Under the pieces are notes generated by a model. That model searched no databases. It was not told where the DNA came from and saw only the letters and a list, made by a program, of their open reading frames with translations. From the NCBI RefSeq assembly GCF_900155605.1, contig NZ_LT707420.1, forward strand, positions 480,636 to 522,021: DNA of 41,386 bases. Direction: 5' to 3'. The DNA comes from Actinomyces marseillensis. GTDB taxonomy: Bacteria > Actinomycetota > Actinomycetes > Actinomycetales > Actinomycetaceae. Below, piece after piece: positions 1-41,386 of the stretch (the first letter of the stretch is position 1; every line of letters begins with the position of its first letter). The position numbers were made by a program, and so were the translations under genes.

Positions 1-2
1 TC

Positions 3-2051
3 GCAGCACGGATTGCACGAGGAGCCTTCTACACCTTCCTCGGCCTCATTATTGCCGGATTTGGTACCTTCCTCATTGCCTATGCCTCGTTGAAGATTCC
101 GCAGGCGGATCAGGTTGCTCTTGCGCAGACGACGACCGTCTACTACGCCGATGGCACCACCGAAATGGGCCGGATGTCGCAGGTGAATAGGAAGATCATC
201 GATTCCAGTACCCTGCCTGACTATGTCTCACACGCCGTGGTTGCCTCGGAGGATCGCACCTTCTACACGAATTCGGGTGTTGATCTCAAAGGCATCGGTC
301 GCGCGCTGGTCAACAATATTAGGGGCGGGGCGCGCCAGGGTGCTTCGACCCTGACCCAGCAGTATGTTGAGCGCTACTACGTCGGCGAAACGACCGGTTA
401 TGTGGGTAAAGCCAAGGAAGCGATCCTTGCTCTCAAGATCAATCGAGAGCAGACCAAGGACGAGATCATTGGCAACTACCTCAACACCATTTACTTTGGT
501 CGCGGTGCCTACGGGATCGAAGCCGCATCTCAGGCGTACTTCGGCCACGAAGCAAAGGATCTCACCCTTTCCGAGGCCGCAATGATCGCTGGGATCATCC
601 CCGCTCCTTCCGCGTGGGATCCGGCAGTCGATGAAGAGAAAGCACGCTCGCGTTGGCAGCGCGTCATCAACCTGATGGTTGAGGACGGTTGGATTTCGCA
701 GGCAGACGCTAACGCCGCCGAGTTCCCAAAGACCATCGATCCCGATACCTTGGGTGGTCCGACGATGGAAGGCCCGACCGGCTATCTCATGGAGCAGGTC
801 CGGACTGAACTCGCGGCAGAAGGCTTCACGGCAGACCAGCTGGCGACCGGCGGATACCGCATTATTTCCACGATTGATAAGGACAAGCAGGATCAGGCCG
901 TTGCCGCTGCAGAGTACATGTACACGGTGCGCGGATGGAATGAAGATTCCATGCACGTGGCTTTGACGTCATTGGATCCCGCTACCGGCGAAATCGTCGC
1001 GGAGTACGGCGGCAAGGATTACCTCACGCGCCAGCAAAATGCGGCAACGCAAGACATCATGGCTGCCGGCTCAACCTTCAAGCCTTTCGCCCTGGTTGCT
1101 CACGTCGAGCAGGGGGGCTCGATCTACGACGTTTACGATGGCTCTTCGCCCAAGACCTTCAGTGGAATGTCGCGTGCGGTGAGCAACGATTATGGTGTGT
1201 CTTGGGGCCGTCAGAACCTGGTGAACGCAACGAAGAACTCGATCAACACCGTTTTCGTTGGACTCAACCAGGAAGTTGGCCCCGCAACCACGAAGAAGGT
1301 CGCGATCGACTTGGGAATCCCCGAGGACACGAACGGTTTGGATGATTCGCTGCTCAACGTCTTGGGCTTTGCGGCTCCCCACAACATTGACCTTGCGCAC
1401 GCCTATTCGACGATTGCTTCGGGCGGAAAGCGAACCACTCCGCACATTGTCCGCGAGGTTCAAAACTCCGATGGCTCCAAGGTCTTCAAGACAAACGTTG
1501 ACCCGGAGCAGATCTTCGATACGAAGACCATGTCGACCGTCCTTCCTGCGCTTGAAGCAGTGACCGCTTCGGGTGGTACTGCCGAGGCCGCGGCCGCACT
1601 CAAGCAGGACACGGGCGGTAAGACCGGTACCTCCGAAGACCAAAAGACCGCGCAGTTCGTTGGTTTTACGCCTGAACTGGTCACTGCAGTGAGCATGTAC
1701 CAGCTCGACGAAAACGGAAGTCCCGTTTCTTTGACGAATATCGGTGGGCTTGGCCAATTCCACGGTGGTGACTGGCCGGTGACCGTGTGGATGCGCTACA
1801 TGAAGCAGGCGACCGCGAACCAGACGAAGCTCCACTTCGATTGGTATACCCGTCAGTCAGCGACACCTGTGGTTCCCGCGCCTCAGGTATCGACAACACC
1901 TACGCCTACTGAAGAGACGCCGACCCCGACCCCCGAGGCGAGTGAGCCGACGCAGGGATCTGAGGTACAGCCGACCCAGACTCCGACCGCTCAAAATACG
2001 GGTGCTGCCGGCTCCGAGGGTGGCGGTCCGAGTCGGGCAGAAGGCAGGTAG
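3..2051 (+). CDS. Class A penicillin-binding protein (transglycosylase/transpeptidase), 5' truncated by window edge
   Basis: This is a bifunctional peptidoglycan synthase anchored in the membrane and acting outside it. The frame is open from position 3, upstream of the first usable start codon (TTG at 90), and encodes a hydrophobic helix (FLGLIIAGFGTFLIAYA) that is the normal membrane anchor, so the gene begins before the window. Numbering residues from the TTG, the GT51 glycosyltransferase domain shows EDRTFY (catalytic Glu54) and QGASTLTQQ. The transpeptidase domain shows the nucleophile motif STFK (Ser328), then SIN and KTGT. The C-terminal 60 residues form a Pro/Thr/Glu-rich tail followed by a Gly-rich end, common in actinobacterial PonA-type proteins. 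It is convergent with the ribosomal-protein operon, a neighbourhood resembling ponA1 near rpsF in mycobacteria. The family is certain; which PonA orthologue it is remains open. Confidence 0.93.
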   Translation, partial: AARIARGAFYTFLGLIIAGFGTFLIAYASLKIPQADQVALAQTTTVYYADGTTEMGRMSQVNRKIIDSSTLPDYVSHAVVASEDRTFYTNSGVDLKGIGRALVNNIRGGARQGASTLTQQYVERYYVGETTGYVGKAKEAILALKINREQTKDEIIGNYLNTIYFGRGAYGIEAASQAYFGHEAKDLTLSEAAMIAGIIPAPSAWDPAVDEEKARSRWQRVINLMVEDGWISQADANAAEFPKTIDPDTLGGPTMEGPTGYLMEQVRTELAAEGFTADQLATGGYRIISTIDKDKQDQAVAAAEYMYTVRGWNEDSMHVALTSLDPATGEIVAEYGGKDYLTRQQNAATQDIMAAGSTFKPFALVAHVEQGGSIYDVYDGSSPKTFSGMSRAVSNDYGVSWGRQNLVNATKNSINTVFVGLNQEVGPATTKKVAIDLGIPEDTNGLDDSLLNVLGFAAPHNIDLAHAYSTIASGGKRTTPHIVREVQNSDGSKVFKTNVDPEQIFDTKTMSTVLPALEAVTASGGTAEAAAALKQDTGGKTGTSEDQKTAQFVGFTPELVTAVSMYQLDENGSPVSLTNIGGLGQFHGGDWPVTVWMRYMKQATANQTKLHFDWYTRQSATPVVPAPQVSTTPTPTEETPTPTPEASEPTQGSEVQPTQTPTAQNTGAAGSEGGGPSRAEGR

Positions 2052-2144
2052 CTTCCGCGGGGGTTCCATCGGCGCGGACACGTCTTCGAGCGTCGAATGG
2101 AGCGCTGCTCAGGCAGCTGCCTGACACCAAAAGAAAGACAAAAA

Positions 2145-2177
2145 GGCCGGGGCCTCCCGAAAGGGAGTGCCCCGGCC
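2145..2177 (-). terminator. Intrinsic terminator between the PBP gene and rplI
   Basis: The arms GGCCGGGGC-CTCCC and GGGAG-T-GCCCCGGCC flank a GAAA tetraloop (14 paired bases, one bulged T). Read on the minus strand the hairpin is followed by TTTTTGTCTTTC, so it mainly ends the rplI operon. The plus-strand side (CTCTTTA) is weaker but may also serve the PBP gene. Confidence 0.85.
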
Positions 2178-2200
2178 CTCTTTATGGTCTTGTCAGACGC

Positions 2201-2659
2201 TCACTTGACAGCCAGCACGCGGACCTTGAGGTTCGCGGTGACTTCGGAGTGAAGGTTGACCGTCACGGTGTGGTCACCGGTGGTCTTGATCGGGTCAGCG
2301 ATGATCACGCGACGACGATCGATGGTCTGGCCCAGCTGTTCCTTCACTGCTTCTGCAATCTGAGAAGCGGAGACGGAACCGAAGAGGCGTCCATGTGCGC
2401 CAACCTTGCTGTTCACGGTCACAACCGCGGCCTGCAGGGCATCGCGCACGATGCGAGCATCGTCGATGGAGGCGATCTCACGACGGCGGCGAGCAGCAGC
2501 CATCTGATCGATCTGAACCTGTGCACCCTTGGTCCACTTGGTGGCGAAGCCACGGGGGATCAGGTAGTTACGAGCGTATCCAGCCTTGACCTCGACGACA
2601 TCGCCGGCGGATCCGAGACGATCCACATCGTGGGTGAGGATGAGCTTGGTAGTAGCCAT
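2201..2659 (-). CDS. rplI: 50S ribosomal protein L9
   Basis: A 152-residue protein of normal length for L9, which binds 23S rRNA at the base of the L1 stalk. The N-terminal domain has the family pattern (TKLILTHDVDRLGSAGDVVEVKAGYARNYL shortened here: starts at Thr3), followed by the long connecting helix rich in Arg/Glu and a C-terminal domain ending in VRVLAVK. It is the last gene of the rpsF-ssb-rpsR-rplI operon, with only 21 bp between rpsR and its ATG, and a strong terminator follows. Confidence 0.97.
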   Translation of the reverse strand: MATTKLILTHDVDRLGSAGDVVEVKAGYARNYLIPRGFATKWTKGAQVQIDQMAAARRRREIASIDDARIVRDALQAAVVTVNSKVGAHGRLFGSVSASQIAEAVKEQLGQTIDRRRVIIADPIKTTGDHTVTVNLHSEVTANLKVRVLAVK

Positions 2660-2680
2660 TTTTCAGTCCTTCCCTTCGAA

Positions 2681-2923
2681 TCAGCGGCCGGTAGAGGTGT
2701 AGGGCAGCAGAGCCATTTCGCGTGCGTTCTTGACGGCGCGAGCAATGCGACGCTGCTCCTGGACGGAGACACCGGTGACGCGGCGAGCGCGGATCTTGCC
2801 GCGGTCCGAGATGAACTTACGCAGCAGAGCGGTGTCCTTGTAGTCGATCGATTCGATCTTGGCCGACTTCAGCGGGTTGGCCTTCTTCTTGATGGGCTTA
2901 TTGCGAAGTTGAGGCTTCGCCAT
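2681..2923 (-). CDS. rpsR: 30S ribosomal protein S18
   Basis: An 80-residue S18, which binds the platform of the 30S subunit as a partner of S6. The core [18 protein letters not shown] and the [19 protein letters not shown] helix are diagnostic. The ATG is preceded by AAGGAG with 6 nt spacing. No CxxC-type zinc motif is seen in the N-terminus, so this is the zinc-independent form. It lies between ssb and rplI in one operon. Confidence 0.97.
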
Positions 2924-3012
2924 GATGTTCTCCTTGATGATCTGAGCGAGTGAACGCTCCCAAGCATGTGTTCAGCACGTGTGTGCGCCGGTTACTTGGC
3001 GCGCGGTGCTAT

Positions 3013-3576
3013 TTAGAAGGGCGGGTCCTCGGCGAAAGAGGTCGCAGCACCGGAATCGGATGTGCGCCATGGATCGTCTTGGGAACCGCCGGCAGGTGCG
3101 CCGTAGCTGGCCTGGCTCTGCGAGTAACCACCTTGGTTTCCGTAGCCCTGCTGCTGTCCGTATCCGCCGCCCTGGGAGTAGCCTCCCTGGGGTGCACCTG
3201 CCGAGGCCTGGCCGCCCGTGCGGGTGACCTGTGCTTTTGCGCGACGCAGTGAGGGGCCGACTTCTTCGACCTGAAGTTCGACGACGGTACGGCGTTCGCC
3301 CTCACGGGTTTCGAAAGAGCGCTGCACGAGGCGACCGGTGACAATGACGCGCATTCCCTTTCGCAGGGATTCGCCGACATTTTCAGCCATTTCGCGCCAG
3401 ACGGAGCAGCGCATGAACAGGGTTTCCCCGTCCTTCCATTCGCCGCTTTGGCGGTCGAAGGAACGCGGGGTGGATGCCACCGTGAAGTCGGCGACGGGTG
3501 CTCCGCTCTGCGTCCAACGCAGTTCCGGATCATTGGTCAAATTGCCAATGATCGTGATGACGGTTTCTCCAGCCAT
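3013..3576 (-). CDS. ssb: Single-stranded DNA-binding protein
   Basis: SSB coats single-stranded DNA during replication and repair and recruits partners through its C-terminal tip. Residues 1-115 form the OB fold ([19 protein letters not shown], then [14 protein letters not shown]). Residues 120-165 are a Gly/Gln/Tyr/Ser-rich linker. The last residues, EDPPF, are the acidic-hydrophobic tip that binds partner proteins. The start ATG at 3576 has AAGGAG six nt upstream. The gene is embedded between rpsF and rpsR as in most actinobacteria. The length, 187 residues, is typical. Confidence 0.97.
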
Positions 3577-3625
3577 TGGATCTCCTTGGTGGGCTGTGTG
3601 AGGTGATTGCTCAGGTGAGCGAAGG

Positions 3626-3916
3626 TCAGTGGGCGTCCGGACGCAGGAGCTTCGTGCGCAGGATGGACTCGTTCAGAGTCATCAAGCGGTTGATTTCCAG
3701 CGCAATTTCGGGGGTGGTCGTCATGTTGATGACAACGTAGATACCCTCGGAACGCTTGAGAATGTCGTAGGCAAGACGACGCTTGCCCCAGATGTCGACC
3801 TTTTCGACGGAGCCGCCGTTAGCGGTGACCTGCTCGAGGTACTTCTCCATCTGCGGGGCGACGGTGCGCTCGTCGATCGAAGGATCGAGGATCACCATCA
3901 GTTCGTATTCACGCAC
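3626..3916 (-). CDS. rpsF: 30S ribosomal protein S6
   Basis: S6 pairs with S18 on the small-subunit platform. The protein begins [19 protein letters not shown], the standard S6 start, and ends in the family pattern LLRPDAH. I chose the GTG at 3916 (96 residues) over the in-frame GTG at 3928, because AGGAGG directly abuts the latter but lies 11 nt from the former, and S6 proteins normally begin with M-R-x-Y-E. It is the first gene of the operon, so its leader is where autoregulation by S6:S18 would act. Confidence 0.95.
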
Positions 3917-3945
3917 GTTGATACCCACCTCCTGTGGTCTTCGCG

Positions 3946-4030
3946 GTCACGGTATTTCCGTGACAGGAGGGTCATGCGTTGCAATCACCGGAGTTCCACC
4001 GGCTTTTGCACACGGACACATGGGTGTCCG
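3946..4030 (-). promoter_or_regulatory. Structured rpsF leader with two hairpins (candidate S6:S18 autoregulatory element)
   Basis: Between the MATE gene and rpsF, two perfect hairpins are visible. One is GTCACGG / CCGTGAC (3946-3952 with 3958-3964, 5-nt loop). The other is CGGACAC / GTGTCCG (4013-4019 with 4024-4030, 4-nt loop). The first ends about 20 nt upstream of the rpsF ribosome binding site. Many bacteria carry an rpsF leader that binds the S6:S18 complex and contains a key CCG; the CCG here makes this a candidate, but the match to that motif is not proven. Confidence 0.4.
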
Positions 4031-4115
4031 CGAGACTGAGTTCCATCCCGGGTGGGTGGAAACAGTCCAGCGTCCAAGTCTAGCGTTTTTTCAGCTTCCT
4101 GTCACGAGCGGTGAA

Positions 4116-5705
4116 TCACACTGCGGCCTGCGATGGAGCGAGTGAATCATTCCGTGGAATAAGCACATTTCGCGGCGAAAACCACGTGATCCACGAGTTC
4201 GTGATCGCTCGAGTCACCATGTACAAGCCGGTTACCAAACCAATGAGTACCGCTACCGCCGCGGTCTCACTCAGGTAGGGCCGAAGAAGCGTAAATCCCC
4301 ACAGCGCGGGAAGCAGGATCGCGAGGTTGAGGAATGCTGCCTTTGCCAAGGAAGCTCCGCGCCCCGCACCGATCAAGACACCGTCGAGCAGGAATGCGTG
4401 TGATTGTGCGGGGAAGAAGACCGCATTGACGATGACCGCGGGGATCGCCATGTGACGGACGACGGCCTCGGAAACGAAGAAGGAAGGGATCCACGGGGAA
4501 AGGGAAGCTGTGAGCGCGCCGATGATGACACCCGCTCCGATTCCCCACCACGAGAGGGTGCGGAGCAGGGTGCGCAGTTGCGAGCGATCCCCCGAACCGA
4601 TGGCGAATCCGACCAGAGTTTGCGAGGCGATAGCAAGGGAATCGAGAAGGAAGAGCGGGATTTGCCAGGCGGACATGACGACTTGGTAGGCCGCGAGGCC
4701 GTTGACGCTGATCGTCGTCGCGCTCCAGATCGAGGTGAGGAAGGCCAGGCGAATTGCGACCGAGCGTGCCAGGAGAGGACCACCGACGCGCGCGGATTGG
4801 CGAATTCCCGTCAGTGACGGACGCAAAGAGACACCCGCGGCTCGTGCGGGGCGGGCGAGGATTGCGACCAAGCTGATGGCCATGATGGTTGAAACGATCG
4901 AGGTTCCAATTCCGCTGCCGACGATTCCCAGATTGATCCCATAGATGAGGAATGCATTGAGGCCGACGTTGAGGAGGGCACCGACTCCTGCGGCGATGAG
5001 TGGGGTAGTGGTGTCCTTCATTCCGCGCAAAACTCCGGTGGCGGCCATGGTGATCAGCGATGCCGCAAGCCCTGGCAGTGATGCGTGCAGGAATGACGAG
5101 GCATAGGGCATGATTTCCTCGGCTGCTCCGAGTGCTCGCAAAAGGGGAGTGCCGATAAGTGCGAGAACCCCTGCGAGTGTGATGCCGATGATGGCGGCCA
5201 ACCACATGGCGTGGACGCCGAGCTCGCGTGCGCGGCGCTCGTTTCCGGCTCCCATTGCTTGAGCGGTTTCGGCGGTGGTCGAGTAGGCCAAGAAGATCGA
5301 CATGCCGTAGACCGTATTGATCACGATCATGGCAAGTGACATGCCGGCGATTTTTTCGGCGCCGAGGTGGCCAACCATTGCGGAGTCGATCGTGAGGAAA
5401 AGTGGCTGCGCAATTGTTGCGCCCAGGGTCGGGATCGCGAGGGAGAGGATTTGGCGTGTCAGGCTGGGCTGTTTGCTGTGAGTTTGTGCGGATTCATCGC
5501 GCTTAGCTGGGGAAGTTCTGGAAATATCCTCGGATGTGTCAGTGAGTGCTGGTTTATCCACGGAAGTGGATTTATCTGTGGATAAAACCTGTTCAGGACA
5601 CTCTTTAGCAGTTGATGCAGCCTGATTGTGGATCGCAAGTTGTGACTCCGGTAAACCTTCAATCTGCGATTGAAACATGTCTTTTCGCTGATCGGCGCTA
5701 TCCAC
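4116..5705 (-). CDS. MATE family multidrug/Na+ exporter with long hydrophilic N-terminus
   Basis: An integral membrane exporter with the twelve-helix MATE fold. The membrane region starts near residue 85 with LAIPTLGATIAQPLFLTIDSA followed by MVGHLGAEKIAGMS, the classical first-helix signature of the DinF/NorM group, and repeats the pattern in its second half. I chose the GTG at 5705 because GGAGG lies 8 nt upstream; the GTG at 5720 overlaps that ribosome binding site. This gives about 529 residues. The first 80 residues are hydrophilic and Ser/Thr/Asp-rich, unlike most relatives, and are encoded across several DnaA-box-like sequences. It stands alone between rpsF and dnaB. The substrate cannot be read from the sequence. 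Confidence 0.9.
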   Translation of the reverse strand: MDSADQRKDMFQSQIEGLPESQLAIHNQAASTAKECPEQVLSTDKSTSVDKPALTDTSEDISRTSPAKRDESAQTHSKQPSLTRQILSLAIPTLGATIAQPLFLTIDSAMVGHLGAEKIAGMSLAMIVINTVYGMSIFLAYSTTAETAQAMGAGNERRARELGVHAMWLAAIIGITLAGVLALIGTPLLRALGAAEEIMPYASSFLHASLPGLAASLITMAATGVLRGMKDTTTPLIAAGVGALLNVGLNAFLIYGINLGIVGSGIGTSIVSTIMAISLVAILARPARAAGVSLRPSLTGIRQSARVGGPLLARSVAIRLAFLTSIWSATTISVNGLAAYQVVMSAWQIPLFLLDSLAIASQTLVGFAIGSGDRSQLRTLLRTLSWWGIGAGVIIGALTASLSPWIPSFFVSEAVVRHMAIPAVIVNAVFFPAQSHAFLLDGVLIGAGRGASLAKAAFLNLAILLPALWGFTLLRPYLSETAAVAVLIGLVTGLYMVTRAITNSWITWFSPRNVLIPRNDSLAPSQAAV

Positions 5706-5981
5706 TGATTGTCCCTCCACTTTTTATCCACAGACTGTGTACACATCTGTGGAAAGATCATACTCGGAAAATGGCGGCTTTCCGGGGAAAGCCTAAACTG
5801 AAGGCAAGCTGAGAATAGGCTTGTGAAAGAGACTTCATCCACAGGGCATGTGGAAGACACGCGGCGCTATCCACAGAGTATCCACAATCCGTCCACATTC
5901 GTGTTGAACTTGAGAGTGGCAGTGGCGCTCGCTTGGCAGTAGGCTCGCGTGTACGCGCTTTGCGTTTAACCCCCATCCACA
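5554..5981. promoter_or_regulatory. Cluster of about 12 DnaA-box-like sites upstream of dnaB
   Basis: Matches to TTATCCACA are dense on both strands. Two are perfect: 5577-5585 (minus) and 5724-5732 (plus). Those with one mismatch are 5554-5562, 5835-5843, 5867-5875 and 5878-5886. Those with two are 5627-5635 (minus), 5698-5706, 5748-5756 (minus), 5849-5857 (minus), 5889-5897 and 5973-5981. The block covers the 5' end of the MATE gene and the whole 308-bp gap before dnaB. There is no AT-rich unwinding tract and no dnaA or dnaN in the window, so this is not a canonical oriC. DnaA control of dnaB or a DnaA-titrating locus fits better. Confidence 0.7.
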
Positions 5982-6013
5982 TGCGCACAATCCGCCTGAG
6001 GAGAGCTTCACAC

Positions 6014-7357
6014 ATGGCATCGGAAGACTTCGATCGCACCCCACCCCAAGACATCGACGCAGAGATGTCCGTCTTGGGTTCCATGATGCTCTCCAAAGAA
6101 GCAATCACCGATGTCAGCGAAGAGATTCGTGGAAGTGACTACTACAAGCCTGCCCACGAAACCATTCACAACACGATCATCGACCTCATGGGCCGGGGCG
6201 AACCCGCGGACGCAGTGACGGTCGTTGGTGAACTTCAAAGGCAAGGGGATCTGTCCAGGGTCGGCGGGGCCTCGTACATCCACAGCCTGATCGCATCGGT
6301 TCCTACCGCAGCAAACGCGGGCTACTACGCGCGAATCGTGAAAGAGCGCGCGATCTTGCGTCGCCTCGTCACTGCGGGCACGCGAGTCGTCCAACTCGGT
6401 TACGCGGACGCTGGCGGCGATGTCGATGAAATCGTCGACAAAGCCCAGGCGGAGATCTTCGCCGTCGCAGAACGCCAAGCGCAAACCGACTATGTGTCGA
6501 TGGCCGATATGTCCGAAAACATCCTCACCGAGCTCGAAAAGATCGAACTTAACCAGGGTAAGGTCGCCGGCGTCCCCACCGGATTCGTCGACCTTGATCG
6601 AATGACCGGTGGTCTGCGAGGCGGGCAGATGATTATTGTCGCGGCGCGTCCTGCGATGGGTAAGTCCACGCTGGCACTTGATTTTTGCCGCTCCGCCTCC
6701 ATCAAGCACGACATCACATCGGTCATCTTCTCGCTGGAAATGTCCCAAAACGACATCGCCATGCGTATGCTCTCCGCCGAGTCCTCGGTCTTCATGAGCA
6801 AGATGATGAAGGGCGAGATGACCGAACGCGATTGGCGCAAGGTTTCGGAAACGACCGGGAAGATCTCTGAAGCCCCGATCTTCGTCGACGACTCAGCGAA
6901 TGTCACCATGACCGAGATTCGCTCGAAATGCTACCGACTCAAGCAGCAGCACAATCTGGGCTTGGTCGTCGTGGACTACCTCCAGCTCATGACAACGGGC
7001 AAGCAGGTCGAATCACGTCAGCAGGAAGTTTCTGTCCTGTCGCGAAACCTCAAGCTATTGGCAAAAGACCTCGATGTCCCGGTCATCGCTGTCGCGCAGC
7101 TGAACCGCGGTCCCGAAGCGCGAACCGATAAGAAGCCGATGATGAGTGACCTGCGTGAATCGGGTTCACTTGAGCAAGACGCAGACATCATCATCCTCTT
7201 GCACCGGCCCGAATACTACAATCCCGAGGATCGTCCGGGCGAAGCCGACATTATCTTGGCGAAGCACCGTAACGGTGAAACCGGAACAATTCGCGTCCTC
7301 TTCCAAGGACACATGGCGCGCTTTGCGAACTTCACCTCTCGCGAGGAACCCGCCTAA
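6014..7357 (+). CDS. dnaB: Replicative DNA helicase DnaB
   Basis: The hexameric 5'-3' helicase of the replication fork. The start is ATG 6014 with GAGGAGAG 8 nt upstream; a longer in-frame opening from 5933 lacks this support. The N-terminal DnaB domain begins PPQDIDAEMSVLGSMMLS. The RecA-like ATPase shows Walker A ARPAMGKST (Lys217), Walker B GLVVVDYLQLM, and the RESGSLEQDADIIILLHR block. It has 447 residues and no intein, although inteins are common at this Walker A in actinobacteria. The stop codon overlaps the ATG of the next gene. The upstream gap is packed with DnaA-box-like sites. Confidence 0.97.
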   Translation: MASEDFDRTPPQDIDAEMSVLGSMMLSKEAITDVSEEIRGSDYYKPAHETIHNTIIDLMGRGEPADAVTVVGELQRQGDLSRVGGASYIHSLIASVPTAANAGYYARIVKERAILRRLVTAGTRVVQLGYADAGGDVDEIVDKAQAEIFAVAERQAQTDYVSMADMSENILTELEKIELNQGKVAGVPTGFVDLDRMTGGLRGGQMIIVAARPAMGKSTLALDFCRSASIKHDITSVIFSLEMSQNDIAMRMLSAESSVFMSKMMKGEMTERDWRKVSETTGKISEAPIFVDDSANVTMTEIRSKCYRLKQQHNLGLVVVDYLQLMTTGKQVESRQQEVSVLSRNLKLLAKDLDVPVIAVAQLNRGPEARTDKKPMMSDLRESGSLEQDADIIILLHRPEYYNPEDRPGEADIILAKHRNGETGTIRVLFQGHMARFANFTSREEPA

Positions 7358-7935
7358 TGTACGACCTCAATTCGATCACCCCCGCCCAAGCTCAAGACCC
7401 CACGATGCCGCCCGAACTCATGGCGCAACTCGCGGCCGAGCGCCCTGACCTTCGTCGGCATCTGCTGAAAAATCCCAGCTTGTATCCGCAATTGCGCCAG
7501 TGGATCCTTGACTCCTCTGGGGGAACGCTCGAACCGCAGATTCAGTACACCTCGAGCATGCCGATTGGCCCGAGCGCTTCCGAAATGGGTATGCCCCCGG
7601 CCATGGGGACACCGATCATCGATTACGGCGTCCAGGCAGCGCCAACAGCACCGCAGCAGCTTCAGCCACCTCAGTCTGAACCTGCCCAAACCACAGCGTC
7701 GCAGTACGCTCCAACGCCGATTCCCACCACGGCCTCGTCAGGTGAAGCCGTGGATTGGAGCTGGCGGGAAACGGCGAATAGCGGTCCACTCAGCGACCTC
7801 GAGGCCTTCGCAAACGGAATGCGCTCGCGTAAGTCTCGCGGGGAAAAGAGCGTGCGAAACCGCGTGATCGCGGGGATCGTGGTGGCGATTATCGTCGCGG
7901 TGGGCGTCGTTATTGCCTGGCGCGTCGCATTCTGA
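7357..7935 (+). CDS. Small membrane-anchored protein with variant leucine-rich-repeat-like N-terminus
   Basis: A protein of unknown function, translationally coupled to dnaB (the sequence TAATG shares one base). Residues 15-50 (MAQLAAERPDLRRHLLKNPS and onward to LRQWIL) match the short helical 'LRV-like' domain found in many actinobacterial proteins. Residues 60-130 are Pro/Gln/Ala-rich and probably disordered. The C-terminus has one transmembrane helix (IAGIVVAIIVAVGVVIAW) and a five-residue tail. This topology suggests a tail-anchored protein facing the cytoplasm. Its last 26 bases overlap the 3' end of the convergent rarD-like gene. Confidence 0.75.
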   Translation: MYDLNSITPAQAQDPTMPPELMAQLAAERPDLRRHLLKNPSLYPQLRQWILDSSGGTLEPQIQYTSSMPIGPSASEMGMPPAMGTPIIDYGVQAAPTAPQQLQPPQSEPAQTTASQYAPTPIPTTASSGEAVDWSWRETANSGPLSDLEAFANGMRSRKSRGEKSVRNRVIAGIVVAIIVAVGVVIAWRVAF

Positions 7936-8851
7936 TCACGCCGTCGACACTGAGCAGAGCAAGAGCGACCCAGACAATTCCGGTCGCAATCCAGCGCGTC
8001 GGCTCCATGTACTCGTGGAAGATGCACACGCCAATAACCAGCTGGATGCTGGGGGAAATGTACTGAAGAAAGCCCAAGAGACCCAGTGGGAGTCCCTGCG
8101 ATGCCTTGGCGAATGTGATGAGCGGAATGACGGTCAGGATTCCCGCTCCGATGAGCATTGCCAGGTGAAGCTGCCAGGACATCGCACCATCGCCGGCACG
8201 CTGAAGGGTATGGAATGACGTCGATTGGTGGGCAACAAGGTAGGCGTAATAAATCCCTAAAATCGGGATGACGACCGCGGTTTCAATGGCCATTCCATCG
8301 AGGGGAGCAACCTTGAGTGCGACCTTCTTTTTCACCAGTGAGTACAGGCCGAAGGATGCGGGAAGTGCGAGCGAAATCCACGGGAGCCGGCCGAGCCCCA
8401 CGATGATGACAATCACTGCAAGAATGCCTAGGCCAAGAGCAACGCCTTGAAGGCGCGAGATTCTCTCGTGGAGAACGACCATCCCCAGGGCGACCGTGAA
8501 GAGGGGATTGATGTAATAGCCGAGCGCGGCATCGGTCGTGTGGCCGATGAGGATCGCGTAAATATAGGTGGTCCAGTTGATGACAACCAAGAAACCTGCA
8601 GCGGCAAGTGGCGCCATGAGCGCGGGGGTTCGGATCACGCGCCACATTCTGGGCAGGGAGCGAGTCAGTGCCAGTGCAATCAAGCAGGCGATGAAGGCCC
8701 ACAGCGCTCGGTGAACGATGATTTCCAGCGAGCCGGCCGGTTCAAGAAGGTGGAAGTACAGCGGAAAAAATCCCCACATGACGTGAGTGCCGATACCTAA
8801 AGCAAGGTATTTTCCGAAGTGCTCGTTTCGTGTGGGATGTTCGCTGGCCAT
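7910..8851 (-). CDS. rarD: RarD-like EamA/DMT family permease
   Basis: A 313-residue membrane protein with about ten helices, matching the RarD branch of the drug/metabolite transporter superfamily. The GIGTHVMWGFFPLYFHLL start, the IIVHRALWAF segment and the VVINWTTYIYAI / ALGYYINPL pair are characteristic of RarD. The real substrate of this branch is not established. No Shine-Dalgarno precedes ATG 8851; instead TACGCT lies exactly 6 nt upstream, suggesting a leaderless mRNA. It is divergent from the neighbouring acetyltransferase and convergent with the dnaB unit. Confidence 0.9.
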   Translation of the reverse strand: MASEHPTRNEHFGKYLALGIGTHVMWGFFPLYFHLLEPAGSLEIIVHRALWAFIACLIALALTRSLPRMWRVIRTPALMAPLAAAGFLVVINWTTYIYAILIGHTTDAALGYYINPLFTVALGMVVLHERISRLQGVALGLGILAVIVIIVGLGRLPWISLALPASFGLYSLVKKKVALKVAPLDGMAIETAVVIPILGIYYAYLVAHQSTSFHTLQRAGDGAMSWQLHLAMLIGAGILTVIPLITFAKASQGLPLGLLGFLQYISPSIQLVIGVCIFHEYMEPTRWIATGIVWVALALLSVDGVIRMRRARQ

Positions 8852-8857
8852 AGGTGC

Positions 8858-8921
8858 AGCGTAACGGTTTGGATGAATGGGTGCCCGGTGGCGAAGGGGG
8901 AATTCGTGTGTGAGCTACCCT
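8858..8921. promoter_or_regulatory. Divergent pair of leaderless-type -10 elements
   Basis: In the 76-bp gap between rarD and the GNAT gene, each start codon is preceded by a TAnnnT hexamer at exactly 6 nt: TACGCT (8858-8863, minus) for ATG 8851 and TACCCT (8916-8921, plus) for ATG 8928. Neither start has a ribosome binding site. This is the layout of leaderless actinobacterial transcripts; transcription starts at the ATG are an inference. Confidence 0.5.
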
Positions 8922-8927
8922 GATGGC

Positions 8928-9422
8928 ATGTTCATACGCCCCGCCACTACTAATGATGTGGATTTTATCGAGTCTGCTTTTGACCACGCCCGCGAATTCA
9001 TGCGGGCGAACGGTAATCCGACGCAGTGGCCCAGCGATTACCCCAACCGCAGTGATGCACTCAGTGATATTGAAAAAGGCGAGTGCTTCCTTGTTTGTGA
9101 TGAACAGGGGCCTTTGGCGGTGTTTAGTTTCGCTCGCGGGCCGGAAGAGGAGTATTCCCAGATTGATGGTGCGTGGCACTTCGATGATGAGTATGGCGTG
9201 ATCCATCGCCTTGCCAGCGTCCGAGGCCGTGGGGTCACTCGCGTGGTCATGGACTTTTGCGCGGGACAAGTCCCGTATTTGCGCTGCGATACGCATCTTG
9301 ACAATGCGCCGATGCGCCGAGCGCTGGAGGCTTATGGCTTTGAGCCGTGCGGGATGATTTCGGTACGAGGCCAGTGCCCGCGAATTGCCTACGATGGGTT
9401 GTTTTCTCAACTATCGAAATAG
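8928..9422 (+). CDS. GNAT family N-acetyltransferase
   Basis: A 164-residue protein starting MFIRPATTNDVDFIESAF, a typical GNAT opening. It has a central strand pattern GPLAVFSFARG, the acetyl-CoA binding region around VRGRGVTRVVMDFC, and the closing pattern THLDNAPMRRALEAYGFEPCG seen in small-molecule acetyltransferases. The ATG at 8928 is preferred over the in-frame opening at 8877, because family similarity begins there and a TACCCT -10-like element lies 6 nt upstream. The substrate is unknown. The 3' neighbour is about 160 bp of non-coding sequence holding a possible decayed fragment. Confidence 0.85.
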   Translation: MFIRPATTNDVDFIESAFDHAREFMRANGNPTQWPSDYPNRSDALSDIEKGECFLVCDEQGPLAVFSFARGPEEEYSQIDGAWHFDDEYGVIHRLASVRGRGVTRVVMDFCAGQVPYLRCDTHLDNAPMRRALEAYGFEPCGMISVRGQCPRIAYDGLFSQLSK

Positions 9423-9521
9423 TGACGAGTAATTACTTGCTGAATCAGCTTTCTTCGTTAGGCTGAGGTTGCCCTCAACGACGGCGAGGAGGTGTGGTGG
9501 TGTCTGACCCGACGGTGTTGA

Positions 9522-9683
9522 TTCCCAACGACCACCGCGACCTACCAGACCCTCTCGCATAGCTGCGGCCTCGGCCTCGGCTATTCCCTCATGCCGACGT
9601 GGATGGTGGGGATGAAGACCGGCATGGTCAAAGACGAAAGGAGCTCCTCAAGGGCTCCACACAATACGCCTAAATCCTTGTAG
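9522..9683 (+). pseudogene. Possible decayed transporter fragment
   Basis: An open stretch with no start codon or ribosome binding site reads TYQTLSHSCGLGLGYSLMPT and then WMVGMKTGM, which resembles a late helix of a drug-efflux (MFS-type) transporter. It runs straight into the 3' end of the convergent GNAT gene at 9581. Two in-frame stops flank it. Resemblance is by eye only; it may be chance. Confidence 0.25.
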
Positions 9684-10201
9684 CGCTGCGCTGTTGCACC
9701 TTCGTCGGGAAGCAGCGCGGGTAGGTAGAGCAAGATCTCGTAGTTCTCGTCCTCATAATTCGTAAACAACCCAGTCTCATCGAAGCCATTGCGCTGATAG
9801 AAAGCCAGTCGCCTCTCGCGCTGGTGAAAATTCTCGGCATCGCGAAGCATCGGTTCAATTTCCAGCGCAATCGCGTGTTCGGGGTAGTGCTCCTTGAGTT
9901 GGGACAGGATGCGCGAACCATACCCCTTGGAACGTGCGGAACGGTCCGTTGCCAGGAAGATGACAAAGAGTAGATCTTCAGAGTGAATCGTGAGGGTAAT
10001 CCCGCAAAAACTCGATTTTTGAGCGGGATCAAAGTAAGCCAGAAAATCAATGGAACGACGCAGTGCGAAGGTGTTGAGTACCCATTCAGGCACGAGTTCA
10101 GAAGAGGGGAAAGCCTCGGTGAGTAGCGCGCGAACTTGAGGATAGAAGTGTGAAAAACGGCGGACGGGGAGAGTAATTAAATGGGAATCGCAAGAACTCA
10201 C
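9581..10201 (-). CDS. GNAT family N-acetyltransferase
   Basis: A 206-residue acetyltransferase-like protein. The core FVIFLATDRSARSKGYGSRILSQL contains the R-x-x-G-x-G/S acetyl-CoA pyrophosphate loop (here S-K-G-Y-G-S). It is followed by LEIEPMLRDAENFHQRERRL and AFYQRNGF, the usual C-terminal GNAT strand-helix. The C-terminus runs into the possible transporter fragment and may have been extended by it. The only in-frame start is GTG 10201, overlapped by a Shine-Dalgarno-like AAGGGGTGAG, so the exact start is uncertain. The substrate is unknown. Confidence 0.8.
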   Translation of the reverse strand: MSSCDSHLITLPVRRFSHFYPQVRALLTEAFPSSELVPEWVLNTFALRRSIDFLAYFDPAQKSSFCGITLTIHSEDLLFVIFLATDRSARSKGYGSRILSQLKEHYPEHAIALEIEPMLRDAENFHQRERRLAFYQRNGFDETGLFTNYEDENYEILLYLPALLPDEGATAQRYKDLGVLCGALEELLSSLTMPVFIPTIHVGMRE

Positions 10202-10234
10202 CCCTTAATAGTAGAAGAAGCCTCATAAAGATCT

Positions 10235-10250
10235 CATGACAAGTGTCATG
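10235..10250. promoter_or_regulatory. 16-bp palindrome upstream of the ABC/two-component operon
   Basis: CATGACA-AG-TGTCATG is a perfect 7-bp inverted repeat, placed 58 bp before ATG 10308 in the gap between the GNAT gene and the ABC exporter. Its symmetry and position fit an operator for the NarL-type regulator encoded downstream at 13453. The assignment to that regulator is an inference. Confidence 0.45.
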
Positions 10251-10307
10251 TGAAACTTCGTTCAAACGCCACTGTTGCCCTTTGCGCCTCGATGGTTGAC
10301 TAGAGGC

Positions 10308-11297
10308 ATGAACACAAACACGGATCACTCAACCACACCGGCGATCTTCGCCGAAGGCCTCGTCAAAACCTACGGGCAGGTTCAGGCCCTCAAAGGAATC
10401 AACATGCGCGTCGATTCCGGCGAAATCGTCGCATTCTTGGGCCGCAATGGCGCAGGAAAGAGCACGACGATCGACATTATCTTGGGCCTGCAAGAGGCCA
10501 ATGGCGGCACGGTCGAAGTTTTCGGCATGAGCGCCAAGGAAGCGATTCGTCGCCGCCTTGTGGGAGTCGTGCTGCAAACCGGCGCACTGCCCAATGACTA
10601 CACCGTTGCCGAACTCCTCAAGCTCTTCGCCCGCGTCTACAAGCGCGAAGAATCCATCGACCCCATCGTTGACGAGACCTACCTCCGACACCTCCTCGCG
10701 CGCAAGATTCGCAAGCTCTCCGGCGGCGAGCAGCAGCGCGTCCGCCTCGCACTTGCCCTCCTGCCCGACCCTGAACTCATCATCCTCGACGAGCCGACCG
10801 CCGGTATGGACGCCACCATGCGCAAGGAGTTCTGGGAGCTCATGAGCGCCCAGGCCTCGAAAGGCAAGACGATCCTCTTCGCCACCCACTACCTGGCCGA
10901 GGCGCAGGACTACGCCGAGCGCACCATCATCGTCAACGCCGGCGAGATCACCGCCGACGCCCCGACCGAGGAAATCCGCCGCGCCCACTCGACAACGCGC
11001 CTTGCCTTCTCTGTTCCCCGTGCGCGCCTGGGCGAGGTCCGCGCCTCCTTGGCTGCTCGCGCCGAAGAATTGGGAACGACGTGGGAGCTGAGCGAAATTG
11101 CCGAGGCCAAGGTCCGCCAGTCCGATACCGAAAGTTCCGCGAGGGAGGGCGGCACCGATGAGCAGTGGCTGCGCGTAGAGTTCCGCACGACCTTCTCCGA
11201 TGAGGCAGCGCGCTTTGTCATTGGCCTTGAGAATGCACGCGAGTTTGAGGTTGTCTTCTCCAGCCTCGAGGACGTTTTCTCGGAGCTCACCCAGTAA
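10308..11297 (+). CDS. ABC transporter ATP-binding protein (ABC-2 type exporter)
   Basis: The ATPase of a small ABC-2 exporter. It shows Walker A GRNGAGKST, Q-loop region VVLQTGALP, signature LSGGEQQR, Walker B LIILDEPTAGMD and H-loop FATHYLAEAQ. After the nucleotide-binding domain (residues 15-235) there is an extra C-terminal domain of about 95 residues, common in drug- and lantibiotic-exporting ATPases. ATG 10308 is chosen because homology starts with IFAEGLVKTYGQVQALKGI; a longer opening from 10275 lacks support. It is followed by its permease and a sensor kinase/regulator pair, as in antibiotic-sensing export modules. Confidence 0.94.
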   Translation: MNTNTDHSTTPAIFAEGLVKTYGQVQALKGINMRVDSGEIVAFLGRNGAGKSTTIDIILGLQEANGGTVEVFGMSAKEAIRRRLVGVVLQTGALPNDYTVAELLKLFARVYKREESIDPIVDETYLRHLLARKIRKLSGGEQQRVRLALALLPDPELIILDEPTAGMDATMRKEFWELMSAQASKGKTILFATHYLAEAQDYAERTIIVNAGEITADAPTEEIRRAHSTTRLAFSVPRARLGEVRASLAARAEELGTTWELSEIAEAKVRQSDTESSAREGGTDEQWLRVEFRTTFSDEAARFVIGLENAREFEVVFSSLEDVFSELTQ

Positions 11298-11392
11298 AGA
11301 AGCGGGCAGTACGTCGGTGCCCGACTAGCCGCGGTATCCGACGAGCCTCGCGCACATTTCCCCACAGCTTTTTACGTATATAAGGATTCAAA

Positions 11393-12193
11393 ATGACAAC
11401 GCACACTCACGCAGAAACCAACCCCTGGAGCAAACGCACCGCAGTTAGCTCATGGGAAGGAATCGGGATGCTCACCTGGAAGGCTTTCCTCAAACTGGTG
11501 GCAAACCCGGCCATGTTTGGTTTCGCACTGATTCTGCCGATCTTCCTCTACATGATGTTCGGTGCCGGACAGGAATACTCGAAGGAGTGGGCGGTCAACG
11601 CCAATGTCGGTGCAACTGTCCTAGTCTCCATGACCCTCTACGGCGTGATGATCGCCGGGGCATCAGCTGCAACGGTCGTCGCCCTGGAGCGCACGTCCGG
11701 AACATCTCGCCTCTTCGCGCTTACTCCCGTGAGCTCCGGAGCCTTCATCTTCTCCCGCCTGGTCGCAGCAATCTCCATGAGCGCCGTCGTCATTGCTATC
11801 ACCTACGGCGTGGGTTATGCGACTGGAGCGCGCATGACTCCCGCAGCCTGGATCCAAAGCGCCCTGATTGTCCTGGCTGCGGCCATGATGTCAGCAACGC
11901 TGGGTCTGGCACTGGGATTCCTCCTGCGTTCGGATACCTCCTTCGCAGTGATCAACGGCGTCGTTGTCCTGGGCGCATTCCTTGCCGGAATGTTCATCCC
12001 GATTGATTCCATGGGAAGCTTCTTCAAGAGCATCGCGCCGGGAAGCCCCTTCTACGGAATCTTCTACCTCTCGCAACTACCCCTGTACGGTTTCGATTCC
12101 TTCAAGTGGACCTGGGTAATTTCTGCAGCGGCCTGGTTCATTCCCTTTGTCGTGCTTGCAGTTTGGGCGCAGCACAGGGACACTGATCGCTGA
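11393..12193 (+). CDS. ABC-2 type transporter permease
   Basis: A 266-residue integral membrane partner of the preceding ATPase. Six helices are visible, starting at GFALILPIFLYMMFG and ending with AAWFIPFVVLAVWA. A central segment, GVMIAGASAATVVALERTSGT, is the ABC-2 permease core. AAGG lies 7 nt before the ATG. The 95-bp gap to the ATPase gene holds no other gene. Relatives export antimicrobial peptides, lipids or drugs; the substrate here is unknown. Confidence 0.92.
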   Translation: MTTHTHAETNPWSKRTAVSSWEGIGMLTWKAFLKLVANPAMFGFALILPIFLYMMFGAGQEYSKEWAVNANVGATVLVSMTLYGVMIAGASAATVVALERTSGTSRLFALTPVSSGAFIFSRLVAAISMSAVVIAITYGVGYATGARMTPAAWIQSALIVLAAAMMSATLGLALGFLLRSDTSFAVINGVVVLGAFLAGMFIPIDSMGSFFKSIAPGSPFYGIFYLSQLPLYGFDSFKWTWVISAAAWFIPFVVLAVWAQHRDTDR

Positions 12194-12247
12194 CAGACTC
12201 ACGTGCCACAGGAAGAATTCCAGGAAATAGCCGGGAGAGGGAAGAGC

Positions 12248-13402
12248 ATGGATACCACCACAGCCAAAGCATCGTGGACACGGCGCCACCCGCGCTTGTC
12301 CGCAGTGTTGTGGGCACTTCCCTACCTGGCTTTCCTGGCATTCCCCCTGGTCATGGTCCCGAGTGTCGAATCTTTCGGCATGACGGTAGTGATCCTGGCC
12401 CTCACTCTTGCAGTCGCAGTCGCCGATATCGCGATCTACGTCGTGAACCCAACCCCCGAATGGGGAGCACACATCAAGAAGCAGATGTGGATCTCGCACG
12501 GGATCTTGCTGGTTTTGGTGGTTGCGCTGGGGCTAGTTCTGGTCGCAGCCGGCGCATCGCGAGTGACCTCGGCACTTTTCATCACCTACTCAATTGCGGG
12601 CTGGAACCTTCAAGCACCTCGGAATTACGTGGTCCCCGGCCTGGTGGCGCTCGTCGGCTGGGAAGTGATCGCCATCTTGCTGCCCATTGGCAGCATTGAC
12701 GCACTGGCCTTGAGCTACGCGATCATCGCCCTGCTCATGGTTTTGGGCTTAACCCTGGCCGTGCGTCGCAGTTTCGACAACCGCCACTCAGAGGAACAAC
12801 GCCAACGTCAAGCAATCAGTCTGGTCCGCGAACGCGAACGCCTGCGTTTCGCCGGAGATCTACACGATATCCTCGGCCACTCGCTGACCGTCATCACCAT
12901 GAAGAACGAACTCACCCAGCGCCTGCTTTCCGTTGGAAAGATTGACGAGGCCGGTGAACAGATTGCGCAGACCCTGGAGTTATCCCGCCAAGCGAAAGAA
13001 GACTTGCGGGGGATCATTGCGGCCTCGCGCAGTTTGTCCCCGGAAGAAGAAGTGAATTTGGCACGCGAACTGTGCGAGCAAGCGGGGATTGAATTCACCG
13101 CCGATATCCGAGGCGACATTCCACCCGGCCCTCGCGCCTCCCTTGCTGCTCACATCATCCGTGAGGGAACTGCCAACGCTATTACCCACGCCCACCCCGA
13201 GAGCATCCGCGTGCGCCTGACTCCCACTGAGGTCCTCGTACGAAACGACGGATACTCGCAGAAGTACTCCTTGGCCTCGCGAGGTGGGGGAACGGGACTT
13301 GAGGGACTACGTGAGCGCGCGGCCTCGGAAGGGGATGTGACCTGGGGGAGTGAAGGGAGCACCTGGGAGCTGCGCTTGGCTTTTAAGGGCGAGGCGCTCT
13401 GA
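12248..13402 (+). CDS. NarL-type (DesK-like) sensor histidine kinase
   Basis: A membrane sensor kinase of 384 residues. Residues 10-170 contain about five or six transmembrane helices. The dimerisation/phosphoacceptor segment is RERLRFAGDLHDILGHSLTV, with the phosphorylated His206. The ATPase domain shows IIREGTANAITHAHP (N-box) and RGGGTGLEGLRERA (G-box). The start ATG 12248 has GGGAGAGGGAAG just upstream. It sits between the ABC permease and a response regulator, so it most likely senses the exported compound or envelope stress and controls the exporter. Confidence 0.93.
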   Translation: MDTTTAKASWTRRHPRLSAVLWALPYLAFLAFPLVMVPSVESFGMTVVILALTLAVAVADIAIYVVNPTPEWGAHIKKQMWISHGILLVLVVALGLVLVAAGASRVTSALFITYSIAGWNLQAPRNYVVPGLVALVGWEVIAILLPIGSIDALALSYAIIALLMVLGLTLAVRRSFDNRHSEEQRQRQAISLVRERERLRFAGDLHDILGHSLTVITMKNELTQRLLSVGKIDEAGEQIAQTLELSRQAKEDLRGIIAASRSLSPEEEVNLARELCEQAGIEFTADIRGDIPPGPRASLAAHIIREGTANAITHAHPESIRVRLTPTEVLVRNDGYSQKYSLASRGGGTGLEGLRERAASEGDVTWGSEGSTWELRLAFKGEAL

Positions 13403-13452
13403 GCTGCGTGTACGATTGACGAGTCAAGTACTCGCGCTTCGAAGGACGCCGC

Positions 13453-14082
13453 ATGATTCACGTGATTGTGGTCGACGACCAGGCCCTGATCCGTGGTGCC
13501 TTGAGTGCGCTCATTGACCTCGAGGACGACATGGAAGTTGTCGCTCAGGTGGGTAATGGGCACGAGGCCTTGGCTGCAATCGAGGCCCACACGAGCGCAC
13601 ATCCGGGCAGCGAGGTCCCGCTGGTCGTGATCATGGACGTGGAAATGCCCGTCATGGATGGGATCAGTACTGCCACTGCACTGAAAGAACGAGGATCGGC
13701 CGCGCGCGTACTCATGGTGACAACCTTCGGGCGCCCCGGCTACGTCCAGCGCGCACTCGATGCAGGAGCATTGGGTTTCGTTGTCAAGGACGCTCCCGCT
13801 GCTCAACTGCTCGATGCAATTCGTCGAACCTCACAGGGACTTCGCGTCGTCGACCCCGCACTCGCGGTCGATGCGCTCACGAAAGGCCAAAGCCCGCTCA
13901 GCGCCCGCGAAGTTGAGGTACTGCGCGCTTTCGAAAGTGGCGGGACCGTGGAGGACGTGGCCTCGGAGCTCATGCTGTCGGCGGGGACGGTACGCAACTA
14001 CGTGAGCTCGGCGATGGATAAGACCCACGCGCACACGCGCGCCGAAGCGCTCAAGGTCGCGACTGAGAATGGGTGGTTGTAA
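13453..14082 (+). CDS. LuxR/NarL family response regulator
   Basis: A 209-residue DNA-binding regulator and partner of the upstream kinase. The receiver domain has the acidic pair in VVDDQ, phospho-acceptor Asp62 in VVIMDVEMPVMDG, the conserved Thr in VTTF and Lys in VVKD. The C-terminal helix-turn-helix runs LSAREVEVLRAF to LMLSAGTVRNYVSSAMDKTHAHTR. Its ATG has GAAGGA 7 nt upstream. A likely target is the palindrome at 10235 in front of the operon. Confidence 0.94.
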   Translation: MIHVIVVDDQALIRGALSALIDLEDDMEVVAQVGNGHEALAAIEAHTSAHPGSEVPLVVIMDVEMPVMDGISTATALKERGSAARVLMVTTFGRPGYVQRALDAGALGFVVKDAPAAQLLDAIRRTSQGLRVVDPALAVDALTKGQSPLSAREVEVLRAFESGGTVEDVASELMLSAGTVRNYVSSAMDKTHAHTRAEALKVATENGWL

Positions 14083-14093
14083 ACTGAGATTCC

Positions 14094-15800
14094 ATGGTAA
14101 ACAGCTATGGACGTCGACAAGACGCACAGGAAAACATCACTCGCCACATCTTTGTCACCGGAGGTGTGGTTTCTTCTTTAGGTAAGGGTTTGACGGCCTC
14201 GTCGCTGGGGCGCCTGCTGCGTTCACGCGGTCTGAGCGTTGCCATGCAGAAGCTCGATCCCTACATCAATGTCGATCCGGGAACCATGAATCCCTTCCAA
14301 CACGGTGAGGTTTTCGTCACGGAAGATGGCGCGGAAACCGACCTTGATATCGGCCACTACGAGCGCTTCTTGGACGTGAACCTCTCCGGCGCGGCGAATG
14401 CGACCACCGGTCAGGTGTACTCCACTGTTATCGCAAAGGAACGCCGCGGCGAATACTTGGGTGACACCGTCCAGGTCATTCCCCACATCACGGATGAGAT
14501 CAAGCGCGTCATGCGCGCGCAGGCCATCCCCGATGCCGAGGGGAACGCTCCCGATGTCATCATCACGGAAATTGGCGGAACCGTGGGCGATATCGAGTCC
14601 CAGCCCTTCTTGGAGGCCGCGCGTCAGGTGCGCGCCGACCTGGGTCGTGACAATGTCGCATTCGTTCACGTCGCGCTGATTCCCTTCCTGCCTGCGGCTG
14701 GTGAACTCAAGACCAAGCCGACCCAGCACTCGGTTGCGACCCTGCGTTCGATCGGTATCCAGCCCGATGCCCTAGTGTTGCGTACGGACCGCCCGCTGCC
14801 CGAGGGAATCAAGGGCAAGGTTGCGCTCATGTGCGATGTTGACCGCGATGCTGTCATCGAATGCAAGGATGCGGCCTCTATTTATGAGGTCCCCCCGACA
14901 CTGCACCGCGAGGGCTTGGATGCATTCCTGGTCCAGCGACTGGGCTTGGCGTTCCGCGATGTGGACTGGAGTGAGTGGAACGAGCTCCTTGAGCGCGTCG
15001 AGTCCCCGAAGTACCGCGTCGAGGTCGCCTTGGTTGGAAAGTACATCAACCTGCACGACGCTTACCTTTCGGTTTCCGAGGCTGTTAAGCACGGTGGTTT
15101 TGCGAATAATGCGCGCGTAGACCTGCGTTGGGTTGCCTCTGACACCTGCGAGACTCCCGAGGGAGCGCAGAAGGCACTCGAAGGCGTGGACGCGATCATC
15201 GTCCCCGGTGGTTTCGGCATCCGAGGCATTGAAGGCAAGCTGGGTGCGCTGCGGTGGGCGCGCGAGCATAAGATCCCGACCCTTGGCCTGTGCTTGGGCT
15301 TGCAGTGCATGGTGATCGAGGCCGCGCGTGATCTGTTGGGGTTGACGGGGGCCTCGTCGACCGAGATGGATCCCGAGACGCCGGATCCGGTCGTTCACAC
15401 GATGGACTCCCAGGTCGACATTGTTGAGGGCGATGGTGATCTGGGTGGGACCATGCGACTGGGCGCCTACCCCGCGGTCCTTCAAGAGGGTTCTGTTGTC
15501 GCCGAGGCCTATGGCAAGACCCAGGTTTCGGAGCGCCACCGTCACCGTTTCGAGGTCAACAACGACTACCGCGATCAGCTGGAATCGGTTGGCCTGCACA
15601 TCTCGGGTACTTCCCCCGATGGGAACCTGGTCGAGTTTGTCGAGCTGGATCGCTCCATGCACCCCTACTATGTAGCAACTCAGGCGCACCCCGAGTTCAA
15701 GTCGCGTCCGACGAAGGCTCATCCGCTATTCGCGGGCCTCGTTCGCGCGGCACTTGAGCGTCACGTCGAGAAGTACGCCGCGCGAGGCGGACGCAAGTAA
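14094..15800 (+). CDS. pyrG: CTP synthase
   Basis: Makes CTP from UTP, ATP and glutamine. The synthetase domain starts [18 protein letters not shown] (P-loop) and continues with [20 protein letters not shown]. The glutamine amidotransferase domain has nucleophile Cys400 in [11 protein letters not shown] and the His532/Glu534 pair in QAHPEF. The length of 568 residues is normal. There is no clear Shine-Dalgarno at ATG 14094; TAAACT lies 8 nt upstream, so transcription may start nearly at the ATG. It is 11 bp after the response regulator stop but functionally unrelated. Confidence 0.97.
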
Positions 15801-15817
15801 GGGGTGTAGGGTCTGAG

Positions 15818-15852
15818 GGCTTTGGCTCCGGCTTTGGCTCTGTCTTTGGCTC
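15818..15852 (+). repeat. Three tandem 12-bp units downstream of pyrG
   Basis: GGCTTTGGCTC occurs at 15818-15828 and 15830-15840, and with one change at 15842-15852, giving a 12-bp period. The following 45 bp remain pyrimidine-rich with related CTTTAGCTC and CCTGGTTT words that lead into the 70-bp palindrome. No coding role is evident. Confidence 0.6.
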
Positions 15853-15898
15853 CCTCACTCCTGGTTTCCTGCTCTACCTCCGTCTTTAGCTCCCTCTT

Positions 15899-15968
15899 TC
15901 CTGGTTTAGCTCACAGATTCCTGGCCTATGAACGCTCATACGTCAGGAATCAACGAGCTAAACCAGGA
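15899..15968. repeat. 70-bp palindromic element, copy A
   Basis: The outer arms TCCTGGTTTAGCTC and GAGCTAAACCAGGA (14 bp, perfect) enclose an inner stem GATTCCTG/CAGGAATC and a small TATGA/TCATA tip. Copy B at 30620-30689 has the same length, the same GGCCTATGA word at offset 24, and arms differing by one compensating base pair. It lies between pyrG and the tracrRNA gene and could act as a terminator-like or mobile palindromic repeat. Confidence 0.8.
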
Positions 15969-16015
15969 GATGGGGCGGGGGCAGAGCGGGGAATTGATGT
16001 TGTTTGAATAGTTGC

Positions 16016-16045
16016 TTGCGTGAAGTGATGACCAGGGCTTATAGT
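16016..16045 (+). promoter_or_regulatory. Candidate tracrRNA promoter
   Basis: TTGCGT (16016-16021) and TATAGT (16040-16045) are separated by 18 bp and resemble a sigma-70-type promoter. A start about 6-8 nt after TATAGT would place the tracrRNA 5' end at the antirepeat. Confidence 0.5.
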
Positions 16046-16050
16046 TGTGC

Positions 16051-16125
16051 CAACTGATTCTCAATAAGGTACCGACAGGTTAGCGGTACTGATTGCTCCA
16101 CCGGCCTTCGGGCCGGTATTTTTTT
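16051..16125 (+). ncRNA. tracrRNA
   Basis: The antirepeat 16052-16065 (AACTGATTCTCAAT) pairs with bases 1-14 of the CRISPR repeat without a gap, including two G-U pairs. It is followed by a stem GTACCG/CGGTAC (16069-16074 with 16084-16089, 9-nt loop). A terminator hairpin follows, ACCGGCC-TTCG-GGCCGGT (16100-16117), with seven T residues after it. The RNA would be about 75 nt, encoded just before and on the same strand as cas9. A further short block (GTTG at 16044-16047) could pair with CAAT in the repeat past an internal loop if transcription starts earlier, so the 5' end is uncertain. Confidence 0.88.
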
Positions 16126-16141
16126 ACCTCGATGCGCATGG

Positions 16142-16168
16142 TTGACACGGTTCACACAGCTTTAAAAT
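16142..16168 (+). promoter_or_regulatory. Candidate cas9 operon promoter
   Basis: A perfect TTGACA (16142-16147) is followed by TAAAAT (16163-16168) with a short 15-bp spacer, about 60 bp before the cas9 ATG and directly after the tracrRNA terminator. No Shine-Dalgarno precedes cas9. An alternative is a leaderless start, since CATGAT lies 6 nt before ATG 16230. Confidence 0.45.
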
Positions 16169-16229
16169 CGCTGAAAAATAGCTGCGGAAACTGTACAAAA
16201 ATGCTTGTTGTCTGTGGCATGATTTCCCC

Positions 16230-19200
16230 ATGACAAAGATTAATGATGATCTTCGCTACCGTGTCGGCATTGACGTCGGCTTGAAATCAATTGGTTTTTG
16301 CGCGGTTGAGGTTGATGACAAGGATCAGCCATTGCGCCTGTTGAACTCCATGGTGTTCATTCACGACGCCGGTGTTGACCCGAATGAGAATAAGGCCGCG
16401 AAGAGCCGTAAGCTCACTGCGGGCGTCGCTCGGCGGACTCAGCGCAGAACCGCTCAGAATAGGCGCCGTCTTGCGGAGCTCGACCGTGTGCTATCTGAAG
16501 AACTGCATTGGCCCCTGCCGAATCTTGAGGATTTTGAGGATCCCTACGAGCCGTGGCATACCCGCGCGGAGCTTGTCGATCACTACATTGAGGACGAATC
16601 CGAGCGCTTGGAAGCACTGTCGATTGCGGTCAGGCACATGGCTCGACATCGTGGGTGGAGGAATCCATATATCAAGGTTGATTCGCTCCTGACTCCGGTG
16701 GAGCCCAGCGAATTCCTTCGCGGTCTAAATGAACGCGTCGGTGAGGCGCTGGGGCGGGAGTTTCCTGAGGAAACAACGCCGGGCCAATTGATTAGCGAAT
16801 ACATGAGCGATCCGAAGTACAGGGAAAGCAACGGTATCCGTGGAGACGATGGTATTCTCCAGGGCAAGCTTCACCAATACGACAATACCGCTGAAATTCG
16901 AAAGATCTGCGAAATCCAGAGATTGGACCATGATGTGTTTAAGCTCTTGGTCCGCAAAGTTTTCTTCGCAAAGTCACCTAGGGGGAGTGCCGCGGGACTT
17001 GTCGGTCATGATCAACTCCCGGGTCAGGGCAAATTCATCCGTGCAGAGAAAGCGCATCCTGATTTCCAGCTCTTCCGGATTGTTTCAGTGCTGACGAATC
17101 TGCGTGTTCGTGAGGCAGGAGCGGAACGTTGTCTGACACCCGAAGAACTGAGCGGGCTGACAGATTTCCTTCTCGATGCGGGGCTGAAACAGCAGGTGAC
17201 TTGGGCCGATCTAGCGGATAACTTGGGTATCGAGCGCGCTGACTTGCGTGGAACGGCACGTCCCTCAGTTGATGGAGAGCCCGCATTGCGTTTCCCGCCA
17301 ACAGATGTCACTACCGAGATGATCATGGCTTCAAAGGTGAAGTGGCTCAAGGAATGGTGGAAGTCTGCGGATAGTGAGCGACGCGGATTCATGGTCGATG
17401 CTCTGTCGAATTCGGGAGGTTCGACGGGTGACGACGACATCGATGATGAAGTTGCAGAGCTTCTTGAGGCAGCGACGGAAGATGAACAGGCTGAACTGGA
17501 AAAGATCCAGCTTCCTCAAGGACGAGCGGCCTATTCCTTGGATAGCTTACGCAAGCTCACGGAGCGGATGCTGGCTGAGGGCGCGGACCTGCACACTGCA
17601 CGAAAGCAGCTTTTTAATGTCGATGATGATTGGCGACCAGAACCCGAGCCGATTGAGGCTCCGGTTGGAAACCCCGCAGTTGACCGTGTTCTCAAGCAGG
17701 TTGCACGTTGGCTCAATATGGCTACGGATCGCTGGGGTGAACCGGTCGTTATCAATATTGAGCACACGCGTGATGGTTTGGGTTCGGAGAAGGTTGCCAG
17801 AGAGCTATTGCGTGAGAGCCAGAGGCGGCAGGATCTCAACCAGAAAAATATGGATGAGATGATCCAGCAACTGGGAATTTCAGGTAAGGCGCGCCGTTCT
17901 GCTCTAGTGAAGCACCAGGCAATTCAACGTCAGAATTCGATGTGCTTGTACTGTGGAACCGCGATTGGCTTTGAAACGGCAGAAATGGATCATATTGTTC
18001 CGCGTGCAAGTTCAGGATCTTCGAATGAGCGTTCGAATCTTGCCGCTGTCTGCCGTACCTGTAACCATCAAAAGGGTGCAGTGCCCTTTGCTGTGTGGGC
18101 GACCTCGGGTCAGGCGCACGCAGGTGTTTCTTTAGAGGGTGCAATCGAGCGAGTCCGTGCGTGGGAACGCGATCCGGCTATGAGTCCGAAGCAATATGCT
18201 CATTTCCGTAAGGAGGTGATTTCCCGCCTGAAGTCGCGTAAGCCGGATGAAGAGTTCGACGGACGTTCCATGGAGTCCGTTGCATGGATGGCGATTGAGC
18301 TCCGTACGCGTATTGATGGCTTCTACCGGAAGCTCAAAGCAGAGTCGGTCCCAAGCATTGGTATTTATCGCGGTCAGTTGACTGCGGAAGCGCGCAAGGC
18401 CTCGGGATTTGAAAATCGCGTCAACCTGATTGGTGGAAAGGGAAAGACGCGTTTTGATCGCAGGCACCATGCGATGGATGCCTTGGTAATTGCACTGATG
18501 AACCAGTCTGTTTCACAGACCTTGGCGTTGCGCGTCAACATGCGGGAATCGCAGCGCATCACCGGCCAGGAAGAAACTTGGAAGAACTTCTATGGGAAGC
18601 CGGGTCAAGCCAGCGAACGTTTTGAGCAATGGCGTGAAGGAATGCTTCGTGCGGTCGAGCTCTTCAATATTGAGCTCGCGAAGAATGCTATTCCTTTCCA
18701 TGAGAATGTTCGTCTGCGTGTCGGTTCAAGCAAGGTTCACGACGATACGGTTCGAAAGTTCATTCACGCGAAGCTTGGCGAAGCTCTGTCTGTCGCAATG
18801 ATCGATCGCGCGGAAACACCTGCGCTGTGGACTGCATTGACCAGGCTTCCTGACTTTGATCCGAAGGAGGGGCTACCTGAAGATCAGTCACGGGAGATCT
18901 ATATCCACGGTCGGAAGATTACCGCTGATGAGGAGCTGAACTTCTTCAATTCGCCATCTGCCTGTTTGAAGGTTCGTGGTGGCTATGTGGAGATTGGAAG
19001 CTCGATTCACCACGCGAGGGTCTACCGGATCGATGGGAAGAAAACCACCTACGCTATGGTGCGTGTTTTTGCTACGGACCTGGTGAAGATGACTCACGAA
19101 GATGTCTTCACTACGCCGCTGAAAGCATCGACGATTTCCATGCGTACTGCTGAGCCGAAGATTCGGAAGGCACTAGCTGACGGAACGGCCACTCAGATCG

Positions 19201-19541
19201 GCTGGCTGGTTGAAGGCGATGAGCTGCAGATCGAGACGGATAAGTACACGAGCGGGTCTGTCGGTAATGTGCTTGCTCAGTATCCACAGCTCATAAGCTG
19301 GCGGGTTGCGGGTTTCTACGGCGTGACGCAGTTGCGACTACGCCCTTACATGCTGGCTGCAGAAGGGATTCCATCTGACGCCTCAGATAGCTTGAGAAAA
19401 GTTGTTGAGGGAAAAGGCTGGCTTCCGGCAATTAATACGCTTTTGTCGTCGGGTGATGTTTGGGTTGTTCGGCGAAATTCTCTTGGTGAAGTGCGGTTCA
19501 GCACTAAGGATTCACTTCCAGTTACTCACCTGCTGAGGTAG
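16230..19541 (+). CDS. cas9: Cas9 endonuclease, type II-C
   Basis: The RNA-guided nuclease of the CRISPR system. RuvC-I has GIDVGLKSIGFC with catalytic Asp15. An Arg-rich bridge helix follows (RRTQRRTAQNRRRL). RuvC-II has VVINIEHTRDG with Glu511. The HNH domain has EMDHIVPRASSGS with His588, flanked by CLYC and CRTC pairs that would bind zinc. RuvC-III has RRHHAMDALVIA with His747 and Asp750. The remaining 350 residues would hold the wedge and PAM-interacting domains. All nuclease residues are present, so it should be active. The length of 1103 residues is close to the compact Actinomyces naeslundii Cas9, and the absence of csn2 and cas4 places it in II-C. The coding sequence looks lower in GC than pyrG, suggesting acquisition. 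Confidence 0.97.
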   Translation: MTKINDDLRYRVGIDVGLKSIGFCAVEVDDKDQPLRLLNSMVFIHDAGVDPNENKAAKSRKLTAGVARRTQRRTAQNRRRLAELDRVLSEELHWPLPNLEDFEDPYEPWHTRAELVDHYIEDESERLEALSIAVRHMARHRGWRNPYIKVDSLLTPVEPSEFLRGLNERVGEALGREFPEETTPGQLISEYMSDPKYRESNGIRGDDGILQGKLHQYDNTAEIRKICEIQRLDHDVFKLLVRKVFFAKSPRGSAAGLVGHDQLPGQGKFIRAEKAHPDFQLFRIVSVLTNLRVREAGAERCLTPEELSGLTDFLLDAGLKQQVTWADLADNLGIERADLRGTARPSVDGEPALRFPPTDVTTEMIMASKVKWLKEWWKSADSERRGFMVDALSNSGGSTGDDDIDDEVAELLEAATEDEQAELEKIQLPQGRAAYSLDSLRKLTERMLAEGADLHTARKQLFNVDDDWRPEPEPIEAPVGNPAVDRVLKQVARWLNMATDRWGEPVVINIEHTRDGLGSEKVARELLRESQRRQDLNQKNMDEMIQQLGISGKARRSALVKHQAIQRQNSMCLYCGTAIGFETAEMDHIVPRASSGSSNERSNLAAVCRTCNHQKGAVPFAVWATSGQAHAGVSLEGAIERVRAWERDPAMSPKQYAHFRKEVISRLKSRKPDEEFDGRSMESVAWMAIELRTRIDGFYRKLKAESVPSIGIYRGQLTAEARKASGFENRVNLIGGKGKTRFDRRHHAMDALVIALMNQSVSQTLALRVNMRESQRITGQEETWKNFYGKPGQASERFEQWREGMLRAVELFNIELAKNAIPFHENVRLRVGSSKVHDDTVRKFIHAKLGEALSVAMIDRAETPALWTALTRLPDFDPKEGLPEDQSREIYIHGRKITADEELNFFNSPSACLKVRGGYVEIGSSIHHARVYRIDGKKTTYAMVRVFATDLVKMTHEDVFTTPLKASTISMRTAEPKIRKALADGTATQIGWLVEGDELQIETDKYTSGSVGNVLAQYPQLISWRVAGFYGVTQLRLRPYMLAAEGIPSDASDSLRKVVEGKGWLPAINTLLSSGDVWVVRRNSLGEVRFSTKDSLPVTHLLR

Positions 19542-19545
19542 AACC

Positions 19546-20457
19546 ATGGCTGAACAGTGGCGCGTGATTGACCTCTGTGAGTTCCAGGGAACACTTCATT
19601 CCACACGAGGTGGGATAGAGGTGTGTCCTGAGGGCAAGGAGCCAGTCACTCTTCCCGTTGCAGAGCTTGCGGTTGTTCTCATCGGGATGAAGGTTGATCT
19701 TAGTGCTGCTGTTCTGCACCGGCTTGCGGATGCAGATGTTGCGGTTCTCTTCTGTGATTGGAGGGGGATTCCTGAAGGTGGTTGTTATTCCTGGTCGGAT
19801 CACGGACGGGTAGCAGCTCGTCACCGGGCTCAGGCTGACATGACTCTTCCTCGAAAGAAAAACGCGTGGGCACGCATCATTAGAGCAAAGATTGAGGGAC
19901 AGGCAAACGTTCTTCAGAATCTCGGTCGTTCAGGGAGTAGTGAGCTTTTTGCACTCGCGGATCAAGTTCGCTCAGGTGACCCCGACAATATTGAGGCTCG
20001 TGCAGCGCGTTTTTACTGGTCGCGTGTTCTAGGTGAGGGGCGACAGCCCGGTGCTGGTCAGCTCATTGGTTCGAATGCGTGTCTTGATTATGGATACGCT
20101 GTGTTGCGTGGTCATGTGATTCGGGCGGTACTGTCCGCTGGATTAGCTCCGGCGTTAGGTGTCTTTCATCGTGGAAGGGGCAATGCTTTCGCGCTTGCAG
20201 ATGACCTCATCGAACCTTTCCGCCCGGCGATTGATGAAGTCGCTCTGCAATTGTCTCCAACTGCATCTCCTTCAGATAGTGATGTGAAGCGGGTATTGGT
20301 TGCTGCGGCTTCACAGAAGTTCGATGCGGTTGGTTACGGCATTTCAGCAGTTGCCCAAGATCTTGCGCAGCAATACGGGCGTTATGTTGAAGGAGAAGAA
20401 GAGCGTCTAAAAGTTCCCTCATGGCAGGGACCCGCATCCACTGATCTGAGTGGTTGA
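19546..20457 (+). CDS. cas1: Cas1 integrase
   Basis: The metal-dependent integrase that inserts new spacers together with Cas2. Catalytic residues are visible: Glu150 in NIEARAARFYW, His208 in VFHRGRGNAF and Asp220 in LADDLIEPFRP. The length of 303 residues is normal for type II Cas1. It starts 4 nt after the cas9 stop and its stop lies 1 nt before the cas2 ATG, so the three genes form one operon. All active-site positions are intact, implying the array could still grow. Confidence 0.96.
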   Translation: MAEQWRVIDLCEFQGTLHSTRGGIEVCPEGKEPVTLPVAELAVVLIGMKVDLSAAVLHRLADADVAVLFCDWRGIPEGGCYSWSDHGRVAARHRAQADMTLPRKKNAWARIIRAKIEGQANVLQNLGRSGSSELFALADQVRSGDPDNIEARAARFYWSRVLGEGRQPGAGQLIGSNACLDYGYAVLRGHVIRAVLSAGLAPALGVFHRGRGNAFALADDLIEPFRPAIDEVALQLSPTASPSDSDVKRVLVAAASQKFDAVGYGISAVAQDLAQQYGRYVEGEEERLKVPSWQGPASTDLSG

Positions 20458-20458
20458 G

Positions 20459-20779
20459 ATGGTGGATAGTCCCATGTGGTGCCTGGTCATGTTTGATCTT
20501 CCGGTTGAAACAAAAGCCCAGAGGCGGGAAGCGACGCGGTTTAGACAAGCGTTGCTGGATTGGGGATTCACAATGGTCCAGTTCAGTGTTTACGCAAAAT
20601 ACTGGCCAAGCGGTGGGCAGAACCATTCCACCCTTCGACAAATCCAGTCGCATCTTCCCGAAGGCGGTCAAGTGCGGGTTATCGGTATTACTGACCGTCA
20701 ATGGGCCACGGGACTGCATTTTGAACAGGCTAAGAAACAGAAAACGGAGGGGGCTCCTGAGCAGCTCACTATCTTCTGA
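20459..20779 (+). CDS. cas2: Cas2
   Basis: The structural partner of Cas1 in spacer integration. It shows the ferredoxin-like start MWCLVMFDLPVETKAQRREA with the conserved Asp after MF, the FTMVQFSVYAKYW strand, and the QLTIF end typical of type II Cas2. ATG 20459 sits next to the cas1 stop; ATG 20474 (MWCLVMF) is an alternative start. The last codons and the TGA (20777-20779) overlap the first, degenerate CRISPR repeat (20773-20808), so there is no leader between cas2 and the array. Confidence 0.95.
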   Translation: MVDSPMWCLVMFDLPVETKAQRREATRFRQALLDWGFTMVQFSVYAKYWPSGGQNHSTLRQIQSHLPEGGQVRVIGITDRQWATGLHFEQAKKQKTEGAPEQLTIF

Positions 20780-23752
20780 ATTACGAGTCAATCCTCTTGA
20801 TAGACTTCGGGTATAGGCAGTGGGGAACACGCTGCAGTTGGGAATCAGTTACCAATCCTCTTGATAGACTTCCACGCACCGTTGAGTGCGAGCATCTGGC
20901 GTTGGGAATCAGTTACCAATCCTCTTGATAGACTTCCCGGCTGCGCGCATTGCCTCGCCAAGCGGTTGGGAATCAGTTACCAATCCTCTTGATAGACTTC
21001 CATTGAGCGGTTTGTTCCCCGGAATCAAGTTGGGAATCAGTTACCAATCCTCTTGATAGACTTCCGCGAGATGTCTGAGAAAATGGTATTAGGTTGGGAA
21101 TCAGTTACCAATCCTCTTGATAGACTTCTGGGGACCATCGAGGCCGCGCGACTCACGTTGGGAATCAGTTACCAATCCTCTTGATAGACTTCGCTACGGC
21201 GCGCCACTCCCCGCGCATAAGTTGGGAATCAGTTACCAATCCTCTTGATAGACTTCTCCACGTGCCTAAACCACAGGTCGCCCGGTTGGGAATCAGTTAC
21301 CAATCCTCTTGATAGACTTCCGCCTGCGGTTAGGACGAAGATCGTCGCGTTGGGAATCAGTTACCAATCCTCTTGATAGACTTCAAGGCATGGCTGAGCG
21401 CGACCTGGCGGGGTTGGGAATCAGTTACCAATCCTCTTGATAGACTTCAGGCAACTCGTCAACCTTACTAGCATCCGTTGGGAATCAGTTACCAATCCTC
21501 TTGATAGACTTCGCCACGCAAGATCGTCCGCTTCCTCAGCGTTGGGAATCAGTTACCAATCCTCTTGATAGACTTCGGTTCCTTGCTCTGCTACGCGCCG
21601 TTTAGTTGGGAATCAGTTACCAATCCTCTTGATAGACTTCATGCAGTTGCTTGAGGTCATCGAGGCTGGTTGGGAATCAGTTACCAATCCTCTTGATAGA
21701 CTTCGTTGGGGTTTGTGGAGTGTGGGGCCAAGGTTGGGAATCAGTTACCAATCCTCTTGATAGACTTCCTCGCCCGCCTCTAGGGAACACAAAAAGGTTG
21801 GGAATCAGTTACCAATCCTCTTGATAGACTTCAACGAGCTGATCGGCCTCGGCGCCGACCGTTGGGAATCAGTTACCAATCCTCTTGATAGACTTCAAAG
21901 GGCAGTGCGTCACGCCGCGATTCTGTTGGGAATCAGTTACCAATCCTCTTGATAGACTTCCAACCTCAGAATCCAACTCAATATGAACGTTGGGAATCAG
22001 TTACCAATCCTCTTGATAGACTTCTGACCTCGGCGCTGCATACCATCCGCGAGTTGGGAATCAGTTACCAATCCTCTTGATAGACTTCAAATCGAAAGAT
22101 TTATAACCACCCCCGGGTTGGGAATCAGTTACCAATCCTCTTGATAGACTTCCCAGAAGCCATCATGCCAATAAGCGGCAGTTGGGAATCAGTTACCAAT
22201 CCTCTTGATAGACTTCTGCAAGTCTGGAAAGAAGGAACCGCCCGGTTGGGAATCAGTTACCAATCCTCTTGATAGACTTCCGCTCCACCTCCACGTCTCG
22301 GATGCAGTGTTGGGAATCAGTTACCAATCCTCTTGATAGACTTCAGACAATCCTTCGTAAATAACCGCTGCAGTTGGGAATCAGTTACCAATCCTCTTGA
22401 TAGACTTCAGTCGATGCCTCAGCTCTCGAATGCTTTGTTGGGAATCAGTTACCAATCCTCTTGATAGACTTCCCATCCGCCCGCTTCGCTAGAATCAACC
22501 GTTGGGAATCAGTTACCAATCCTCTTGATAGACTTCGGTTAGGGGCGGTTTGACTTCTTTAAGTGTTGGGAATCAGTTACCAATCCTCTTGATAGACTTC
22601 CCCATCCGCCAAGCCCTGCAAAAGCTGCGTTGGGAATCAGTTACCAATCCTCTTGATAGACTTCATAATTAGGGCCAAGGTTGCGGCCTGATGTTGGGAA
22701 TCAGTTACCAATCCTCTTGATAGACTTCGGTTAATCCCGCGCGTGCCGCTTGGATCGTTGGGAATCAGTTACCAATCCTCTTGATAGACTTCACCGAACA
22801 ACTCTTAACCCGCGAATACGGTTGGGAATCAGTTACCAATCCTCTTGATAGACTTCTTGCGTTGACCCCGCACGCATCGGCGGCGTTGGGAATCAGTTAC
22901 CAATCCTCTTGATAGACTTCTGATCTATTGAGGTTATCCTGCGCTTGGGTTGGGAATCAGTTACCAATCCTCTTGATAGACTTCACCCCAGCAGCCTTCC
23001 AAGAATCAGCCAGTTGGGAATCAGTTACCAATCCTCTTGATAGACTTCCGCCGACGCGATCACCGCCTACAAGGTCGTTGGGAATCAGTTACCAATCCTC
23101 TTGATAGACTTCTGATGATGATGTATCCGACAGTCACTCCGTTGGGAATCAGTTACCAATCCTCTTGATAGACTTCAGCTGACCTGCTTCGAGGTCTCGG
23201 ATCTGTTGGGAATCAGTTACCAATCCTCTTGATAGACTTCCCCTGTCGCTTCTTTCACGATCGCGTCGGTTGGGAATCAGTTACCAATCCTCTTGATAGA
23301 CTTCCGCGACGGTGATACCGAGCGTGACGATGGTTGGGAATCAGTTACCAATCCTCTTGATAGACTTCTCGCAGGTCATCGATGAGATCGGAGTCGGTTG
23401 GGAATCAGTTACCAATCCTCTTGATAGACTTCAAAGACACGGCCGACGGACTCGAAATCAGTTGGGAATCAGTTACCAATCCTCTTGATAGACTTCCGGA
23501 CCAGATCGAACGCTACAAGGACGAGTTGGGAATCAGTTACCAATCCTCTTGATAGACTTCCGCACTTCTTTGCAGATCGCACGAGCGCGTTGGGAATCAG
23601 TTACCAATCCTCTTGATAGACTTCGGATTGAATGGGCACAAGGTGTGCCGTGGTTGGGAATCAGTTACCAATCCTCTTGATAGACTTCCATCGCGTGCTC
23701 GGGGCGATGACGCTGCGTTGGGAATCAGTTACCAATCCTCTTGATAGACTTC
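20773..23752 (+). CRISPR. Type II-C CRISPR array: 46 identical repeats plus 1 degenerate, 46 spacers of 28 nt
   Basis: Full repeats (36 bp, beginning GTTGGGAATCAGTT and ending CTTGATAGACTTC) start at 20837 and recur every 64 bp without exception up to 23717. All intervening spacers are exactly 28 nt. A degenerate repeat at 20773-20808 keeps bases 17-36 intact but differs at nine positions in its first 16, and it fits the same 64-bp period, giving 46 spacers in all. Pairing with the tracrRNA shows that crRNAs are made from the plus strand. Each repeat contains TGATAGACT near its 3' end, an extended -10 promoter motif. No repeat variants were seen among the 46. Confidence 0.99.
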
Positions 23753-23763
23753 AGAGGATTGGT
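23731..23763 (+). promoter_or_regulatory. Hairpin joining the last CRISPR repeat to its flank
   Basis: Immediately after the last repeat, 23753-23763 (AGAGGATTGGT) is the exact reverse complement of repeat bases 15-25 (ACCAATCCTCT, 23731-23741). The two could form an 11-bp stem with an 11-nt loop, followed by TTTTCCC. It may end pre-crRNA transcription or mark the acquisition end of the array. Confidence 0.6.
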
Positions 23764-23785
23764 TTTCCCTTGGAATAGCAAGGTT

Positions 23786-23822
23786 TTCGGGGCTTCGAAC
23801 GATTAAAATTCGAAGCCCCGAA
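23786..23822 (+). terminator. Terminator hairpin between the array and the lacI-type gene
   Basis: A perfect 14-bp stem (TTCGGGGCTTCGAA / TTCGAAGCCCCGAA) with a 9-nt loop is followed on the plus strand by CGCTATTTTTCGC. It lies between the array and the convergent regulator gene, so it probably ends array transcripts and may also stop the regulator mRNA. Confidence 0.75.
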
Positions 23823-23885
23823 CGCTATTTTTCGCACTTTTCGGCATCTACGGAAGAAAAACTGAAGCCTACATGCGGCCTCACG

Positions 23886-24986
23886 CTATGTCCGATCTGC
23901 CCCAACAACCGTATTTCCGGGCACGAAGATCGGATCAAGCAGGGTCAGACCATGCACAGGGCGGCGGATCTTCGCCTCGGAATCTGCCGACGTCACGGAA
24001 CCGGCGGCTACAGCTTCCGCGGCCGCTTCCTTTTGGGGCTCGCCATCAATTTGGGCGACCAACATTTCAACCGCACGCCTCAATAGCTCGCCGGGGCGCG
24101 TATCAAAGTGATCGACATCGAATAGGCAGTGCGCGCGCTCGGCAGACCAGCCGCTGGCTACCAGCGAGACATCACGGCCGGGACGAATCTCCAGATCGAT
24201 CAGGGCGTTGCACCAGTCATCCGCAGAGATCGTCGGCCCCAAAATGTAGGAATCAATCCGATTATCACCGGCAATTTGCCCAACGAGCTTACGGATTTCG
24301 CGAATTCCCGTCCCGCACGTGCGCGAGAGCAAAGGAATCCCGGACTCGCCCGCCGTATCAACAACCGCCTGCCTGAACTGCGAGACGAAGTTCAACGATT
24401 GCACATCGGGGCTTGCCGAATGGACGAAAGCAATGTTGCGCGCTCCCGCGTCACGCAGGCGGTGAACCGCGGCGCGCCCGGCCTCGTAATAATCAACGTC
24501 GATGGACTGGATCGGTGCATTAAAAGGCCCAGAGCCCGGGGTTCCAATGAAAACCGTGGGGATCTTGCTCTCTGCAACGACGCCCAAACGAGCATCATTG
24601 AAGCGCACCTCCATGATGAACAGGCCGTCACACAGCGCGGTCTGCATGACTCTTCGAAGCCCGGCGGCGCCCTCGTCGGCGGTGATCAACAGCAGGTCGA
24701 AATCGTGCTCGCGCAAGAGCTGCGCCAAAGTGATCAGCATGTAGTGCTGGGCCGCCGCGTCCGCTCCCTCGTGGTAGGGGACCACCACTCCCAGGACGCG
24801 GGACTTTCGTGAACGCAAGGATCGGGCACCCGCATGGGGCTGATACCCCAGCTCTTTCATTGCAATTTGGACACGCTTTTCCGTCTCGGGGGAGACGGCT
24901 CGGCGTCCACTCATGACATACGAGACCGTGGTTTGCGAGACTCCCGCTAGTTTTGCGACATCTCTGCTGGTTGGCTGACGCGCCAT
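23886..24986 (-). CDS. LacI family transcriptional regulator of the dextran/isomalto-oligosaccharide locus
   Basis: A sugar-responsive repressor. The N-terminal helix-turn-helix reads SRDVAKLAGVSQTTVSYVMS followed by the hinge helix PHAGARSLRS. Residues 60-290 form the periplasmic-binding-protein-like effector domain. A 60-residue Ala/Glu-rich extension and tail follow residue 300. The start ATG 24986 has GGAGG 7 nt upstream. It is divergent from the GH31 gene, and the gap between them holds two copies of a palindrome with a central CG, as expected of LacI-type operators. The effector is likely an isomalto-oligosaccharide or its breakdown product, which is inferred from the neighbours. Confidence 0.93.
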   Translation of the reverse strand: MARQPTSRDVAKLAGVSQTTVSYVMSGRRAVSPETEKRVQIAMKELGYQPHAGARSLRSRKSRVLGVVVPYHEGADAAAQHYMLITLAQLLREHDFDLLLITADEGAAGLRRVMQTALCDGLFIMEVRFNDARLGVVAESKIPTVFIGTPGSGPFNAPIQSIDVDYYEAGRAAVHRLRDAGARNIAFVHSASPDVQSLNFVSQFRQAVVDTAGESGIPLLSRTCGTGIREIRKLVGQIAGDNRIDSYILGPTISADDWCNALIDLEIRPGRDVSLVASGWSAERAHCLFDVDHFDTRPGELLRRAVEMLVAQIDGEPQKEAAAEAVAAGSVTSADSEAKIRRPVHGLTLLDPIFVPGNTVVGADRT

Positions 24987-25005
24987 CTCAGGTCCTCCCG
25001 GTATC

Positions 25006-25079
25006 TTGACAGGATCGCGTGAACAACTTATTGTGAGTTCCGCATCACATGTGCGGGCGTCGATGCCCGCAAATATTTT
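25006..25079 (+). promoter_or_regulatory. Promoter followed at once by an intrinsic terminator, upstream of GH31
   Basis: TTGACA (25006-25011) and TATTGT (25029-25034) are 17 bp apart. Starting about 7 nt later, the transcript meets the hairpin TGCGGGC-GTCGAT-GCCCGCA (25052-25071) followed by AATATTTTTT. This gives a predicted leader RNA of about 40 nt before the first operator. It may be an attenuator or an insulating terminator. Confidence 0.5.
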
Positions 25080-25087
25080 TTATCCGA

Positions 25088-25101
25088 CGAATACGTATGC
25101 G
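25088..25101. promoter_or_regulatory. Operator O1 (LacI-type)
   Basis: CGAATACGTATGCG matches the perfect palindrome at O2 with one change. It lies 91 bp before the GH31 start, just after the terminator-like hairpin, and 56 bp (centre to centre) from O2, a spacing compatible with looping. Confidence 0.7.
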
Positions 25102-25143
25102 TAATGAATAATACCAGAAAAACTCCTGAAAATTGTCATTAAA

Positions 25144-25157
25144 CGAATACGTATTCG
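25144..25157. promoter_or_regulatory. Operator O2 (LacI-type), perfect palindrome
   Basis: CGAATACGTATTCG is a perfect 14-bp palindrome 22 bp upstream of the GH31 start codon. It resembles LacI/GalR operators with their central CG. It probably blocks expression of the GH31-importer operon when no substrate is present. Confidence 0.75.
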
Positions 25158-25178
25158 TCCGGTCAAAAAGGAGCACAG

Positions 25179-27242
25179 GTGTACACGAAGAAGCAGTACC
25201 CCGGCGCAGTTGAACTCTGCTTCGCGCACGAGTTCATCCGCATTGAGGCATGGGGGCGCAATGCGCTTCGTGTGCGCATCGGCCCCTCTGCAGACTTCCC
25301 ACAAGGACTAGGAGCCCTCGAAGCGGGGCCTGCCACCGGCCTCGGGACAAGCACGGAAGAAGCAAAGGTCACCGAGATCCCCGGCTACGACACACCCGAA
25401 GAAGTCTTCACCAACGGGCGTATCAGCGTCGTTGCCAACCTTGACGGTGGAACAGGAATTGCCCGCTTCCTTCTGGATTTCCGCAAGGACGGCGAATCTA
25501 TCCTCCGCGAAGCCCCCGAGCACTTCTGGTGGCCAGGCGCCCACGGAATCTACCCCGGTTTCGGCGGACACGAAGTCCACCAGTGCTTCGCCTCCGACCC
25601 CGGCGAACGCTTCTACGGAATGGGACAACACTCCTACGATTTCCTCGATCACAAAGGAATCGTCTCTGACCTCATCCAACGCAACGGAGAAGTCTCCATC
25701 CCCTTCGTCCTCTCTGACAAGGGCTACGGATTCTTGTGGAACAACCCCTCCGTCGGCCGCGTCGAATTCGCCAAAGAAAGCACCCGCTGGGTCGCACAGC
25801 AAAGCGAGTGGATCGACTACTGGGTGTGCGTGGGCGATACCCCCAAGGAAATCCTCGAGGCCTATGCCGACGCGGTCGGCCACGCGCCGCGCATTCCGCA
25901 GTGGGCACTGGGCCTGTGGCAATCCAAGCTGCGCTACACCAGCCAAGAAGAACTCATGGATGTTGCGCGCGAATACAAGCGCCGCGGCCTGCCCCTGTCC
26001 GTGATCGTCACCGACTTCATCCACTGGCCCGCAATGGGGGAGTGGCGCTTCGACGAAAACGAATATCCAAATCCCGAGGCGATGATGGCCGAATTGGAGG
26101 AAATGGGTACGAAACTGATGGTTTCCGTGTGGCCAACAGTGTCACCTCTGGCTGAAACGGACGCAGAAATTCGCGCAAAGGGCCTCTTGGTCGGCACCGA
26201 AGCCGGAGTCGAATACCACCAAACATTCCGCGATAAGGGAATGGATCGGCCGCTCCCCGTCGCCTTCTACGACCCGACAAACCCCGCGGCCCGCGAGTAC
26301 GTCTGGAACAAGCTGAAGAACAACTACTTCGATCTGGGTGTCCGCGTGTTCTGGCTCGATGCCTGCGAACCTGAACTCAACCCCGGTCACCCCTCCAACC
26401 TGCGCTTCTACGCCGGAAGCGGCCTGAATGTCTCCAACCTCTACCCGCGCGAGAACGCGCGCATGGTCTGGGAAGGAATGCGCGAACAGGGTGAAGACGA
26501 ATTCCTCAGCCTGTGTCGCAGCGCGTGGGCCGGCCAAGCCAAGTACGGCTCGGCGGTATGGAGCGGCGATATTGCCCCCACCTGGGAAGCGCTCTTCACT
26601 CAGGTCCGAGCAGGCCAATCCATTGGAATCTCGGGGATCCCATGGTGGACCAGTGACATCGGCGGCTTCCACGGAGGCGACCCCAGCGACCCCGCGTACC
26701 AGGAGCTCTTCGCTCGCTGGTTCGAGTTCGGTACTTTCTGCCCGCTCATGCGCGTCCACGGTCACCGCGAACCCCGCGAGGACGTGGCCTCGGACAACCC
26801 CGGCGGACCCAACGAAATCTGGTCCTACGGTGAGGAAGTCGCACAGATCTGCGCACGCTACATCCACCTCAGGGAAGCGCTGCGCCCCTACATCGGCCGC
26901 GTCATGGACGAGGCCGCCGAGCGTGGAATCCCCCCGATGCGCGCACTCTTCCTCGAATTCCCCGAGGATCCGCGCGCGTGGGAAGAAGAAGGAGAATTCC
27001 TCCTTGGTCCCGACCTCCTTGTCGCCCCCATTGTCGAGGCCGGCGCCCGCAGCGCCCGCGTCTACCTTCCCGCGGGAGTGCGCTGGCAGCAGCTGCTGAT
27101 CGCAGGCGGCGAAGAAAAGGCAGGTACGGCCTCGTACACCCTGGGAGACGTCTTCGAGGGTGGGCAAGAGGTCACCATCGATGCACCACTTGAGTGCATC
27201 CCCGTATTTGTCCGTGAAAACACGGAACTTGGTAGTTGCTGA
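25179..27242 (+). CDS. GH31 family alpha-glycosidase (alpha-glucosidase/xylosidase type)
   Basis: A cytoplasmic retaining glycosidase with no signal peptide. The catalytic barrel shows nucleophile Asp394 in FWLDACEPEL and acid/base Asp464 in WSGDIAPTW, plus the substrate-binding blocks GISGIPWWTSDIGGFHGG and MRVHGHREPRE. The N-terminal 230 residues are the usual beta-sandwich. GTG 25179 has AAGGAG five nt upstream. It is the first gene of the importer operon under two LacI operators. Location suggests it attacks imported isomalto-oligosaccharides, possibly cyclic or branched ones. Several GH31 subfamilies act on alpha-1,6 or alpha-xylosidic bonds, and the specificity is not fixed by the motifs seen. 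Confidence 0.9.
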   Translation: MYTKKQYPGAVELCFAHEFIRIEAWGRNALRVRIGPSADFPQGLGALEAGPATGLGTSTEEAKVTEIPGYDTPEEVFTNGRISVVANLDGGTGIARFLLDFRKDGESILREAPEHFWWPGAHGIYPGFGGHEVHQCFASDPGERFYGMGQHSYDFLDHKGIVSDLIQRNGEVSIPFVLSDKGYGFLWNNPSVGRVEFAKESTRWVAQQSEWIDYWVCVGDTPKEILEAYADAVGHAPRIPQWALGLWQSKLRYTSQEELMDVAREYKRRGLPLSVIVTDFIHWPAMGEWRFDENEYPNPEAMMAELEEMGTKLMVSVWPTVSPLAETDAEIRAKGLLVGTEAGVEYHQTFRDKGMDRPLPVAFYDPTNPAAREYVWNKLKNNYFDLGVRVFWLDACEPELNPGHPSNLRFYAGSGLNVSNLYPRENARMVWEGMREQGEDEFLSLCRSAWAGQAKYGSAVWSGDIAPTWEALFTQVRAGQSIGISGIPWWTSDIGGFHGGDPSDPAYQELFARWFEFGTFCPLMRVHGHREPREDVASDNPGGPNEIWSYGEEVAQICARYIHLREALRPYIGRVMDEAAERGIPPMRALFLEFPEDPRAWEEEGEFLLGPDLLVAPIVEAGARSARVYLPAGVRWQQLLIAGGEEKAGTASYTLGDVFEGGQEVTIDAPLECIPVFVRENTELGSC

Positions 27243-27276
27243 CGGACAACTATCAACACTCAAAGGAGAGAGAATA

Positions 27277-28524
27277 ATGGCACACACATCGAAGCTCGCA
27301 ATGCGCGGCGTTGCCCTTTTCGGTGCTTCAGTGATGGCACTGGGACTGGGCGCATGTTCAGGAGGAAAGTCGGATTCTTCGTCTGGCGCCTCCGGTGGAC
27401 AGGTCACCGTTGAAATGTGGGACTACCTGAGCGGTGACACCGCCAACAGCTCGATCGAAGCATCGATTGCAGAGTTCGAGAAGGCAAACCCCGACATCAA
27501 GGTCAAGCGCACCACCTTTGCTTTCGCTGACCTGTCGAAGTCCATTCTCCAGGGCTCGGTCGGCGGCGAGGTCCCCGACGTTGCAGTCGTGGACGTGGTC
27601 GACAACCAGAACTTCGCGTCTTTGGGCATGCTCAAGGACCTCAGCGGTGATGGCATCAACAAGTCTGATTTCTTCGATGGCCCCTGGTCCTCGGTTGAAT
27701 TCGATGGAAAGACCTACGGTATTCCGCTGAACTCGAACAACCTCGCCCTGTACTACAACAAGACCATGCTCAAGGAAGCCGGTGTTGAGGTTCCGACCGA
27801 CTGGGAGTCCTTGAAGGAAGTTGCAAAGAAGACCACAAAGGGCGACGTCAAGGGCCTGGCGATTTCCGGTGTGAAGTCTGAGTCCGCAACCTTCCAGATC
27901 CTGCCCTTCGTGTGGCAGACCGGTGGCGACCTGTCCAACTACAGCGAGTCCGGCGCAACCGCACTGGCCTACCTGCGCGGCATGATTGAAGAAGGCTCGA
28001 TGTCCGAGGCCGTCTCCAACTACACCCAGGAAGATGCGCGTACCCAGTTCATCACCGGCAAGGCCGCAATGATGATCAATGGCCCGTGGGAGCTCTCGAC
28101 CCTGACCAAGGATGCCGAGATCGAATGGGACGTCGCTCCGCTTCCTAAGGACAAGCGCGCAGCAACCTCGATGGGTGGCGAAAACGTTGTCGTCATGAAC
28201 GGTGCAAAGCAGTCCGAGGCAGCCGTGAAGCTCGCGAAGTACCTGACCAGCGCAGAAGGCGCCAAGATCTACTGCGACGGCTCCGGCCAGCTCTCCTCGC
28301 GCCCCGACCTGCAGGGCAAGCTCAAGCTCTCGAGCGATCCTAAGCTCAAGGTCTTCGAAGATCAGCTCCAGTATGCACACGCACGCGCATACGGAAAGGA
28401 CTACCCGAAGATTTCCGAGGCCATCCAGCTGTCCATGCAGGAAGCCCTGACCGGTGCGTCGACTCCCGAGGCCGCAGCAAAGAAGGCCGCGGACACGATG
28501 AACCCCTTGCTGCCCAAGAACTGA
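27277..28524 (+). CDS. Sugar ABC transporter substrate-binding lipoprotein
   Basis: An extracellular binding protein tethered by lipid. The signal peptide ends in the lipobox LGAC, placing the modified Cys at residue 27, followed by a Gly/Ser linker. The mature part has the type I sugar-binding fold signature: VTVEMWDYLSGDT, ANPDIKVKRTTF, YGIPLNSNNLALYYNKTML and FITGKAAMMINGPWEL. ATG 27277 has AAAGGAGAG upstream; a longer opening from 27160 overlaps the GH31 gene and is rejected. It is followed by two permeases. The substrate is inferred to be isomalto-oligosaccharides or their cyclic forms. Confidence 0.94.
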   Translation: MAHTSKLAMRGVALFGASVMALGLGACSGGKSDSSSGASGGQVTVEMWDYLSGDTANSSIEASIAEFEKANPDIKVKRTTFAFADLSKSILQGSVGGEVPDVAVVDVVDNQNFASLGMLKDLSGDGINKSDFFDGPWSSVEFDGKTYGIPLNSNNLALYYNKTMLKEAGVEVPTDWESLKEVAKKTTKGDVKGLAISGVKSESATFQILPFVWQTGGDLSNYSESGATALAYLRGMIEEGSMSEAVSNYTQEDARTQFITGKAAMMINGPWELSTLTKDAEIEWDVAPLPKDKRAATSMGGENVVVMNGAKQSEAAVKLAKYLTSAEGAKIYCDGSGQLSSRPDLQGKLKLSSDPKLKVFEDQLQYAHARAYGKDYPKISEAIQLSMQEALTGASTPEAAAKKAADTMNPLLPKN

Positions 28525-28591
28525 GCGGCAAAGGACACAGGTCCGGCGAGTATCGTAGGCCTCGTCAAGGACCGCACAATACCTAGTGGCA

Positions 28592-28659
28592 CCCCACGCG
28601 AGTACGAACGCAACAATGGGAGCCCGTGGCAAAGCCACGGTATCCCTACTCGCGTGGGG
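28592..28659 (+). promoter_or_regulatory. Large intercistronic hairpin between binding-protein and permease genes
   Basis: The outer arms CCCCACGCGAGTA and TACTCGCGTGGGG (13 bp, perfect) enclose GGGA/TCCC and an inner CCGTGGC-AAA-GCCACGG stem. It has no T-run. Such structures between a binding protein and its permeases commonly stabilise the upstream mRNA and lower permease expression. Confidence 0.7.
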
Positions 28660-28689
28660 AGCCCGCAACTCTGAGTAAGTGAATTTACG

Positions 28690-29613
28690 ATGACGCGAAC
28701 AAAGAAAGCGGGTCACGACGCAGGATCTCGTTCCATGGCGCGCACTCGTCGCCTGGGGTTCCTCCTTGCGCTACCCGCAATCATCTACATAACAATTTTC
28801 CTCGTTGTTCCCCTGGTCTATAACATCTGGCTGTCAATCTCTGACGCCAACGGTTCCAATCTCATTACGGGCGACTACCACCCGACGGGCTTTGCGAACT
28901 ATAAGGAAATGCTGGCCAGCCCCGGTTTTTGGAATGGCGTCAAGCTTTCGGCGATCTTCACCGTCGCGTCCCTTGCTTTGCAGTTCCTCGTCGGATACGC
29001 GCTGGCACTGTTCTTCCGCAAGCCCTTCCCCGGAAACGGCATTATTCGCGCGCTACTGCTGGTCGCCTGGATTCTTCCCGCCGTTGTGACCGGTACGATC
29101 TTCCGCTGGATGTTCGACTCTGATTTTGGCGTCATTAACTACTTCTTGACCTCAATGCACCTGGTGGACAAACCGGTCATGTGGCTCACCGGTCCAACAA
29201 CCGCAATGGTTGCGGTCGTTGTCGCAAACCTCTGGGTTGGAATGCCCTTCAACATGCTCCTGATCTTGTCGGGATTGCACACCATTGACGATGGCTTGTA
29301 CGAGGCCGCCGAAGTTGATGGTGCGGGCCCTATCCGTACGTTCTTCTCCATCACGGAACCCCTCATGCGTCCTGTCGTCTTCTCGCTCTTGCTCTTGGGC
29401 GTCATCAATACCTACAAGGTCTTCGACCTGATCTACACGATGACGAAAGGCGGGCCCGTTGAAGCGACGACGACTTTGCCGATCTTCACCTACCTGCAGA
29501 CCTTCAAGGTCTTCGATTTCGGCAATGGGGCAGCCGCCTCGATGCTGACGATGGTTCTCCCGCTGGCGCTGTCGTGGTTCTATGTTCGTTCGCTGGATAA
29601 GGAGGACGCGTGA
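28690..29613 (+). CDS. Sugar ABC transporter permease (MalF type)
   Basis: An inner-membrane channel subunit of 307 residues with six helices. The first is LGFLLALPAIIYITIFLVVPLVY. The cytoplasmic EAA loop that contacts the ATPase reads YEAAEVDGAGPIRTFFSITEPLMRP. Its stop shares one base with the ATG of the next permease. No ATPase gene lies in the operon. The start could be ATG 28690 or the internal ATG 28735 (MARTRRLGF). Confidence 0.95.
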   Translation: MTRTKKAGHDAGSRSMARTRRLGFLLALPAIIYITIFLVVPLVYNIWLSISDANGSNLITGDYHPTGFANYKEMLASPGFWNGVKLSAIFTVASLALQFLVGYALALFFRKPFPGNGIIRALLLVAWILPAVVTGTIFRWMFDSDFGVINYFLTSMHLVDKPVMWLTGPTTAMVAVVVANLWVGMPFNMLLILSGLHTIDDGLYEAAEVDGAGPIRTFFSITEPLMRPVVFSLLLLGVINTYKVFDLIYTMTKGGPVEATTTLPIFTYLQTFKVFDFGNGAAASMLTMVLPLALSWFYVRSLDKEDA

Positions 29614-30554
29614 TGTCTGTGGAGACTTCTGAAGCCCAAGGTGTGGCCAGCGAAAGTGCACCCAAGGGCGGAAAGCGCGCCGAGGCCTCGGAAACGAGGA
29701 CTTTTGCGAAGACAAAGCACGAGAAGCGTGAAGGCCGCGTGCGCATCGCAAAATCTGCCGCCGCATGGGTCATGGCGATCTTCTATCTTTTCCCGGTCTA
29801 TTGGATGGTGTGCACCGCCTTCAAGACGCAGAAAGAAACCTTCGTTCAGCCACCGCACCTCATCCCTCAAAATCCGACGCTTGATTCCTTCCGAGTCGCC
29901 TTCAGTGACAACTTTGGGATCTGGAAGGCACTGGGGAACTCGGCGATCATCGCTGCTGGGTGTCTGGTACTGACGCTGCTCTTTGCAATCCCCGCGGCCT
30001 ACGCGATCGCGCGAATGAGGAGCGCAGTGACAACCGGAATGCTGATCTTGTTGAGCGTCGTTCAGCTCCTCCCAGCCATCGCGATCTCGATCCCGATGTT
30101 CGTGCTTTTCCGCCAAGCGGGAATGGTTAACACCCTCCCCTCGATCATCTTGGCGGACGTGACGGGTACCCTGCCTTTCGCGATCATCATGCTGCGACCG
30201 TTCTTCAAGCAGTTCCCGAAGGAAGTTGAGGAGGCGGCGCGACTTGATGGCCTCGGAATCATTGGAACCATTGTTCGCGTGGTGATCCCAACGATTCGCC
30301 CTGGTGTCATCATGATCGGGTCCTTCTCATTCCTCATGACCTGGGGTGAGTTCACCTTCGCGTTGACCTTGCTGACGAAGGCGGATCTGCAGCCTTTGAC
30401 GGTTGCTTTGAACCGCTTGATTGGTCAGTATGCGACGAACTGGAATGACCTGATGGCTGTGGCCACGGTTATTGCAATCCCGGTTTTGATCCTCTTCATT
30501 GCTCTGCAGCGCTACATCGTTGCTGGCCTCGCCGGTGGCGCGACGAAGGGGTGA
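29613..30554 (+). CDS. Sugar ABC transporter permease (MalG type)
   Basis: The second channel subunit, 313 residues. A hydrophilic, charged extension of about 50 residues precedes the first helix (AAAWVMAIFYLFPVYWMVC). The EAA loop reads EEAARLDGLGIIGTIVRVVIPTIRPG. ATG 29613 is chosen because AAGGAGGA lies 6 nt upstream; GTG 29610 is too close to it. It overlaps the MalF-type stop by one base, so the two subunits are translationally coupled. The 70-bp palindrome copy B follows. Confidence 0.95.
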   Translation: MSVETSEAQGVASESAPKGGKRAEASETRTFAKTKHEKREGRVRIAKSAAAWVMAIFYLFPVYWMVCTAFKTQKETFVQPPHLIPQNPTLDSFRVAFSDNFGIWKALGNSAIIAAGCLVLTLLFAIPAAYAIARMRSAVTTGMLILLSVVQLLPAIAISIPMFVLFRQAGMVNTLPSIILADVTGTLPFAIIMLRPFFKQFPKEVEEAARLDGLGIIGTIVRVVIPTIRPGVIMIGSFSFLMTWGEFTFALTLLTKADLQPLTVALNRLIGQYATNWNDLMAVATVIAIPVLILFIALQRYIVAGLAGGATKG

Positions 30555-30619
30555 GGACGCGGCGAAGGGGATACAGCGCGGCGAGGCCGGGGCGTGCCCT
30601 CCCCACTTCGCTCTCTCAT

Positions 30620-30689
30620 TCCTGCTTTAGCTCACTGACTCCGGGCCTATGACTGTTCTGAGGCCGTAGGTGAGCGAGCTAAAGCAGGA
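30620..30689. repeat. 70-bp palindromic element, copy B
   Basis: The outer arms TCCTGCTTTAGCTC and GAGCTAAAGCAGGA form a perfect 14-bp stem. Relative to copy A (15899-15968) one base pair is swapped from G-C to C-G, the total length is identical and GGCCTATGA sits at the same offset. The inner part differs, with possible GGCCT/AGGCC pairing. It lies between the MalG-type permease and the GH13 gene. Confidence 0.8.
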
Positions 30690-30801
30690 GGGGATGGACG
30701 CGTGTAGACATCGCCCAGAAGTTGGTGTTCACTGAGATCACGAACATCCAAGGTCCGCAGGGCATTCGCACCTCCACCAACGAAGATTTGGCAGGTTCTC
30801 T

Positions 30802-32544
30802 GTGTTATTCGATGAAACTCAACTTCCCGAAACGCACTCGGCACTTCATTTTCCGGCCGATGAATGGTGGAAGAGCGCGGTTGTTTACCAGATCTATCCC
30901 CGCTCATTTAATGACGCGAACGGAGATGGTTTCGGCGATCTCCAAGGGATCCGCTCCAGGTTGGGATACCTGAAGGAACTGGGCGTTGATGTCCTGTGGC
31001 TTTCGCCGATCTACCGTTCACCCCAAGCCGATAATGGCTACGACATTTCCGATTATCAGGACATCGATCCCGCTTTCGGGACCATGGACGACTTCAATGA
31101 GCTCATCGCAGACGTTCACTCCCTAGGGATGAAACTGGTCATGGACCTGGTCGTCAACCACACTTCGGACGAGCACCCGTGGTTCATTGAGTCGCGTTCC
31201 TCGATCGATAATCCAAAGCGCGATTGGTACTACTGGCGTGACCCGCGTCCGGGTTTTGAAGGAGGAACCCCCGGAGCCGAACCCACAAATTGGGGGTCAT
31301 TCTTCTCAGGTCCCGTGTGGAAATACGACCCGCATACCGGTCAGTACTACCTCCACCTCTTCGCAGAAAAACAGCCCGACCTGAACTGGGAGAACCCCGA
31401 AGTTCGCCAGGCCGTCTACGAAATGATGCGCTGGTGGCTGGACCGCGGGGTCGATGGCTTCCGAATGGATGTCATCAACCTGATCTCCAAGGTCCCCGGC
31501 CTTCCCGATGGCACCTGCCAGCCCGGTCAGGATCTTGCCGACGGAAGCCCCTTCTACATGGAGGGGCCGCGCCTGCATGAATTCCTCCAGGAAATGCACG
31601 GTGAAGTTTTCGAGGGCCGTGGAGCGATCTTCACCGTTGGGGAAACCCCCGGGGTACTCCTCGAAAATGCGCCTCTCTACTCTGATCCCGCGCGCCACGA
31701 AGTCAACATGATCTTCCAATTCGAGCACGTCGGCTTAGGGCTGCCTGAAGGAAAATTCGGCCGCCGCACGTTGGAAGCGGGAGACCTCGCGGACTCGCTC
31801 ACGCGCTGGCAAGAAGGCCTCGCCGAGCGGGGATGGAACAGCCTCTACCTGTGCAACCACGATCAACCGCGCACGGTCAGTCGTTTCGGCGATGAAAAGT
31901 ACTGGTATGACAGTGCGACTGCGCTTGCGACGATTCTTCATCTCCTGCGCGGAACCCCCTATATCTACCAGGGTGAAGAACTGGGCATGACGAACACGGT
32001 CTTCGCGGGGATCGAGGACTTTGAGGACATCGAGTCCACCAACTACTACCGTGTGGCCACCGAACACGGAGATGATCCCGAGCGCGTCCTTGATGGCCTG
32101 CGTGCGATGGGCCGCGATAACGCGCGCACTCCCGTCCAGTGGGATGCGTCGGACAATGCTGGTTTTACGACGGGTACGCCGTGGATTGCTCTCAATCCGA
32201 ACTACCCGGTCATCAACGCCTCCGAGCAGGTGGGGGACCCGGTCTCGGTGTTCTCCTACTTCCGCGCGCTCATTCGCCTGCGTCATCACCTGCCGGTTGT
32301 TGCCGATGGGCGCTTCGAGCGCATCGATGCGGGACATCGTGAGATCTTCGCCTTCCGCCGCACCTTGGGTGAGCGCCAGCTGGTAGTTATTGCAAATCTT
32401 TCCTCGAAAGATCTGGCCCCGGTCCTTCCTTCAGAGATTTCCGAGGCCGTACCTGCGTTTGTCCCAGTCCTGACCAATGCGAATGTGTGGGAAGAGATGG
32501 GTGCGCCGCTTGCTCCGTGGAGGGCGCGGGTTTTTCTTCGATAG
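30802..32544 (+). CDS. GH13 oligo-1,6-glucosidase / dextran glucosidase
   Basis: A cytoplasmic alpha-glucosidase of 580 residues cutting isomalto-oligosaccharides. Barrel motifs in order: VVYQIYPRSFNDANGDGFGD, MDLVVNHTSDEH, nucleophile Asp223 in GFRMDVI, acid/base Glu281 in FTVGETPG, and Asp354 in CNHDQPR. The residue after the nucleophile is Val224; in this family Val there is associated with alpha-1,6 specificity, while Ala or Thr mark alpha-1,4 enzymes. GTG 30802 has only a weak ribosome binding site, so the exact start is uncertain. The protein lies between the sugar importer and the secreted GH66 enzyme, as expected of the final hydrolytic step. Confidence 0.93.
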   Translation: MLFDETQLPETHSALHFPADEWWKSAVVYQIYPRSFNDANGDGFGDLQGIRSRLGYLKELGVDVLWLSPIYRSPQADNGYDISDYQDIDPAFGTMDDFNELIADVHSLGMKLVMDLVVNHTSDEHPWFIESRSSIDNPKRDWYYWRDPRPGFEGGTPGAEPTNWGSFFSGPVWKYDPHTGQYYLHLFAEKQPDLNWENPEVRQAVYEMMRWWLDRGVDGFRMDVINLISKVPGLPDGTCQPGQDLADGSPFYMEGPRLHEFLQEMHGEVFEGRGAIFTVGETPGVLLENAPLYSDPARHEVNMIFQFEHVGLGLPEGKFGRRTLEAGDLADSLTRWQEGLAERGWNSLYLCNHDQPRTVSRFGDEKYWYDSATALATILHLLRGTPYIYQGEELGMTNTVFAGIEDFEDIESTNYYRVATEHGDDPERVLDGLRAMGRDNARTPVQWDASDNAGFTTGTPWIALNPNYPVINASEQVGDPVSVFSYFRALIRLRHHLPVVADGRFERIDAGHREIFAFRRTLGERQLVVIANLSSKDLAPVLPSEISEAVPAFVPVLTNANVWEEMGAPLAPWRARVFLR

Positions 32545-32614
32545 TCATCGTGTCAACCATTGAGACCATTCATGTTTGAACTCGCTGGAAATTCACGATT
32601 TTTCTGAGAAATAG

Positions 32615-32628
32615 TGAATACGTATTCG
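32615..32628. promoter_or_regulatory. Operator O3 (LacI-type)
   Basis: TGAATACGTATTCG matches the perfect O2 palindrome at 13 of 14 positions. It lies 71 bp after the GH13 stop and 246 bp before the GH66 ATG. A strong terminator hairpin stands 10 bp downstream of it, an unusual order for an operator that is meant to control the next gene. Confidence 0.65.
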
Positions 32629-32638
32629 GTGAATTGAG

Positions 32639-32678
32639 GCTCTGACCTGCGCTGATAGTTATCAGTGCAGGTCAGAGC
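32639..32678 (+). terminator. Intrinsic terminator after the GH13 gene
   Basis: The arms GCTCTGACCTGC and GCAGGTCAGAGC (12 bp) extend through a G-T pair into CTGATA/TATCAG, giving a stem of up to 19 pairs, followed by TGTTTTATTG. It would end the importer-GH13 transcript. The remaining 195 bp up to GH66 hold no recognisable gene. Confidence 0.85.
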
Positions 32679-32873
32679 TGTTTTATTGTCACTCTTCCGC
32701 GGTATTTCAACGATTTTTCAATCCAGAATTAAGTCGCTGTGATTCATTGTTATGCCAATGTTGCGTGCAGGAATGGTTCTGGATGCGTTCAGGCGATCTT
32801 TGTAGCGTCATCGCGAAGCTTTAACAGGCTGTTTTCGCTGATAACACGCAGAAAAACAGAGTGAGGGATACGC

Positions 32874-35531
32874 ATGCGGATTGGAACCGCAAAGAAGATC
32901 GGGGCGCTCGTAACCGCCGGTGTACTCGCGGGAAGCGCGACAGTACTCGGCGCAGAATACCGAGCAGAAGCCGCCCCAACAATTACGAAAGTCTGGGCCG
33001 ACAAAGCGCGTTATGAGCCGGGGACACCTGTCACTGTCACTGCCCAAACTCAAGGGAGCGGGGAAGTAAACTTCTCACTCACCCACCTGGGAAAGCAGAT
33101 CGATCACTACACCGCCCAGGCCTCGGAAAACGGCAAAACAACCTGGACTTTTACTCCCCCGAGCACGGACTTCACGGGCTACATGGTGGAAGTCGACACT
33201 AAAGATTCCCAGGCGAATACGGCGATTGACGTTTCCAGCACTTGGACGCGATACCCGCGCTTTGGCTACCTGGGTAACTACAGCGCTGATCTCAGCGGAA
33301 AGACTGACGGCATCATCGATCAGCTGGCCCAGGACTACCACATCAATTCGCTCCAGTACTACGACTGGATGTGGCGTCATGAAGACCCGGTGCGCTACGA
33401 AGACGGCAAGGTCGCGCCGCAGTGGAGCGACTGGAAGAAGTGGAACTTCTCCTCGGACGTCATCAAGCAATTCATCGCCTCGGGCGATGATGCCGGCGTC
33501 GCCTCGCTGCCCTACTCCATGAGCTATGCAGCACTTGAGGGGTACCAAAACCACGGCGTGAGCAGCGACTGGGCAATCAACATCCGAGGCGACAACGACA
33601 CCCGCGTCCCCTGGACAAGCGTCATGATCCCCGGCCAGCAGGACACAACCCTGCACATGATGAACCCGCAGAATACTCAGTGGCGTCAGCATATGGTCGA
33701 TCAGTACAAGAAGCAGATCGAACTGGGCTTCGAGGGAACGCATATCGACCAGCTCGGTAACCCTCAGGGCGCGTGGGATGTCAACGGGAACCCCGTCGAC
33801 CTCGAAGCCGGTTTTGCGTCGCTCGTGAACGAGACTTCGGAGCAGACGAAGAAGCCTGTTGGACTCAATGCCGTTGACGGCTACGGTTCCAGCCAATTGG
33901 CTCAGTCCAAAGCCGACTACCTCTACACCGAGCTGTGGGGCAGCCAGGCCTCGAACTCGAACTTGGCGGACTATCTGGAACGTCAGCGCAAGGAGTCCGG
34001 AGGCAAGAGCGCAGTCGTCGCTGCATACATGAACTCCGACTCCGTGACGGGCGACCGATACGAGGCCGAGGACGCGTCTCACGCGGGACTGCCCACGGCC
34101 TCGGACCACGAAGGCTACACGGGCAAGGGATTCGTCGAGCAGCCCGAATGGCGAAGGAAGGCTGTCTCCTTCAACGTCAATGTCACTGAGAGTCGCAACT
34201 ACGGTCTGGTCTTGCGCTGGGCGAATGCAACCGGACGCATGGCTGTGCGCAGCGTGTACGTCGATGGCACGAAGATCGGCGTCCTGTACATGGGATCAAG
34301 CCCGACACATTTCAACGACAACTCTGACATCTGGACCCGGTGGAGCACGGGCGAGGCCAGGAGCACGTGGCTGGACAAGGGACAGCACACAATCACCTAC
34401 CAGTTCGATGAGGGCGATTACGGAGATATCAACGTTGACTCGTTGACGGTTTCTTCCTTCGACACTCCTTCCGTTCAGTTGGCTGACGCGGTATTCGCGG
34501 CAAACGGCGCGCACCACCTGGAACTGGGCCAGGACAACAACATGCTCAATGGCCCCTTCTTCCCTGACCGCATCAAGTTCATGAGCTATGAGCTGCAGGA
34601 CTGGCTGCGTAACTACTACAACGTCATTACCGGTTACGAAAATGTCCTCTACGGACCCAACCTTCACCGCGTCAGCCGAGGCGTGTCGATCCAGGGGCAT
34701 AACGTCAGCTCCAACGGAAGCGCAAACACCATTTGGGCAAACGCCATGACCAATGGCGATACGCAGGTCCTTCACCTGATCAACCTCGAGAAGGACAATG
34801 ACGACAAGTGGCGTGATCCCACCGCAAAGCCCGAGACTTTGCTTGGCTTGCCCGTTTCCTACACGATTGGCGACGGTGAAGTTCCCGCGCACTTGTACGC
34901 GGTCAGCCCTGATGTTGACGGCGGTCGTGCGCGTGAGATTCCCTTCACCGTCAAGACCAACGATCAAGGACAGCTCACCGTGAACTTCACGGCAGACGTG
35001 CTCTCCGTGTGGGACTTCTTCTACACGCAAAAGGACGAGGCCTCGCACAACGATGGCGGCAACACCGACGGTCACTCGGACGCCAGCACTCCCGACAACA
35101 CGCCGAGTACTCAGCTTCAGCAGGGTGCGTTGGTCAATGGAAATGGGAAGTGCTTGGACCTGTGGGACGGAGCGAGCCTCAATGGTCGCAAGATTCAGGA
35201 GTGGGATTGTGTGCGCACGACGTCTTCTGACCGAAGCGCCTCCGAGCCGATCTACGCACAGAATGTGACCTTTGATCAGGGCAAACTCATACTGGCCGGC
35301 AAGTGCCTCGACATCTTCGAGCAGCGCAATGAGAACGGAACTCCCATTCACCTGTGGGACTGCGTCCCCGCGCCCACGCAGGAATGGAGGCAGTTGTCAG
35401 GCGGTCAACTGCAAAACGTGGCGACTGGGAAATGTCTGGCAGTTCGGGAAGACTCTTCCGAAAACGGGACAGTCATTCACCTATGGGATTGTCATTCAGG
35501 GCAGACTGAAAAATGGAGTTTCGAGCGGTAG
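32874..35531 (+). CDS. Secreted GH66 dextranase / cycloisomaltooligosaccharide glucanotransferase-like enzyme with CBM35 and ricin-B modules
   Basis: An extracellular enzyme acting on dextran (alpha-1,6-glucan). The signal peptide (residues 1-34) ends at an AEA-type site. Residues 35-120 are an N-terminal beta-sandwich. The GH66 barrel begins FGYLGNYSADLSGK and has nucleophile Asp292 in THIDQLGNPQ and acid/base Glu353 in LYTELWGSQ. Residues 395-528 are a CBM35-like module (RYEAEDASHAG to DINVDSLTV) inserted inside the barrel region, after which the barrel resumes at QLADAVFAANGAHHLELG. This insertion is the known mark of cycloisomaltooligosaccharide glucanotransferases. Residues 748-885 are a ricin-B/CBM13 domain with three EWDC/LWDC repeats. 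There is no LPxTG anchor, so the protein is freely secreted. Dextranase activity alone remains possible. Confidence 0.88.
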   Translation: MRIGTAKKIGALVTAGVLAGSATVLGAEYRAEAAPTITKVWADKARYEPGTPVTVTAQTQGSGEVNFSLTHLGKQIDHYTAQASENGKTTWTFTPPSTDFTGYMVEVDTKDSQANTAIDVSSTWTRYPRFGYLGNYSADLSGKTDGIIDQLAQDYHINSLQYYDWMWRHEDPVRYEDGKVAPQWSDWKKWNFSSDVIKQFIASGDDAGVASLPYSMSYAALEGYQNHGVSSDWAINIRGDNDTRVPWTSVMIPGQQDTTLHMMNPQNTQWRQHMVDQYKKQIELGFEGTHIDQLGNPQGAWDVNGNPVDLEAGFASLVNETSEQTKKPVGLNAVDGYGSSQLAQSKADYLYTELWGSQASNSNLADYLERQRKESGGKSAVVAAYMNSDSVTGDRYEAEDASHAGLPTASDHEGYTGKGFVEQPEWRRKAVSFNVNVTESRNYGLVLRWANATGRMAVRSVYVDGTKIGVLYMGSSPTHFNDNSDIWTRWSTGEARSTWLDKGQHTITYQFDEGDYGDINVDSLTVSSFDTPSVQLADAVFAANGAHHLELGQDNNMLNGPFFPDRIKFMSYELQDWLRNYYNVITGYENVLYGPNLHRVSRGVSIQGHNVSSNGSANTIWANAMTNGDTQVLHLINLEKDNDDKWRDPTAKPETLLGLPVSYTIGDGEVPAHLYAVSPDVDGGRAREIPFTVKTNDQGQLTVNFTADVLSVWDFFYTQKDEASHNDGGNTDGHSDASTPDNTPSTQLQQGALVNGNGKCLDLWDGASLNGRKIQEWDCVRTTSSDRSASEPIYAQNVTFDQGKLILAGKCLDIFEQRNENGTPIHLWDCVPAPTQEWRQLSGGQLQNVATGKCLAVREDSSENGTVIHLWDCHSGQTEKWSFER

Positions 35532-35553
35532 CCGCTGGGGAACTCCGTAGCGG

Positions 35554-35593
35554 CCGTGGCCCCATTTCCTTGGAGGGAGAGGTGGGGCCACGG
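35554..35593 (+). terminator. Intrinsic terminator after the GH66 gene
   Basis: CCGTGGCCCCA and TGGGGCCACGG form a perfect 11-bp stem with an 18-nt loop, followed by TCTTTTTC. It begins 23 bp after the GH66 stop. Confidence 0.9.
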
Positions 35594-35747
35594 TCTTTTT
35601 CTGGGTGCGTTAAGTCTCACATGGAATGGGTTTGCAATGAGTGTTCGTGGCGCGATACTCTTTTGGCAATTTGGGCTGGTTCAGCACCAGGTTGATGAAG
35701 TTTACGAATGTAGTGCCACGAAACCTTAGAAACAGGAAGGATAACCG

Positions 35748-37007
35748 ATGAGCACGATCGCCCCCACCCGAGAAAAAGAAGAAGTCACTCGACACGATGA
35801 TGACTTCTCATTTGAAGCAGTTCCATCTCAGAACCGACGGTCATTTTGGGCCGTCGGTTTTGTTATGCTCGGCTTCACCTTCTTCTCCGCCTCGATGAGC
35901 GTTGGAGCAAAGCTCGGAAACGGCCTCAATTACTCACAGTACGTGTGGGCGGTGATCATCGGCGGCGCGATCTTGGCCGTCTACACCGGATCCCTGGGCT
36001 ACATCGGCGCAAAGACCGGACTGAGCTTCGACCTCATGTCTCGCCACACCTTCGGACGCATCGGTTCCTACCTCCCCTCGGCACTCATCTCCTTCACGCA
36101 GATGGGTTGGTTCGGTGTCGGCGTCGCAATGTTCGGCATCCCCGCAGCTGAAACCCTGGGAATCAGCCCCTGGCCGGTCGTCATCGTTGCAGGTGGACTC
36201 ATGACCGCTTCCGCTTACTTCGGAATCAAGGCCATCGAAATCGTCTCCTTCATCTCGGTGCCCCTGATCGCAATCCTCGGTAGCTACTCGATGATCGCCG
36301 CAGTGAACGACGGAGGCGGCCTCCACGCAGTCTTCGGACAAAACCAGGGAATGACCACGGTGACCGCAATCGGCCTCGTCATCGGAAGCTTCGTCTCCGG
36401 CGGAAGCGCAACCCCGAACTTCACGCGTTTCGCGAAGACCACCACTTCGGCGGTCATCACGACGGTCATCGCCTTCTTCATCGGCAACACCTTGATGTTC
36501 TCCTTCGGCGCGGTCGGCGGTGCCTTCACCGGCAAGGACGACATCTTCTACGTCATGATGGCCCAGGGACTGCTGATCCCCGCCCTCATCGTCCTCGGCG
36601 CCAACATCTGGACCACGAACAACAACGCCCTGTACACGACCGGTCTTGGATACGCGAACATCACCGGAATCAACAAGAAGCCCCTGGTCTTGGTCGCTGG
36701 AGTCATCGGCACCCTGGGCGCCCTGTGGCTCTACGACAACTTCGTCGGCTGGCTGAGCCTGCTCAACGCCACTCTGCCTCCCATCGGTGCGGTCCTGGTC
36801 GCGGACTACTTCGCCCGCAGGAAGACCTACATGACTGAGGGTGAGAGCGCAACCACCATCAAGTGGGCACCGATCGTCGCCTTGGTCGCGGGCGCGCTGA
36901 CCGGCTGGCTGACCCCCGGCTTCGGAATCGTCTCGATCAACGCCATGGTCGTCGCGATCCTCGTCTACTTCATCGGAAGCGCAATCGAGAAGGGAATCCG
37001 TCGATGA
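35748..37007 (+). CDS. codB: Cytosine permease (NCS1 family)
   Basis: A membrane importer for cytosine, 419 residues with about twelve helices. The NCS1 signature regions are visible: FWAVGFVMLGFTFFSASMSVG in helix 1, then GYIGAKTGLSFDLMSRHTFGR, and NIWTTNNNALYTTGLGYANI in the second half. AGGAAGG lies 8 nt before the ATG. Its TGA overlaps the codA ATG (ATGA), so uptake and deamination are co-translated. No riboswitch was recognised in the 150-bp gap upstream. Confidence 0.94.
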   Translation: MSTIAPTREKEEVTRHDDDFSFEAVPSQNRRSFWAVGFVMLGFTFFSASMSVGAKLGNGLNYSQYVWAVIIGGAILAVYTGSLGYIGAKTGLSFDLMSRHTFGRIGSYLPSALISFTQMGWFGVGVAMFGIPAAETLGISPWPVVIVAGGLMTASAYFGIKAIEIVSFISVPLIAILGSYSMIAAVNDGGGLHAVFGQNQGMTTVTAIGLVIGSFVSGGSATPNFTRFAKTTTSAVITTVIAFFIGNTLMFSFGAVGGAFTGKDDIFYVMMAQGLLIPALIVLGANIWTTNNNALYTTGLGYANITGINKKPLVLVAGVIGTLGALWLYDNFVGWLSLLNATLPPIGAVLVADYFARRKTYMTEGESATTIKWAPIVALVAGALTGWLTPGFGIVSINAMVVAILVYFIGSAIEKGIRR

Positions 37008-38266
37008 GCACCCCCGCAAATGCTGGAGCGAACCTGCTCATCAAGGGTGTCCGCATTGAAGACGGACCCGCCGGAGTCGACATCCGCATCACGGACGGAA
37101 AGTTCGCGGAAATCGGCGCGGGACTGACGCCTCGTGAAGGCGAAGAGGTCCGCGACTACACGGGCAAGCTGGTGCTGCCCCCCTATATCGAATCCCACGT
37201 TCACTTGGATACGGCGCTTACCTCGGGACAGCCGCGTTACAACGAAAGCGGAACCCTCTTCGAGGGCATCGAGGTGTGGAGCGAGCGCAAGCAGACCCTG
37301 ACCTACGAGGACGTCAAAGATCGCGCCGGCCGGGCACTTCGCCAGCAGGCACAGTTCGGCATCCAGTACGTGCGCTCGCACGTCGACGTGACGGACCCGG
37401 ACCTGACGGCCCTTCGCGCGCTTATCGATCTGCGCGAGGAACTCAAGGACTCCATGACCCTGCAGTTGGTCGCCTTCCCGCAGGAGGGCATCGAGTCCTT
37501 CCCCAACGGACGCGACCTGATGCGCCGCGCGGCGGAAATGGGTGTGGACGCCATCGGTGCGATCCCGCACTTTGAGTTCACCCGCGAGTATTCCGTGTCC
37601 TCGCTGAACTTCGCAGTCGAGCTCGCCCAGGAATACAACCTGCTCATGGACGTACACTGCGACGAAATCGACGACGAGGCCTCGCGCGGGCTAGAAACCC
37701 TGGCCACGCGCGCACTCGAAGCCGGGATTGGGCCGCGAGTGACCGCCTCGCACACGACGGCGATGCACTCCTACAACAATGCGTACTTCCTGCGTCTGGT
37801 GCGCCTGCTCAAGATGAGTGGCATCAACTTCGTGTCGAATCCTCTGGTCAACACGCACCTGCAGGGACGTGTCGACACCTACCCGAAGCGCCGAGGTGTC
37901 ACCCGCGTGAAGGAACTGACCGAGGCGGGAATCAACGTCTCCTTCGGGCAGGATGACATTGAGGATCCGTGGAATCCCATGGGTACTGGAAACTTGCGTG
38001 ATGTCGTGCTCAACGGCCTGTACGTCACGCAGATGATGGCGCGCCCGGAGATTACGGGCTCGTACAACTTCATCACTCACAATGCTGCGCGCACGCTGAA
38101 CCTCTCCGATTACGGCATCGAGATTGGGAACACCGCGAACTTCATTGTGTTGGATGCCGAGGATTGGTTCCACGCGCTGAGTTTCGGTGCCCCCGTGCTT
38201 GCGAACTTCCGCGCCGGCCGAGTGCTGGCGGAGTGCGAACCGCTTGCGCGTAGCGTCCGTTTCTAG
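37004..38266 (+). CDS. codA: Cytosine deaminase
   Basis: Converts cytosine to uracil and ammonia, feeding pyrimidine salvage. It is an amidohydrolase of 420 residues. Metal ligands are visible: His65 and His67 in ESHVHLD, and His218 with catalytic Glu221 in DVHCDE. The SHTTAMHSY block follows, and Asp317-Asp318 lie in FGQDDIEDPWNPMG. These blocks follow the E. coli CodA pattern. The start ATG 37004 overlaps the codB stop; a longer opening from 36863 lies inside codB and is rejected. Its TAG shares the palindrome CTAG with the stop of the convergent kinase gene. Confidence 0.95.
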   Translation: MSTPANAGANLLIKGVRIEDGPAGVDIRITDGKFAEIGAGLTPREGEEVRDYTGKLVLPPYIESHVHLDTALTSGQPRYNESGTLFEGIEVWSERKQTLTYEDVKDRAGRALRQQAQFGIQYVRSHVDVTDPDLTALRALIDLREELKDSMTLQLVAFPQEGIESFPNGRDLMRRAAEMGVDAIGAIPHFEFTREYSVSSLNFAVELAQEYNLLMDVHCDEIDDEASRGLETLATRALEAGIGPRVTASHTTAMHSYNNAYFLRLVRLLKMSGINFVSNPLVNTHLQGRVDTYPKRRGVTRVKELTEAGINVSFGQDDIEDPWNPMGTGNLRDVVLNGLYVTQMMARPEITGSYNFITHNAARTLNLSDYGIEIGNTANFIVLDAEDWFHALSFGAPVLANFRAGRVLAECEPLARSVRF

Positions 38267-39198
38267 GGATTGCCGAGGCCGTGCTTCCTTGAGGGGAGCG
38301 GGAGCCTTGCGCCTTTGGTACTGACTGCCTGGGCTCCGCTTCTGATTGCACTATCAAGAGCGGAGCCCAGGGGTTTGTCGAGGGCCAGTTCTGCAACCAG
38401 GGTTCCGACAAAAGCATCTCCTGCACCAGTCGGATCAACTACATGCGTGGGGATTGCGGGGCGATGCTCCCATGAATCTGTTTCCCTGGTATAAACCCAG
38501 GCACCTTTCTCCGCGCCGGTCACGACAAGAATCGGGGGCAAGGTCGTATCTTTGTGTTCGCTGGTAAGTAAGGACATTCCGTTTGTAATGTCATCCCAGC
38601 TGGTCGCAAAACACCTGCGGACACCAAACTCATTGACAATGAGAATGTTGGCTGTTGACAGGATTGGATCAGTAGGGTCAAATTCGGCACCAGTGTCTGC
38701 ATCGATGACGAATCGGCCATCGCTCACTTGCATAGAGGAAATGGCCTTAGCAAGTTGGTCGTTATTTCGCACTCTGCGGATCTTTTCAGGAGTCGAGCAC
38801 AGGATAGTCGAAGTCGAGATTCGTTCCAGAGCTTGCTCATCTAGGGTGACTGTTTCAGATTGGCGATCAGGGTAGATGACAGCGTTAGAACCTTCGGTTA
38901 TGAACACTAAACAGACTGGCTCAACACCGTCAGCGATTTGTGTAATGAGTGAAGTATCGATCCCACAGCTATTGAGATCATCGAGCAAAGTACCTGAATC
39001 GGGACAATCTTTGAGGAAGCCAATGAGAGCAACATCGGCTGTGCTGCAACGAGCAGCGACAGCCATGTTGGCGATTGTCCCCCCCGGGATTCGAGCCAGT
39101 GAAGAAAATGTCGCTTTGTCCCCCAGCTGTGGCCAGTGATCGAGCGGACATAGGACATCCATAATCGGTTCCCCGATGAATGTCACACGTGCGTTCAC
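38263..39198 (-). CDS. PfkB family sugar/nucleoside kinase
   Basis: A ribokinase-fold kinase of 312 residues. The N-terminal pattern is VTFIGEPIMDVLCPLDHWPQLGD, followed by IPGGTIANMAVAAR. The catalytic and anion-hole motif is DPTGAGDAFVGTL near the C-terminus. I chose GTG 39198 because AGGAGG lies 5 nt upstream and it overlaps the preceding stop (GTGA). It is the last gene of an operon with an ECF-type ATPase, a BtpA-family protein and a cupin. The substrate is unknown; a nucleoside or sugar imported by the transporter is likely. Confidence 0.9.
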   Translation of the reverse strand: MNARVTFIGEPIMDVLCPLDHWPQLGDKATFSSLARIPGGTIANMAVAARCSTADVALIGFLKDCPDSGTLLDDLNSCGIDTSLITQIADGVEPVCLVFITEGSNAVIYPDRQSETVTLDEQALERISTSTILCSTPEKIRRVRNNDQLAKAISSMQVSDGRFVIDADTGAEFDPTDPILSTANILIVNEFGVRRCFATSWDDITNGMSLLTSEHKDTTLPPILVVTGAEKGAWVYTRETDSWEHRPAIPTHVVDPTGAGDAFVGTLVAELALDKPLGSALDSAIRSGAQAVSTKGARLPLPSRKHGLGNP

Positions 39199-39722
39199 AA
39201 GTGCCTCCTCGGCCCTCCGTCTGTGCAGTGAGCAAATAGTGCGCTTGTGACACAACCGCCTTCGATGGGGATCCATTCGGAAGGAAAACAAGGGTCAGAG
39301 TCAGCAAGCCAGTGATACGCAGTCGAACTATCAATTCCGAAACACGGTGAATGCCATGTCCCACGATGGAGGATCATCGCACAGCCACGTGGGATGACAA
39401 TAAATGCTGAGTCTTCAGCAGTTGGTACGGGGTGCTGTGAAGAACAGACTGCGAAGATGATAGGTTCGGAGGTTGGGAGCAAGGTTTCTTGGGTGTGGTC
39501 ATGTCGCTCGAGTGCAGTTACGGGCGTGTCGAAGCATTCCACGAAGGTCATTGCGAGGTTAACAGGATTGCTGTTGATCTTCTCCCGGCTTTTGAAGTCT
39601 TCCCAGCCTTCACCGGATGCTTGAATGACGGTGGGGTGCTCCGGAGAAAAACATAATTCTTGTCCCCATGCGGAGATATCATCGATACCCACCGTATAAG
39701 TGGGACGAACATGGGATTTCAT
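39195..39722 (-). CDS. Cupin protein of the ureidoglycolate lyase (AllA)-like family
   Basis: A 175-residue soluble protein. The blocks ALERHDHTQETLLP and FIVIPRGCAMILHRGTWHSPCF resemble the cupin motifs of ureidoglycolate lyase, where the first His and the acidic residue take part in the active site. The allantoin pathway partners are absent, so it may act on another ureido or keto acid. It overlaps the BtpA-family stop (TGATG) and the kinase start (GTGA), giving a fully coupled operon. The family call is by motif only. Confidence 0.65.
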   Translation of the reverse strand: MKSHVRPTYTVGIDDISAWGQELCFSPEHPTVIQASGEGWEDFKSREKINSNPVNLAMTFVECFDTPVTALERHDHTQETLLPTSEPIIFAVCSSQHPVPTAEDSAFIVIPRGCAMILHRGTWHSPCFGIDSSTAYHWLADSDPCFPSEWIPIEGGCVTSALFAHCTDGGPRRHL

Positions 39723-40474
39723 CAGTGCCCCTCAAGTTTACGAACTAGGCGGACAAGCTCTGCGACACGTGGACGTTCAAGGTCGCCGTGGGCGTCGCCG
39801 TCTGTCTTCAACGAAGAGCCAATGATTGCTCCGTCGGCAATCCTCAGTTGTTCGACGCAATTTGATGCACGCACTCCGGCGCCAACAATTAGTGGAAAAT
39901 CACCAATAATCTCGCGAAATGTTGAGATTTTCTCGATCTCAGTTTCAACACCTGTCGCACGTCCGGTGACGATGATTCCATCACCTCGTCGCATTGCGCG
40001 GTGAAGATCCTCTTCAAGAGAGTTTCCGCTAAGTACGGGTTGATTCTTAAGTCGCACGCCTCCCAAGATCACAGTGGGGGAGTTTTCTTGGCACCAGTTC
40101 ACTCGCTCTTCAAAAGCTGGTTCTTGCTCGGGAGGAAGCTGCCCCGCCAGGGAGTCGAGTTGAATGAATGGAAGTTGGTACTCGACGGCAAGATCGAAGC
40201 TTTTGTCGTTATCCCAGATGATATCGACACCGACAAACAGTTGAGGGAATTCTTCGAGAATACGAGGAAGGCAGTAGACAACATCGTCATAGCTTCCAAA
40301 GTAGTTTTCTACGATAACTCCGTCGAAACCTTCTTCACTGAAGATCTCACTTTCTTTGCGCGCGCGGTCCAGAATGTCCTGCTGTCCCTCGCCTTTGAGA
40401 TGGAGCATTCCCAACAGGAGCTTTGATCGGTTGAGCGGCCATTGTCCAAGACAGGCACTACGTGAAGGAGTCAT
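39722..40474 (-). CDS. BtpA/SgcQ family TIM-barrel protein
   Basis: A 250-residue protein of the BtpA family (a TIM-barrel group, named after photosystem I biogenesis in cyanobacteria but widespread in sugar operons as SgcQ). Diagnostic blocks are LLLGMLHLKG, FDGVIVENYFG, GDGIIVTGRATG and GAGVRASNCVEQL followed by ADGAIIGSSLK, which form the phosphate-binding end of the barrel. The ATG lies only 2 nt after AGGAA, so the true start could be slightly downstream. The reaction is not known. Its partners suggest a step acting on a phosphorylated product of the neighbouring kinase. Confidence 0.85.
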   Translation of the reverse strand: MTPSRSACLGQWPLNRSKLLLGMLHLKGEGQQDILDRARKESEIFSEEGFDGVIVENYFGSYDDVVYCLPRILEEFPQLFVGVDIIWDNDKSFDLAVEYQLPFIQLDSLAGQLPPEQEPAFEERVNWCQENSPTVILGGVRLKNQPVLSGNSLEEDLHRAMRRGDGIIVTGRATGVETEIEKISTFREIIGDFPLIVGAGVRASNCVEQLRIADGAIIGSSLKTDGDAHGDLERPRVAELVRLVRKLEGH

Positions 40475-40479
40475 TATTC

Positions 40480-41298
40480 CTAGCTTTCTGTAGTAATGAA
40501 GAGTTGATTAAAAAATGCGCGCAGAGCATCAAGTGTGATGAGATCCGGTGAGGCATTCGCGCGGCGGGCAACCTCAACACCTGGAGGAACACGCAAATAC
40601 GAGCGTTTAAGGACTGCCTCGTTTGCGAATACAGAGGATGCAGTGTCGTCGCAAATGATTGTTCCTTCGGACATAACGACAACTCTGGGGAAATTCTCAA
40701 TCACGAAACGCATGTCGTGCGATACCGCAATAACGCATATTCCTTCTTGGGAAGCCCACTGGAGTATTCCACTCAGTGTTTCCCGCCCGATGTCATCGAG
40801 GCCCGCGGTGGGCTCGTCAATGATGAGGTAATCAGGTCGCAGTGCAAGAGCTGCGGCGCAGGTGACGAATTTCCTCTGAGCAAGAGGCAGATCCAAAGGA
40901 TTAGTCTCGGCCTCACCCGTGAGGGCACAGACTTCTAAAGCATCGCTAACTCTCTGATCGATCTCTTCGGTGGTGAGCGTCTTTCGACGTTCCAGAGCGT
41001 AGGCACACTCATGACGCACGCTCGTGCAGAAGATCTGATCATTCGGATTTTGAAAAACGTAGCCGATCTGTTGGGCAATCTGATCACTCCGCATACGTGT
41101 AAGGCTTGTCTCATCAAGGAAAACTTCGCCAGACGAGGGTGTGATAAGACCGTTGAGAAGCTTTGAAAGCGTTGATTTTCCTGCACCATTTTGCCCGACA
41201 AGTGCAACTCGTTCCCCCGAAGCAAAGCGTACGGAAACTCTGTCGAGAGCAAGGTTTCCGTCCGGGTATGAAAACGAAATATCGCGGCATTCAATCAT
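40480..41298 (-). CDS. ECF-type (CbiO-like) ABC transporter ATPase
   Basis: An ATP-binding subunit of an energy-coupling-factor importer for a micronutrient or small metabolite. Walker A is GQNGAGKST, the ECF-specific Q-loop block is YVFQNPNDQIF, Walker B LIIDEPTAGLD and the H-loop AVSHDMRFV. The signature normally LSGGQ is replaced by LPLAQRK, which would weaken one ATP site; ECF pairs often tolerate this in one partner. It is 5 bp upstream of the BtpA-family gene and overlaps the previous gene by 8 bp. The S component is not in this window. Confidence 0.9.
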   Translation of the reverse strand: MIECRDISFSYPDGNLALDRVSVRFASGERVALVGQNGAGKSTLSKLLNGLITPSSGEVFLDETSLTRMRSDQIAQQIGYVFQNPNDQIFCTSVRHECAYALERRKTLTTEEIDQRVSDALEVCALTGEAETNPLDLPLAQRKFVTCAAALALRPDYLIIDEPTAGLDDIGRETLSGILQWASQEGICVIAVSHDMRFVIENFPRVVVMSEGTIICDDTASSVFANEAVLKRSYLRVPPGVEVARRANASPDLITLDALRAFFNQLFITTES

Positions 41299-41386
41299 GA
41301 TGTGCTCCGAGACCTGTCACTCGGGTAGATGTGGAGATGTCAGCCCAGGCGTCTTCACGAGTGAGCCATGGTGAACGCCCAACTTC
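41291..41386 (-). CDS. Upstream gene of the ECF operon, partial
   Basis: The frame is open from the window edge and ends at TGA 41291-41293, overlapping the ATPase start by 8 bp, a sign of translational coupling. Only the last 31 residues are visible (SPWLTREDAWADI, then STRVTGLGAHHD). They are too short to name; another transporter subunit is likely from the position. Confidence 0.6.
   Translation of the reverse strand, partial: EVGRSPWLTREDAWADISTSTRVTGLGAHHD

Follow-up and report, generated by a model that had tools for sequence, protein, structure and literature searches.

The CRISPR repeats of Neisseria type II-C systems reportedly carry promoters. In C. jejuni, crRNAs are initiated at promoters that lie in the repeats preceding them (PMC3656092). 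Pearson 2015 predicted repeat promoters over 58 II-C species; in Haemophilus, Clostridium and Bacillus the -10 runs up to the final base of the repeat, and in actinobacterial Acidothermus the box is moved a few nt inward (PMC4607530). A survey of more than 650 II-C systems described a first repeat mutated mostly in its first 15 nt. Its authors held that this extra repeat needs to keep promoter function, and proposed that the loss of tracrRNA pairing avoids extraneous crRNA (PMC12080349). II-C repeat promoters have been treated as general (PMC12638026, PMC12814883). Riemerella, whose repeats were reported to lack promoters (PMC5006608), is an exception.

We analyzed a locus of this kind in a 41,386-nt stretch of DNA, hereafter the window. 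It holds cas9 (16230..19541, + strand, 1103 aa), a type II cas1 (19546..20457, +) and cas2 (20450..20779, +). Neither csn2 nor cas4 was present among the six ORFs tested, and the flanking ORFs are CTP synthase, a response regulator, and a LacI-type regulator. A cas9 of ~1,000–1,150 aa together with cas1 and cas2, with no adjoining csn2 or cas4, and a tracrRNA with complementarity to the repeat 5' half identify the system as a type II-C CRISPR-Cas9 locus of an Actinomyces-like bacterium. Among named relatives, Actinomyces sp. S6-Spd3 (L026) is the nearest as judged by Cas9 (94%). An Rfam search restricted to positions 13000–26000 returned nothing at gathering level, and weak microRNA matches were taken as chance. 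Incidentally, we noticed that TGGTATTAT, also of the extended -10 form, lies at 25108–25116 (−), ~120 nt before the LacI-type regulator gene (23886–24986, −).

With only cas9-cas1-cas2, a tracrRNA and a -10 box in the 3' part of the repeat, the window resembles C. jejuni and N. meningitidis, in which transcription starts in each spacer are described (PMC3656092); in the window, such starts are predicted. It likewise resembles the Pearson 2015 set, with its gnTAnaaT -10 box at the repeat 3' end and degenerate proximal repeat, but arrays of that set are convergent with the cas genes and the window array is co-directional (PMC4607530).

The tracrRNA was found upstream of cas9 (16052..16125, +). 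It comprises a 14-nt anti-repeat (16052–16065) complementary to repeat nt 1–14, a nexus-like hairpin and a terminator hairpin with a T-run. A putative -10 (TATAGT, 16040..16045, +) was recognized from its sequence, and the tracrRNA start is predicted near 16052, that is, at the first anti-repeat base. This tracrRNA fixes the crRNA strand as +, so that repeat nt 26–34 point into the following spacer. A tracrRNA located after the array (23753 onward), where AGAGGATTGG complements the repeat, was rejected, since the anti-repeat was found at 16052, a layout before cas9 like that of most relatives tested.

The array proper (20837..23752, +) consists of 46 perfect 36-nt repeats and 28-nt spacers, with a period of exactly 64 throughout, and an extra degenerate repeat, probably the oldest, stands at its start (20773..20808, +). 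Repeat nt 26–34 read TGATAGACT, then TC. As the original prediction had noted, all 47 repeats fit the extended -10 form TGnTAnnnT at this position, from the degenerate repeat (20798..20806, +) to the last one (23742..23750, +), whose promoter would fire into the leader. The window contained 53 TGnTAnnnT matches, 47 of them in the array, versus 26.1 ± 5.4 in whole-window shuffles, and only 6 lay beyond the array in 76,772 positions of both strands. The motif is spaced for a start within the spacer. It had been said to occupy the same place as the promoters of Neisseria and Campylobacter repeats. It lies in the 3' part of the repeat, as they do, but ends 2 nt before the last repeat base, which is where the -10 of C. 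jejuni and N. meningitidis ends.

We next compared the repeat across actinobacteria. An array was detected in 62 of 78 named actinobacterial loci fetched by Cas9 profile; at the 16 others, the detector found no array in the stretch examined. With the window, the comparison set amounted to 63 loci and 55 distinct repeats, L104 having been dropped as a copy of the window. This sample of 63 actinobacterial loci, the tree-based column counts and the tracrRNA mapping add to the prediction of Pearson 2015 (PMC4607530). The repeat ended with TGnTAnnnT plus 1–2 nt at 62 of the 63 loci, the sole exception being L075, with CGATAGACT, and five additional loci fit the same ending by eye. When repeats were aligned on the motif and changes counted on the Cas9 tree, the successive letters changed as follows: T 1, G 0, n 6, T 0, A 0, n 18, n 4, n 2, and T 0. 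Each of the 12 columns before the motif changed 6–19 times; the motif is kept beyond its neighbors. When repeats were aligned on their ends, with no selection for the motif, the fixed letters changed 1, 3, 3, 3, and 3 times (13 in all), the first n of TAnnnT 17 times and the last repeat base 16 times; the higher counts are partly due to a few repeats having the motif one base nearer the end or an uncertain boundary. Free variation at the first n, with the T, the A, and the last T held fixed, resembles a -10 element, and Gardnerella repeats (L071 and L095), with TGATATAAT, match the textbook extended -10.

The tracrRNA half of the repeat was conserved too, several of its columns showing 0–3 changes, hence the contrast offered by the motif is with the repeat middle. 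Still, the motif lies outside the pairing part. A repeat–tracrRNA duplex above the cut-off was found before cas9 at 55 of 62 loci tested (L027 was left out, having too little sequence before cas9), and spanned nt 2–13 in 55/55 cases and nt 30–36 in 0/55, although L028, L039, and perhaps L096 look like chance matches among them.

Our reading is that an extended -10 promoter stands at the end of every repeat, which would make each spacer transcribable alone, and we put its probability at roughly 0.8. Transcription by RNA polymerase carrying the housekeeping sigma factor would begin ~5 nt inside each spacer (2–10 nt allowed), giving a crRNA guide of ~24 nt. The tracrRNA, transcribed from a promoter of its own upstream of cas9, would pair with nt 1–14 of the downstream repeat, and the crRNA 3' end would be trimmed at that paired repeat. 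The original prediction of one promoter per repeat is well supported by the comparison, namely by the near-constant motif, its few changes on the tree, its location outside the tracrRNA part and the low conservation of the start-side flank, and fits the published II-C systems, while promoter activity, start site, guide length, and 3' trimming are all four what we infer from these data. As for its claim that crRNAs arise without full processing, initiation would provide the 5' end, but trimming guided by the tracrRNA would still be needed at the 3' end.

A generic -35/-10 scan missed the repeat because it has no -35, and the extended -10 is the one element from which we propose a promoter. TGnTAnnnT was not significantly enriched in 502 upstream regions of these genomes (50 versus 41.3 ± 6.1), and neither were plain TAnnnT and TATAAT in the same regions. 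Because these latter motifs were also unenriched and gene calls were crude, this test had little power; in it, the motif came first among 20 permutations of its letters, with a sense to antisense ratio of 50:25. TAnnnT stands before about 97% of 2,591 starts in C. glutamicum (PMC3890552). In M. tuberculosis, no more than 7% of TAnnnT promoters have the TGn; those of the TGnTAnnnT form make up the strongest class, 90 starts falling on its 511 copies (PMC3898074).

A different cause for the conservation of the repeat 3' end would be spacer acquisition. In type II-C arrays, the leader and the site of new spacers adjoin the last repeat at its 3' end, and this end might be conserved because Cas1-Cas2 reads it, its promoter likeness being incidental, a possibility that we consider unlikely. 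The flanks speak in its favor, the 3' leader being conserved and the 5' flank mostly not: for pairs with 50–80% Cas9 identity, the 50 nt after the last repeat scored 0.59–0.67 versus 0.46 when shuffled, and the 60 nt before the first repeat 0.47 versus 0.465–0.47 (56 loci). Below 50%, leaders were barely alike (0.49 versus 0.465), and among the closest pairs (n = 15, Cas9 at least 80%) the 5' flank was conserved as well (0.63 versus 0.48). Also, the C of TAnACT, the second-last -10 letter, was kept in 59 of 63 repeats, and a -10 element does not require a C before its final T. As this C and the next-to-last T of the repeat changed only 3 and 5 times, respectively, in the end-aligned repeats, a second constraint, such as recognition by Cas1-Cas2, is likely, which makes the promoter slightly less probable and recognition by Cas1-Cas2 slightly more so. 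Yet, such recognition accounts poorly for a very last repeat base that is free (13–16 changes), for a first n of TAnnnT as free as any column, for a motif that in L027, L028, and L034 sits 1 nt off its usual distance from the repeat end, and for leader-distal first repeats that mostly keep the motif (25 of the 29 with any mismatch). Transcription of the array from outside, here by read-through of the co-directional cas9-cas1-cas2, appears unlikely to us. The cas operon does run in the array direction without a gap, cas2 overlaps the degenerate repeat by 7 nt, and the only site ahead of the array that resembles a terminator is a stem of 5 pairs inside cas2 (20751–20767), in a scan that as a whole returned no more such sites than shuffles did. 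However, arrays with the same repeat motif were antiparallel to cas at 59 of the 63 loci and at all five additional ones, that is, 64/68, where read-through from cas would be antisense and cannot make the crRNAs, and no start-side flank was conserved beyond the closest pairs. Transcription from within the array is the simplest reading.

The original prediction had also used the degenerate first repeat, arguing that selection for promoter function alone would leave its 3' half. In the window, the last 20 nt of this repeat are indeed identical to the perfect copies and its 9 mismatches all fall within the first 16 nt. However, 20773–20779 are the last codons and stop of cas2, so that a gene reaches into the 5' half, and decay alone does not account for its state. 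First repeats could be counted at 57 of the 63 loci, six with an array reaching the sequence edge being left out. Mismatches occurred in 29 of them, at 101/406 positions in nt 1–14, 38/322 in the middle, and 4/55 in the tail; within the motif, they affected 8/145 fixed and 13/116 free letters. The motif was intact in 25 of the 29 and broken in L039, which lacks the -10, L047, probably a chance match, L053, which lacks the 3' half, and L069. At the 21 loci with 2–14 mismatches, fixed letters bore 6 mismatches, against 19.8 expected if these were placed at random (0 of 20,000). When only the last 18 nt were considered, however, there was no significant sparing of the motif (6 versus 9.4 expected, P 0.09). 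Hidden half-repeats sought one period upstream gave five candidates, 2 of which keep the motif. Collectively, the 5' half of first repeats decays and the 3' half lasts, a pattern in line with that of the survey of more than 650 II-C systems (PMC12080349), and the promoter is not singled out. The argument drawn from the first repeat thus retains its observation, in the window as in relatives, and loses the step to promoter selection alone; it is weaker than claimed because the same outcome is expected from recombination, from avoidance of extraneous crRNA and, in the window, from an inversion breakpoint where cas2 stops. For the first repeat only, we see an even chance that its 5' half was lost through an inversion joint at the cas2 stop, relaxed need or avoidance of extraneous crRNA, and that its 3' half was refreshed by recombination, deletions between repeats importing the 3' side from an inner perfect repeat. 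Consistent with this, the first 7 nt belong to cas2, and mutated II-C first repeats, mostly in their first 15 nt, are published (PMC12080349). Furthermore, no spacer of the window recurs in L026 with up to 3 mismatches allowed; the old end of the array has therefore probably turned over. The first repeats of the two differ at 4/13 versus 1/16 positions of the two parts (P 0.14). Such losses and repairs leave unexplained why the motif is conserved in the repeat family itself.

The orientation of the window array deserves comment. Besides the window and L026, arrays running in the direction of cas were seen only at L101 (record ‘Bacterium D16-34’) and L103 (an Atopobiaceae MAG). The convergence usual in II-C systems, albeit not strictly defining, is absent from the window and L026. 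The window carries its degenerate repeat at the array 5' end, where it meets the cas2 stop, and a conserved leader at the 3' end, as would fit the addition of new spacers at the crRNA-sense 3' end, and this 3' flank resembles the leaders located between cas2 and the array in relatives (cf. L028). Leader and array were probably inverted together just after the cas2 stop (window 20773–23832; L026 14543–15988). Shared spacers, which we sought as a sign of polarity, were found at none of the 63 loci (equal length, up to 3 mismatches). L101 and L103 are II-C-like and have degenerate repeats with a decayed 3' half at the array 3' end, hence their acquisition end may be the other one.

Repeat promoters being already known in II-C systems, the less expected part, worth a second look, is a helix between leader and repeat at the presumed acquisition end. 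The window leader begins with an inverted copy of repeat nt 15–25 (AGAGGATTGGT), then TTTCCC (23753..23769, +). In RNA, this stretch could form a hairpin with the last repeat: an 11-pair stem with loop TGATAGACTTC and TTT after it (23717–23769). A second, terminator-like hairpin (GGGGCTTCGAA...TTCGAAGCCCC) with a T-run follows (23789..23832, +). It also contributes to the fold of last spacer, repeat, and leader (z −5.7), and might terminate transcription from the promoter of the last repeat, in which case a short leader RNA would result. The inverted copy was also considered as a reversed promoter, and this was rejected by eye, several copies losing -10 letters.

Leaders paired with their own repeat, mostly at repeat nt 19–29, better than shuffled leaders did at 43 of the 63 loci at p < 0.05 (37 at p < 0.01) and not at the other 20. 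Own leader–repeat pairs summed to 705, whereas 5,000 shuffles of the labels gave 451 on average and never more than 498 (60 loci; L090, L101, and L103 were left out), and the own repeat beat 95% of diverged repeats at 37/60 loci. Pairs were then counted in 17 Bifidobacteriaceae, chosen as their stem lies in one register; from 19 candidate sequences, L095 (identical to L071) and L089 (37-nt repeat) had been left out, and L057, in another register, was never included. Across a 14-pair helix, 86% of cells were paired versus 75% when shuffled (0 of 500), with 31 double-change cells versus 9.8 (0 of 500), a signal abolished by sliding the partners. The number of pair types was not exceptional in this helix (16 versus 14.7; 140 of 500). 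In the nine core pairs, 153/153 cells pair, five of them as G-U. These controls ignore relatedness or rest on a chosen set. The frequency of T in the four bases after 39 strong stems was 0.46–0.72 versus a background of 0.28, and TTTT within 10 nt of the stem occurred at only 17/63 loci. A second inverted block in the leader, with p < 0.05 at 11 of 36 loci tested (L090 left out), is at most suggestive.

We tentatively propose, at slightly less than even odds, that in many actinobacterial II-C leaders an inverted copy of the middle and 3' portion of the repeat co-evolves with the repeat of its own species, and that the hairpin, with the T-rich stretch after it, terminates the newest spacer's transcript or assists in its processing. 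This transcript would come from the upstream repeat promoter, the hairpin would leave repeat nt 1–14 free for the tracrRNA, and in the antiparallel layout it would stop array transcripts before an antisense run into cas2. A neutral alternative is that template switching keeps the two halves alike. Our literature search, made largely without subscription papers, returned no report of a leader–repeat helix at the acquisition end. Leader hairpins at the array 5' end are published for II-A, II-C, and type VI systems (PMC12080349; PMC13187072). The authors of PMC12080349 examined the region upstream of the array and state that in II-C a hairpin between leader and extra repeat was not found; the window helix lies at the opposite, presumed acquisition end.

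If each repeat is a promoter, the array would work at any place and in either orientation, and this would explain how the present lineage could turn its array over without losing it. For actinobacterial Cas9 systems, it predicts transcription starts ~5 nt into every spacer. The co-varying leader–repeat helix adds a second testable idea, on how the transcript of the newest crRNA may end.
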